Below are positions 1-64,000 of a stretch of DNA of 64,000 nucleotides, in pieces. This stretch comes from Ceratorhiza oryzae-sativae (taxonomy: Eukaryota; Basidiomycota; Agaricomycetes; Cantharellales; Ceratobasidiaceae), in the NCBI GenBank assembly GCA_030998015.1, contig JARWMV010000024.1, positions 62,001 through 126,000 of the forward strand, written 5' to 3'. Positions within the stretch are counted from its first letter, which is position 1. Each line of letters starts with the position of its first letter. A program made the translations under genes and the position numbers. The notes beneath the pieces are model-generated. The model was not told where the DNA came from, did not search any database, and saw only the letters and a program-made list of their open reading frames with translations.

Positions 1-810
1 TCTGTGGGTTGCGTCTCGGATATGAGTTGCGTGTGTGTAAGCAAATGTACGGAATCCGTATTTTAATTAAAGCGTGGTGGGCAGCGCCCCAGCCAGGAAG
101 TTTGGGATCTTTTGTTCAGTGTCAATTGTAGGACGACTTAGTGAATCGTGAATAGGACAAGTCGGCAAGCGAGTCAGACGACTGAAATATGATTTACTGA
201 AGACATTCACTTCTAGCATGACTATAGTTCATGTAGTGACTCGGAAAGTCTTTCTCTCGAGCGTAAAGGTCGCCTTTGGGCCTCGTAGTTCCTCACCTTG
301 TTCGGGCCTTTTATCTTCGGTCTTGTGTAATCCTCGTTCCCGCTGAAGGCACGGCTTATCTCTTTTATTTGCTGAGCTATTCTCTAATCTCCATACCGTC
401 GTGATCGATGTTCCAGTGGCAAGCTACAATAGGTACCACGTGTAAGTTTTCCCGTTGGCATATTGTTTAAACAATACCGCAAGTCAAATTCAATATGCGG
501 CAACGGCGCAGCCGGCAAAGTAGGTATACCCATCATATGAGCTAGTAGAACACGTATTTTGGATTGAGTGACGCAGATTCGAAGCAGCTATCATATGTCA
601 CTTGAGACGTAAACGAGTCCCATCCCTGGCCCGTGATTGTTTCCAGATGAACCCATGCCTTTGACGGGTGTATGCGCGGGAAATCGGCCCATCTGTAGCC
701 TGGCTATGGAGATTCCAGAACTTCAAAATTATATCTAGGCCACTCACATCGAGTCTTAACTTAAGCCCAAGTCTGGGCAGCGCAGGACAGACAGCCGAGA
801 CCCTGCGCCA
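1..810. other. upstream intergenic, no gene seen
   Basis: I see no convincing coding exon here on either strand. The short open frames lack family resemblance and splice-consistent neighbours. The stretch ends in the promoter of the YOP1 gene. Confidence 0.5.
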
Positions 811-819
811 CATACGGTA

Positions 820-904
820 TGACGCCACGTGAGGGACAACAAATTTGGGTGGATGACGTCATGACGTCACCCGCTGGCCATGACGCGCCTGTGTGTGCAT
901 GACG
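820..904 (+). promoter_or_regulatory. cluster of TGACG bZIP-type sites upstream of YOP1
   Basis: Two perfect palindromes TGACGTCA sit directly head to tail at 854-861 and 862-869. Three more TGACG half-sites lie at 820, 881 and 900, and a CACGTG box at 826-831. TGACGTCA is the CRE/ATF core bound by bZIP factors, and TGACGTG-like sites are unfolded-protein-response elements in fungi. The cluster lies 83-167 bp upstream of the start codon. That the gene is controlled by a CREB/ATF- or Hac1-like factor is an inference. Confidence 0.55.
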
Positions 905-986
905 CTTGCTGCGTGTGTGGGCGGTACATAAACCCCTGGGCCGGCGCTCGTTGTCTGTACTCTTCGTCGTCTGCCCGCTACTCGCC

Positions 987-1840
987 ATGTCGTCGCCCAA
1001 CTACCCCGAGCAACCGTACGACCCCAACGCGACTGCCCAGGCGCCGCCCATGTCTCCCCCGTCCAAGATCCCCGGCACCCACACCACCGCCGCCGACGCC
1101 AAAGCCAAGGCCCAGAGCCAGGCTGCCCAAGCTCAGGAAAAGGCCCGTCAACTCGGTAACCAGGCAAGTCGTCGGTGTCGACAGCCCTGGTTTTGTCGCT
1201 CATTTCGTGTCGTGTGCACAGGTTGCAAACCACCCTGCGATCCAGCAGGCTTCTGCGTCTGCCGCCGAGTATCAAGCTCGTGCTGACAAGGCGCTCAGCC
1301 AGTATCCCGCGTTGAACACGCTCGAACAACGCACCGGCGTGCCCAAGACCTACCTCGCGGCCGGCGGCGTGGCGCTTATGTTTTTGCTGGTCAGCGTCAA
1401 TGCTCTCGCTGCTCCCGCGAGCAACCTGGTCGGCTGGCTCCTCCCTGCCTACCTCAGCATGAAGGCCATCGAGAGCCCTAGTGGTCGTGATGATGTTCAG
1501 TGGTATGTCCCTTGTCACGTTCTATTCGATCCAGATTTTAACCCTCCAACCTAGGCTCACCTACTGGGTCGTCTATGGCTTCCTCACATACATCGAGTCG
1601 TTTGCCCTGCGCCTTGTCCTCTACTACTTCTCCTGGTACTTTGCCGCCAAGACCGTCTTCCTCATCTGGCTCCAGCTCCCCCAAACCCAGGGCGCCGCCA
1701 CACTCTACAACACCGCCATCCGCCCCTCGATGGATCGCGCGCGTATGCAGGCCTCGAGCCCCACTACGCGCTACCCTGCCACGACCAACACTCACTCTGT
1801 CCCCGCCGGATATACCGTCGGTGCCGAAAAGGTTTACTAA
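987..1840 (+). CDS. YOP1: Yop1/REEP (TB2/DP1/HVA22) ER-shaping membrane protein
   Basis: This protein is expected to insert as hairpins into the outer leaflet of the tubular ER and bend it, with reticulons. Three exons give 247 aa: 987-1163, 1222-1502 and 1555-1840. Intron 1 (1164-1221) appears to use a GC donor (CAG|GCAAGT). Intron 2 is 1503-1554. After an unusual ~60-residue Ala/Gln/Lys-rich N-terminus come the family hallmarks TGVPKTYLAAGG, two hydrophobic hairpins, LLPAYLSMKAIES, LTYWVVYGFLTYIES and KTVFLIWLQLPQT. The order and spacing match yeast Yop1 (~180 aa); the extra length is in the N-terminal and C-terminal tails. The ATG at 987 gives the open frame that joins cleanly to exon 2. 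The promoter carries tandem CRE-like sites. Confidence 0.95.
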
Positions 1841-1874
1841 ATGCTCCAGTTCTAATAATAATGCCTCGATCATA

Positions 1875-2530
1875 TTGTATTTTTGAATAAGCGTTTCTTG
1901 TAGTCATAGCCCGCAATGAACATCGCTTTGATTTGTTGTTTATCATTGAGCGCTTGAAATCGGACCAACTATGGCGGCCCCGTGATTCGACCAGGCACAT
2001 TTGGCGATTGCGAGATATGAGATCGGGGTGGTTGTAACCGTCTGAGCCGTACTGCCAACGATCGAGGTTTGATAATTGAATTTGTGATTTGCGACCGATT
2101 ATGGCGATCAACAAGTCCACAATTATGGAACGTTGAAAAAGGTAATCTTGCTTGTCTATTGACCATGCCCTATCGGGTCGTCCGCTCCATGGAAGACATG
2201 TCATACCTATGTCCGGACTATATGCCGGCATCGCGTTGCAACCTCGGTCCTGTCCTGTCAAATTTTTCCTGGTGCGTATCAGCCTATTCGCTCGGAAGGG
2301 TGATCGACCTAACTTGTTTTCACAGCTTGAAAGTGGCGTCAGGACCAATCAACCATACCCGACAGATACTTCAAGCGCATACATGTAAGGCATTCAACTC
2401 CCCAAGATTTCTACAACACAAGATCTGGAACGAATTCCAGACACCAAGTTCCTCCTACAATCGGCGTTCGCATCCTCGGCACCGTGCTCACCCTCCCCAG
2501 CCTGTTCCACCAGACCGAAAGCCGCTCCAG
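1875..2530. other. intergenic, nothing recognised
   Basis: Open frames exist on both strands, but none resembles a known family or shows consistent exon junctions. A 14-A run lies at about 2566-2579. Confidence 0.4.
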
Positions 2531-2534
2531 TGGC

Positions 2535-2828
2535 CTACCCTCCCGCCGCTTTCTCGTCCTTTCCAAAAAAAAAAAAAAACTTCGTCTGGTCGTCTCCCTT
2601 TCCGACTTGCTGGTGCTGCAACAAACAGACTAGTTCCAGTTTTAAATCGTTGCCGTCCCGAATGAGGTGTCCTCGGGTATCGTCTGGTGCGTGATTGGTC
2701 AAAACCGCGTGATAGGCTCCATCGTCGTTGTTGACTCGGTTCAGAATATAATCACCCACGCGAGGGCTGCGAGAAGCATATGCTCCTAACCAGGCAGGAC
2801 ACCCTTGGTAGGACGAAATGGTGAGCAT
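2535..2828 (-). other. small uncertain ORF with DYILNR motif
   Basis: A 97-residue open frame contains DYILNRVNNDDGAYH followed by DDTRGHL. A second small ORF at 3502-3648 has a similar DYVLNRAEANRTHQ and later DDIR. The shared motif order suggests two diverged copies of one short lineage-specific protein or exon. The C-terminal end runs into a poly-Phe tract from an A-run and is probably not real. The function is not recognised. Confidence 0.25.
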
Positions 2829-3501
2829 CCGCCGCAGGCGAAGCGCACGATATGGTGGCGCCCGCGACCGCTGACGCTAAACGCGCGGTGGTCCAAGTCG
2901 ATGACACAGACCCAGGGCACGTTCTCGCGTTCTCGTGTGATTCAGGTCATATCTTCACAAACTTCTGGGAAGAGCGAGCTATAGTTCCATGGTTGCCTTT
3001 CTTTCCTCGTTGTTGCTTCCCCCTGCGTCACGTTTGGGCGAATACCGTTCGAATCGTGAAATCAACCGAATAATCCAGGGTAGGGGATGCTTTCAATAAT
3101 ACAGGATGTCCATGTGTTGGGCTAAAACGTACCTTCTCTTTGCGAAGCGTCACGAGGAACCTGGCCAGCAAACAAACGAGCTCGGTCGTAGAACCAGCCC
3201 TCTTCGGATATGGTGAGGAATACACCCCTACGGTAGTACCGATCTGAAGTAGGCTCAAATTTCTCACCCAGCGTTATTTATCTGCCCTGCTCACTCTCGC
3301 ACCGGCAAGCAGTCCATGCCACGGTCAACATCGGTTGGTCGCCGTGGTGGGGTCCAGCGTGCACGACACCGTGAAGTGTGACTGTGCTTTATGCCTATAT
3401 ATGCTATATCCGATCTTTGCCTCTGGAATGTCAGACATCCAAGGTTTTCAAGCGCATATATGCACCATATCCAGCCCCGTGATATCTCTCCGCTCCCGCG
3501 T

Positions 3502-3648
3502 TTAAAGACAATACCAGCCGTCAGGATCAATTTGATATAGCTTCACCCGGATGTCGTCTGATTCATCATCTGTCGCAAGATTCTGATGGGTTCTGTTGGC
3601 TTCGGCTCGGTTCAGGACATAGTCGTCATAATCAGCACAACTTGACAT
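3502..3648 (-). other. 48-aa ORF with DYVLNR motif
   Basis: The ORF starts at an ATG (3648-3646) and stops with TAA at 3502-3504. It is acidic and contains DYDDYVLNRAEANRTH and ends DPDGWYCL. Its motif DY(I/V)LNR recurs in the ORF at 2535-2828. It may be a single exon of a larger gene or a genuine micro-protein; I cannot tell. Confidence 0.3.
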
Positions 3649-3916
3649 GCTAAATAAACTGGTAACACTATGGTCCAGAAGAAGCTGCCGAGTGTCTGAG
3701 ATTCAGGTGAAAAATCATCAGACTGGTCGCGAATGCTGCAGTCGATATGTTAAATAGAATACATCCCAGAAATCTAATAGCAAATCTCAAGGAAAGAAAA
3801 TACAGCTTATCACGCAGATTTCATAACCTTTTTCACTTCGTCTGAAACGGCAAGCCGTATTCTTGAGACATATCGCGCAAAATAAACCACAAACTAAATC
3901 ATATGCAATGTCAAAG

Positions 3917-6739
3917 CTACTGACCGTCTTTGTGTGAGGAAGTGCTCACTGTATCTATGATGAACTGGATGACATATCCTGCCGCCAGAGTGGGCAACAC
4001 CGCATTCCTTTCGGAGAAGGATTCACTTTGAGTCAACACCAAAAGACTGATTGGCGGTCAACGCTCACTTGTCTATCCACCCAAATATCTTCGCTCGATC
4101 CGAGTCTGAAGTACCATCAGGCGGGAAGTAGGTTTGATAGCGACCGATATTCATCAAGGCCAACAGGCTCACAGCGATTCCTACCGCGAATCGACTAATG
4201 ATCGACGCCCACTGGAAACGATCTAGGTAAAATAATGTCAATATTTCCTACTTTCAACGGTTTGGCTACACACGTACCTCGTGGCCAAGACTGAACTAGG
4301 TTCAAGAGGCCCAGAATGATAAACGTGGCTCCACTGAGCCCCATGATGTACCTTGAGTTTTCAACGCTAGGTCTGATCAGACCCCAAATGATCTAGAATG
4401 ATATTAGCAAATTGGCCACGGTCAAAGTTCAGCCAGGACTAACGTTCATGAGATTATATGCATCATTGCTCCTATAATCCTACATTCGGCAGTGAGCCGA
4501 AATCAAGCATACAAAGCGATCACTGAATTTTACCTGAAAAGTATAATCATAATGGTACATATATCGAGTAATATCTTCTTGGACGTTGTCTTTGATAGTA
4601 TCATTATCCATGAAGCTCTATTCCGCCTCGGTTAGTTTGTTATGGTGCCATCATCCTTGTGCACTCACCGTATACACATTCACCACGCCCTGAGCCAACA
4701 CCCTAAGGTGCCACACATTGTATATCTCGTTTTGAGCGTCCTCGCTCGGCAGAGTTAAATTCGTTCCCGTGACGTTTTGCGTCATCAGTTCTTCAAGCTT
4801 CTGCATTTGGTCCACAAGCCTCATCCCGCCCTTGAGAAAAATAGTTGCAAGCGTCTGGTTAAACTCAGATTCACTCGCGCTGTCGTAAATGCTGGTGTTG
4901 GTTTGCTCTATGAGATACCACATCGAACCTAAAAAGTTCTGCAAACCGCATTCATCTTTGAGATTGGTTCCTGCACTCTTAACTTGACATACCGTGAGTA
5001 GCAGCTGATTCTTGACACCTGTGCCACTCAGATAAATCGAATATCTTTTGATTTTAAGAGTAAAAGACTCACCCTCCAGCAACAGAATAACACATAGTAG
5101 CCAAGGCCAATGAAGCATCGCCCAAGCAGCTCGACGACGAACCGGTCTTTGCGGAGATGGGCCTTGAAAGTAGAGGTAGACTAGGAGAAAGATGATCACG
5201 CCCGAAGCACCCATCCCAAGTATTACGCTCCTTTTGAAGCCAGGTGCTGTATTGATTTTGAACAATGTGCTAGCGATTGCGTTAATGCCCTATTGCAAAT
5301 GTGAGATGTTCGTAAGGCGATAGTATGTTGGAGACATACCTCTCCTACGATGATCGTGGTCAACCCTGTAAACCTGCCAACAATCGATCCATGCGATCTA
5401 AGTTGGAGACCTTTATCGTCGATATTCCATTGGAACCGCTTGATATGCGCGGCTACCTCAACAATCACCCCCAGAGCCCACAAGACAAGTTTAAGGATTG
5501 CCGGAACCTTCATGTCGCCTCGTGCTTTGGTCAAACCAAAGGCTGCAAAAAATAACATGGTGGATATAAAGAGCGAAGCAGGCACGAGGAGGAGTTGGCG
5601 CGGGCACTGCTTGGATTTGGAGGTCTTTCTCGCCCAATAGATAACTTGATTTCAAAGATAAGTCAGACAAGTTCTGCTCGAATAATTGGGAGTTCATCGC
5701 CTACCTACGATGTATTGCGCTAGATGAATGAGCCTTGTGGCGAAATTAAAATCTCATGGAGAAACAGCCAATCTTGGTGCGCTTACCTGCTAAGCGCAAT
5801 GACCAATGCAATCCATTCGAACATTCGCTTGTTCGTCTGTTGGGCGAGGTATTCTTCAGGCTCAATTGTCAAAAGAGTTTCATCGCTCCATTTCGAGGAT
5901 CCTGGTGAGTGTGTGATGTAGGTAAGAATCTTAAGTCCTGTACACGACCAGCCGTAAGAACCAGGGCTGGACCTCTGAAAACAAATGAAAAATTGCCTTG
6001 GGTGAGCGCAGCCAGTGCTCCGAAAACTATAAACTGTAAACCGATACAAACGAGGTGGAACCTGTGAATAAGATTAGTAAGGCCCATGAAAAGCCAAGTA
6101 TGCCATTTGTACTTACCAATCATCCGTATAGAAGTCAACAGTGTAGAAAACTTGGGCTACCCAGATCCACCATGCGATCGTAAAGTAAACGATATAAGTA
6201 ACGGTTTGCTAGATGTCTACAAGTTAACAAAATCCGATTATGTGGAAGCGAAAGCTGCATACCTCCTTTGACACAAAAGAAAAGTTGGAGGTGAGATTGG
6301 AGAATGTGGCTGTCCAGGCGAGATCATAGAACTATCGTATAGATGAGAAACGTATCGGCAAGGGGAACCGACTGACTAGACTGAGCCACTGTGGTGGCTG
6401 GTCTCCCCACATAGTGTCCATGTTTGTATTTTTGGGTGGCGTATCAGCCGACACGGGCTTTACGGATTCTTCGACGGCCTGGGCTTCATCCATGCCAGAG
6501 GGCCGGCGGCTGACAATAGGCAACTGAACAAGATCAGAGTCATCGATGACAACTGCATCATCCTGTATGAATGGGTTGCTGAAAATTGGTCGCGCTTGTT
6601 GCTTCCGATGCTCCCAGACCGTCGGGCTAAAGGAAATTCAGGAATACAGTCAGCAGGGCGCATTGAATCGCACATACAACGAGTCTGGGTTGGGATCCGT
6701 GTTTATGTGAAGGAAGAATTCAGAAAACTTTCTCGGCAT
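3917..6739 (-). CDS. LtrA-like multipass membrane protein, copy A
   Basis: This looks like a fungal relative of bacterial low temperature requirement A (LtrA) proteins, a multipass membrane family of unclear function. I reconstruct about 12-14 exons. Exon 1 (6739-6678) reads MPRKFSEFFLHINTDPN. Intron 1 is 6677-6627, and exon 2 begins at 6626 with PTVWEHR. Later come GDQPPQWL, FYDLAWTATFSNLTSNF (compare LtrA FFDLVFVFA), WWIWVAQVFYTVDFYTDDW, VRRRAAWAMLHWPWLL, a large luminal segment with NVT and NLT glycosylation sites, and DRFQWASIISRF. The stop at 3917-3919 follows IQFIIDT directly after a short intron. One intron may use a GC donor. A same-strand paralogue lies at 13660-16461 with the same exon plan. 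Family assignment is by pattern; substrate or role is unknown. Confidence 0.7.
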
Positions 6740-6744
6740 GATCC

Positions 6745-7238
6745 AGGTGATCTCGAGCAGGGGCGAGTTCAAGCACGCCCTGCAGCCCGGACATTATACA
6801 TTAGGTATGGCGCTTATTCCCAGGAACTGTCCGGGCGTTCTATCCGGTAAGCGCGGCGTGGCCTGGACGCCGATAAGGCAGCCAGCCAATCACGCCTAGT
6901 TAGGTAATATTTATGTCAGCTCGGCGGACATCAACCGTCCTCGGCTTGCGTCGCACCGCCGAGCATCTAGCGCCCTTGTCTGCCGTGTTGGAATCCACAT
7001 GCTTAATCGACCTATACCGAGGATTCTGGATGGCCAATATGGTCTTGTTCCACTCCGGCCGCCGTCAATAGGTGCCGCCCTCGGAAGATGAACTACCGGT
7101 TGATCAACATTCGAAGAAATCACATTCACCGGTTTGACTGACGTTGACAGTTTGCACATGCACATGACCGCATGAGATTGCTTGTCGCGGTTTTCATGCG
7201 TCGAAGTCGGTAGGAGCATAGGCGCGGAGGTGTGAGAA
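6745..7238. other. intergenic between LtrA-like gene A and fold-back element
   Basis: The 5' flank of gene A and about 400 bp of sequence without recognisable coding content. It presumably holds the gene A promoter, but I see no clear motif. Confidence 0.4.
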
Positions 7239-7824
7239 ACGTTGTGTCGACGAGTGCGCAGCAAGGAGCGATGATATCAAAAATGACAATATACCGTTCG
7301 ATTTGCCCCGTTGGGGCAAACATTTCTATATACATAGGATTATGATAGAGGCGCTCTAGACCACATGATAGGTCAAGGGGTGATGTCCCCCTGAGCACGC
7401 ACCAACCAAGACACTTATCAAAGCGTGTGAGTACGGGTTGACAGTGTAGTATATGATTATTCTATATGTAAAATACCTCGTTGATAGAGGCCCCATGGGT
7501 GAGATGTGTCTATGCTGATTGCCAGGGTCCATGAATTTCAGGGGTATGTGCAGCATATCTCAGCCATTGGGGCTGCGATCAGTGAGACATCATATATATA
7601 GAATAACTATATGGTACACTGTCGACTTGTATATGTATGCTTTGATAAGTGTCTTGGTTGGTGTACACTCAGGGAGATATAACACCTTGACTTGCCAGCT
7701 GGTCTAGAGCGACCTTATCGTGATCCTATGTATTTAGAAATGCTTGCCCTAACGGGGCAATTCGAACGGTGATTTGAAAAAATTAATAGTATCGCTCCTT
7801 GCTGTGCACTCATCGACACAACGT
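7239..7824. mobile_element. fold-back (MITE-like) element, ~586 bp
   Basis: The sequence is one long imperfect inverted repeat. The left end ACGTTGTGTCGACGAGTGCG mirrors the right end ...CACTCATCGACACAACGT, and similarity continues inward through the shared blocks GCAAGGAGCGAT, TTGCCCCGTT, TACATAGGAT, CGCTCTAGACCA and CCAACCAAGACACTTATC to a centre near 7530. The arms are about 290 bp each and visibly diverged, so the element is older than the palindrome at 8193-9639. I see no internal transposase. I could not settle a target-site duplication. Confidence 0.75.
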
Positions 7825-8190
7825 ACTTCAAACAATGGGACACATATATGCATGCCAGGTAAACCAAGACATCAGACCACCACAAGACCCAACCATGTGA
7901 TCTTCAACATGACTTATTCTTAACATGTGGTCTTGGACTCTTCATCATGGACACATGTACATGGCCTATGTGTGAATCAGGTGTTTGGCACCCAACCCAC
8001 TTACCTCATTACCCACTTGTTGAGCCAGCTAGCCGTCAGCCCACAGGTAATGACTGGGTATCCCTGAATCATGCTCATTCCCTTCCCTACATAGTGGCTA
8101 CATTGCTCATGCATGCACCAATGTAGGCCCCAATACAAACCAGCTGACATAAAATGATACTACAAGGTGATTCAGAATATTCATGCTACA
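7825..8190. other. non-coding spacer between two hairpin elements
   Basis: AT-rich sequence with many CATG/ACATG words and no plausible gene. It separates the fold-back element from the large palindrome and could be part of an older repeat. Confidence 0.4.
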
Positions 8191-8192
8191 TA

Positions 8193-9639
8193 CAGTGGGC
8201 CACAAATCAAATGGGACATGTGACCATCTGACAGAGAATCATCTGTAAAAGATGAAGGATAGGCAATATCAGACACATGTATTAGTAGAATATATAGCTA
8301 TATGCCATATGATTTCCCTGGCAAATTTTCAGGACAACAGCTTGACTCTATGGCAAGATAATTTTTGGAGAAAATTTTGTCTGTCCCATTTGATTTGACA
8401 ATTTGTACCTGCATGCTCATGCTGGGTAAAAACAGGCTAGCCTGCTCATTTTCCTGGTCAATTTATCTAAAAAGAAATATGCCAGGCATCTTTTAAACAC
8501 CATAAGACTATGTTTTCAGAGTTTCAGCAAGTTGGGATGCACTATTAGAAAGTTATAGGCTGTTGAAGATGCTAGGTTTGCATGCTCTCCCACCCCTTGT
8601 TTCACACTGATTTAGGCATTTCATCTAATACAAATGACATTAAGACATTCAATGATCATTTATAAGCTCTAAATGCATGAATGAAACCAGCTAAGAGGCA
8701 CATACAGGAGTGGAAGTAGCTGGGATACATTTCCATGCATACACCCAATGGAATAAACCAGTCATGCTGAGGGCAGGAGTTCAGCTGGAAGTCTAAAAGC
8801 TACATGGATTATAGTACCCCTGGGAGGGAATGTTTGATCTAAGTTTCAAGGGGACAGGGTAAAGACAAGGAAACTTACAGACCATGCAGTACAAAAATTG
8901 GACTTTTTGATCAGATTTACTATGAGATTGGAGACAATTTGCACTGCATGGTCTGTGAGTTTCCTTGTCTTTACCCTGTCCCCTTGAAACTTAGATCAAA
9001 CATTCCCTCCCAGGGGTACTATAATCCATGTAGCTTTTAGACTTCCAGCTGAACTCCTGCCCTCAGCATGACTGGTTTATTCCATTGGGTGTATGCATGG
9101 AAATGTATCCCAGCTACTTCCACTCCTGTATGTGCCTCTTAGCTGGTTTCATTCATGCATTTAGAGCTTATAAATGATCATTGAATGTCTTAATGTCATT
9201 TGTATTAGATGAAATGCCTAAATCAGTGTGAAACAAGGGGTGGGAGAGCATGCAAACCTAGCATCTTCAACAGCCTATAACTTTCTAATAGTGCATCCCA
9301 ACTTGCTGAAACTCTGAAAACATAGTCTTATGGTGTTTAAAAGATGCCTGGCATATTTCTTTTTAGATAAATTGACCAGGAAATGAGCAGGCTAGCCTGT
9401 TTTTACCCAGCATGAGCATGCAGGTACAAATTGTCAAATCAAATGGGACAGACAAAATTTTCTCCAAAAATTATCTTGCCATAGAGTCAAGCTGTTGTCC
9501 TGAAAATTTGCCAGGGAAATCATATGGCATATAGCTATATATTCTACTAATACATGTGTCTGATATTGCCTATCCTTCATCTTTTACAGATGATTCTCTG
9601 TCAGATGGTCACATGTCCCATTTGATTTGTGGCCCACTG
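8193..9639. mobile_element. giant near-perfect palindromic element with TA target duplication
   Basis: The left end CAGTGGGCCACAAATC at 8193 is mirrored by GATTTGTGGCCCACTG ending at 9639. The two arms (8193-8890 and 8943-9639) are almost identical in inverted orientation; the one indel I noticed is an extra T in a T-run near 8448. The unpaired centre is about 52 bp (8891-8942). TA dinucleotides flank both ends (8191-8192, 9640-9641), the target preference of Tc1/mariner-type elements. No transposase ORF is present, so it would be non-autonomous. Each arm holds a smaller inverted repeat (8203-8397 on the left). It lies against the 3' part of a kinase pseudogene. Confidence 0.9.
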
Positions 9640-9641
9640 TA

Positions 9642-10415
9642 GGTAATTTGAGCATAGCTTCATCATGCTCCTTCTTCATCAATTCGCCCTCACCCACACC
9701 ATCCGGCCACTTGATACCCTTATTCGTGCTCTCCGGATAGCGTGAATGCTAGTGAACACCACACCAGTTGAAATCGGCCAGCATGCCTGTGAAATGACCG
9801 TGTCCATCCTCCCTTGCAAGCCCATTCGGGTGTCGCAAGTCCCCGAACACCACATAATGGGCGTGAAGAATCTCGATGGATTTTTTAATGCTCGAGCACA
9901 CAGATTCAGGTACAGGGTAGCCGAGTTTGCTCAATTCATTTGCTTTGACACACCCACGACTATTATCATTCGACCAGGCGGCCGAGGCGCCTTCGTGTTG
10001 GTGGAGCCGTCGGGCGACAATTTGGGGGCAAGGGACTCGTTGGACAACAAGTGATGTGCGCATACATTGTATGTTCTGGGAAATTTCGCGCACGCGTGAG
10101 AGGTGCGTTTCAAAGACACCTGGGGTTGCCCGATTAGCCGATATATGTGAATGCTGTAATCTCGTCGCCCACGAAATAATGTACAAGACAGGGATAGGAA
10201 CGAGAAATCGATGCCGCTGGTGGGAGCGATGAATAGCAAATTTTGAGATTAGCGATCGAAAGCTTCATTGTCCGGAAGAGCCTTGCCAGTCGGCGAAACT
10301 AATGATCAGAGCGTGGGTTAATCGCGACCCAGAGGACGGCTGTGAGCAGTTGTACGACGGGTTGAGCGAGCATGACTACGCCAAGCAAGCACATCCAAGG
10401 GCCAGCGATTGCGAG
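9642..10415 (-). pseudogene. broken protein-kinase-like gene cut by the palindromic element
   Basis: On the minus strand the N-terminal part reads AGPWMCLLGVVMLAQPVVQ, a block I associate with a kinase-like family expanded in basidiomycetes. Further on, IEILHAHYVVFGDLRHPN corresponds to the catalytic-loop region (HxDLR type, here FGDLR) and LADFNWCG to the DFG region. A TAG follows shortly, but the same frame continues as IKWPDGVGEGELMKKEHDEA until 9642, exactly where the palindromic element begins. The frame changes between the N-terminal block and the catalytic segment are not all explained by introns. I take this as a decayed gene whose 3' end was removed or separated by the insertion. Confidence 0.65.
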
Positions 10416-10910
10416 TATGAGGGAAGAGCAGTGAGAACGACGATTTTGTGATCTTTTCTATATAATCAAGTGGGCTTTAGCCATTCAACGTGGCCATTTT
10501 TGTTACGTACTATTGGGCCCCCCCAATGCTTGAGGTAAGATATTGCGCCTTGGATCGTTGGATCTGACCCTCCAGTGCCAATCTCGTTCATGACTTCAAT
10601 CCATACAAAATGCTGCGTAACCACCCGAAACTACCCCATGAGGCGTAGCACCGGTTAGTCTATACAAGGCATATCGACTTCAAGCAGTTAGGAGAGAGGC
10701 CGGCTAATAATCACATCTCGTCCAGTGACACCGATGTCCTCGTGGTAAAGAGCCGGCGAAGCATACAGCAGTTCCTTCAAGCTAGTAAAGAATTTGTCAC
10801 GAGTCGTTGTTGGTAGCAGTTGTCATGTCTGTTGTCTCCAGGCGAGATAGAAACTTGTCGAGAACAGGATAGTAGAGAACAATAAGCAATCTAATACGTG
10901 CAGCGAGTCG
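10416..10910. other. intergenic, nothing recognised
   Basis: About 500 bp with no supported exon. It lies between the kinase pseudogene and an LTR fragment. Confidence 0.4.
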
Positions 10911-11215
10911 TGTTAAATTTACAATCATATCTGTTGAACGAATGTAATATCCTACATGTAAACCCGATACTTACGCTTGTTATTCCCTCGTTTTTCTCTC
11001 GTACGTTCTTTTTATCATACATGTAAATCGCATCCAATGCACCATCGCTTTCACAAGCGATATATTCCAGTGTCTCCGCTCCGCTCCAGCTTTTGTACCG
11101 TATACATAAACCAATGCACAGTCGCCTCTATCTTCAGTGACGCATACACTCTCCCTCGCGCGTAGTACTGTTAGAGCTCAATCGCTATTACTCTCTGCGC
11201 TATTATACATTGAAT
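10911..11215 (+). mobile_element. solo copia-type LTR (degenerate)
   Basis: The left end TGTTAAATTTACAATCATAT resembles the LTR start at 36888. Downstream blocks such as ACCATCG...CAAGCGATAT, CGCCTCTATCTTCAGTGA and GAGCTCAAT parallel the LTR that follows a copia pol remnant at 44841. No internal retrotransposon sequence is adjacent, so this is a solo LTR or fragment. The right boundary is approximate. Confidence 0.55.
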
Positions 11216-11650
11216 CACATACGGTTAACCTCGCTTCAAAAGTATATAAACAATCAAGAACACCTTGAGGAATTATTTACCGTACCCTAATCATGAGTTG
11301 GGGCGAGCACCGCTTGGGTTTGGACGCCGTTTTTGAACAGAAAAGGACTCTGCCCAAGAAGCGAATCTATTATAGTATGTCTAAGCGAGATTTCAGGAAT
11401 CACACGAGGGCGCAAATACGCGCGTCTTATCGTTGATCTGTGCGAGACCAAGCGGTCACATTAGCTGTCTGACCCTCTCCGTTGGTCGAGTGTGTGTAGT
11501 GCCTCCTCCGCAGGCGAATTGTTTTGTCTTCCGTTCTATTATTGAAATTGAGTCGCGGAATTTATTTTGAGCGGAAATACTATCTATAAATAACCGGATA
11601 TATACGTGTTCGTCCACAAAATTTTGACCCGTTTACAAATGAAAATCAAA
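11216..11650. other. intergenic, nothing recognised
   Basis: No supported gene. It includes the region just downstream of the membrane-protein gene on the minus strand. Confidence 0.4.
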
Positions 11651-11655
11651 CTGAT

Positions 11656-13335
11656 TCATGGCCCAATTCTCAGATATCTGCCATCAGGACCACCAAACGT
11701 AAACGGAGTGCGGACCGCAACGGGATACCCAGACAGCCCTGCCAAAGGATCACCATGAGGTGTGACAAGTGGCGCGTTTTCTTGAACTCGCGTGGTTACA
11801 CAATGGCTGCTTCCCAGTCAGGTCTATCTCTCAAGGTCACCGCTTCACTCACATTATAGTTGACTCCCAGGTCTGGAACCAAACGCCTTCATTAATTCCG
11901 ACCAGCTCACTGACTCCCTTGGCACTCTCCGCCAAAATCCGGTCATCCACGCCGTCGCTTGTCATACTCCCACTCAAACTTCCTACGTCTGCAGCAGTGC
12001 GAGCCTTGAAATGTGGCACGCTTTCCCCGGGTGCGGATCCGTCGCAATGCCTCCAGGCCTGGAGAGGAAACGCCGCGCCTGCAACTTCCCATTTTCCGCC
12101 CCGCAGCCGGCGATAGAGGAGAATGAATGGGTAAATGAGAAGTATCCATAGCAAAACGACTACCCATGTTTTAGATAGTGCACGAGAAAAGCTTGTGGAA
12201 GGTCGGATAGAGATCTTGTCGGCCGAGGTGACAAAATTGACGGTAACGGTTTGTTGAGGAGCGTAAGAGACTCGCCGGATGGTCGATCGAATGGCTGCAA
12301 TTTGCCGTTGAGCCCCAGATAATCTTGGAATAACAAAACGACTTACCCTCCGTAAGTTGCTCAAAGTTCCAACCGTACGGAATCTGACAAACAACAATCA
12401 GAACACACCACACCAACAGTAACCAATCGGCGTACCTTCCGAAACGTGAACTCCTTCATTGGCTTCTGACTTGCACAATACCTATCTGCCCATTGCCTCA
12501 GCGTAAATTCGGAACGCATCGACGTATCCTCATCGGCTGGGACGGCCCGATTCATGCTCGGCTCGTGGTCAGTGTAGCTCAACCAAGGTGGCAACCCCCA
12601 CTTGTCCCTCCTGTCGCGCCAGACCTTGGCCGCTTTCAACGCGTTACGTGGTACACGCCTCACGCCACTCAACATATCGGTCAATACCTCTCGCCTCATT
12701 CGGCCCCGATAAGCCGGCTCGTTATCGGGCACCGTCCAGTAGACCGGGGAAAGCTGACGAAGGTGATGGGAGAGATCGATCGAAAAGTCGAAATCCACAA
12801 TCGTCTCAGTGTACGACTCCGGTTCGATCCGAGTCACGGTTTGACCATCGCGAGTTTCGGACCGGGTTACGTGTCGAATGCGTGTCTCGGGGTGAGTGCC
12901 ACGACACTTGACAAGGAGGTTGGGAGGTGTAGAGCCGTGTCTGAGGAGGAACCGGTAGAGGGCCTCGCCTAAATGCAAAAGATGAACGAAATCCAATGTT
13001 TCATTTGTCAACCGGAAGGACTTGGCGCTTACCGTCTTCATTCAGGTGGCGGTCGTGCGAAAAGATATCGCCGCTGGATGTGATCTCGTATTCTGCTTCG
13101 TATGGAGAAAAAACAGGGGGGAGATCGTCTGGCAAGTCTTGGTACTGGGGTGCAATGTCTAGATCACGGGTAGATGGGCCTTGCGCCAACAAGGGTGAAT
13201 GTTCGTCTGAGGTCGAAGGCCAGCATCAGAATAGTGTCTTTCACCCTCGAGCTTCCCGTGCTGGTTTTCGACGACAGCCATCGAGTGGTCAGAAACGCCT
13301 GAGGCGGACTTGGTAGGGACATCCAACAGCATCAT
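11656..13335 (-). CDS. conserved fungal-type protein with one C-terminal TM segment, function unknown
   Basis: I reconstruct six exons. Exon 1 starts at 13335 (MMLLDVPTKSASGVSDHSM). It is followed by a Pro/Asp/Glu-rich region, a large exon with WTVPDNEPAYRG and KWGLPPWLSY, a short exon IPYGWNFEQLTE, then IRRVSYAPQQTVTVNF and a hydrophobic stretch WVVVLLWILLIYPFILLY followed by basic residues. The last exon (after an intron with donor AAT|GTGAGT) ends FTFGGPDGRYLRIGP with TGA at 11656-11658. All introns are about 40-65 nt. A soluble N-terminal domain plus a single membrane anchor is expected. I do not recognise the family. Confidence 0.7.
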
Positions 13336-13659
13336 CGCAGAACATGGTCAGAACGAGAGCATCTGATTTGGGCGCTTAAATAGGTGCCGCTGACTCAGCG
13401 CTCAGGCTGTGCCGCACATGCGCGGGATCAGAAGCTAGACTCGTTTTCAGAGCCCTTGTCTTGACAGAGACATTGAATTGCCACTCGCATAAAACGTATT
13501 GAGCCACGAGGCAGTAGAAACGAAATGGTTCTTGTGACGATGCATTCTATTCTCAACCGAGGGATGGATTTTTAATCAGCCGTTACTTCAATCCCAAGGT
13601 ATGAGTGAGATCTCTTTGCGTGCCGCGTAGCTACATATACTAGCGTCTAGATTTCAAAT

Positions 13660-16461
13660 TCAGTTTATTAGCAAAAAAAAAAGGGACAAAAGCCCCTCAC
13701 GTACCGTATCGATGAGAAATTGGATACTGTAGGCCAAAGCTATCGTGGGCAGAACCCAATTCCTATGCGGCAACACCATGATAATTAGATAGGAATTTCA
13801 CCAGCCACCAAAGACTCACGTTTCAACCCATCTGAACACTGCAGACTGTTCGGCTTCTTGAAACTCCGCTGAGGCTATATGCGCATGATATCCGCCCAAG
13901 TTGAGCAGTAACAACATAAGCATGGCAATGCCCATAGCAAAGCGACTGATCACCGAACCCCACTGGAAGCGGTCTAAGACAGGCAAGGTATTAAGCCCTA
14001 ATTTAACCGTCTCGTTGCGCAGTGCTCCATACCTCGAGGCCAAGGTTGAATGAGGTTCATCGTTGCAAGGCTGACGAAGGCCAATCCGCTAAGTGCCATA
14101 ATATATCCTGCACTTATTAACATAGGCTCGAGCAAAACCCACATGATCTAGGAACAATCAACGCCAACGATTAATAAGTCCATTATCTTTAAGCCATACC
14201 GCTTTCAGGAGAACGGGAGGACCTTTGACATCCTACACACGGTATGAGTGGACACAATATGTCCAAGGCAAGTGAAATACCTGGTATGTGTAATTGTAAT
14301 CGGTTAAATAAAGATTTATCATTTCTTGAGCACCGTCTCTGATGGTGTCATTGCCCCTATAAGTCTTGTGTAAAAGCGTCATTGAGTTTTCGGGAGGCTA
14401 CAATAAAGGATCGCTAACCAAGTAAATATTCCGAATACCAGTTGCGCGAACCCGCAAGAACCAGAGATAATAAGCATCGCTTTCATCGATAGTAGTGTTT
14501 TGATTCTGTATGTCGTGATACTCCTTGAGCTGCTCTTCGAACGTGGTTCCAATTGACAGCAGGAATTCGCTCAAAGTGCTGTCCACCGCCATCGCCTTGC
14601 CAAAACCTTCTGTCACATTGGCCGCTTCGTTGACTAAGTATTTGGCGGAACCAAGGAAACCCTTAGTGACAGAGTTTAGGTTATCCAGCCTCTTCCATTT
14701 GGGTTCGTAAGTATGTCTCACCGAAAGTAGGAGCTGGTTTTTGACTTCTACAAGTTCTGCTCAATCTCCGTGTATGAAGTGCAGGCCGGAAATAATTCTC
14801 ACCTTGAAGTAATAATATTGTACTGAGAAGCCAGGGCAGATGCACCATAGCCCATGCGGCCCGACGGCGCACAGTTTTAAGCGGTGCCGCCCCTTCAAAG
14901 TAGAGATAGACATGTAAAGATACAATGATGCCACAGCAGACAATGCCGATTGCAGTCGGTCCGCTGAAACCTGGTGCTTTTTCGATTCCATAGAAGGTCC
15001 CAGCGATGGCATTGATACCCTGAATACTGAGTATGAGAAAATTATCAAAAATTGGTTTCACCACTAACCTCTCCGATAATGATTGTCGTAATGCCACAGA
15101 AACGATTGACAATTGAGCCGTGAGATCTTAGGCGAAGTCCGTTGTTGATGCGCCATTGAAGACGTATAACGTGGGAAATTATTTCAACCACGCCAGCTAG
15201 CCACAAATAGAGCTTTGCCTCAGCCCAAAGGATCTCGGTTCCATGTTTTAGTGTGACAACGAAGGAGGCAAAAAAAAGGGCAGATGAGATAGCCAGCCCG
15301 CCTGGAACGATTAGAAGCTGAAGTGGAAAGCGCCTGGCTGGCACGTCAAGTTGGCATACACAAGCACTGATGGGATTGACAGTGAGGGTTGTTTATAATA
15401 TGACCAAAGCGAGACATACCCCTGATATACTGATTAGGAGCAAAACCTACAGGTAACTGGTTAGGTTTATTGTTTTCCTATGGAAATTCGGGGACGCACC
15501 GACTGAGAGCAAAAACTAGAGCAATGGCCGTGAATGAAAATTTGCATAATTTGTTTGCACTGTATAGTTCAGGTGTCATACTGTTTAAATCGCTAGGTTC
15601 CCATGATACGGAACCAGGAGAATTAAAAATATAAGTCATAACGTCGATCTCTGGATGATCTTGTCAGATAATAGATTTCATCGGCAGGAGATGAAACGGG
15701 ATTCATTACCGCGTGTCACACCGGCTAGCGCTCCGAATGTAACGAGTTGGAGGAAGACAGCGAGCAGATGGAACCTGTGGTAATTGTTCATGTGCTGAGC
15801 CCGGATATTTACCCTAAGGTGTACGTACCAGTCATCAGTATAAAATCGATATTGTAAAAAACCTGGGAGGTCCAAATCCACCATGCAATGGTGAAGAACA
15901 CTATATACGTAACCGAGTCCTGAATGCTCAACCGTGAGCTATCACTCACTTTATAACTGATAGCATCTACATACCCATGGATTGTTGAATTTATTGTTCG
16001 ATGTCAGACTCGCGAATGTCGCAGTCCACGCTAGGTCGTAAAACTGGTAGCGCGTCAATCACTTTGATACATTATGGTTGAAAGGGGCCGTACCAAATTC
16101 AGCCACTCCGGAGGCTGATCTCCCCAAACTATATCGTGACTTTCAGTTCGAGATTGGATATTCTGTGAGCTTGTTTCCCTGCGGTCGCTTTCAAACTTAT
16201 CGATCCGTGGCTCAACGGAGGTTTGTCGAGGTGAGTCACATTTCTCGATGTCTATACTTTCAACAGCAGCACTTGGCTCATCATCAAGCTCGAAAGGATT
16301 TTGAAAAATCGGACGCCTGTCTCAAACGGTGCTCCCAGAGTGCAGGGCTACGGGTTTAAAAATGAGCTATATACTATCTGTATGCATCATGATGCTTACT
16401 ATGCCTCGGGATTTGGTTCACTCTTGAGGTGCAAAAATAGGCTGGATCGTGTTCGCGGCAT
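13660..16461 (-). pseudogene. LtrA-like multipass membrane protein, copy B (frameshifted)
   Basis: This is the paralogue of the gene at 3917-6739 with the same exon order. Exon 1 (16461-16400, 62 nt, the same length as in copy A) reads MPRTRSSLFLHLKSEPNPEA, intron 1 is 16399-16348, and exon 2 begins PALWEHR at 16347. The frame then breaks near 16311-16318: WEHRLRQ is followed in another frame by RPIFQNPFELDDE, where copy A reads WEHRKQQARPIFSNPF in one frame. The gap fits loss of a CG dinucleotide. Downstream exons look intact: FYDLAWTATFASLTSNN, VRRRAAWAMVHLPWLL, a luminal domain with NVT/NTT sites, and DRFQWGSVISRF. The C-terminus is uncertain: a read-through end at 13660, or one more exon ending near 13572. 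Confidence 0.7.
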
Positions 16462-16464
16462 AGA

Positions 16465-17116
16465 TATTGACCAGGGGATCACTTGTGAGGAGGATTCCTG
16501 GGCTGGGGCATTTATTGAACCCCGCTGAGTGTTGGCTAGCCCGGGGGTGATGAGCCGGTGCGGGCACGGGGGTCCGAAATTGAAGCGGCTGATCGCACAA
16601 TAACGGACTCTCTGCCCCCGATTCGAGGTACGTACAATGTAAGGGCGAACTGCGTATTGAAAGAATTCTCGGAGTGCGAAGAAAGGGGGTAAGAGCGAGA
16701 ACCTGCTGTATAAATTGTGTGTCCTGACAGAGCAAGTCCGGTTACCTAATACGGTTGTGCCTCGTCTGGTGATATCTCCGGATATCATGCTTGGGTTACA
16801 TCCCATTGAAATGATCTACTGAACAGATTGTATTGGTCAATGTGCATATAGCAGAAGCGGCCCACATCTTGTCTAGATCTCATCGTCTGACACCAACCAG
16901 AGCTGGATTCCTCCTTAGAGTTTTCCAAGACGGCTCCATATATGCGCACAAAGACGTCGACGGCGCTTCTCATAGGTGAGGTGAAATGCAATAATGATCC
17001 GGGGTCTCCCTATCTCAAGTGGTTGAGTTTTGAGTAAGTTCTTGGAGATGGAATGTATTAGGGGGTAATAAACAATATTTGGAGTAAGAACGCGACGATA
17101 GAGCGAGTATAATGAA
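16465..17116. other. intergenic, nothing recognised
   Basis: This holds the 5' flank of LtrA-like copy B and the 3' flank of the TCERG1-like gene. A few short open frames show no family resemblance. Confidence 0.4.
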
Positions 17117-19809
17117 CTAGGCCCTGGATTCGTATGCGTGGACAGATAGTTTTGGAGCGCTTTGCCGAGCTAAATAATCCTTTGCAACACTGTTAGTGTG
17201 ATGATATCCTCATGATCATGAGAGACGTACTCGCAGCCACTGTTCCCTCTGTTCGGGTATGTGGTCGAATGTCGTATATCGAGCGTCGTGCTATGGACCC
17301 ACCTGAGTCAACGTCATGGACATGCAAATATTTGTGATGGAATTACCTGCAACACCTTTTCCATTTCGCCTACGTCGACATTCTTCGCAAGCGCCTTCAT
17401 ATCAACCTTTCCTCCACCACCCTCTCCCCCGTCTTCGTCCTCGCCTTCTTCAACCGGCACACCACCACCCACACCCTCCCCACCCATCTTGGCCAATCGA
17501 CCCCAAAACTCCACAAAGGAATTCTCTGCAAGCATCGCATCGAATGCGAGCCGAGCCTCTACCCCTCTCGCGCGCTGCCACCTAGCAAACTCGTCCGCCA
17601 GCCCGGGGTCTAACTTGTCGTGACGGGAAGGCTTGTCGGGGTCATCTTCGTCGTCTGTGTCGTCCTTGTTGCTGGCAGGTGTTTCGTCTTGTTCTTGAGC
17701 GAAACCAAGTTTTGTGGCAGGGAGACTCCGTCGGATGGATTTTGGTAAAGATTGGGCTGGCATGTTAAGCCCAGTTGTGTTAGCCTCGAACAAGGCGTGT
17801 AATTGGGAGAGGTATCGGGAGCGGATGTGCTCGATATGGGCGGCAAACAACGCTCGTTGGGCGCCCAAAGAAAGCACCTGAACGGCATGCTGGAATCGCG
17901 GGTCGGAATTCATAGCAGAGAGCGCTGCATCCCATGTGATCTAGAGAGTGTGTCAGGAAAGCATAGAAATAAATCGCTTGGGTAACATACTAGAGGATCC
18001 CGAATCGCGTCGGTCAACACCGTCCCAAACTCTCGCTCGGCCTCTTCCTTCCCCAACCGTCCCTTCGAGCGCCCAATGTCCCTCTCGACCTGATTCTGTG
18101 CAGCCCGAACCTGAGACTCTCGTTCCTTGAGAGCGCGTTCTCGTCTGGCCGATTTGCTTTCTTTCTCGGTTTCCGCCTTGCCAGTTTTTTCAGGTTCATT
18201 GGGGTCGCAGCTGGAGCCGACTCGTGCGAGAGGGTCGATTTGAATCTGTTGAACAGCTCTTCGCGTCGACTAGCAGACCCAACAGCATCGTACCGAGGGT
18301 CTTGAGAAATTCCACGCTTGACCTGTGTACCGACATTAGATGGAAAACAATCGATATTTCACGATACGTACGCACATCCTTCCATTCGGAGTTGGGCGCG
18401 ATGTCACCCAGGGTTTTCAACAACTCAACAAATCGATCCTCCGCTTGTTTCGCCTCCTTCCTCTTGACTGTACGGTATTTAGATATGTTGAAAGGACAGG
18501 ACAGATAGAACTTACCTTCGCCGAGCTCAACCAACCAACTCCGGAACTTTTTTTCGCGCTCCTTGTCGTCCCTCCCAAAATCATAAAACCTTCGATCCTT
18601 TTTCCATTTTCGACGAAAATCATCCCACGATGTTCGGGTTGATTTTACTTCGGCACGGAGGAGACCCTCATAGGCTGCCTCGGGAGTGGTGTTCGCCTCC
18701 TTTATTTTATTTTTGCGGAGGTTCCGGGCTCGTTCCTAGGCAAAGCATTTAGTTTGTGATTCACGACGTGATCAATTAGGCCTACCTTGCACCAATCATC
18801 GAATACCGATTTGCGTTCGTTTGGCGGGAGCAGCACGTATCGGGCATCGTTGACGAGCTGGGGCAAGGCTTGATCGTATGGCAATAGGGGATTTGGGGAG
18901 ACCTCGTTGAGAAGTGTCTACAAAGAATGCATTAGTAAACAACCAGCAGAACGTAGACGGTATTACACACCGTAAACAGCGCCCGAGCCTCTTCCGGATC
19001 GAGCTTGACCTGGGCCGGGACCGCAAAGACGGGCGGAACCGAAACCTCTAGCTCTTTCGCCTTCTTAGACGGGTCATGATCGACATCACCTTCAGGCGCA
19101 GATCCCTCCTCTTCATCCTCTACACGCGGTTTTTTCGAGGCCTTCTCGGCGGGCTCGTCCGCTTTTCTCTTGACCCCCAGCGCCTCTAGCTCCTTCTTTA
19201 TTCTCTCTACCTCAGCCTTCTCGCGCTCCTCCCGTTCCTTTGCCTCCGCCTCCGCCTTTTCTCTCTCTTCTCGCGCCTTTTGTTCGGCCTTTAGCCTCTC
19301 TTCTTCCCGTTCCATCTCGGCGACCGCTTCAGCAATCTCCTCAGGGCAAGTCCACACACTCTCTTTTCGTCCCGTGTGAGTGAAAAACACGTTGCCCAGC
19401 GTTGTAACCACTCGCAACCATTCCGTTCCAGGGACTGGCGTTTTGGTCAAAGGCTTCTCCTTCTTGGACTTTTTGGATTTTTTCTCGGTTGGTTCGGAGG
19501 TTTGAGCAGGTGCAACCAGAGATTCTGTTGGAGCTGCTAGAGATATATTCGGAGGAAATGGCGGAACCTGGCCGGGGAGAGGGCCTCCCATGTGGATAGG
19601 TGGGAGTGGTCGTGTATAAGTGGACTGCTTTGTGGCGGCATGGTAATAATATGTGTGGCCAGAGGGAGCTATTGTACAAGTTTGGGTGTTTAGTGGATTT
19701 GAGTTTATTCTCGCTCGCACGGCCTACCTTTATGCTCCGACCAGCCTGGAGGAAGTGGCGGAGGAACCAACGCAACGCCCGGTGGGGGAGGCGGAGGTAT
19801 CATCGACAT
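17117..19809 (-). CDS. TCERG1: TCERG1/CA150-like WW and FF domain protein
   Basis: TCERG1 proteins couple RNA polymerase II elongation to splicing: WW domains bind proline-rich splicing factors and FF domains bind the phosphorylated CTD. Exon 1 (19809-19728) gives MSMIPPPPPPG and the first half of WW1, LPPGWSEHK. Intron 19727-19669 is followed by APSGHTYYYHAATKQSTYTR, completing WW1. The second WW reads TPVPGTEWLRVV...VFFTHTGRKESVWTCP, the variant typical of TCERG1 WW3. Then come a Glu/Lys-rich coiled coil (about residues 160-200), a KRK/KKPR nuclear-signal region, and FF-type domains beginning ARALFTTLLNEV and including DPRYDAVGSASRREELF and ARYTTFDHIPEQREQWL. The last exon ends SVHAYESRA with TAG at 17117-17119. 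About 700 aa, shorter than animal TCERG1. Confidence 0.88.
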
Positions 19810-20265
19810 GCCGTTGCCAAGATAATATACTATCCTGCTTGTCGCGAAGATATGATAGGAACACCAAGCAAGTCCCAAGATGAGGCTACACGCAGATCTT
19901 GTGGGTGTGCCGACCGGGGGCGGTGGGGGAAAAGTAAAGAATTGACACGTGACACGGCATAACAATGACTTAGCGCCGATCGTGTCCCGCCACTCTCCAA
20001 ATCCCCACGTCCAGCTCAAGTTGCAGCAAGGCAAGTCAAGTGCAACTATTTCAATCCTAATATACATATACGCCGTCCCTCCGACCATCATCCAGAACCA
20101 TCCAAAAGAGTATACGCTCCATTTGGTACATTAGGCTGTTTCTAAAGCCGCTCTCTGCACAAGAGCTTCATGTGCCTCCGATCTCGGCACCATTTTACAC
20201 GAAAATGGATTTGGGTGGCTATAATAACTGTCAGATATAATCATTGGGATTTAAAAGTAGGCATA
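19810..20265. other. intergenic: TCERG1-like promoter side and P450-1 3' flank
   Basis: No supported gene. The minus-strand ORF here (up to 20091) is only an upstream extension of the TCERG1-like exon frame with stops and no homology. Confidence 0.45.
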
Positions 20266-22335
20266 CTAGAGAATGCCGTTTGCTGGCATATCCCAATAGG
20301 GATTATGCTTTTTAGGGTTTCCAGGACCTGTAATATTAAACGCTGCTAGGATGGACGCGATACTAGTGAACATCAGGACATCTGCGAGATGTGTCCCTGG
20401 GCATTTCCTGGTCGGTCCTTTCAGTCGCTATTAGTATCGCAATACGGAGCAAAGTACCTTCGTCCCCAACCGAATGCAGGGATTGGTGGCGTATTTGGAT
20501 CCAAGAACCTATCCGGGTTGAAGGTTTCCGGATCCCGATATATACTTTCGTCGCGGCTCATTGCCCTGCATGTATATCATTATAAGATCTGTGCATTCAA
20601 GAGCTATCGCGACGCACCAAACATTACCCATCCTGTGCATCCGGTCACCCGGTGGTGGACATTAAAACCAACCGCACAAATTTCAAATTATATTGACGCA
20701 CACTATGGTTCCTTTCGGTATGAAGTAGCCATTTAACACGTTATCCTGCGAACAAGCATGTGGGACGCCTAACAGATCCGTTAAAATCTCTCGCATGTTT
20801 CCAAATCGTACACTCACCAAGCGGCAGCACTGGTCGCCATCTCATCACTTCTTGAATCAGGTTGTTTACATATGGAAGATCCTCCTTGTCGTCGATTTCC
20901 GGAAGTCTGCTCGTTCCAATCACTGTGTCTATCTCATGCTGAGCCTTTGCTTGTATCTCTGGAAACATCCTCATAGCCAATATGAATGCCATAAGCGTTC
21001 CTGCCATCTAACCCATAATATCAGATAACGTCCTCCACAATCAGAATCTAGACGCTGACCGTATCTGACCCGCCTGAAATATAAGAGGGTATCAAATTAA
21101 ACGCCACACACGACCTAATAAGCAGAGAGTCTCACCCCCAAAAAGGGTAAACGCAATATTTTTGCAGTCCTCTTCCTCCATCTTATATCCTCTCTCGGTA
21201 GTAGGATCGTTCAAGTTCTCCAGCATAGACTGGATGATTGATGGTCTTGCTGACCCATTTGCCTGTGAATTCCAGTGAACAGGCATACATTCAGCAAAAT
21301 CTCGCTTAACTCACGATTTGATTCTTGACCCACTCAAACGGTTCATTGATTGCACTGTCTTTTTCCGCTCTCCACTTGCGAGCTAGCTGCTTCCAACTAG
21401 TGCCCGGAACCCATTCTGGAAGACGAACCAGTGAGGGAATCACATTCACGAGAAAGTCTGCATACGACTGGTTAGCTGCCCTTCAATGTAGGTGAAATCG
21501 GCATACTGCTCGGCAATGCAACTTGTGAAGTGATATCAATTGCCCGTTTGGCCAAGAACACTAATCGATCTTCCAAAGACTTGACTTCATAGCCGTATGC
21601 CGCATAAAGTAACGTGGCTGCAGTAAGTCTTGTTATAATATTTTAACTCAAGAAGTCAAGATTTAATAGAAGTACGGCTGACCGATAAATCTCCTGGTCG
21701 ACCGCTTCAGAAGATATTGGCTTATCTCCAAAGGTCAAAAAATGACGCAAAGTCTTCCGAACCTGAGATACTTGATGGTGATGAAACGTTTTAATGGCTG
21801 ATTTACTGAGCCACTTATTGAAGATCCGGTGGTAAGCGCGAAGACGATTATCGTACTGTGTGAACAGCACGGCATTTCCCCAATTCATCCTGTATTCATG
21901 TGATCGGCGGGACGGTTAGAGAACTTCAATCATGCCTATTTCAAACGGGCTCACAGCTGCGGATCGGTGAGCATGACTGTTTGCGGCCTGTCAGAGTATA
22001 GATTTGAATGTGCTTCAAAAATGTCGGTCGCCATTTGCGCCGAACTAGCGACCACGATCGTGAAACCAAGGAATTGAAACGATATGATATCACCTAAGCC
22101 GTATTCAGAATCTCCCGGAATTTGTTGCGAAGGAACTAGGCTTACTCTTGAGGCGTTCACTGATAATTTTATACTTGAATTGCTCGTAGGATGTTGGAGC
22201 CTCGAGGAGCTGCCCGATAATCGGGTAGGAAGTTGGACCAGGAGGTAGCGGCGACTTGCGCTGGCTCTTGTGGTGACTCCATGCCAGAGCAGCGGCTGCC
22301 ACCATGAGCGCCGCAATAAAAGTGGGAGGTGGCAT
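20266..22335 (-). CDS. cytochrome P450 monooxygenase 1
   Basis: A microsomal P450 with an N-terminal signal anchor (MPPPTFIAALMVAAAALAW) and proline-rich hinge LPPGPTSYPIIGQLL. The I-helix is GGSDT-V split by an intron before MAGTLMAFILAM. The K-helix is QEVMRWRP (ExxR), the meander FNPDRFLDPNTP, and the haem loop FGWGRR|KCPGTHLAD joined across an intron with donor AAG|GTACTT. The cysteine ligand is present. The C-helix reads TQYDNRLRAYHR, so the usual Trp of WxxxR is Leu. The stop is TAG at 20266-20268 after MPANGIL. Introns are many and short. The nearest functional class is the group usually labelled O-methylsterigmatocystin oxidoreductase-like; the substrate is unknown. The adjacent P450-2 is a close tandem paralogue. 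Confidence 0.9.
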
Positions 22336-23827
22336 TGGTTAGGCGTCGTGATAGTGCTCAAAATTCAGGACGTCAAATTGATCACTCTTTATCCTGCGCC
22401 TCGGGCAGCCGGGCCCGCAACCCGAATGGCCGGGCTCAGCGGTGTCTACCCTACCGAATACGTACCCCCGTAAGGGTTAGGGGATCGAAACACCCGATTA
22501 TTCGTTTTATTGGCTAGGTACTTGCAAGATTGAGTTAGCATGGATGGATTGCAGGTAAGATCGGCTAAATTCGAATCCACATCAGTTGCATTTGGACGAT
22601 ACGAATGCCTTCCGAAGTCATTCCGGATCGAAGCCTAAACCCCACATCTTAATATCAAGAAATTAACACGTGAATCCTGTATTTTGCAAGGCTACATAAT
22701 GTGACATCATCTTTACGAACTTCTGGTCATGATTTTTGTTCTCCGGATGTAATTTCTCGCAAAAATCTCCCATATTGGAGCATACATTCTAGCCTCTCCG
22801 CTACACTGTCCACTCTGCGGACGTATAGCTTATAATGACCCGCTACTTCGATGATTCATTTAGCTTTCAAGTGAGTGTTTAGGTCTGGTTAGTCGAGGAC
22901 ACAGAGGCAATGGTACCTCGGCCGTTGCTCTCTCGTCCTTGCTTGAACACATGTACCATTGTCTGAGCGACTAATCAAAAATTTGGCCTGGAATCTGCTG
23001 CATTTGGACTCAAATCCTTAAGCTACTGGCTTGTAGTTACGCATGTAGAGCCTGACATATCGAATACTTTCCTAATTGTCGCAGCGGGAGCGCCAGTTAA
23101 AATCTGATGTTGCATATCAAGCTGAGGTCAAGTGCGTGTATATAAGCGGGTAGTAGACATCAAGGGACAGACCGAGGCACGAATCGGTTTGTCGACGTTG
23201 CTTTTTTTGGTGGAGGTGACGCTATGCTATTTTTATGCCAAGTGTTCATGACAATTACGCTCCAATTAAACGAGTGATATAGAGCTCAAGTCACTACAGG
23301 ACGCGGGACCGAGTTTATTTCAATGATAATAGAAAGGGAGAAACGGTTAGATTTGTAGAATAGTCAACGCAGACTTTGAAGCGCTGTATTAGCGTTGTAG
23401 ACTAAAGCATTGCTGTAGTTCAATTAATTGCCCCTCTTTTGACTTGTCATCATGGTGCTTCAAGCTGGCTTGCAACTCACCGGTTGGCACAAGACGTCTC
23501 TCAACCCGCGGGCCTTTGGCAGACTGCGAAATTCGGGCAAAGCTCAGCTTAAATAGCGATAAGGGCAGGCAAAAGTAGTAGTGAGGAATCAATAGTAAGT
23601 GGCATTCAGTACTTTCCTAGGTACTCGCGGAGCCTAAGGCTTAACATAGTCTCCTGAAAAACATATCCCATAATTCCCGAATCGCCCACTTATATGCTCC
23701 CCAAGGCCGCGCTGTGGACCAGCACTTCATGTACCTTCGATCTCGATATGACTTTGCACGAAAAGGGGTTTGGATGGCTTTTGGAAGAGGCATTAGCCAG
23801 CGCAATGGATGTCAGGAAGGTTGCGTA
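22336..23827. other. intergenic between tandem P450 genes
   Basis: About 1.5 kb without a supported gene. The minus-strand ORF at 23389-23592 and others show no family pattern. It contains the 5' flank of P450-1 and the 3' flank of P450-2. Confidence 0.45.
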
Positions 23828-25895
23828 CTAAATGATTCCATTTGCAGGAATATCAGCATGAGGATCGTGACCTTTGTTATTTTCAGCGCCTTTGATAGTG
23901 AATGCGGCCAAGATCGAGGCAATGCTAACGAAAAGCAGCGAGTCTGCAAAATGTGTCCCTGGGCATTTTCTGTCCGCCAAAGTCAAACTGAGACCCTTGG
24001 GAACGGAAAGTGGCGTACCGTCGTCCCCAACCAAAGTTAGGCGCGTGTGGAGTGTTCGGGTCTAAGAATCGATCAGGGTTGAAGTCTTCAGGATCTTTGT
24101 AGATTTTTTCATCACGAGTGATTGCCCTATCGTTCATGTTAACGCAAAATCCGGGTCGTGGGGAGCAAACGAAGGTCACCAAATGTTACCAAGTCTGCAT
24201 GCCATTTGAGCGGATTGGATTCAAGATTAGGAGACCGAGGACACGAACTTGTGATATTGACGTACACTATAGCACCCTTCGGAATGTAGTACCCTTGAAT
24301 ATGATCGTCTTGTGAGCAGGCATGGGGAACACCTGTAAAAGATTTCAACACCCCAATTGGATAATCATATGGTTCCTTACCGAGCGGTAGAACCGGTCGC
24401 CATCTCATGACCTCTTGGATAAGGGAATTGATGTACGGAAGATTTTCCCTATCACCAATCTCTGGAAGACGAGAAGACCCAATCAGTGAGTCAATTTCGA
24501 GTTGAGCTTTGACTTGTGCCTGCGGGAATAACGTCATGGCCAGGATGAACGCCATAAGTGTTCCCGCCATCTAAGGGCACAATGAATATTGGTTCCTCTA
24601 AATTGTCAATGGCATTCTCACCGTGTCGGATCCACCTAGTCCGAGATTAGTTAGCCAGTGGAATCACGCGTGCCGAGCCAAATGCTTGCCTCCAAAGAGG
24701 GTAAGTGCAATGTTTTTACAATCATCTTCTTTCGTTTTGAAATCCTCAGCAGTAGCTTGCCCATGAATATCCTCCATCATAGACCTAACAACAGACGGCT
24801 TCGCCACTCCGGTCGCCTAATCAGGGCTTTGAGGCTAAAGGGGTTCCGAAAACGAACGGGAGGCTTACAATTTGATACTTGGCCCAATCAAATGGCTCAT
24901 TGAGAGCTCTTTCCTTTTCCGCTCTCCATTCTCGAGCCAATTGTTTCCAGCTAGTCCCTGGTAACCATTCGGGAACTAGAAGCATCGAAGGAAATACATT
25001 GACAAAGAAATCTGCGCATGATCGGTGTGCACGATCGAGCCAAAGTGAATATATGGACTTACTGGTAGGAAGAGTGGCCTGTGAAGCAATGTCCACAGCT
25101 CTTCTGGCCAACAAAACAAATGGATCGTCAAGCGAGCCCACATCATAGCCATATGCTGCGTTTAAAACACAAGCTGTGGTCAAACTAGAAAACGTTTTAA
25201 TTCCCTGTTAGACGATCCTGAGCACGAATATGTGTCATACTAACCGAGATATCTCCTTGTCAAGCGCTTCGGAAGATACCAATTGATTTCCAAAACCGAG
25301 GAATTGATGTAACATCTTCCGAGTTTGAGCAACTTGGTAGTCATGAAACGCGGCAGTTGCTGTCTTGTTGAGCCATGCATTATATGTTCGACGGTACGCA
25401 CGAAGCCTTTCACCATATTGTGTAAATAATGCAAGATCTTTCCAGTCCAGCCTGTTTACGGGACGAAGGCACTGTCAGATATTCACAATCACGAGGGATA
25501 AGTGTTCTTACAATTTGGGATCGGTTAACATAGTGGTTTGAGGCCTATCTGAATACAGAGTTGAGCGCTTCTCGAGCAGATGACTCGCCAGCTCGGCGGA
25601 GCTCAGGACGACGATGGTGTAACCGAGGAACTGGAGCGATATGATGTCACCTATTGATTGGAATGTCAGAATCCGGAAGCGTCATGAGTGCGGAAGTATG
25701 AAGGTTACTCTTCAGCTGATCACTAATGCTCTTGTATTGGAGCTGCTCAAAAGACGTAGGAGCCGATAAAATTTGCCCAATTACTGGATAAGAAGGCGGG
25801 CCAGGAGGGAGTTTCGGCCTATGTTTATTCTGATAATACCTCCAGCAAAGGGCTCCAGCACCAGCAAGGGCTACGATTAAAGCTCGAGTAGACAT
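23828..25895 (-). CDS. cytochrome P450 monooxygenase 2
   Basis: A tandem paralogue of P450-1 with the same exon plan. The N-terminus MSTRALIVALAGAGALCW is followed by KLPPGPPSYPVIGQIL. Also visible are MAGTLMAFILAM in the I-helix region, QEVMRWRP (ExxR), FNPDRFLDPNTP and the haem loop FGWGRR|KCPGTHFAD. An intron interrupts the haem loop at the same point as in P450-1. The C-helix is TQYGERLRAYRR, again with Leu in place of the conserved Trp. The stop is TAG at 23828-23830 after IPANGII. Introns of about 50-60 nt occur throughout. A membrane-bound oxidase of unknown substrate, paired with an NADPH-P450 reductase encoded elsewhere. Confidence 0.9.
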
Positions 25896-26345
25896 TGATC
25901 AAGGCTGATTGTGGGCGACTTCGAGCACAGACCATCGTTCCTTTTTCATTTCATACCTCATTTAACGCTGATTCCCAATCTTGGCTAGTTCCAGATGAAT
26001 AATCTTGCCCCCGATCATGTGACTCCAAGTGCGCCATCCAGGAATAGAGTTTCGCAGCACGAAATATCTCAGAGCTCTCTATATTATTTGATTAACATAA
26101 ATTGTATACCCTTTATGTCCCCGAATCAACTCGCAAAGCTACATAGGTTAGGCTCAAATATCTCCATAAGAATGAATGAGAAATTTCGCAAGACTCCTCT
26201 GAAGGATGAACATACACACGTTGATTTGTATTTGAAACAGTATTACATGCGATGGATCCATCTATTGAACCAACGTAATATCATAAGTGCCGGAATTCGA
26301 GACATAAGAACAGCCATGAACCTTTTTCACTCTGTCGTCATGGGA
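25896..26345. other. intergenic with LINE target site
   Basis: This is the P450-2 promoter side and the pre-insertion flank of the LINE. The sequence up to 26345 and the sequence after 29594 were contiguous before insertion. No gene is supported. Confidence 0.45.
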
Positions 26346-26359
26346 TACACCCTACCATT
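26346..26359 (+). repeat. target-site duplication, 3' side of LINE
   Basis: The 14-bp TACACCCTACCATT is repeated exactly at 29581-29594 on the other side of the LINE. Confidence 0.9.
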
Positions 26360-29300
26360 TTTTTTTTAAAAAAAATCAGATTTATTATAGCCACTTCGAG
26401 GCTAGGCCTCATGTCGCGGCTTCTAGCAGAACAGAACACGGAGAGGGGAGGGAGAGATACAACGGGTACTACTTGTCTAAACTCAATACTAACTGCTGTC
26501 ACTAAAATAGACTACTGTAACTAAGTCTGAGACATATGGGGCGGGGCACGAAGAGGAAATGCACAAATTACAAACACAACAGGTCTGGGAAGCGGTGGGA
26601 GCGCCGGACATATTCCAGTAGCGCCGTATGACCAGGAATAGTAGAAACGAGAAAAGAGAGAGAGAGGAAATTGCGCCCTCTGGAGGCCAGCACGTTTTGC
26701 CGGAGCGCGGCAAACTTCGGACACCGAAGTACGAAGTGCATGACCGTTTCTTCCGCTTCGCCGCAGGCCTTGCAAGAAGACGAATCGACGAGGTCGAGCA
26801 AGAAGAGGTGCTTCCCGAGCTGGATATGGCTGGTGGAGAGTCTGAAGAGGAGGCCGATTTGCGCTCGCGACCTTCCAGCCGTGAGCTTCAAGAATTCGGC
26901 TGGGACTACGGTTGGGAGCCTGCTTGATAATTTCTGGCCCGCTGGGTGGGACCCCCAGCCCTGCTCTGCATAGCTTGTGTTCGCCTCCCTGGTAAGGAGT
27001 TTGGCTAGATGTCTCGTAATTCGTTGCCGGTAGGTGCAGAGTGGCTTGGGGATGAGGTCCTGTCTGTATGTCTCGCCTCTCGCTGCCAGTCTAGCTTCTT
27101 TGTCCGCGAGCACGTTGCCTAGGATGTTCTTGTGCGCCGGGCACCACTTCAGGCTGAGTCTCAAGCAATCACTTCTGCGTCGAATCTTCTCCGCAAGCGT
27201 CCTAATAGGGCGAACCAGGGACTTGGGGGCGCCTGAGGCAGCCCCTTCCACACAGGCTATGGCCAGCTGCGAGTCACTATACACCACCGCCTCCTCTATG
27301 ACCCGTAGCCGGTGCACTTGCTGTAGCGCTAGCCAGATGCCTGCAAGTTCGGCCTCTAGTACTGTAACCCGATCTCGGTCTCCTAGCCTAACCCCTGACC
27401 AGGCTCGGGTGCTGTCGTGAACTCTGAGGATCGCTGCCGCTCCGGTTCCCTCCTTACATCTTGTGCCGTCTGCGAAGACTTTGGTTCTGGCGTGGTCTGT
27501 CTGGGTCTCCATGACGGCCGTACTGGCACTGGGGAAGTAGTTTCTTGGGACAGTGAGGGGCAGGATCGGGGAACGCTTGAAGGTCCATTGCTCTACATCG
27601 TAGGGGATGCCTTGCGCGTATCTGAGGATGACATGCAGTGGAGACGGATGAGCTTTTCGATTGACCTGGAGGACGTGATCTATGTCTTTTCGGAGTGGGT
27701 GTCCGTCTGGAGCTGAGATTAGGCGTAACGCTGAGCGCTGGCACACTTCATTTAGGAGGTATCGGATGGGGAGAAGCGAAGCAAACGCGTCGAGGTGTGG
27801 GAGTGGTGTGGATCTCATGGCGCCCAGGATGGTTCGCGCCGCCGCAGACTGAATACCGGACAGGCGATTTGCAAACCCGACCGAGCCAGACGCCCTGGGC
27901 TTGTCGGCTGTAGGGGGCTTGATCGGCGAAAACCAGATATCAGCCGCGTACGTGAATCTCGGGACTGCGACACTGAGATAGAGCTTCCTGACGAGTCTGG
28001 GCGGAGTACCATATGACATACGCGCGATTCTGCCAAGCTGGGAGGTCCACTGGATGCCCTTGGCTAGGGCTTTGGCGCACTGCTCCTTGAATCTGAGCTG
28101 CTGGTCTAGGATCACTCCAAGGAGAGTGTGGTGCGGAACCGCAGGGATGTCCTGCAAGCCTACCGTGAGCTTGGGGGCGGTGATCCTTTTCCTCATGAAA
28201 TGAATAAGCCCAGTCTTGTCCAGCTCGAATGTCGAGTTATGCGACTTAGACCAGTCAAGGGCTCCTCCACGTCTCGTCATGATGTCTAGAAGCTTCGCGT
28301 TGTTGTCCTCCACTGAACGACCGCAGACCAAGAATGTGATATCGTCGATATAAGCAACGCAGAGCTCCTTCTTGGCAGACTTGGCTACCCTGACTAGCGG
28401 CGAGTTGTAAAAGAGGTAGAACACTACTGAAAGGGGGCAGCCCTGGTCGATTCCATTCAGGATGGGGAGCGGGCTCGACTCGTAGTCATCAAAGGAGAGG
28501 CATGTAGTTCGTCCGTCTAACTTGGTGAGCATCCAATTGACATACGTGCGGGGGACTCCGAGTTGCTTCATGTTCTCCGCTAGCCTATACGGGTTTGCGT
28601 GAGGGAAGGCACTTTTGACGTCTAGGAAGAGCGCTGACGCGATTTCGTTCCTAGCCCAGGCATCCTTGATATGCTTGATCAGCAAGTGTAGCACGTCCGT
28701 TGTAGTTCTCCCTGGTCTACCTCCAAAATGGTGCGCCGGAAGCCATCCATGTTTTTCGGTGAGCAAGTTGAGTCTCTTAGCCACGCAGGACGAGAGGATC
28801 TTCCCCACCACGTTTAGTAGTGCAATTGGCCTGTACGCTTTTGCCACCGAGTAGTCCAGTTTTCCTGGCTTCCTGAGCACGACCGTGCGCGAGTGTCTCC
28901 AAGTCGTAGGGTAGAGACCATCCCTCAACGAGGCGACAAAGATTTTGTGCAAAATCGGTGCAATTAGGTCCACCGTCTCGATGTAGACACACGCTGGGAT
29001 GCCGTCTGGGCCTGGTGCTGAGTGCGGTTTCATTTCCAGGATAGCCTCGCGAACTTCCTGGAGGGTGAGCTCCGGGAGATCCTCGACCGGCTTGGTCCTC
29101 GTGGCCGGGGCGTCGCTTGGTAGGGGCGGCTGGGGAAAGAAGTTGTCCAACAAGACTTTGCTCTTAGAATCGTTGTCCCTAGCAATCTCTGTGGTTCCCA
29201 AGGAGGACTGGAACTTTAGATTTGGGATGCGGGCTCTCCCGCCATCTCCCTGTCCCCCACCGACGTATTTGCCTGCAGACCAGATAGTTTCCTCATCGAG

Positions 29301-29580
29301 GCTTTCCAGGTAGTCCTCCCAGTGCTTCTGTTTAGCGTCCCGCTTAGCCTGAGTATAGGAGTTCCGGGTCACCTTGAACAGCGTGTGGATCGGGTCAGAG
29401 GGATTCTTTCTGGCAGCGTATGAGTGTTCGGCCAAATCCTTTACTCAGCGACGGAAGCCCGTGAGCTCTGAGTTCCACCAACGCTTGACCTGTGGGCATA
29501 GGCACAGTTTGGGCACAGCTTTCTCGATGGCTCTCGTGATGGCCGCTTCAACCTCGGATGTTCTCTGATCGAGTGCCTCT
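26360..29580 (-). mobile_element. 5'-truncated non-LTR retrotransposon (LINE, Tad-like)
   Basis: The element lies on the minus strand. Its 3' end is a run of about 10 A (T-run on the plus strand from 26360), directly next to the target duplication. The 5' end at 29580 lies inside ORF2, so the endonuclease and ORF1 are missing, as expected of incomplete reverse transcription. The perfect 14-bp duplication and a nearly open ORF2 indicate a fairly recent insertion. Confidence 0.92.
26568..29435 (-). pseudogene. LINE ORF2 fragment: reverse transcriptase, RNase H, zinc knuckle
   Basis: An open stretch of 955 codons. The RT thumb-palm order is visible: YRPIALLNVVGKILSS, HFGGRPGRTTTD, SALFLDVKSAFPHA, GCPLSVVFYLFYNS and the catalytic box YIDDI. 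Downstream is an RNase H domain with FADGT, EAELAGI, YSDSQLAI and KWCPAHKNILGNVLAD, carrying the acidic residues and the late Asp. A CCHC motif CKACGEAEETVMHFVLRC stands near the C-terminus. The same frame continues upstream past TGA at 29445-29447 (VKRWWNSELTGFRR before the stop) to the truncated 5' end at 29580. The lost endonuclease makes it non-autonomous even if expressed. Confidence 0.92.
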
Positions 29581-29594
29581 TACACCCTACCATT
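29581..29594 (+). repeat. target-site duplication, 5' side of LINE
   Basis: The second exact copy of TACACCCTACCATT. Confidence 0.9.
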
Positions 29595-31050
29595 AAGATG
29601 ACCACCAGAGCTAAATATGCAAAGGGCGTACTTGAGTCTACCTTGATGTTAAAGAGTGTGAGCGACTGACTTATTGGGTTGGGTTTGGGGGACTTGTGGC
29701 TCGGTGGCTACTCCGGGAAGGCCGTTCAAAGACCCTAAAAGGGATCTCTCTGCCATATCAAGCGATGTACGGCCAATGTGATATTTGTGATTCTGGACGA
29801 GAAGTTTAGGGGTTATATGAAGAAAGATATCTGACGCCAGACGGGTCTGTAAAAATTATCATGGGTGTTATATGCGACCACGGCGGCGACAGACAAAGCC
29901 TTCCGACCCGTATATGATACCCTGTGACTTGGTTCACACAGTTTCCTACCCCACGCCTCCCGTGGACATAATACGCCGAGTAGAATGTTCTATTATAATT
30001 GTGTGTTCCATGACACGCCCAGCCCCCAATGGAGCTAGGCGAGTATCAGGCGATCAAACCTAATGTACACCGGATTTCCCTATCTACCGATGGTGTAGCC
30101 TGATATCAAGTAATGATACATACACGACGTAGTCACCGGGACTGTACATCAGAACCACGATGTAAGCGCCCAAACACCTGTGGTATCTCTTGATGAAAAC
30201 ACCTGATCGGGCAACGCTCCAACAGATGCCCAGGCAAGAGTTCCTGATATAACAAATGGATCTTTCAGAATCATGTGGACAGCGGCGTAACTATTTCTGT
30301 CAAGAATGTGCGCTGTGATCCTGTCGCGCCTGTCCTACTCATGTAAGGATGACTTGATATTTTGAGTAGTGGACATTGCTCCAAGGTTTCAGATTAGGTT
30401 TGAGGAATATTCAGAACCAAACGATGTTGACTCTTCTGGTACAACATTCAATAGAACACAGCCGTTTTACAGCTGTTGAAATTCACACACTCGGACTTCG
30501 TGTTGATACCACGTCTCAGAATACTTGCCGTGCATATACACGTCCCCCGTGCTATTTCGTTTGGAAATGTATATAAACGGTGTTTTCAGAATGTACTCTT
30601 TATCGATTTAATACGACTCTATATCACCGGTTTTATATGCTAATCCCATCTGATTCCCTGCGCCAGAAGCCACAGAATACTGGGTCTTCGACGGCAATGG
30701 TTCGGTGGACTTTCAAGAGTATGTATTTCGGTACATCAATTCTCGATTGTTGTACAAATTAACCCTACAGTTTTGCAAGGACGAATTATCCGCAAGGAGC
30801 GATATACATGGTGAGTAGTATTCCCACTCATGAAATGCCTCAACTCTCAGCGTTGACATTCAACGTGCCATTCATACGCGTAGCCTAAACAAACTGATCA
30901 TCCGAACTCGCAGAGGTGAGTTTCATGCGTCCACCGCAGTTGCCTTCGTAGTAATTGCACGAGTTGAGATTCATTCGAAGGGGTCGAATATGATATCACG
31001 GGATATGGAATACATTTACACCAGAGTGGGAGATGCCCATTCCAAATAAA
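29595..31050. other. intergenic, nothing recognised
   Basis: About 1.45 kb without a supported gene. Short plus-strand ORFs near 30376-30762 have no family pattern. Confidence 0.45.
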
Positions 31051-31053
31051 CCC

Positions 31054-31278
31054 AATCTCACGCAGGGAGGTTTCTAAGACACAATAGTACTACGAGGTAC
31101 AGTAAGAATGAAATACATGGAAAAGAAAAGAAAAGAAAATACCTTAGCTCAACTACGAAGGTAGAGAACTAAGGAAAGGAGAGGGGGTTCCCGGGAACTC
31201 GCGCATGATATCAGAGAGGGGATAGGTAACAAACACAAATATGCGCATACATACACGCATATGATTGTAAATTCAACA
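31054..31278 (-). mobile_element. solo LTR, copy 1 (minus orientation)
   Basis: On the minus strand it begins TGTTGAATTTACAATCATAT and ends AAACCTCCCTGCGTGAGATT. It is strongly similar to the plus-oriented copy at 36888-37181, including the shared blocks CTCTGATATCATGCGCGAG and CTCTACCTTCGTAGTTGAG. No retrotransposon internal sequence adjoins it. Confidence 0.8.
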
Positions 31279-31287
31279 CCCAAGACG

Positions 31288-31927
31288 TTATTCCATCCTG
31301 TTCCTCTGAATTAGCAGGGATCTCCGCGGGCACCGGAAAACATTGCTCAGCACATGCTTCGATTGGATACGATTTGAGGCGTACTTATAATACACATTAA
31401 TTAGAAGAAGCATTGGCACCACCCTGGCTGCTTGGTTGATTAGCGGGCCTGATATGATATTGGCAGGTAATGCATTAAGTTCAATTATGTCTTTATCATC
31501 CACATACTCATTTGACTGAATGTCTGTGGCACCGCTGATGGGTTCGTCATCTGGCCCGGCGACATTCGTCGCGAGTGCTACTCCCAGTATACCGTTGAGC
31601 GCCCGTAATAGCCCGCGGTGTTCATTGTTCATGGCGAGGAAGCAACAAAATGCAAAGGAACCCAATATATATATTGGAGAAACTTGTGGACTTTCGAGCG
31701 AACCAGAAGATTTCGTCTATCTCGGCTCTCAATTTATACCATTGTACACAAAACTGGCTTGAAAACATTGCTTCGATTCCACAGAATGACACTAGTGCCG
31801 CGTGCATCCCGCCGGTCATCTCCGGCGTGCACGCATTAGGTACGACGCCACCCGCCCAAACGAGCCGTATTTTGTTTACAGCGATCAGGAGCCCCCTGAT
31901 CAGATCTACATCAACGATCGAGGCCAT
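31288..31927 (-). CDS. uncharacterised membrane-associated protein
   Basis: Two exons joined by a 49-nt intron (31739-31691) restore one frame. It runs MASIVDVDLIRGLLIAVNK, VPNACTPEMTGGMHAALVSF, then across the junction PQVSPIYILGSFAFCCFLAM and LLRALNGILGVALATNV. Two or three hydrophobic stretches suggest membrane association. The C-terminal tail is basic (FRCPRRSLLIQRNRME) and the stop lies only about 10 bp from an LTR end, so the original C-terminus may have been altered by that insertion. The family is not recognised; the pattern resembles small lineage-specific basidiomycete membrane proteins. Confidence 0.5.
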
Positions 31928-31929
31928 AT

Positions 31930-32580
31930 CGGTCTTGTCATTGTCATTTCCTGCTATCGAAATACAAAATAAGAAAGAGATGGAAATATTGTGCCGGAGC
32001 GGCGATCTCGCAGGATGCCGACGCTAGGATGTCGGCCGATGATAGCTCTGTAAGAAAATCACGCCTTGGTTGTTGCTGACGGCTCACTCCCTCATTTGTA
32101 CCCTGGGCTATGCAGATGTCTTTCCATCGAACTTATGCATCCCCGAGTATCTATAGGCGCTCCTTCTAGCCTCAACTCTTCTCGGCTAGTGATGTTTACT
32201 CGGACATCTTAGCATAGGGGTTTAAGTTCAAACTGTGTTTTAGCCGCGTTTCTGAGGAGAACTTTCTGGTCGAGCCGGGGCGGAGAGTTGACGCACCCAT
32301 GTGATGCGTTCAACCTTGACTGATCGTTCAGGTAGTCAAAGAATGTCATGCTTCTATTTCGTTTGCGACTGGTTCACACAGGGACTGCTTATACAGCTGG
32401 ACCACCAAAGGAATACTAGCCAACTTAAACACAAAGAGTCAAGCTCAGGATAGCTCATACACCATTCAAAATCAACTCGCGATGAACATCAGAACGTGGG
32501 GTAAACACGCATTTGAACGGCTTCGGGTGGCTACATCACACACTTCAGCTCAAATGGCGGGGTTCTAGTTCAGCAGAAAC
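31930..32580. other. intergenic, nothing recognised
   Basis: This spans the 5' flank of the membrane-protein gene and the 3' flank of P450-3. No gene is supported. Confidence 0.4.
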
Positions 32581-32583
32581 TCA

Positions 32584-34661
32584 CTAGACAACAGAGTCCG
32601 CAACGCCCTCTGTGGATGGAAGGATGTCTTTTCCGTTGTCGTCTTTGGCAGGCGTGATGTTGTATGTGGCGAGGATTGATGCGATAGCAATGAAGATGGA
32701 AGCTTCTGCGTAATGTGTTCCTGGACAGAGGCTAGAATAGCAATGAGTAAATGACGCCGCCATCTGTTGCGTTTGAATGGGAACGTACCGGCGGCCAAAT
32801 CCAAATGCAGGAACTGAAGGAACGGCGGGATCAGAGAAGCGATCTGGGTTGAAGGTCTCGGGGTCTGGGTAGACTTGTTTGTTTCGGGACATGGCCCTGG
32901 GGGGGGGGGGGCTTTAGAGTCGAAAATAACGGCCGTGTGGAAGGGCTCACCAGACGTTTCCAATGCTAGCCAATTTTGAAAGGAACACGGTTATTAAAGC
33001 GGCTTGAAGCGCAATGTCACTACTTACACAATGGCTCCTTTTGGAATTCGGTATTCGCGGTAAACGTCCTCCTGAATTGAAGTGTGTGGTACGGCTAGAA
33101 ATGTGCAATTAGCTCCCTCGTATCCCTTGTTCGGGGTAGATCACGCACCAAGAGGGGTCACCGGCTGCCAACGCATAACTTCCTTGATAATCTGGTTGAT
33201 ATAAGGGAGTTCATCCTGGTCTTCGAACGCTGGAAGGCGTTTCGTGCCGACAACGCGGTCAATCTCTGCTTGGGCCTTGGCCTGTACTTCAGGATATCGG
33301 ATCATTGCAATAGCAAATACCTCGAGAGATGCTACGGTCTAAGAGCAAATTTAAAGAATAATCCTTGAATAAAAAAAAGAAAAGTGCAGCACGCACCGTG
33401 TCGGACCCGGCTGAGCACATGAATATAAGAATGAGACCGACTAAAAAGCCAAATTTAGTCATTCTTACCTCCGAATAGGGCAATTGCAATATGTTTGATA
33501 TAATCTTCCAGGTCCTCTTGACTCAGGTCAGCCCTAGATGTGTCCTCGAGGAGCGCTCTAACAATCGACGGCTCGTTGCTGCCTTGTGCCTAGGTCATAG
33601 ATTGACGTTAGGATGCTGATGTCTCAGCATATGGGCAAGACCCATACAATTTGTGCCTTGGTCCATTCAAACGTTTGATTCATGACACTGTTCTTCTGCT
33701 CTCGGTATGATCGAGCAGTATGCTTCCATTCAGCTCCAGGCAACCAGCTTGGAACATAGGATAGAGCAGGGAAAGCGTTGACCATAAAGTCTGTTAGGGG
33801 CCGCTGAGTTAGCGCCTAAAATATGGTGGGTCACCACGTACTCGTCGCTGTGGCAGCGCGGGCGAGGTTATCAATCGCCGTTCGAGCGCCAACAACAAAA
33901 GGGTCGTTGATCATTTCTAGTTGGTAACCGTAAACGGAGCGTAAAAGTGTGGCGGCGATTGTTCTGGACAGCTCGAGAGATAAGTATGATCATTCGGGGT
34001 CAAGCGCGAGCACAACGAACCGGTAAAATTCGTCCTGGAGACGAGCTTCCGAAGTCAACAGTCGGACAAGAAGCAGTCTGGCCTGTTGCTGTTGTGATGG
34101 TTGGAATGAACGCGTTGCATTCTTCTGGAGCCATACGTGCATCATCCGGCGATGTTCCTTCCAGCGATCGCCATATGGCAAGATAGCCGGGTATTTTCCC
34201 CAGTCCATGCTGCCAGCGCGGAAGGGATCAAAAACTAGGTATTAAACAGATGGTGGCGACATACAGATCGGCCTCGAGAACCATAGGTGGTATTGTCCGA
34301 TCGGAGTAGATCGACGATCGTTTTTCGAGGAGGTCAGTCGCGGCTTCTGCCGAGTTCAGAACAACGATCGTATTTCCTAGCATGCTCAGGGAGATAACAT
34401 CCGCTGTTGCGACGTGTCAGCTGGAATCGGCGCGCAAAGACAGCGGAAATACACACCGCCAATATCTCTCCCGAGCTTTTCGAAAACGGTATGCTCGGAC
34501 GAAAGCGGCATGGACAGAAGCTGCTCGATCAACGGATAAGACGGGGGGCCGGGGGGGAGGGGGAGCTGCTTGGCCGAGCCCGCGTTGTACAGCTTGTACA
34601 GCGCAAGCGCAGCGAGCACGGCCGAGGGCGCGAGAAACGAGGGATCGGTCACACGTAGCAT
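32584..34661 (-). CDS. cytochrome P450 monooxygenase 3
   Basis: A third P450 of the same broad group. The N-terminal anchor MLRVTDPSFLAPSAVLAALA is followed by LPLPPGPPSYPLIEQLL. The C-helix is intact (YGDRWKEHRR, Trp present, unlike P450-1 and -2). The K-helix region, FNPDRFSDPAVP and haem loop FGFGRR|LCPGTHYAE are present, with an intron inside the haem loop as in the other two. The stop follows STEGVADSVV at 32584. A 12-G run lies at about 32899-32910, in or next to a short intron. The gene sits between two divergently oriented LTR copies (31054-31278 and 36888-37181). Its substrate is unknown. Confidence 0.9.
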
Positions 34662-35790
34662 CGAATGGCTGGTGCAGGACAGGCGAAGGGGATGCTAGCG
34701 AGGCGCACGTCCAGTCTCTCAGATATAAGGACGCTTGCTTAGCATTCGCCTGGCGGACGTCCGGAAAAAGGGCCACGCGCATCAACAATGGATCGAGGCG
34801 CCAGCCTATCCCTAAAAGGAAATGATTGGTCTCGCAATGATCGTGGTGATCGGCCTTCGGACATAACACCCGAGACACCGTGTTCCATTTCTGCAGTGCC
34901 TTCAGCGAGCGACAGACAAGTGCAGACCGAGGCCCTGGCCGTCCGCGCGGGGGTCAACGTCCAATCCAGCTGCAAGAATAATATAATATCTCGTCAACAA
35001 AATATCGCGGACTCGCAAGCAGATTTCTGAGCCCGCAAGCTGGGGGCACCGCATTCTTTCAAGCGAGACAAAAGATATTTTAAACATGGTGGCGCCGGAA
35101 ACCTCCGTGGCCTATCACGTGCATGCCGCGGCTAACCTTGGGATCGAACCGCTCCACCAGCCTATTGTTCTCCACTTGATCAGCACATTGAACAATTTGA
35201 CGGCTAATTGCATCAATATCGGCACCAATTGTTCCCATTCTCGCCGCTCGGCGGCCGTTCGTCTTGGGCGCTAACCAGGACATATTTCGCTCGTTCCTCG
35301 CTTGCACCCACACGACTGAGACGCCCTGAGCCCACGCGCTACAGCATGAGACATCGATGCTGGCATCTACTGATAAACTGTCGCTCCACAACAAGCGATC
35401 AATACACAACGTTGCCCGACCAAACACCCCATATTGTTGTCTCACCATTATCCAGCTTATCCGCCTGGATCACAATTTCTCCTGACTCCCGAATAGGTAG
35501 ACCTTTCAAAATGAGTTAGCTCGTGTGTCCTAAGAACATTGATTGCCGTTGGTGTGAACCTCTGGCAACCCCCCCGTACACCCGACGCATCGTATTGAGA
35601 CGAGCTGGAAAATAAGAGAAGCGCGAGATTCGTATCACCGATTTCAGAGCGCCCGAGTTCGGTATGGTGCCCGACCACTGAGAGTTAGACTCGGCAGTAT
35701 TCATAACACTTTATTTGAGCCATCCTAACAGGCTATTCGCCCGGATAACTGACGGCAGGCCACCTGAAATGACCAACAAAGGCTAGTGGG
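34662..35790. other. intergenic with uncertain ORFs
   Basis: Minus-strand ORFs, for example the one containing GADIDAISRQIVQCADQVEN (35080-35448), look faintly protein-like but match no family I know and show no clear exon partners. I do not call a gene. Confidence 0.35.
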
Positions 35791-35799
35791 AACTTTTCT

Positions 35800-36700
35800 G
35801 CCTTCCAAATCACCCCTCGTTTACGGATTGATTTAATGAAGTCAGCTGCGTCATCGTATGACGTCCGTTCTTGGCATCCGGCACTATTATACAGGGGAAA
35901 GAGGCACAGAACTTACTTGCTAAATAATTTTCTCTTGGCTTAGGTCCCGGAACATTAATACCGAAACCGCCTGCCTGCCAAGTAAAGTCAGGGGCCTCAG
36001 TCAATAGGCACAATCGAATGAAACCAGAGACTGCTTGCACCGATTCAGCCTGTCTCTCTGTGATATCCCAGAGAGGCGGAGTTAGAAGCAAAAACTTGAA
36101 GAGTGCGTGGGTCATGGCCACCTAGGTGGGCCCGAGTACATATCGAGGGAGATCAGAACAAGGATACCCGGGAGCGAGCAACCACACAGAAATATGAGTG
36201 ATCACAGTATCCTTCGGTTGAGCGTCCGAGCGGAAAAACTAAAGCCCAAAGCTAAAGTCACTTACACACCAAATCGTCTCATCAAATCCCAACTCTCAGC
36301 CTTTGCCAGGCTATTGCGTTCGGAGCTCACAACCCATTCACACGGATCAAACCTGACCTGGATAAGACTTGCTCGCTGAGAACATAAGAGTTAACATCTT
36401 GGACCGCCTCGGCGCGGCGCTTGCTGATGAGACGCGCGGCAGTTTGTAAACGCCGGCTCGGCTAGGACAGCGATGCACAGCATTCTGATCATCTCGTGAA
36501 AAAGGAGGATCTGCATGAAAGCCGTGCTTGATTGTTGAGTTGACCGCAGCAGTAGTTATCGGACAAGCAAAGGGCGTAATGCTGTCTATCCACCGCACCA
36601 CTATCGCGTGAGATGTGTGTCACAGGGATCAGAATCATGGTGGCATCATTTCGGCTCTCGACATCGCTCCATGCTAGCACAAAGAACAAATAGTGAACCC
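35800..36700 (-). pseudogene. possible decayed lineage-specific gene
   Basis: Segments on the minus strand look like exons: DPCEWVVSSERNSLAKAESW (about 36270-36360) and MTHALFKFLLLTPPLWDITE (about 36050-36115), the latter continuing RQAESVQAVSGFIRL. An upstream frame near 36490-36690 (SGAVDRQHYALCLSDN) could belong to it. I could not join these into one uninterrupted frame. The function is unknown. It may be a broken gene or a real gene with exons I failed to place. Confidence 0.3.
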
Positions 36701-36887
36701 TACAGTCCTAAATCTAGGCATTGTTAGCCGTGATGCAGACAGCCCGTTCTCCCGCACTCACTGCGAAATCGTTTCCGACTCGTAGGCGCAAAATCTGCAC
36801 GTGTCCGATTCCCTGTGCTCGGAGGCGCCGAGGGGCAAGCCCTTGGGATGCAAGTTCAGCCTGGGGATCGATCGCGAGAGCATTTTG

Positions 36888-37181
36888 TGTTGAATTTACA
36901 ATCATATGCGTGTATGTATGCGCATATTTGTTTCTGTTTCGTATCCCCCCTCTCTGATATCATGCGCGAGTTCGCGGGAATCCCCCTTCTTCTTCCTTAG
37001 TTCTCTACCTTCGTAGTTGAGCTAAGGTATCGTATTTTCTTTCTTTTCTCATGTATTCTATTCACACTGTACTCTATAGTACGATTTGTATCTTAGGTAC
37101 AGTATATATAGTTCTCTACCTTCGTAGTTGAGCTAAGTACGATTTGTATCTTAGCCACGAGAAACCTCCCTGCGTGAGATT
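36888..37181 (+). mobile_element. solo LTR, copy 2 (plus orientation)
   Basis: It starts TGTTGAATTTACAATCATAT and ends near AAACCTCCCTGCGTGAGAT, matching the reverse copy at 31054-31278. It is about 70 bp longer because of internal duplications: AGTTCTCTACCTTCGTAG occurs at 36999 and 37110, and ACGATTTGTATCTTAG at 37081 and 37139. No copia coding region adjoins it. Confidence 0.8.
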
Positions 37182-39220
37182 TTGCATCCTTCATTACTGG
37201 AGCTGGGCGAGACTTGTGATATTGATGCGGGATCACGAGGCGAACTTTTGTTAGGCAGAACCACCATGCTGCATCAAGCAATCTCCTACAAACTAGGAGA
37301 TTTACCTGAACTAACTTTCAATCACGAGGCTGATGACACGTTGATTCAGTGATTGAAAAGGAGGGCGAGAGGACAGCGTGGTACTATGCCTGATTGGGTG
37401 AACGTGAATGGGCCAGGGGCGGCAGCTCTTTTTGACAGCGGCCCGCCAAATTGCACCGCCGGAGCGTATCTTGGGCGCTTTGACAGAGGTTCCATCCAGG
37501 AACCATGTTATCCTTATGGCTAACGTAGAGCTCCAATGGCTGAAGAAAGCAGATGATGCAAGTCGAGCGTCAATTATCGCAGGTAAACTCCAAATGGGCG
37601 ACTTGCATGATAACAAGGAAACGAACGAATAATATGTGACTGGCGATCAGGCACCAAATCTTTCAGATGCAATATGGGATGTAACAGCTCATATGATAAA
37701 ATCTATCCGTGCATTACAGTGCAGAGATCGCATCCAGCATCTCGCCGACCCATTACCAACAACCGTGATTGGAACTTCTCTAGGCGGACCATATCAGATA
37801 TGGCATAAAATGAACAAATGATGGCACGTACATTGGCTAGGGTCAATTATCAATGGTATTTCAACTACTACGATGCTGGACGTTGCCGTCTGTATTTTGT
37901 GGTGGGCTATATGACTCAATGAATCAGAAAGAGATTCAAACAAACGAGAGGTCCCGATGCGCACTTCTGGGGGGTCTCTTGAGTAACTCCGGGAAATCCG
38001 TTTAGGGTGTCCGTTAGTTTACCCGGCATTGGAGGTGTGAGGCGTTCAATGGGGGGGTGGGAGTGGCTAAATGTGCGGTGAGTCCTAAAAGCCAACGGAG
38101 TACCATCATTTATATCGGTCAACCCACGAACATCACGGCAAGTTGGATATTCGACATGGCCTGTCAAGCGAACTCGCCCCCATTTGGTTTCGCTCTGCCG
38201 CTGGCACCAACCTCACTTGCAAGTGCCGTTATACTCTCAATTGAATATCGCCGAGCACACCGATAACCCGCCCATTGACCCAAAACCTTGGTGTTAGAGT
38301 GTACCCTTTTGTCTTTCCAGATGATAAAGCTACTCGGGCCGTCCCGACCAGCGGAAGGAGGGGACCGAAAAAGCCCGGAGCTTGGCTCGGTCATCACACT
38401 TCCCCCTAAATGTGCGATCAGCACTCGTACCCTAATATCCAGGAAACAGTGTTCTATTACTAGTTACATCATCGACCAATTCAATGACGCCCGATGTTCT
38501 GACAAGCTTACTCAACGTTGGGCTTAGCGATTAGTTAAGGTTAGCTCGATCCGGCGGCTGTGCCTGGAATGTCGTGATCGCCGTTTAGGGGAAAGACTGA
38601 ATTCTATCATTTTCGCCCACAAACTAGTCCGCATGGAGGGACTGCCTGCCGGCGAAAGGCTCGACGTGATTGTCCCCACCTGAGGCAGGTGGATTAATGG
38701 GTCGATCAACCTTCCACTTAAGGAAATTGCGAAAGCTGAAGCATCAATCAGACCCGCTGCGGAGTTGATCGACACTGCCGCCGGCAGATATTCCGGCACC
38801 TAGTGGCGTAGTTTGTTGGCTTGACGCGTTGTTCAATTTCATTTTGCTACGGCGCAGATCGCAGGCGCTAAAGGAGCATGCTCGATTATGCCCGTTCGAA
38901 GGTCAGTCACGGGCAACACCGAGATGGAGGAGCGTGTGAAGATGAACTCTGGGACAACCTTGGGGACTCTTTTTCCAGTCCCGAAACGGGAGACGCCACA
39001 TAGGTTCTCTCTCTCGTCTAACCATCTGCTAACGCGTAGTGGCACACCCGGGCAAGTAAAGCTTTTGTAAGAATTAGCGCCCTCATAACCTTTCCCAGGA
39101 GGATAAAAGAACACATGTTAAACCTATTTGGAGCAGTCTGATATCAAGTACACGGGAACTTTAATCCTGGGGAGCAACGGGGGGGGGTAAGTTGAAGTTC
39201 TTTAGTTAGCTCTTCGTCAG
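37182..39220. other. degraded region with disconnected ORF fragments
   Basis: A plus-strand frame at 37408-37821 is open apart from one TAA near 37633 (RNHVILMANVELQWLKKADD before it, IRALQCRDRIQHLADPLP after it). It could be a relic of a retroelement Gag-like ORF, but I cannot support that firmly. The rest of the stretch to 39220 shows only short open frames without family resemblance. Confidence 0.3.
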
Positions 39221-39590
39221 TCAAACATCCGAGGTGGCGGCGCTAAACAAACTGATTGAAGTGTTACGATCATCCTGGTCCTGTAGCGCCTTGACCTTCA
39301 CCTCCGCCGTGTCTTTGACCCTGGCCATCGTTAACTCCTTGTCCGCTTCCGTTTCCGCTTCTGCTGATATAGAGCAATAGATGAATACACAGTTTCTTCA
39401 AAATATCAAGGAGGCTTACGAGGACTCCACTGTCGTAAGTCCTTGAAGACTTTTCGCAAGCGGGGACATATTCGTCAACCGATTGTGCAAATTACCCAAG
39501 AAGGTGGATCGGGGTTGGATTGTATCAAGCAAGGAAGATAAGACCAGTTTGTTTGAATGCGGAGGCTCCCGACGCGAGTGATTTTATAAC
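39221..39590 (-). other. possible C-terminal exons of an unrecognised gene
   Basis: A protein-like minus-strand segment reads SLLDTIQPRSTFLGNLHNRL, then MSPLAKSLQGLTTVESS. A donor GTAAGCC follows, and after a short intron there is a charged stretch (AEAETEADKELTMARVKDTA) ending SAATSDV with TGA at 39221-39223. The acceptor is ambiguous, and a Gly-rich alternative frame exists. The upstream part was not found. The family is unknown. Confidence 0.3.
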
Positions 39591-40482
39591 GCACTGGTAG
39601 AAAATAATGTGGCATTTGTAGCTCAGGCGAGAACATGTCTCTGCAAGTGTATAGTCTCGTTCAGTACCAAAATCAGCCTGGTACCTATGGTTGTCGAATG
39701 AGCACGCTGCCGTCACGTACATGAGGTGTGTTATTGTAGGTGACCGAATTGTTCATGACAATGCCGCGCAGCCCGTCGATGACCGTGGGCCGAACGATCC
39801 CTGGACAAAGCCGTCCGGCAAGCCGGGTCGCTTCGTTTGTTTCGAGGGGGTTTGTTGTTGACTGAGCCGAGGTGCGCCAGTGCCTTACGAGCGGGCTGAG
39901 GATGGCAGCAGCCGGGTGGAATCAGGTCCCACTCGTTTGAATGGGCGAGGCGGCTGTGATCAATAATGAAGTGGGTTCCAGAATTCCCAGTGGCGCCCCA
40001 TTGAAATCTACAAGCGAACCGAAGATCGGCACAAACGCCGTGTTGATCCGCACCCAAGATAGTACTGTAAATGACGTCTGAGAGCGCTTCTCGCGCTAGA
40101 ATCAACCACGTACCTGCAGAAAGACGCTCGCTGAGGATGGCCCCCTTTTGGTGAGTTCTTGTACCTCGCCTGCCATATCTCACGCGATCCGAGTAAATTT
40201 CGCGTCCCATCTGTGGCCCGACCGAGCTCGACGCCATGGCCTTTGCATTCCATGCGGACTTGCCCGCTCCTATCATTTCGCCGATGATAGTGACGTACAA
40301 TGAGATGTGTCTCGACACGCTTGTGACCAAATCAGCGCTCGTCATGGCTGCTTAATAATGAGTTTAGTGATCGGATCACGGGACACACAAATTGAGATTG
40401 TGCAAGTAGAGGAGTATACACTAGAAGCAAGTGAATTTGTCCAGCCGAGGATCTCAAAGGCGGTTCAAGGTGAAGATCCACT
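39591..40482. other. uncertain region downstream of 2OG oxygenase gene
   Basis: A 204-codon minus-strand open frame (39731-40345) begins MTSADLVTSVSRHISLYVTI and includes GEMIGAGKSAWN. Its later part is Arg/His-rich with no recognisable domain. It could contain N-terminal exons for the segment at 39221-39590, but I cannot confirm this. Confidence 0.3.
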
Positions 40483-42006
40483 TTACTTGGAGTGCGCGTA
40501 GGTTGCTTCAAGTCGGGATTTGACATAGTCACCCGCCAGGACTGGCTCGTACCGTATCGGTCGAATTTCCGACACGCAAGAGGGCAAAGCCTACAATCCC
40601 ACGCAACCTCAACTTCAGAAAACTCCGCCGACACGAAACAATCAAACTTACCTCGAGCTGGACGTGATAGTCTGTACCGAAGAATAGAGGCATCGAATAT
40701 CGCCGGCCGCCCGACCGGTTGATGGCCCGATGGACAGTGGATTTGAATACATCATCTAGTAAGGATAAGAGTTATGATGCAGCACCGTAATACAGAAAGC
40801 TACCAAATACTCGTCCATCGTGCCATCTGATCACCAATACTAAGGACCGCAAGTTAAACGAGCGGTCCGAGAGAACCCGAATACGTACTTGATAACAAAT
40901 GTGCCTGGAACTGGTAGAGCGTCCACCCATTGACCCGATGCGTTCAAAACTTGCAAAGCGGGAACGTTGTCTTGCCATAGAATGGTAAAGCACTAAACGT
41001 CGATTAAGCATCCATAATTAAACAACGTCAAAGATTGAATGCACTTCGTAGCTGCCCCGTGAAATCGTGAGAAGCGGAACTGGGACTAGGAGGCGATCAT
41101 CACTTACTCGGTATGCGCCCCTATTCCTTGGATGCGATCATCGACTAACCCGGTTTGCGGAGGATAGTGCAACAACCTCATGATTGCAGCAGCGTTTTTG
41201 ATCTACAGGGGTTCGTATGCACAGTAGCAAGTGGAAAGAAGTGGTGAGCTCACTTTATCAGAAAAGAAGTCTTCGGGCAAATTTAGAACCAACGCAAAAG
41301 CTGGAAACAGTCGAAGCCCCAGATTCACGACCGCCTGGCTGAGTCTGGAGTTATATTGAGATCAATCAAACGAGGGGGATTCGCACTAGTATTCGATAAC
41401 GGTCTCACGAAAGCCCGGTACAATATCCGGACTAGGCCACACGTTGTTGCCGGCCATGGACGAATTTGAACCATCTCCAGGGACAAACTCGGGGCCGATG
41501 TCGAAGCCCTCATGCAAATCACCGCGGTTCTCGGGGTTAGTATTTTCTCCTAGCAACGCGGTGTAGCCTTTAAAGTTAGAGCTATTGTGAATGTCAAGCT
41601 TTGATCATCCATAGAAATCAGCGAACATTGGGGAGCATATGGGAATTGGTACCTTGGCTTTCTCATGTATGGGCAAGTCGAAGAACTGCTTGGATGCTTT
41701 TACCGTATTTTCGATGACTTGGTCATCGATACCGTGGTTCTTGACTGGTATGGGGCAATTGGGATTTTAGTTTGAAGCGGAGAGTGCGACACCGACCATA
41801 GAAGAATCCGACATGGATGCAAGCGTCTCGGATCTCTTCGGCAACCCGGGCTCTGGTCTCCGTGCTGCCCGACAGTCCCGCGATGTCACTGCAAGGCGAG
41901 TCAAAAGAGGTCACGAGCGGCTTCATCGAAGGTGCTACATTATAGGAATCGACTCGAAAGGCCGCACGGGTTGTGTTGCAAGGGTAATCAAGTCAGCCCC
42001 AGTCAT
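40483..42006 (-). CDS. isopenicillin-N-synthase-like 2-oxoglutarate/Fe(II) dioxygenase
   Basis: About nine exons. Exon 1 starts at 42006 (MTGADLITLATQPVRP) and joins across an intron to IPIIDIAGLSGSTETRARVA, the family N-terminus, then EEIRDACIHVGFFYVKNHGI, the DIOX_N signature. The core exons follow: GDLHEGFDIGPEF, LRLFPAFALVLNLPEDFF, MRLLHYPPQTG and IGAHTE, the position of the HxD iron ligands, here HTE before an intron followed by CFTILWQDNVPALQV. Then come VPGTFVINIGDQMARWTND and STVHRAINRSGGRRYSMPLF, giving the distal His and the RxS 2OG/substrate motif. The gene ends LEATYAHSK with TAA at 40483. The HxD aspartate appears as Glu, or may be changed by the splice choice. Substrate unknown. 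It lies 132 bp downstream of the pyridoxal kinase gene on the same strand. Confidence 0.85.
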
Positions 42007-42138
42007 GGTCGCCGTCCGGCCACACACACGGCACGTGACGAAATTAATAATTGACCAGTACATGATCAACGAGCGTATAAGTATAAGGGCGCTCTGGGCG
42101 CTCCAAAATCCATCTAAAATCCATCCATTCATCACGGA

Positions 42139-43561
42139 TCATTCCTCCCAAAAGTTGTCCCATGCCGTCATCTCCCTCACCCCCACCCGTCCTTCTGCGA
42201 TTGCCAAAATATCATCCCGTGACTGAACAATTCTCAACTCTCGAGTTCTCATTCTCCTTACTCGCCGCAACGGCTCGTTGGAATCAAGCTCATCGTCCGT
42301 ATAAGCAGACAACGTATCTGCGGCCAATCTCAAGGCGTGTTCCTGGGTCTTTCGGAGGACAGTGTGGGTAGTATGAAGCGCTCTAGAGGCTGCTCTAGAT
42401 AGAGGCGTGGTGGACGTGGACGCGGAATCAGGGGTAGGAGTTGCATCAAAATGGGCAAGAACCAGAGCCGAGAACAGATCGCCCACCCCAGAGAAATAGC
42501 CTTTGATCCGAGGAACGACCAGAGCATGTACCTTGGATTGAGAACGGGGATCATGAGATGCAGATGACGAGATACACAGTATGAACTCGTCTTTCAAAAA
42601 GTCGTCCCCGGATACGTCGTTAGTTGCATCGATTTTCGCGGTTCCAAACCCCGCGTGGACCACGTCGGACCAAAGCTGGCTGTCACGGCGAACTATGACC
42701 GAAGTAATCACAACATGTTGAACGCCGAGGGTTTTATGTAGCATATTGAGCGCCGAGCGAAGCGAGTTACGAGAATTTAATTGGATCTTCGTCAATAGCC
42801 TAAGGATCCACAAGTAAGCTCAGGGTCGGAAGAGTGAAAATTAGGAGGCTGGGATCGTGGGAACAGGGGACCAAACGACGTACTCGACTTCAAACCAGTT
42901 GGGAGTGATGATCGTGGCCAGTGGGAGTAGTCTGTCGCGATAGATAGGAAGGACGTCGTCCGCGACATACATCCGACCGTCATCCCCCATGACCGCTGAA
43001 GTACCCTAGCGCTATCAGAGGCAGGAGCTGGTCCATTCAGGGAGGAAGCTCACGGTCAAGCAAGAACACAAGGTCCGGACTAGCCTCTCTCAGTCGGGCT
43101 GCGAAGTCCGCGACAGTAGACAGCCCTTCTGCCCCTGGAACATACCCTGCGAACAGTCAAATCGTTGTGAGATTTCCGGCATTTCGAGATCAATGCTTAC
43201 CTGTAAGCAATGCATCCGTGTGATGAAACTCGTTCTTTTCCAGGATGGCAAATAGGTTCTGCAGCTCAGCCTTGTCCGTCTTGGATCCCCCGTGGGACCT
43301 ATAGCCTATCGGAGATGAGGCTTCGACGACAGCAAGAGTAGAATGGATGCACTCACCGGCATGGTTGGAGAACTGAACAGTATTTATGGCATCGACATCC
43401 CATCCAAGAAGCTGTAGAGGAAATGTCGCTGCTTTATTCCCTATGTAATTCTGCACATCAGTTGCTGCGCCATAAACCTGGCAGGGGCAATGAGTATAGT
43501 TACCTACATATCCATGCACAACGTGAGACTGGATCGACAGCACTCGCTTGGTATCTTCCAT
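42139..43561 (-). CDS. PDXK: pyridoxal kinase
   Basis: This enzyme phosphorylates pyridoxal, pyridoxine and pyridoxamine with ATP in vitamin B6 salvage, in the cytosol. The start is at 43561: [19 protein letters not shown], then an intron, then [20 protein letters not shown] and TVQFSNHAG, the conserved N-terminus of the family. Middle exons include the GYRSHGG-like loop, LLTG, and [13 protein letters not shown] residues before [15 protein letters not shown]. Later come [20 protein letters not shown], the site around [11 protein letters not shown], and the ribokinase-fold catalytic box [16 protein letters not shown] with the base Asp in GVGD. The C-terminus ([19 protein letters not shown]) is longer than in bacterial PdxY, which is normal for fungi. 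About 400 aa over roughly six exons. The 2OG oxygenase gene follows on the same strand. Confidence 0.93.
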
Positions 43562-44190
43562 CTGGGTGAGTCAGTTGTGGTTGTTCGAGAAACAAAATTA
43601 GCATGCGCACGTGAACTTCCGTGTGGTATCACGTGCGCCTTGGGGAAGTGAGACACGAACCTGAGCGATTTCAAAATTAATTTTTGCCACGAAGAAGATT
43701 CACTCGACCGCTTTGAATTCACTTTTATTTATGAGTACATTACAACTCAATTTTGGGCGAACCACCAAAGAATGGTGCTCCCAAACGGGAAAGCGTAAGT
43801 TACCTGGAATTGAATTTAGCCATTATTGCTCCCCTAACATAACAATCGCACATATACTCACTTGAAACCCCTGAAAATCGATAGTAGTCTTGACAGACTG
43901 AGGGTTCCAGTTCGTGCTTGCGTTATCATCCCAACTGAGAACGACGAAACTGTATCGGTTCTAGTCTGCGCTGCTGGTACGTTTGGTGACGAACGCGTGC
44001 ATTTTAAGAGTCTAGGTCAGTCCGCCCCCGACCGAGATTCCAATGCGTTGACCGGTTGATCCTCCAGCATCTTTTGGGGCGATAGGCCTGAGCGAAAGCA
44101 TATACTAGTTAAATGCTAGTTCGGGCACATTTCAATGAAGTGTGTCATTGATACTCGCATTCCTGGTTGAGAAGGTATGTCCCACAGGGA
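43562..44190. other. intergenic, PDXK 5' flank
   Basis: The promoter side of the pyridoxal kinase gene, followed by sequence of unknown nature up to the copia remnant. No gene is supported. Confidence 0.4.
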
Positions 44191-44229
44191 TTTAGAGTGA
44201 ATATGGCACGGCATCGAGCCCCACCGCAG

Positions 44230-44778
44230 CTGTTCGTACCAGGGAAAAGTGGTCCACCTTCGGGTCGCTGGCAATGCTGACATCATTCTGTACGAGACCA
44301 GTGTTCACGTGGAGCAATCGCGTTGGAATATTTTGCCACTCAATAAGACCACAAATCCCTGGCGGCATCATCGTCGTGGTGGTGCGGCTATATGCTGGCT
44401 TACCAAGCGTCACTCAGTCTCTATCAACTATGGAAGCTGCAACTGTCGCTTGCTGTCATACTGTGAAGGAACTAAAGGCATATTCCAATTCTTTGACGAC
44501 ATTAGTATCAAGTACTCGTCCCCTGTCACCTCACCTAATCTTTTCATTAATCAATCCGCCATCGAATCGCACGCAACACAACGTACGAAATGCGAACTTA
44601 ACATATCGACGTACTATACAACTTCGAGACGAAATACACAAATATACAATCACGTTATTGATCATTCTATCGAAAGAAGACCTCGCCGACGCACTCACCA
44701 AACCGTTGAACTATAACCAACATCGTGACCTTGCCACGCAGATGCGAATGGGTAAACTTTTCCTCGCGCGCTTTTAGC
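44230..44778 (+). pseudogene. Ty1/copia pol C-terminal remnant (RNase H), frameshifted
   Basis: The pieces of a copia RNase H domain are present but split between frames: GGAAICWLTKRHS, then STMEAATVACCHTVKEL (the conserved SxMEAE...A region), FQFFDDISIKYSSPVT, NQSAIES, and finally KEDLADALTKPLNYNQHRD near the C-terminus, a hallmark of copia polyproteins. At least two frameshifts separate them. A polypurine tract AAGGGGAG at 44833-44840 and an LTR follow, as expected at the 3' end of a copia element. Confidence 0.85.
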
Positions 44779-44840
44779 ACCTCTGGCCTTCGATTCCTCT
44801 TTTGCTTCTCTCAGGAACTATTGACTCGGTTTAAGGGGAG

Positions 44841-45110
44841 TGTTGAACGTGATTCACCTCACGTAAACCGGAAGTTATGCTTGTAATTCGTATCATATTG
44901 CAATTGTACGTCCTGTTCTATCATATATGTGAATCGTGCCCTCTGTACCATCGTTTCCACAACGATGTATCACCCCGTGCCCACTCCGCTTTATCCGTTG
45001 TATCGCACATATAAATGAATAAATTGTCGCCTCCATGCTCTGCGATATTCATCGCTCCTGCTTGCGTTCTACTGCATTGAGCTCAATAACTTAATATTCC
45101 CTGCGTGTTG
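44841..45110 (+). mobile_element. copia 3' LTR
   Basis: It begins TGTTGAACG immediately after the polypurine tract. It shares blocks with the solo LTR at 10911-11215 (ACCATCG, TCGCCTC, GAGCTCAAT). The right boundary is approximate. Confidence 0.7.
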
Positions 45111-45149
45111 AAGCGAGATCTATAGAGGACGCTTCAGATGTAAATTACG

Positions 45150-45429
45150 CAGTGAATAGGTAGCAATTGAGCCCGGTTACGATAAGTGGGGATGTAGAAT
45201 GGATTAGTCGCTGAAGATAGAAGCAACGATGTATTTGCTTAAATACTGTACTACGGGACAACCGGACCGTGTACAGCGACGCTACATAGATACGCGAGAG
45301 CAGAAAAGGAAGAGAACGGAATAGAAGGTGTGGGCTCGGTAAGATACCGAGGTTGGAATGCGCGTACATGGTATCTTTCAAAACTGCGCTACCCACTTTT
45401 GAAGCGCGCCTATTTATCCGGCTTTAACA
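45150..45429 (-). mobile_element. second copia-type LTR, opposite orientation
   Basis: On the minus strand it starts TGTTAAAGCCGGATAAATAG, includes CATCGTTGCTTCTATCTTCA and ends around GGGCTCAATTGCTACC, paralleling the LTR at 10911-11215. It is tail to tail with the LTR at 44841-45110, so two elements inserted here independently, or a rearrangement occurred. Confidence 0.6.
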
Positions 45430-45968
45430 GAGAGGCGATTTACTCCAGAGCAGGCAGGATATGAAAAGGGGCGGCGTGGAGATGCAATCCTATTTTAAGC
45501 TGTTGATCAGCTGCCGTTACAAGCTGAAGTTTACAGTGTGTCTGTCGCGGCGGAAAGGCTTTGCTTCAGGTCACTCACCAAGAGAAATTGCTGCAGCCAC
45601 AGATGCCTCGCCTCTACAGTGTTTGATGCTCGCATACATGCTCGGAAAGCTTTGAACGCAGCCGCGTACGTGCAAAATATCAAACTGATTTTCTTTCGTT
45701 TGTGCCGGTCTGCTTCGTTTCACCAATAAGCATGAAGCCCAATTGATCAGTTCCAGCTTATGAGGTCACATGATCTGGTCCCACACCCAGCCCGGCCCAA
45801 CTCGGTAATCTCTTACAGACAGAGAGAACGACAGACATTCCAAGACCAGCCACTCATACATCAAATAAATATTTTGTTGTTCAACAATGCCTGAAAAACT
45901 GGTGGCATAGTCACAACCACCCATCCCTGAGACACCCTCACATTCCAGATGATCCGTAAGAATTCAGA

Positions 45969-47428
45969 TCAAGCGGCTCCTTCGCTATCAACTTCATCTA
46001 AGGTTCGCTTCAGCACCATGATCATGTATGTAGACACTATACACCCACTTCTTGCGCTACCTCACTCGCACTTGGCCGCTCTTCGGGCACGCTGTTCCAA
46101 CATTTCATCAAAAGGGACCAAACTGCGTCCCCACGGGGGTGACAGGGTATGTGGTCAATGGACCGCGTCGGTTTCAGGTTTTTTCCCCCGATAGCGAATA
46201 TGAGCTTCATTTCTACCATGCAGAAGGAAGTCAATCCACTTGGCTGAATTAGCGATGAGACAACAACCACTCAAACACACCATTGCGCTGTTCGGGATAG
46301 GGCACATCCCCAGTCATAATTTCCTGCGAGGGTGATAGTAATGTGCTGAAAAGCGACAGACACGCAATCGTACCAGGATAGTCTACATCGTCCATTAGAG
46401 ATCGATGCGATGTACATCTGAACATCAATCACATACCATGCCAAGTGCATACACGTCAGATTCCTGACTCTGCGTAACTTCATCCGTCAAAATTTCCGGG
46501 GCCTAGGGGGGTGGTATGAGAGCAAATTATCATGCGCCCTACATCACTTGCCGTCCATCGTACTGTGAATCCAGAGGTTTTCGTGGTTTGTGTGAATTGC
46601 AGCTCCCCATACTGAAATACGGCATTTCCAAAGTCTGTAATCATTGGAACCCCCTCATCCGAGACGAGGACATTGACCTAAGTTGTAGATGTGAGTCTGA
46701 TTAAATGGTACTTAAATGAGTCACGCCCACTCCCTTCAGATCCCCATGGACCTAGATTCACGTTGACATGTGAGCAATCCGGCATCGCGTATCGACCGAA
46801 GAAACCAACCATTGGCACATTGTGTATATACTCCAACCCATCGCAAATTTGTGAGCACTGGAATACATACGGGACCGATCAGAAATGGACGCTACGGCAG
46901 AGCATTGGTCCCACCATGTGGTATCGGTCGAGGTCTGGATGTTCTTTGATGTACGCGGGAAGATTGCCATTGTCCATCCAAGATGATACCATCGGATCTG
47001 ATTTTGAAACACTACCAAGCCAAGGAGCGGGAGAACATTGGTGTGATGACATTGCGACCAGTTGTATCTCTCGTGCAGCCCGCTGTGCGGTTGACAATGA
47101 ATGAGAGTGGGCATTTCAAGACTAAAATAGGACTCTCGCCTTGGGAATTCGATCTGGCTCATCATCAGATGTTACAGTAACTCTCAAGGTCTTGATTGCA
47201 ACCAGAGATCCAGATCGGGTTACTGCTGATGAATATCACTGAAGCCACCCCGTGCTATTGCCTGAGAAAATTGTAGCTCCGTGTCAAAACTCTGAGTCAG
47301 ATCGGGGCACCCCAGTTCTGTCAAGGCATCAACAATTGCTGATATGGGCTTCAAGGCGGCTCTATTGTTACATTGTGCATGAGCAGAGGAGTAAAATAAA
47401 ATACCGTATCTTTGCTTATGATAATGCG
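45969..47428 (-). pseudogene. decayed TKL-type protein kinase gene
   Basis: On the minus strand the exons give ALKPISAIVDALTELGCPDL, IARGGFSDIH (glycine loop), SGSLVAIKTLRVT (the VAIK lysine), HTNVLPLLGLVVF, MVSSWMDNGNLPAYIKEHPD, ICDGLEYIHN, VHGDLKG|VNVLVSDEGVP (catalytic loop, HGDLKGxN), ITDFGNAV (DFG-type), GFTVRWTAPEIL, ESDVYALGM, EIMTGDVPYPEQRNGVFEW and CWNSVPEERPSASEVAQEV, the domain end. The stop is TGA at 45969-45971. Introns are short with good sites. Two frame breaks, near 46995 and near 47225, interrupt otherwise good homology, so the gene looks inactivated or mis-sequenced. Immediately upstream lies the intron-like array at 47429-52466. Confidence 0.8.
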
Positions 47429-50400
47429 CTAGACGAGGGAGAGGTGAGATTCGAGTGTAAAGTATGATTAACAGACGGAATCACTCACTGTCTAAAGCGA
47501 AGGCGCATGACAAACAGGGTGAGCATGGCACGAATCGAACCTCGCATCACTCACTCGCTAGACACAAGGAAGAGGACGAGGTGAGTGTATTCCGAATCGC
47601 ATGCTGCATCACTCACTCGCTAGACACAAGGAAGAGGACGAGGTGAGTGTATTCCGAATCGCATGCTGCATCACTCACTTCCTAGACACAAGGAAGAGGA
47701 CGAGGTGAGTGTATTCCGAATCGCATGCTGCATCACTCACGAGCTAGACACAAGGAAGAGGACGAGGTGAGTGTATTCCGAATCGCATGCTGCATCACTC
47801 ACTGCCTAGACACAAGGAAGAGGACGAGGTGAGTGTATTCCGAATCGCATGCTGCATCACTCACTCGCTAGACACAAGGAAGAGGACGAGGTGAGTGTAT
47901 TCCGAATCGCATGCTGCATCACTCACTCCTAGACACAAGGAAGAGGACGAGGTGAGTGTATTCTGAATCGCATGCTGCATCACTCACGCTAGACACAAGG
48001 AAGAGGACGAGGTGAGTGTATTCCGAATCGCATGCTGCATCACTCACTCGCTAGACACAAGGAAGAGGACGAGGTGAGTGTATTCCGAATCGCATGCTGC
48101 ATCACTCACTGCTAGACACAAGGAAGAGGACGAGGTGAGTGTATTCCGAATCGCATGCTGCATCACTACACGAGCTAGACACAAGGAAGAGGACGAGGTG
48201 AGTGTATTCCGAATCGCATGCTGCATCACTCACTCGCTAGACACAAGGAAGAGACGAGGTGAGTGTATTCCGAATCGCATGCTGCATCACTCACTTCCTA
48301 GACACAAGGAAGAGGACGAGGTGAGTGTATTCCGAATCGCATGCTGCATCACTCACTACCTAGACACAAGGAAGAGGACGAGGTGAGTGTATTCCGAATC
48401 GCATGCTGCATCACTCACTTCCTAGACACAAGGAAGAGGACGAGGTGAGTGTATTCCGAATCGCATGCTGCATCACTCACTGCTAGACACAAGGAAGAGG
48501 ACGAGGTGAGTGTATTCCGAATCGCATGCTGCATCACTCACTCCCTAGACACAAGGAAGAGGACGAGGTGAGTGTATTCCGAATCGCATGCTGCATCACT
48601 CACGAACTAGACACAAGGAAGAGGACGAGGTGAGTGTATTCCGAATCGCATGCTGCATCACTCACTACCTAGACACAAGGAAGAGGACGAGGTGAGTGTA
48701 TTCCGAATCGCATGCTGCATCACTCACTGCTAGACACAAGGAAGAGGACGACGGTGAGTGTATTCCGAATCGCATGCTGCATCACTCACTCCTAGACACA
48801 AGGAAGAGGACGAGGTGAGTGTATTCCGAATCGCATGCTGCATCACTCACGAGCTAGACACAAGGAAGAGGACGAGGTGAGTGTATTCCGAATCGCATGC
48901 TGCATCACTCACTTCCTAGACACAAGGAAGAGGACGAGGTGAGTGTATTCCGAATCGCATGCTGCATCACTCACTTCCTAGACACAAGGAAGAGGACGAG
49001 GTGAGTGTATTCCGAATCGCATGCTGCATCACTCACTGCCTAGACACAAGGAAGAGGACGAGGTGAGTGTATTCCGAATCGCATGCTGCATCACTCACTC
49101 GCTAGACACAAGGAAGAGGACGAGGTGAGTGTATTCCGAATCGCATGCTGCATCACTCACTTCCTAGACACAAGGAAGAGGACGAGGTGAGTGTATTCTG
49201 AATCGCATGCTGCATCACTCACGAACTAGACACAAGGAAGAGGACCAGGTGAGTGTATTCCGAATCGCATGCTGCATCACTCACTCGCTAGACACAAGGA
49301 AGAGGACGAGGTGAGTGTATTCCGAATCGCATGCTGCATCACTCACTGCCTAGACACAAGGAAGAGGACGAGGTGAGTGTATTCTGAATCGCATGCTGCA
49401 TCACTCACGAGCTAGACACAAGGAAGAGGACGAGGTGAGTGTATTCCGAATCGCATGCTGCATCACTCACTCGCTAGACACAAGGAAGAGGACGAGGTGA
49501 GTGTATTCTGAATCGCATGCTGCATCACTCACTTCCTAGACACAAGGAAGAGGACGAGGTGAGTGTATTCCGAATCGCATGCTGCATCACTCACGAACTA
49601 GACACAAGGAAGAGGACGAGGTGAGTGTATTCCGAATCGCATGCTGCATCACTCACTTCCTAGACACAAGGAAGAGGACGAGGTGAGTGTATTCCGAATC
49701 GCATGCTGCATCACTCACTCGCTAGACACAAGGAAGAGGACGAGGTGAGTGTATTCTGAATCGCATGCTGCATCACTCACTGCCTAGACACAAGGAAGAG
49801 GACGAGGTGAGTGTATTCCGAATCCCATGCTGCATCACTCTACTAGACACAAGGAAGAGGACGACGTGAGTGTATTCCGAATCGCATGCTGCATCACTCA
49901 CGAACTAGACACAAGGAAGAGGACGAGGTGAGTGTATTCCGAATCGCATGCTGCATCACTCACTCGCTAGACACAAGGAAGAGGACGAGGTGAGTGTATT
50001 CCGAATTGCATGCTGCATCACTCACTTCCTAGACACAAGGAAGAGGACGAGGTGAGTGTATTCCGAATCGCATGCTGCATCACTCACTCGCTAGACACAA
50101 GGAAGAGGACGAGGTGAGTGTATTCCGAATCGCATGCTGCATCACTCACTCGCTAGACACAAGGAAGAGGACGAGGTGAGTGTATTCCGAATCGCATGCT
50201 GCATCACTCACTAGACACAAGGAAGAGGACGAGGTGAGTGTATTCCGAATCGCATGCTGCATCACTCACTCGCTAGACACAAGGAAGAGGACGAGGTGAG
50301 TGTATTCCGAATCGCATGCTGCATCACTCACGAGCTAGACACAAGGAAGAGGACGAGGTGAGTGTATTCCGAATCCCATGCTGCATCACTCACTTCCTAG

Positions 50401-52466
50401 ACACAAGGAAGAGGACGAGGTGAGTGTATTCCGAATCGCATGCTGCATCACTCACCTAGACACAAGGAAGAGGACGAGGTGAGTGTATTCCGAATCGCAT
50501 GCTGCATCACTCACCTAGACACAAGGAAGAGGACGAGGTGAGTGTATTCCGAATCGCATGCTGCATCACTCACTCGCTAGACACAAGGAAGAGGACGAGG
50601 TGAGTGTATTCCGAATCGCATGCTGCATCACTCACTTGCTAGACACAAGGAAGAGGACGAGGTGAGTGTATTCCGAATCGCATGCTGCATCACTCACCCT
50701 AGACACAAGGAAGAGGACGAGGTGAGTGTATTCCGAATCGCATGCTGCATCACTCACCCTAGACACAAGGAAGAGGACGAGGTGAGTGTATTCCGAATCG
50801 CATGCTGCATCACTCACGACTAGACACAAGGAAGAGGACGAGGTGAGTGTATTCCGAATCGCATGCTGCATCACTCACATCCTAGACACAAGGAAGAGGA
50901 CGAGGTGAGTGTATTCCGAATCGCATGCTGCATCACTCACTGCCTAGACACAAGGAAGAGGACGACGTGAGTGTATTCCGAATCGCATGCTGCATCACTC
51001 ACGAGCTAGACACAAGGAAGAGGACGAGGTGAGTGTATTCCGAATCCCATGCTGCATCACTCACTTCCTAGACACAAGGAAGAGGACGAGGTGAGTGTAT
51101 TCCGAATCCCATGCTGCATCACTCACTTCCTAGACACAAGGAAGAGGACGAGGTGAGTGTATTCCGAATCGCATGCTGCATCACTCACTTCCTAGACACA
51201 AGGAAGAGGACGAGGTGAGTGTATTCCGAATCACATGCTGCATCACTCACTCGCTAGACACAAGGAAGAGGACAAGGTGAGTGTATTCCAAATCGCATGC
51301 TGCATCACTCACTTCCTAGACACAAGGAAGAGGATGAGGTGAGTGTATTCCGAATCCCATGCTGCACCACTCACTCGCTAGACACAAGGAAGAGGACAAG
51401 GTGAGTGTATTCCGAATCCCATGCTGCATCACTCACCCACTAGACCCACGGAAGAGGACAAGGTGAGTGTATTCCGAATTGCATGCTGCATCACTCACAT
51501 CCTAGACACAAGGAAGAGGACAGGGTGAGAGTATTCCGAATCGCATGCTGCATCACTCACTTCCTAGACACAAGGAAGAGGACGAGGTGAGTGTATTCCG
51601 AATCGCATGCTGCATCACTCACTTCCTAGACACAAGGAAGAGGACGAGGTGAGTGTATTCCGAATCGCATACTGCATCACTCACTCGCTAGACACAAGGA
51701 CGAGGACAAGGTGAGTGTATTCCGAATCGCATGCTGCATCACTCACAGGCTAGACACAAGGAAGAGGATGAGGTGAGTGTATTCCAAACCCCACGTTGCA
51801 TCACTCACTTCCTAGACACAAGGAAGAGGACGAGGTGAGTGTATTCCGAATCGCATGCTGCACCACTCACTCGCTAGACACAAGGAAGAAGACAAGGTGA
51901 GTGTATTCCAAATCCCATGCTGCATCACTCACCAGCTAGACACAAGGAAGAGGACGAGGTGAGAGTATTCCGAATCGCATGCCGCATCACTCACTTCCTA
52001 GACACAAGGAAGAGAACAAGGTGAGTGTATTCCGAATTGCATGCTGCATCACTCACTTCCTAGACACAAGGAAGAGGACAAGGTGAGTGTATTCCGAATT
52101 GCATGCTGCATCACTCACGAACTAGACACAAGGAAGAGGACGAGGTGAGTGCATTCCGAATCGCATGCTGCATCACTCACTCGCTAGACACAAGGAAGAG
52201 GACAAGGTGAGAGTATTCCGAATCGCATGCTGCATCACTCACTTCCTAGACACAAGGAAGAGGACAAGGTGAGAGTATTCCGAATCGCATGCTGCATCAC
52301 TCACTTCCTAGACACAAGGAAGACGACGAGATGAGTGTATTCCGAATCGCATGCTGCATCACTCACTGCCTAGACACAAGGAAGAGGACGGGGTGAACAT
52401 ATTTTGGATCAGATATTGTTTAGATGATTTAAGCGTATTTATTATCCGAGATATATCCCTACTTAC
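47429..52466 (-). repeat. tandem array of ~79 intron-like ~62-bp units
   Basis: The plus strand repeats CTAGACACAAGGAAGAGGAC, then GAGGTGAGTGTATTCC, GAATCGCATGCTGC and ATCACTCAC (59 nt in all), then 0-3 variable nt. The core runs from about 47558 to 52400, roughly 79 copies by my estimate. On the minus strand each unit starts GTGAGTGATG (a strong 5' splice site), contains ACTCACC (branch-like) 23 nt before the end, then the pyrimidine tract CCTCGTCCTCTTCCTTG and ends TCTAG (3' splice site). That is a 59-nt intron, within the 48-65 nt typical of genes in this window. Two diverged units at the left edge keep these elements. The rightmost half-unit is joined to a normal donor CG|GTAAGT at 52466. 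Copies from 51230 on are more diverged. Confidence 0.9.
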
Positions 52467-52469
52467 CGA

Positions 52470-53126
52470 CTTTAATTGGCACAAATAAGGATCTAGTCAG
52501 AGCGATTCATGCTTTCCGCGCGCCACCCACCATCACTTCGGCAGTATCATCAAATCGGTTTCCAGAGTTCATTTCAGCTGCGAAATGACCTCGCCTTTAA
52601 AATCTAGTGAAATATTTTACAATTGGGCACCCGGGTTTTCGCCAACCCAATTCCACTTGTCAGCTCAGCATACAATGTTCCGAGGTACGTACAGTATCAC
52701 TCGTCGGTCGAAGCTATTAGCTCAATCCACCGAAACCTACGTCAGGACCGTTAGTACAAATGATGTTCCTTTATCGCAGTCGCTTCTCTCAATGTTCGCC
52801 GGTGCGCAAGTGTGGTGGTGGTAGCAGGACAAGGGCAAGTTTAGACGCCCTTCTTATCGCGGCGTTTCAGTCACGAGCCACTTCCGCATTTATCCTCCCT
52901 GATCCACCAATCAGGCTATGCTGCGTTGGAAACAAACACATTGATATCATTTTGTACGACAATGCCTTGCTCCAGTATCCAACTGGTACAAGACAGCAAA
53001 TGAAGAGATACAATAGGACGATAGATACGAATGTGAATTAGATATGATCAATAGCAGACTTTTTCATTAATAAATAAACCCTACTCCCACTATCCTATCC
53101 CGCTCGAGGATTTATCCCGTAAAGCC
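52470..53126. other. intergenic upstream of the array
   Basis: If the kinase gene is real, its 5' exons should lie here on the minus strand, ending at the GTAAGT donor at 52466. I could not identify a convincing exon. No other gene is supported. Confidence 0.35.
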
Positions 53127-54046
53127 TCACTCAAAGTCCATCTCGTTTTCCGGTAGCACCGGCGAAGAGTCCCGCACCACAGGCACGTCAAAGTATCCCA
53201 CGTTCATGCCCGACACTGACACCAACGGACTTCGACCCGGTCGCTTGTTCATATTCACCAACGATAGCTTGTTCACTGCACTCAGTGGCGTAGGTGCCGG
53301 TAGGATGTTCGGAGATGGGGTGAGTGCAGGTGAAAGGTTCATCGGAGAGGGGAAACTCGTGTTCAGGGTCAGAGTCGGGGGAGGAGCAAGTGATTGATAC
53401 GCCATGCTAGGAACAGGGGGCTGCGGCAATGGACTAGTCGGAGGGGGCTTGCGAGCAATCGTGACCTTTCGCGTCCTCCTGCGCCATCACTGTTAGTCAA
53501 TATCTCACATTGACCCATATTCGGAACGCACCTTGCGCTCTCACCGACCATATCAAGTGAGCACGCTCTCCTCTCCTTTCCCGGACTCACGTTCCCGAGT
53601 GCTTGCACCACCCGTCCCGACATGACCGCCGCCCGAGTCGGACTCTTGATCGCCGCTATGGGGTTGTGCGACAGAGTGACCGAGCTCCGCCGCCTGCGCA
53701 GTACCCTTGGTGACGCAGGCGCAGATGCCGACGCAGACGGCGGGCCTGAGCCTTGTGTCCCACTGGCCATGGAGAACGAAGAGAACGTCCTGAGCGCAGC
53801 GAGTTTAGGGCGCCGGGTCGCCGCCGTTGACGAAGACGTAATAGCAGGCGCCAAGAGGACGGCTGAGCCGGTGGACGCCAGGGCAGGACCGCATTCGAAA
53901 GCAGGCGTCTGTGGAGCGGTAGTGATGGGAGTTGGAGTGGTTGATCGGCTCTCGCCGCCAGTTGGGGCTTTTGGTGTGTCCTCCGTCGAGAGAAAGAGAC
54001 CGGTCGCGAACAAGCGCGAGTAACCTGGAGGAGATACAGTCGTCAT
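53127..54046 (-). CDS. Ser/Pro/Ala-rich low-complexity protein
   Basis: Two exons. The start at 54046 (MTTVSPPGYSRLFATGLFLS) is the first ATG of a long open frame; the frame extends upstream to 54082, so the start could be earlier or spliced. Exon 1 is Ser/Thr/Ala/Pro-rich with a basic patch RVLRRRRSSVTLSHNP, a possible kinase target (RRxS), followed by AVMSGRVVQALGNVSPGKE. A short intron (donor AG|GTGCGT) leads to RTRKVTIARKPPPTSPLP and a proline-rich tail ending SSPVLPENEMDFE. Most of it is predicted disordered. A regulatory or cytoskeletal scaffold is possible but not shown. Confidence 0.6.
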
Positions 54047-55826
54047 AGCTAACGGTTGATAAGCTGGTTGAGCGTTTAGCAATTACAAGATGTAGACTGA
54101 CGCACCGGTGTTATCCCTTCTAGGTCGTTAGGGTTACCCACAAATCTCGGCCAATAAATCTAGAAAAGCCTGGAGCAGTTTTGAAGAGCAATGTTATCTG
54201 TCAAAGACAACGCGTCCACAACGAGCAACAGTCAAGCGGTTGAACAGCAGTGGGGAAGAAGGAGGGCGGTGGAAGAGGCTGATTCCCCAACAGGGTTGGT
54301 TGCCGCTATTTATGCTCGGGCGCCTCTCTGACATCATCAAGCTCCGGGGCTCCACCGCCACCAGGGCATCCCTGCCACCGCACAACCGACAGCAGGCCTT
54401 CGCGACGGACATAAGCCCCTTCCCCCTCAATCACCCGCTTCCGGCCGCAGTGATGAGACGTGCGGAATGTTGACCCGAGTGGATTGATTTTTGCTCTGTT
54501 CGCTGGTGTTCGTCGGGTGACAGAGAGTGATACGAATCTGACCGCTGTCAGTCTCAGTCACCCTTGACAGATTGAAGGTTCATCACAGGGTCGTGTTTGA
54601 GGCGCAGTCCTATGTGAACCACATCTGACACTCGCATTTCAAGCAGTTTCACGTATTCACGCGCGTGCCCACGAGGGCTGGAGAAACTATATCATCAATA
54701 ACTCTCCATATGAAGCACAGAAAAATTCTTGTCAAAACGCCAGCCATGTCTTTCTTGCCACCGAAATACTCAACGACGTCCCGAAAAAAAAAAAACCTGA
54801 CGATTTCGAAGCTACCGATTCTCCAGTGAGCGCAGCCGAGCTTCGAAACCGATTCAGATATGCTTGGGTCATATTTTGGTCTTGGAGCAACGTTTTCTTG
54901 GCTCGATAACTCATTACACCATTGGCTTCGACCCAATCAATCAATACTTTCTAGTTTTACATGTGGATATTTGTCGCTCACACTCATACCACGCCATATC
55001 AATCTCGCCTGACACCACACCATATTGTGTCATATCATGACCTTAGTTCACCAACACTGCATATAACACCAAACGCACGCTTTTCGGATCCAGCGGGCCC
55101 ATGTGAGTGCGCAGTATGCTATAGACCAGTAGTCAAAGTTACCCAGAGCAAATACGCTTGGTCTTATATCGGACCGTAATAAGTTCGGATTGCATCACAT
55201 TAGATCATATCTAACATGTGGAACACGTGCTAATACAGAACAATACGTATAGTGCTAGATGTCTCCGCTGATATCAGATACGTATCAGTTTTTGAACAGC
55301 TCAATCTGCGGTGCCCAAACCAATCCCGTCTCAGCCTCGGTCTTTGCCACAGTTTCAACCTTAGGCTCAACTGCAAAAGTCGAGGCTGACCGTATGGCAG
55401 TGGCACTCGTAATTGTTGGATTGATGATGTTCAGCCGCAATAGGCCTTGGTCGAAGTGATCATTTCTTGATTCATTTAATCCAGGCTGACACGACGACAG
55501 TCAGTTACCATTCTGGCAGAATGGCTAGGAACACAACCCCCTTTCTTTTATGAGCGCTAGAGACATAAGCCTGCATTGCTCATGTATGGCATGGGCAACT
55601 TGGTATCAATCCTTTGAATATGCGCTTGCCGGAGCGGCTACGAGTCCTCCGGATGGAATATTTCCATTCTGGGGCATTAGCGCTCGAAGACCTCACTTTC
55701 CAGGCACACCCTCTCACCTCCTATATTTGAGGAAAATACTGCAGGGGCTATTCCGATTGCATGATAGGTTTGGTCTATATAAGACCAAGAGTGAGAGTGC
55801 CTTCGACTTGGATTCTTCCGACAAGG
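54047..55826. other. intergenic, nothing recognised
   Basis: About 1.8 kb with short open frames only. The 54194-54480 part could be the promoter of the low-complexity gene. No repeats or RNA genes were recognised. Confidence 0.4.
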
Positions 55827-56072
55827 ATGGTCACAGCATACGCTTACATTGTCGTTGATCCCGACCCCACTGAATGGCCGAACGGCATCAGGCGTTACGG
55901 AGACGAGTATGAAAGCCAAATTTTATTGGTTCTTCCTCATATGCTCATTTTGGATACCCGCCTTCAGGAAACAGGTGACGACCGGGCCAATTCACGTTCA
56001 GGATCAAGGTTGGCGATACGAAAAAGCCTAAATCTCGGTTTAAATCATACTATAGCCCGACGCAAGCGTTAG
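55827..56072 (+). pseudogene. fragment of a modular lineage-specific protein (PDP module)
   Basis: The frame begins MVTAYAYIVVDPDPTEWPNG and continues IRRYGDEYESQ. This matches the start of the minus-strand gene near 63000 (AYLVVIPDPDESPFGIRRDT) almost position by position. No following exon could be joined. It is probably a first exon left behind by duplication, or the true start of the locus that follows. Confidence 0.45.
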
Positions 56073-56378
56073 TGGGATGATTTACTGACACGTTAATGGT
56101 CATTCACCGCTGAGCTTTTATCTCTGATAGAATTTCGCTTGCCAAGTTGACCGGTTGTGAATCAAGCACTCGGGCAAAGACGCCGAGCTTGCATGTTTGC
56201 GGGGAGTAGGACAAGTTACCCCCTACAGTGAGCGTTGATATTCTCCGCTGCACAGCGCCTGAAATTATTTGCAGCCGAATGGCATACTCTCTTCGCGAAC
56301 GATCGACAATAAGCCAGTATTCTTGGCAAATCTCTCTTTAACTTACTCAAACACCTGAATTTCTGAATCCGTCAAGTA

Positions 56379-58530
56379 TTGCTTGAAGATATCCTTCCGC
56401 AAGAAATAACAAAGTCTCTACAGACTATGAAAACGGTTAGCTATGAAAAATTTCGTGAAAGGATCAAGGACTCGATCAAAGCTCGCTACCAAACTGAAAA
56501 TACTCATAATGAAAATCAGTCCAGCCCTGAGACCGAAGCCATCCATGGCGTATACATCGTTGTGACTCCTAGTCTTCACCATGTCAAGGACGGGGGAGGT
56601 CTTGAGGTAGGTCTGACGGCGCGAAGCCCAATTGAGGACTCATGGAATATTTTTGAAGCGAGGCCCGAAGAAGAGCGAGTTCTGGATTCATATCGACCGG
56701 GTTGGGAGTTCCGGTACCAAAAAGGGTATCCCGTTTGACTACATAAACCAGACGTTTCAGACGTCCTTTCCGAGCTATTCGTAAGTGAATTGTTTGCACA
56801 GATTTTTTTGAAGTGAAACAGTTGAGTTATCGACAAGCTGGAATGCATTCCGAGTCAAGGATAGCGAGGCGGCTTCGAAAGCCGTTGACAAAATGAAAAC
56901 TGCCTCCGGAATTGGCTGGAAGGCATCGCCGACGAGTTTAGCACCCAAGACCAACGTGAGCCGCACCCGTCTTTCGTTAGCGACTGGCTTTAAACGGAAA
57001 AAACGCACAGCTTGTGATGTCTACGAGTGGACCAAAACACAAGCTGGTTTACGGTATATAAAGCCCAAGAACAGGGGATCGCCTGATGTAACAACGGAAT
57101 GGTTTTCGATAAAAGGTCAATTTGACCTTATGACACTATGGTATTTCGTGGACTGGTTTGATGCAGGCTGGGGGGCGGTTCATTCATTTCAACGACAATT
57201 CAAAGAAGGCGCATCAAACTTTCAGCCGTGGTCGATGGTCTCCGAGGTCAACCACTATGCTCCACCATGCTAAAACTTCACTGACCAATTGTGGAATTAG
57301 AAAACAAAAATGATTTCTGTAGCTGTTAGCCCTGATCCTGGGGACCATATGGAAGGTACGCAATGGGATGGCCATGGGGAGAACATGTTTTGGGTCCAAA
57401 TTGGTGACACGGATGATCGTAATACGCCCGGGAAAAAATCCAGCATCGCAAACGAAGGGTAGGCTCAGTATGCAACATATGATCGCTCACTGATTCACTT
57501 TGTCATCAGTCTGTGGGTTATTTCATTGGAGGGTTGCCCAAACGACCGGCCCGGCAATACCTTGGTTGAATCTTACCTCAAGCCATATTCTGGCTCTCAA
57601 GGTACGAAACCAGATTATTTGAATAAACAGTCAAGTACAGTTGGTACCTCCAGGAGCTGGTATCAAATCTATGCAAAGGGCCGGCCTTCAAGACTAGGCT
57701 TGGGTCTTCTAAACCTTATTCAGCGATCTGCTTTAACGGATTTTGTCAAATTCTCCGAAGCCCTGATGAGGTGTTATCTTCAACCGCAAAGATATCGACC
57801 CGGGTACACGTCGTATACGTGATCGTTACGCCCGGGATCCGCCCTCCCACACCGGAAACGCCACAGGTAACCCATTCGTAAATTGAGAATGATCCACATT
57901 GGCTAATCAGCACGCCCAAATGGAAGGACGCGTTTCATTCGACGTACAAAGTCAAGATTGGCTATGGGCATACCCTTGCGCCCACCATGTTCGAGTTTGC
58001 TCAACAATATGCCGAGGTAGTACCGACCTACTCGTGAGTTCTTCAGTTACTCAGTATGAAGCATGAATTTAAGCAAAAATATCAGGTACAACGGTTTTCG
58101 GATTGCAGATGCCGGTCAGGCATCCCTGATCGAAGACAAGATGAGGGCCAAGTTAGATCTCGCTCTTCAGGAAGCAGGCAAGTGGCGCTAACCACACGTA
58201 AGGTGCCTACTCAAGGCGATTCGTATTGTAGATTGGCGATTTGTCACCGAGGTGAATGATTGGGTTCAGGTAACCGGCTACAGAATTGCGGAACTGCTCG
58301 CACAGTACTTGGATAATTTTGGGAAAGGGCCAAATCCTGATTATCCTCCAGAGGGTGCATTGAAGGGGAACTCGCCACGGGGCCAGCCTTGGAACGAGGC
58401 GATCGATCTCAGAACCCGATCGAATAAAACTAAACGAGATGGTGCTGTCGCCTCGAGACGTTCGGGGGGCCATGGCAGGCGCAGATCCAAGCATCGAAAG
58501 AAGGGGAATGATGACCGGATGATTGGTTAA
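56379..58530 (+). CDS. modular lineage-specific protein(s), duplicated modules, function unknown
   Basis: The locus contains two rounds of the same module. Round 1: MKTVSYEKFRERIKDSIKAR (56427), GVYIVVTPSLHHVKDGGGLE, then, after an apparent frame break near 56710-56735, DYINQTFQTSFPSYS and, across an intron, WNAFRVKDSEAASKAVDKM. Round 2: VAVSPDPGDHMEGTQWDG and MFWVQIGDTDD (57320-57420), an ISLEGCPNDRPGNTLVES exon, VVYVIVTPGIRPPTPETPQ, KIGYGHTLAPTMFEFAQQYA, EVVPTYS and, across an intron at the same point, YNGFRIADAGQASLIEDKM. It ends with a basic tail (HGRRRSKHRKKGNDD) and TAA at 58528. It may be one gene or two adjacent genes. The domain is not recognised. A minus-strand relative lies at 61049-63205. 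Confidence 0.5.
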
Positions 58531-58534
58531 TAAA

Positions 58535-59094
58535 ACTCACAGTGTGCCAAGGTTGAAAACTATCCGACCACGTGTGTGCAGATCAATCTAACATTGCGTT
58601 ATGGCTGTAAAGTACAATTCGATTGAAGCGATTCGATACTCCAGATTGGCTTGCTCGTTCCACTATATATGCGACATCCACTCGCCCGCTGACTAAGCTA
58701 TACCTATTACCAAATCGTGGATCGACGGTATCGCCATGGCTAGGACCACATTCTTTCATGGCGGCAACCACGCAACATGGGCGGTTCGTATTTGGTATTC
58801 CGACAATCGAACCGCCACCCTTGATTTGCATTCGGGCTGGGGCCACTGGACAACCACCGGAACGTAATTAAGCGTGATATATATAGTCTATTTCAGCCAT
58901 GCCAAGTCCGGAAGCGGAAAATGTGCCGAGCAGGGAATGCCGAAACGGGGTTCAGGGACGGCGCCAAAAATAGAAGGGAGGGTCCCGCGTGGTAGAAAAG
59001 CCAAGCCCGGTCGGCTGGATCGCCTGCTCTCGGTTTTTTTCTCCCTTGCGTCTTGTGTGCTGTGCCTGTCGTTTCCCAACTCGGCTGCCAGCTC
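58535..59094. other. intergenic, chitin deacetylase upstream region
   Basis: No gene is supported. The last part is the chitin deacetylase promoter. Confidence 0.45.
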
Positions 59095-59100
59095 TATAAA
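59095..59100 (+). promoter_or_regulatory. TATA box of the chitin deacetylase gene
   Basis: TATAAA lies 43 bp upstream of the start codon, a plausible core promoter position for a fungal gene with a short leader. Confidence 0.5.
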
Positions 59101-59137
59101 AATCTACCACATTATACCTAGTTATCGTTTGTCTGCC

Positions 59138-60692
59138 ATGATCGTCTTGATTGCCCTCGTCGCCGCTGCGGCGGTCGTCAACGCCCAATCAGCCTCTGCG
59201 CCCGCGGCCTCTGGCACCTCTGTTGGCGAGTCAACACACGGCGCCGCCCCAGGCTGGTACTGACTGTTTTTTTTTTCCTTGTAGCCGCACCGTCGCTCGC
59301 GTCGACCAACCCGACTGCGCTTCCTCTGGCGTCGATCTATGCGAGCGCATCGGTCCAACCGACGGTTCCGCTCCACACCACGTACGCTGCGGGTGCGACT
59401 CCCCCCGTCAGCGGCGCCCCCGCGCTGCCCACCGGTAAGCGTCGCGTACCCGTCGCGTGCTCGGCCGGCTAACACGCATGCACAGCGATGATCAACCCGG
59501 GCAACTTTCCGGCGCTGGACCAGATCCCGCCGCTGGACAGCCCGCAGGTGAAGCAGTGGATCGCCGAGGTCGCAGCCAGCGGCATCAAGATCCCCAACGT
59601 CGCCCAGACCGCCCCCGGTGGTGCGTCAGCCTCTAGCCTGCTTCGAATGCGTACTGACGTCACACCTCTTGGCGCTTTTGCTTGGCGATCGCCGTCACAG
59701 GCTGCAGCGACCCCGCCAACGCCGCCGCGGTCGCCAACGGCACGGCGCAGGGCAACTGCTGGTGGACGTGTGGCGGCTGCTCGCGCGACACGGACATCAC
59801 GACGTGTCCCGACAAGGGTGCGTTGTTCCACGCGTCGATCTGATAAGCATGCTCACCCCGGCTATTTCATTTAGCGACCTGGGGGCTCTCGTTCGACGAT
59901 GGCCCGTCGCCGTACACGCCTGACCTGCTCAACTATCTCGATGCCGCCAACATCAAGTCCACGTTCTTTGTCGTCGGCTCTCGCGCCATCTCTCGGCCCG
60001 AGATCCTCCAGGCGGAATACATGGGCGGGCACCAGCTCTCGGTCCACACCTGGTCTCACCCCAGCCTCACCACTCTCACCAACGAACAGATCATCGCCGA
60101 GCTCGGATGGACCAAGCAGGCCATCAAGACCATCACCGGCGTCACCCCCAACACCATGCGTCCTCCCTATGGCGATATCGACGACCGGGTCCGCGCCATC
60201 TCCATGGCCATGGGCTTGACCCCAATCATCTGGACAAGCGCCAACGGCGGAAACTTTGATACCGACGACTGGCACATTCCTTCCGGTCTTTCCGCCGCCG
60301 AGGTCCTCAACTCGTTTGACAAGATTCTGGATACCGCCAGCACCCTCAACACCGGGTTCATCGTCCTCGCCCACGACTTGTACCAGCAAACCGTCGACCT
60401 TGCGGTGGGCTACGTGCTCCCCGACGCTCAGGCTCGCAAGTTCAACCTGATGAGCATCATCGACTGCCTGAAGAAGCCCCTCTCCGAGGCCTACGTCGAG
60501 ACCTCCAAGAACTCGTCCAGCCCAGCATCGACCGGTACCGCGACCACTGCTCCCCACTCTAGCGGCACCGCTTCGGGAAGTGGTTCGAGCCCGTCGGGAA
60601 CCAGTGGCAGTCACAGCGGTGCTGGCCGAGTGGTGGGAAGCGTCGTGGCTGCGTTGGCCGGTGTTGCGATGGCCGTCGTCCTGTTGGCGTAA
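59138..60692 (+). CDS. CDA: chitin deacetylase (CE4), secreted and probably GPI-anchored
   Basis: The enzyme removes acetyl groups from cell-wall chitin to make chitosan. Five exons. The signal peptide is MIVLIALVAAAAVVNAQSA. A Ser/Ala/Pro linker and a small region with DQIPPLDSPQVKQWIAEV follow. Then comes a Cys-rich piece GNCWWTCGGCSRDTDITTCP, typical of basidiomycete chitin deacetylases. The NodB domain shows all five motifs: SFDDGPSP, HTWSHPSL, RPPYGDID, TDDW and IVLAHD, so the catalytic base Asp, the metal ligands and the acid His are present. The tail is Ser/Thr-rich and ends with small residues and the hydrophobic stretch VVAALAGVAMAVVLLA, a GPI-attachment signal. Introns include 59435-59486 (approximately) with GTAAGC. 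The organisation matches Cryptococcus Cda proteins. Confidence 0.95.
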
Positions 60693-61045
60693 AATGAATG
60701 GGCAGTGCCTGGGACTTTTGTTTCATCTGGTGGAGAGGACTTGGAGTCGTTTTCTTGATTGTTGTCTTTTTTTTTTTTGATTTGATTGCTTTTTTGGCCT
60801 TGCAGTATAGTACAGTAACATGACCAGTTTGGACTTATTACACACGCTTTTGGGATCGGTGTGCTTGGGACTTGTGAATCTGGGACAGACGAGATGTGTT
60901 GGATGAACTTGTGCGCTAAACAGTAGCTCGATGCGTTGCGTGATTGTTGGATGGGCGACGAATCGACAAAGTAATGCATCAACCCGCCAACGATTAAACT
61001 GCCTAATCGGACTCTGCGATTGTTAACACAAGCAGCATGATCTAT
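60693..61045. other. intergenic between convergent genes
   Basis: The 3' flanks of the chitin deacetylase gene (+) and the modular gene (-). A T-run occurs near 60767. No gene. Confidence 0.5.
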
Positions 61046-61048
61046 TCC

Positions 61049-63205
61049 TCAGCCAAAATTATACTTGTACACTCCTGGGTTCTGTGCCTCCTTCTGGAGC
61101 GCTTCAAAAGCGCTCCAGTCGAAAATCTCCTCTGTAATCAGACATGGTTCGACAGCACCTTCTCGGGTTGGGTCACTCTTATATTTCTTTCCGTATGGCT
61201 CATAGTCCGTTTTGCTTGTCTCTATCTCCTTCGTCCCCTTTGTCGCCGAGTCTGGCAGTTGGGGTCCCTGCTTTTTAGTTCCAGATTGTCCTTTTCGTCC
61301 TCGATTGGTTGGTGCCCCTTTTCTACGGGTCGTTGTTCCTTCATACCCCTCCGTATTTTTTGGTGGTGGCATGAGTAGGCTCTTCTCCATTTCCCCTTGA
61401 CTTGCGATTGTTTCGTTATTTGTGATTATGGTCTCGCAGTAAGTTTCAAAGTTTTTGAAGCGTTGCTGTAACCAATGCAGTTTGGCCACACCAACGTGCG
61501 TACTATGATCGATCACAAAATCGAACATGCAGTCAAGGGTCTTTCGCGGCTTCGAGTTATACCGTTTTTTGTTCCGCTGGGTATTAATTGCTATTCCCTC
61601 CGTCGCGAATCAGTTCGAGCACCCCTATGAGCTACAGGGCTTACAGAGGAGGCCCTGGGATTCTAGATCCCCGCGGACACTTTCTTCAACCATATCGAAC
61701 GCCGTGGGCTCAAAAACCTTGTCTTTGACCCTAAACGCACTCATGCTAGCAATGGAATTATGATTGAGCCCATCAGCACACTCGCACGGATATTATATAT
61801 GTATAACCTCACGTGAAATCAGGATAGCGTGTTCTATCCGATATTCTTTGCTGGTCCGCCGTTGCAAAATTTTGCTTGACTGTAGTGATACGTATGTAGT
61901 ATCGACAACTTGGACTCAACTCATGTTTATCCTAAACCGAGCCTACTTAGCATGAAACGTGTACTATGAGAAATGATCGAGACATACCACGCTATACTGT
62001 GTAAATCCGTATTTCAATGTTCCGGCATGGATGCTCGGATAGATTGTCATCTTGATCAGACAAACAACGTTGTCGGCCCTGTTGTACATTTGCCTGGCTC
62101 CGGGGATATCACGAGACACGGCGCGAATTGCCTCACAGACGTATCCATACTTGAGCGACGGGTTGTTGTGGAGGAGTTCCACAAGTCTTTTGAGGTTCTG
62201 GCCCAACTCGAGCGCCGTTTTAGGGGTCTTCGCATAGAAAGCGCGCCATTCCGCTATATCCATAAAACAGGCTATCAGCCGCGGGTCGAAGGAAAAACAA
62301 GTAAGACTTGCAGCTCCGCCCCATGTCCAACCCAGCCTGATCCAAATGGCCCATAGTATCCTGTTCAAGCCGTTTCCCGACTCGTTCGACTTCGTCTTCC
62401 GATTCTGCCTTTTCCGACCGGCCCGCGTTGGACGTACCACTCGTGACGCTCGACGTTTGAGCGGTCATATTTTCTGTCCCGATCGCAACGCTGCCTCGAC
62501 CCGAGTCGTGCTTTGATTCTTCGGATACGAGTGCATTTGGTTTAGTTTTTTCGGCTACGTCCTTTGCCCAGCCCACGATGCGACTTGATTTGTCGGACAT
62601 CTCCGACTCCAAGTCGCCGAGTGCAATGGCCGAGTCCAGGCCTCTCTGGCTCTGTGTTTGGCTGCCCGATTCTCCGGTTTGTTTGGGAATCGCCATCACA
62701 GCTATGCTTTATAACAGGTGCATCATTCATAAGCAGATCGGATGGTACATGGACGTACATTTTACTTGGATTGGTCTTGTAATGGTATTTTGATCGTTTC
62801 TTGCTTTTGGACTCGTCGCCGCATTTGACCCAAAAGACAAAGGGACAATCTTTCGACGTGTCTCCCTAGAAAAGGATATCTCAGCATAAAATAAGTGAAG
62901 CAGGGATTATAGCGAACCTCTTTTAGGCCCTGTGTATCCCGACGAATGCCAAATGGGCTCTCGTCTGGGTCCGGTATGACCACGAGATATGCGTGTTCAG
63001 CACTTGGGGTCTTGAGCTTTGGTTCGGACCCGGCCTTGGATTTCGGCTGTGTTTTGGGTTTTGACGCCTCGATTTCTTTCGTTTCCATTTCTCTTTGTTG
63101 CGCTTTTTTCCTGCCTGGATGTATGGAGTTATTAGTCGTTGGGAAACAGAGCAGGGCGTTCGTACCTTTGCCGCTCATGTTGCTATTCGTCCACAAGTTC
63201 TCCAT
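61049..63205 (-). CDS. modular lineage-specific protein, relative of the 56-58 kb locus
   Basis: A probable single multi-exon gene. It begins near 63205 (MENLWTNSNMSGKG), then a Lys/Glu-rich segment and AYLVVIPDPDESPFGIRRDT. After a 50-nt intron follows CPFVFWVKCGDESKSKKRS. A low-complexity exon (SDKSSRIVGWAKDVAEKTKP, then Ser/Glu-rich) follows, then CFMDIAEWRAFYAKTPKTAL, ELGQNLKRLVELLHNNPSLK, an exon SAFRVKDKVFEPTAFDMVEE near 61650-61740, and a C-terminal exon (61049-61528) with KTLDCMFDFVIDHSTHVGVA and EEIFDWSAFEALQKEAQNPG. PDP...IRR, FWV..GD and AFRVKD recur in the plus-strand locus at 55827-58530. One exon junction near 62330 is unclear and could be a frame break. The function is unknown. 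Confidence 0.5.
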
Positions 63206-64000
63206 ACTTAAGTTGGGTCGGAACGCCGTACGCGGATGCTTGGCTTAGAGGATGCTAGTGCTGGTTCATTATATGCGAAAAAAAAAACTAAATGCAGACG
63301 GTAGCCGGTTCGGTATGACAGACGCCGATCCAGTTCCGATACGGGCCGCCTTGATCCGGTGCAAACATGGTTCCTGGACAGGTGCAGTGGCTGCTGCACG
63401 TCGCATGATTCAACACGATCGTCCGGCCGGCTAGTCCTTCCCGATCGCGGGCGCTCAGTCCCGTGACGGCTTGATCTGTCCTCGGAACACTGGAGCAGGA
63501 ATCGCGTTCGAGCTAGGCACGGGGAACAAAAGGATCAGCTTTTGGCTCTCCCTCCAGCAATGGCTTGATGATCCCGGCGTAAAATTAGAATAAATTGGAC
63601 AATGCACCAATGTGTGGCTGCAACGCCACGGTCGTGTTGGCGTGTCGCTAGTGATGTCCAGCGCCATGAAGCGAGCGCGCGGGGACCAAACAGTCGTCAA
63701 ACGGGGGGGTCGCCGACGGCACGACATTGATAGATATATAGTGACGCGCGAGCGCTGGGATATCGGGAAGTAGGCTTTCATGACAATGATCTCGTGGCAT
63801 AGAACCGAAGCGTACAAGGGATGCTTGTCTGCATAGAAATTCGAAGAAGTGACCCGGAAAGCTTTGGGTCGCGTCAAAAATTGGAGGATGAGTTAAGCTA
63901 GCATTGCCCACTGTTTGTCCAGCATCGGTCGCTTTACATTCACTGCATTAACCGACAAAAATGACACTAAATGAGGATCCCTCACCACCACATAGCGCCA
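63206..64000. other. right-end intergenic, nothing recognised
   Basis: No supported gene up to the window edge. Minus-strand ORFs at 63455-63911 show no family resemblance. Confidence 0.4.

Follow-up and report, generated by a model that had tools for sequence, protein, structure and literature searches.

A tandem array of about 78 intron-like units at a decaying kinase locus of Ceratorhiza oryzae-sativae

That tandem duplication can create new introns is accepted, and the cases found have few copies. According to the available part of PMC4974935, two Schizosaccharomyces genes with 24-bp AGGT repeats exemplify intron gain or multiplication by tandem genomic duplication, with potato RdRp and TOUCH3 as further cases; there the duplication supplies both donor and acceptor, and the fission-yeast introns span two or four copies of a unit that is exonic. 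Stwintrons (spliceosomal twin introns), as presented in the accessible text of PMC9024468 and PMC7138796, are adjacent intron modules in fungal genes, nested so that a splice element of the external intron is split by the internal one, and sequence-similar copies of them are dispersed in Hypoxylon. Introners and introner-like elements are near-identical intron copies dispersed over many genes (PMC9860276, PMC3443670, accessible portions), while the micro-exon genes of Schistosoma, as far as the available part of PMC10526429 goes, combine series of tiny exons, whose lengths are mostly divisible by three, with long introns and expressed proteins. Among the publications found by our literature search, as judged by title or abstract opening, none deals with complete introns arrayed in tandem.

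The locus presented here lies in a 64,000-nt window of Ceratorhiza oryzae-sativae (GCA_030998015.1, contig JARWMV010000024.1, positions 62,001-126,000). Its minus strand at 47429-52466 is made up of 78 near-identical 59-nt cores, two diverged relatives and a half-unit (Table 1). TRF called 47544-52396 with a period of 62, 78.7 copies and 94% matches, and cutting at the TCTAG/GTGAGT junction gave 79 junctions and 78 consensus-type cores, 73 of them 59 nt long; the tandem array of complete intron-like minus-strand units that an earlier sequence-only reading had proposed is thus confirmed. As in the tandem-duplication cases above, duplication supplies donor and acceptor, but the copies number about 78, the unit already reads as a complete intron and the junction is hypervariable. 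Like stwintrons, the units are adjacent intron modules in a fungal gene, but they stand head to tail with linkers of 0-3 nt, and none interrupts a splice element of another. The array would have runs of tiny exons in common with the Schistosoma genes, unlike which its putative introns are short and near identical, and it shares near-identity of copies with introners, from which it differs in occupying one locus only. In the 48.8-Mb assembly, a pattern search (29 bases, up to 3 mismatches) placed 77 of 77 matches inside the array, and DNA searches with the unit sequence found no copy beyond the array's own contig and none outside the array. The repeat unit does not behave as an introner because it is found nowhere else in the assembly, and the distinction drawn beforehand between a local array and dispersed introners holds. 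Minisatellites with variant repeats also resemble the array, having a tandem unit in many copies, local spread of variants and diverged ends. Here too a head-to-tail unit falls within 10-100 bp (62 bp in 78.7 copies) and variants are common to neighbours (rare linkers and non-CpG core variants, not the common linker types); unlike in those minisatellites, variation clusters in the three bases between acceptor and donor.

Table 1. Features of the array and its flanks (positions in the window)
Feature	Position	Strand	Basis or remark
Right-hand intron-like segment, 97 nt, GTAAGT to TCTAG	52370..52466	-	last ~30 nt match unit 3′ half
First linker, GCA	52367..52369	-	junction cutting
Array of 78 intron-like cores, 0-3-nt linkers between	47558..52366	-	TRF and junction cutting
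Units 1-24, bulk of core differences	50882..52366	-	46 differences vs 16 in the other 54 units
Last linker of consensus array, CGA	47555..47557	-	junction cutting
Diverged intron-like unit 80a, 63 nt	47492..47554	-	5′ half resembles repeat-unit 5′ half
Linker ACA separating 80a and 80b	47489..47491	-	sequence reading
Diverged intron-like unit 80b, 60 nt	47429..47488	-	sequence reading
Putative 24-nt exon between array and intron preceding kinase exon	47405..47428	-	position similar to paralogues; read by eye
Kinase relic	46040..47348	-	resembles three kinase loci of this genome exon by exon; intra-exon frame changes

How well does a unit read as an intron? GTGAGT is intact in 75 of the 78 cores, CTCAC is present in 77 and TCTAG in all 78; the three elements stand together, with a CTNAY branch-point motif, in 75, the donor being damaged or missing in three units, and 12-14 of the 17 bases preceding the acceptor are pyrimidines. 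Thus, judged from motifs and normal spacing in the sequence, 75/78 units qualify as putative GT-AG spliceosomal U2 introns, and the conserved block begins exactly at GT and finishes exactly at AG. Only 57 of 100,000 dinucleotide-shuffled 62-mers could be read as an intron by the same criteria with both strands allowed, so the reading of the unit is beyond chance. Six window introns read by eye (in a chitin deacetylase gene and three kinase loci) measure 51, 53, 53, 57, 59 and 80 nt, and therefore 59 nt is an ordinary size; on both points, the motifs of each unit and its normal length, the earlier description was accurate. It is to be noted that base pairing is possible between the donor and the branch-point region, although shuffled sequences fold at least as well, and a search of 46000-53500 against Rfam gave no match at E up to 1. 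With about 78 potential introns side by side, the locus is a natural test case for spliceosomal pairing of equivalent sites, for the use of 0-3-nt micro-exons and for the evolution of a repeat bounded by splice sites at both ends.

The array had been placed in a kinase gene. It is indeed a minus-strand part of a kinase locus, but the gene is not intact: within exons of the kinase downstream of the array the frame changes at least three times, unlike in the neighbouring gene, which reads intact. Because of these intra-exon frame changes a function of the kinase protein appears unlikely, and for the same reason one may doubt a working kinase gene enlarged by about 80 introns. Since it lies upstream of a decaying gene, the array is most likely neutral. 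One might then regard the whole as a decayed untranscribed stretch, an ordinary minisatellite whose intron look is inherited from a founding intron and in which splicing has no present role. The frame changes of the kinase fit this, as does the fact that eight of the 25 substitution types in the cores sit at three CpG sites, and that pairs of units with the same CpG variant have unrelated linkers (18/93 matching, 20.6 expected), the pattern to be expected of methylated silent repeats that mutate recurrently. We nevertheless consider it rather unlikely, given that all splice elements are kept in 75/78 units and that these elements are poorer in substitution types (4/25 vs 11.4 expected, P 0.002; without CpG sites 4/17 vs 8.7 expected, P 0.02). 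The latter is a hint of constraint, which would be unexpected for a purely neutral array.

Cores and linkers vary in very different ways. Units 1-23 are diverged and units 24-78 nearly identical in their cores (diversity 0.057 vs 0.0059), while linker diversity is flat across the array (0.56 vs 0.573 per site), so that in the homogeneous part the linker triplet is about 100 times more diverse than the adjoining core. The exact consensus core is found in 43 of 78 units, yet 14 linker forms occur among those 43. The linker between TAG and GTGAGT measures 3 nt at 66 of 79 junctions and 0-2 nt at the other 13; no junction exceeds 3 nt, except that under an alternative cut the one before unit 69 is 4 nt, and three zero-length junctions are back-to-back units. 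The lengths of 0-3 nt claimed earlier therefore stand, with the addition that the linker is hypervariable (about 0.57 per site). Its alphabet is narrow: GAA accounts for 21/79 and CGA for 19/79, and A never stands first in the 65 three-nt linkers. Identical rare linkers lie near each other (mean gap 5.6 units vs 23 permuted; 0/5000 permutations as small), and seven of eight unit pairs with a matching non-CpG core variant have a common linker (P 0.014); a single variant accounts for six of these eight pairs. Such clustering and sharing support the copying of core and linker together. For the common linker types no higher-order block structure emerges: between lags 1 and 39 the autocorrelation stays close to that of shuffled orders, except for a single low value at lag 22 (z -2.9), 24/150 shuffles do as well as the best self-alignment, and within three units there is no clustering (0.21 vs 0.26).

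Could every unit be a separate insertion of a mobile intron, with linkers as exon remnants or target-site duplications? The exact bounding of the conserved block by GT and AG would suit this, and the linker, mostly 3 nt, is inside the 3-9 bp of target-site duplications in some introner families (PMC9860276, available part). However, the assembly holds no dispersed copy, rare linkers and non-CpG variants are co-inherited, and equal neighbouring linkers, which nested target-site duplications predict to be enriched, are not (lag 1 z -0.57), so that nested duplication was rejected and this origin is very improbable. The linkers joined together have a single non-significant match in the genome (E 2.2); with the narrow, unit-locked alphabet and the co-inheritance of linkers and variants, this also led us to reject independent intron insertion into a pre-existing exon as the main reading. 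Copying of the core only, from spliced intron RNA, fits both the precision of the ends and the evenness of linker diversity along the array but is weakened by the inheritance of linkers with cores.

Another possibility is a real chain of one-codon micro-exons, whose linkers would be codons of a charged coiled coil preceding the kinase. Besides the 66/79 linkers of 3 nt, it could be noted that stop codons are absent from the 65 three-nt linkers (3.1 expected), that their translation is rich in E, R, L, F and A, and that one of three frames is open throughout the joined linkers and last exon and, by reading, enters the kinase exon in frame; a second runs open across the linkers and meets a stop in the last exon, and the third has two stops. 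But 13/79 linkers are not 3 nt, nearly every residue is encoded by a single codon (21 GAA, 0 GAG), unlike normal coding sequence, the donor is damaged or missing in three units and the kinase is broken; no heptad signal is seen (P 0.14), and the coiled coil was dropped on that account. We regard such a chain as very doubtful indeed. Searches of seven small reading frames against Pfam gave no match at E up to 0.01, and a protein search with the array reading frame 48078-48383 none among 894 candidates at E up to 10. The broader proposal that the array is transcribed and that each unit is recognised on its own, giving at most about 78 neighbouring 59-nt introns with 0-3-nt exons, seems improbable. 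If it were true, the intron module itself would be the unit copied and homogenised, and the exact GT and AG ends the border beyond which sequence changes freely; no similar succession of introns with exons the size of a codon is known to us.

Where does the unit come from? Both flanks are as formerly described, with two diverged intron-like units on the left (63 and 60 nt, ACA between them) and on the right a half-unit, the 3′ end of the unit, inside a 97-nt segment with a GTAAGT donor at 52466. The 3′ half of the unit matches the right-hand intron (z 6.6, 0/500 shuffles as good), and its 5′ half matches 80a (z 4.4) and 80b (z 4.0; 0/500 each), falling to z 2.6 and 2.0 once the donor bases are removed (6/500 and 18/500 shuffles as good); the opposite pairings reach z 1.4-1.7. 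The unit boundaries thus trace to the flanks, as in intron multiplication by tandem duplication, the 5′ half more weakly. The unit looks chimeric rather than a copy of one flanking intron. Of the view that one intron of the kinase gene was amplified, the local head-to-tail amplification on the minus strand remains, and the single-intron source does not, as the halves match different flanking introns.

On balance we favour an intronic minisatellite whose unit would be a complete U2-type intron module, probably seeded by intron exchange and spread by local copying. Unequal recombination between two neighbouring introns may have joined their halves and duplicated the intervening stretch, so that each unit would hold one donor, branch point, pyrimidine tract and acceptor plus a short former inter-intron segment. 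Growth in number of the 62-bp units by local copying of core and linker together is supported, and the near-uniform cores in the left two thirds may reflect recent spread or homogenisation. The triplet separating acceptor from donor has changed far faster than the cores and has also shrunk. If transcribed, the array would probably be removed by variable splicing among many equivalent sites. Four observations speak against this explanation: the common linker types lack the block structure that plain block duplication would give, the narrow linker alphabet is not predicted by simple error-prone repair, the match of the 5′ half to the left introns is weak without the donor bases, and the paucity of substitution types in the splice elements hints at constraint. 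Regardless of the fate of the RNA, the hypervariable triplet needs a mechanism. Tentatively, the unit junction might be a fragile point at which breaks from unit exchange are repaired with small errors. An artefact of assembly or polishing, to which long tandem arrays are prone, is extremely unlikely, for the variation is confined mainly to three bases per unit, the adjoining cores are clean and the neighbouring gene is intact. Core indels occur in five units, in three of which (36, 42 and 69) they lie within or directly after the first three donor bases, and at unit 36 acceptor and donor would share one G.

The array, real and unusual, is best read as an intronic minisatellite built of complete putative intron modules. 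TRF reports it at 47544-52396 with a period of 62, 78.7 copies and 94% matches, and a cut at each acceptor/donor junction divides it into 78 consensus-type cores with 79 junctions, the cores being separated by short linkers. The consensus core is 59 nt long, starts with GTGAGT at its 5′ end, carries CTCAC 24-28 nt before its end followed by a pyrimidine-rich stretch, and closes with TCTAG. The donor is unaltered in 75 of the 78 cores, CTCAC is kept in 77 and TCTAG in all 78; if the branch point is taken as CTNAY, 75 cores hold all three elements together. The minus-strand tandem units, each proposed from sequence alone to read as a complete intron, are borne out as an observation. Read by eye on the plus strand, every unit also shows GTGAGT and CTAG, which are the complements of the branch point and the acceptor, and there the AG lacks a preceding pyrimidine tract. 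Among 100,000 shuffled 62-mers (dinucleotides preserved, both strands scanned), 57 passed as introns by YAG, 0-4 nt, GTRAGT, a correctly spaced CTNAY and a minimum of 12 pyrimidines in 17 positions, a figure to be taken as a guide only because these criteria were fixed after the unit was seen.

Coordinates of the array and of other elements in the window
Feature	Position	Strand	Remark
Tandem array	47429-52466	minus	from sequence
Right-hand intron	52466-52370	minus	97 nt; 3′ end common to unit
80a	47492-47554		diverged intron-like unit, left end
80b	47429-47488		diverged intron-like unit, left end
Kinase exon	47220-47426		
Open stretch	26568-29444	minus	958 aa
Fragment	44196-44777	plus	

Copies of the unit were found at this locus alone. 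In the assembly (48.8 Mb, 253 contigs), a 29-base unit pattern allowing up to three mismatches had 77 matches, every one inside the array, and the reversed pattern used as a control had none. With the array or its left flank as DNA query, no contig other than the 201-kb one carrying the array was matched. TRF shows no second array of this kind on that contig, and searching the contig for the pattern GTRAGT...YAG-(0-4)-GTRAGT gave no hit beyond the array.

Where, then, did the unit come from? It had been supposed that one intron was amplified, but the two halves of the unit point to different neighbors. Its 3′ half resembles the right-hand intron (z 6.6) and its 5′ half resembles 80a (z 4.4) and 80b (z 4.0), in each case with 0 of 500 shuffles equal, while the reverse pairings give z 1.4 to 1.7. 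The left-side match is the weaker part of this case, because without the donor it drops to z 2.6 for 80a (6 of 500 shuffles) and 2.0 for 80b (18 of 500). The simplest reading would be that two adjacent introns, already a few bases apart, exchanged unequally to create the founding unit. Alternatively, 80a and 80b, which are alike with z 3.4 (2 of 500 shuffles equal), may be very old units.

In the literature searched, the process closest to the array is intron gain or multiplication by tandem duplication, and the closest array found is that of the fission-yeast 24-bp repeats, a tandem-duplication case of introns (PMC4974935). Stwintrons differ in being nested (PMC9024468, PMC7138796) and introners in being dispersed (PMC9860276, PMC3443670). 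A literature search, outside which most subscription papers fell, returned no report of such an intron array. If it is true that the units are spliced singly in RNA, the array would be exceptional.

The linkers behave quite differently from the cores, with a per-site diversity of 0.57 against 0.023; within cores, the highest value for any 3-nt stretch is 0.11. Core diversity is 0.057 in units 1-23 and 0.0059 in units 24-78, and the corresponding linker values are 0.564 and 0.573. The exact consensus core occurs in 43 of the 78 units, and those 43 have 14 linker forms. Over the 79 junctions, linkers are 3 nt (66), 2 nt (7), 1 nt (3) or 0 nt (3) long. GAA (21) and CGA (19) are commonest, followed by GCA (6), TTC (5) and CTC (5, or 6 counting the junction in front of unit 69; that unit has an altered donor, and the junction is taken here as CTC but is 4 nt under an alternative cut). 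In the 78 units, 65 linkers are three nt long; A is never the first base of these and is the last in 49. Linkers shorter than 3 nt are confined to units 25-42 (7 of 18) and 59-73 (6 of 15), with none in the remaining 45 units. Core indels affect five units, in three of which the indel lies within or just after the first three donor bases.

Linkers might be codons of a putative translated string. Their translation is charged and rich in E/R, the 65 three-nt linkers contain no stop codon where 3.1 are expected, and when the linkers are joined and continued into the last exon, one frame is fully open, the second stops in that exon and the third has two stops. However, 13 of the 79 linkers are not 3 nt long, a heptad pattern is absent (P 0.14), almost every residue is served by a single codon, the joined string finds a single genomic match, short of significance (E 2.2), and the kinase downstream is broken.

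Linker order shows no autocorrelation at lags 1-39 except one low value at lag 22, the best self-alignment is equalled by 24 of 150 shuffles, and common linkers do not cluster (0.21 against 0.26). Rare linkers do clump: equal ones lie at a mean gap of 5.6 units against 23 when permuted (0 of 5000 as small), and this holds with labels permuted among the rare positions alone. Pairs of units having a non-CpG core variant in common have the same linker in 7 of 8 cases (P 0.014); the single variant A31T supplies six of these eight. From the clumping and these pairs, core and linker appear to have been inherited jointly during copying, and the linker appears either to change faster or to be exempt from the homogenisation that cleaned the cores. 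With a CpG variant in common, the linker is the same in 18 of 93 pairs against 20.6 expected, an independence that recurrent CpG mutation would give. With modest confidence, the unit junction may be a fragile site at which error-prone repair alters the linker, although this does not account for the narrow linker alphabet.

Of 25 core substitution types, 4 fall in splice elements (the donor, the branch point and the final 16 nt, together 27 of the 59 positions) against 11.4 expected (P 0.002), and 4 of 17 against 8.7 (P 0.02) with CpG sites omitted; none of the elements is significant singly (P 0.06 to 0.36). This hints at constraint on the splice elements, and is a lead only because the partition, based on intron anatomy, was drawn after the variants were seen. 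Eight of the 25 types lie at three CpG sites (core positions 18-19, 23-24 and 39-40), and such variants recur beside unrelated linkers through 47544-52396. CpG methylation of the repeat would fit.

The array had been placed in a kinase gene. Kinase-like exons indeed adjoin it directly downstream, but what remains is read as a relic. The kinase exon next to the array is similar to two other loci (E about 1e-4), a third locus aligns with the region at the DNA level (73% over 125 bases), and the similarity extends exon by exon to about 46040. Within exons, the matching frame shifts somewhere from about 47226 to 47158, then close to 47085/47072 and again close to 46996. Poor sequence is an unlikely cause, because the nearby chitin deacetylase gene is readable along two matched stretches, with stops at introns only. 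A chitin deacetylase reading frame in the window shares 95% identity with Ceratobasidium sp. 428 across 81% of its length, which marks the organism as Ceratobasidium-like. PF07714 has at least 143 matches in the same genome, many with stops inside the matched stretch as read with introns left in. The family is large with many stop-bearing members, which suggests birth and decay of kinase genes in this genome. Pfam gave no match on the window's small reading frames. By eye, we take the 958-aa open stretch to be non-LTR retrotransposon polyprotein-like (reverse transcriptase, RNase H-like), and the plus-strand fragment to resemble the end of a Copia-type polyprotein.
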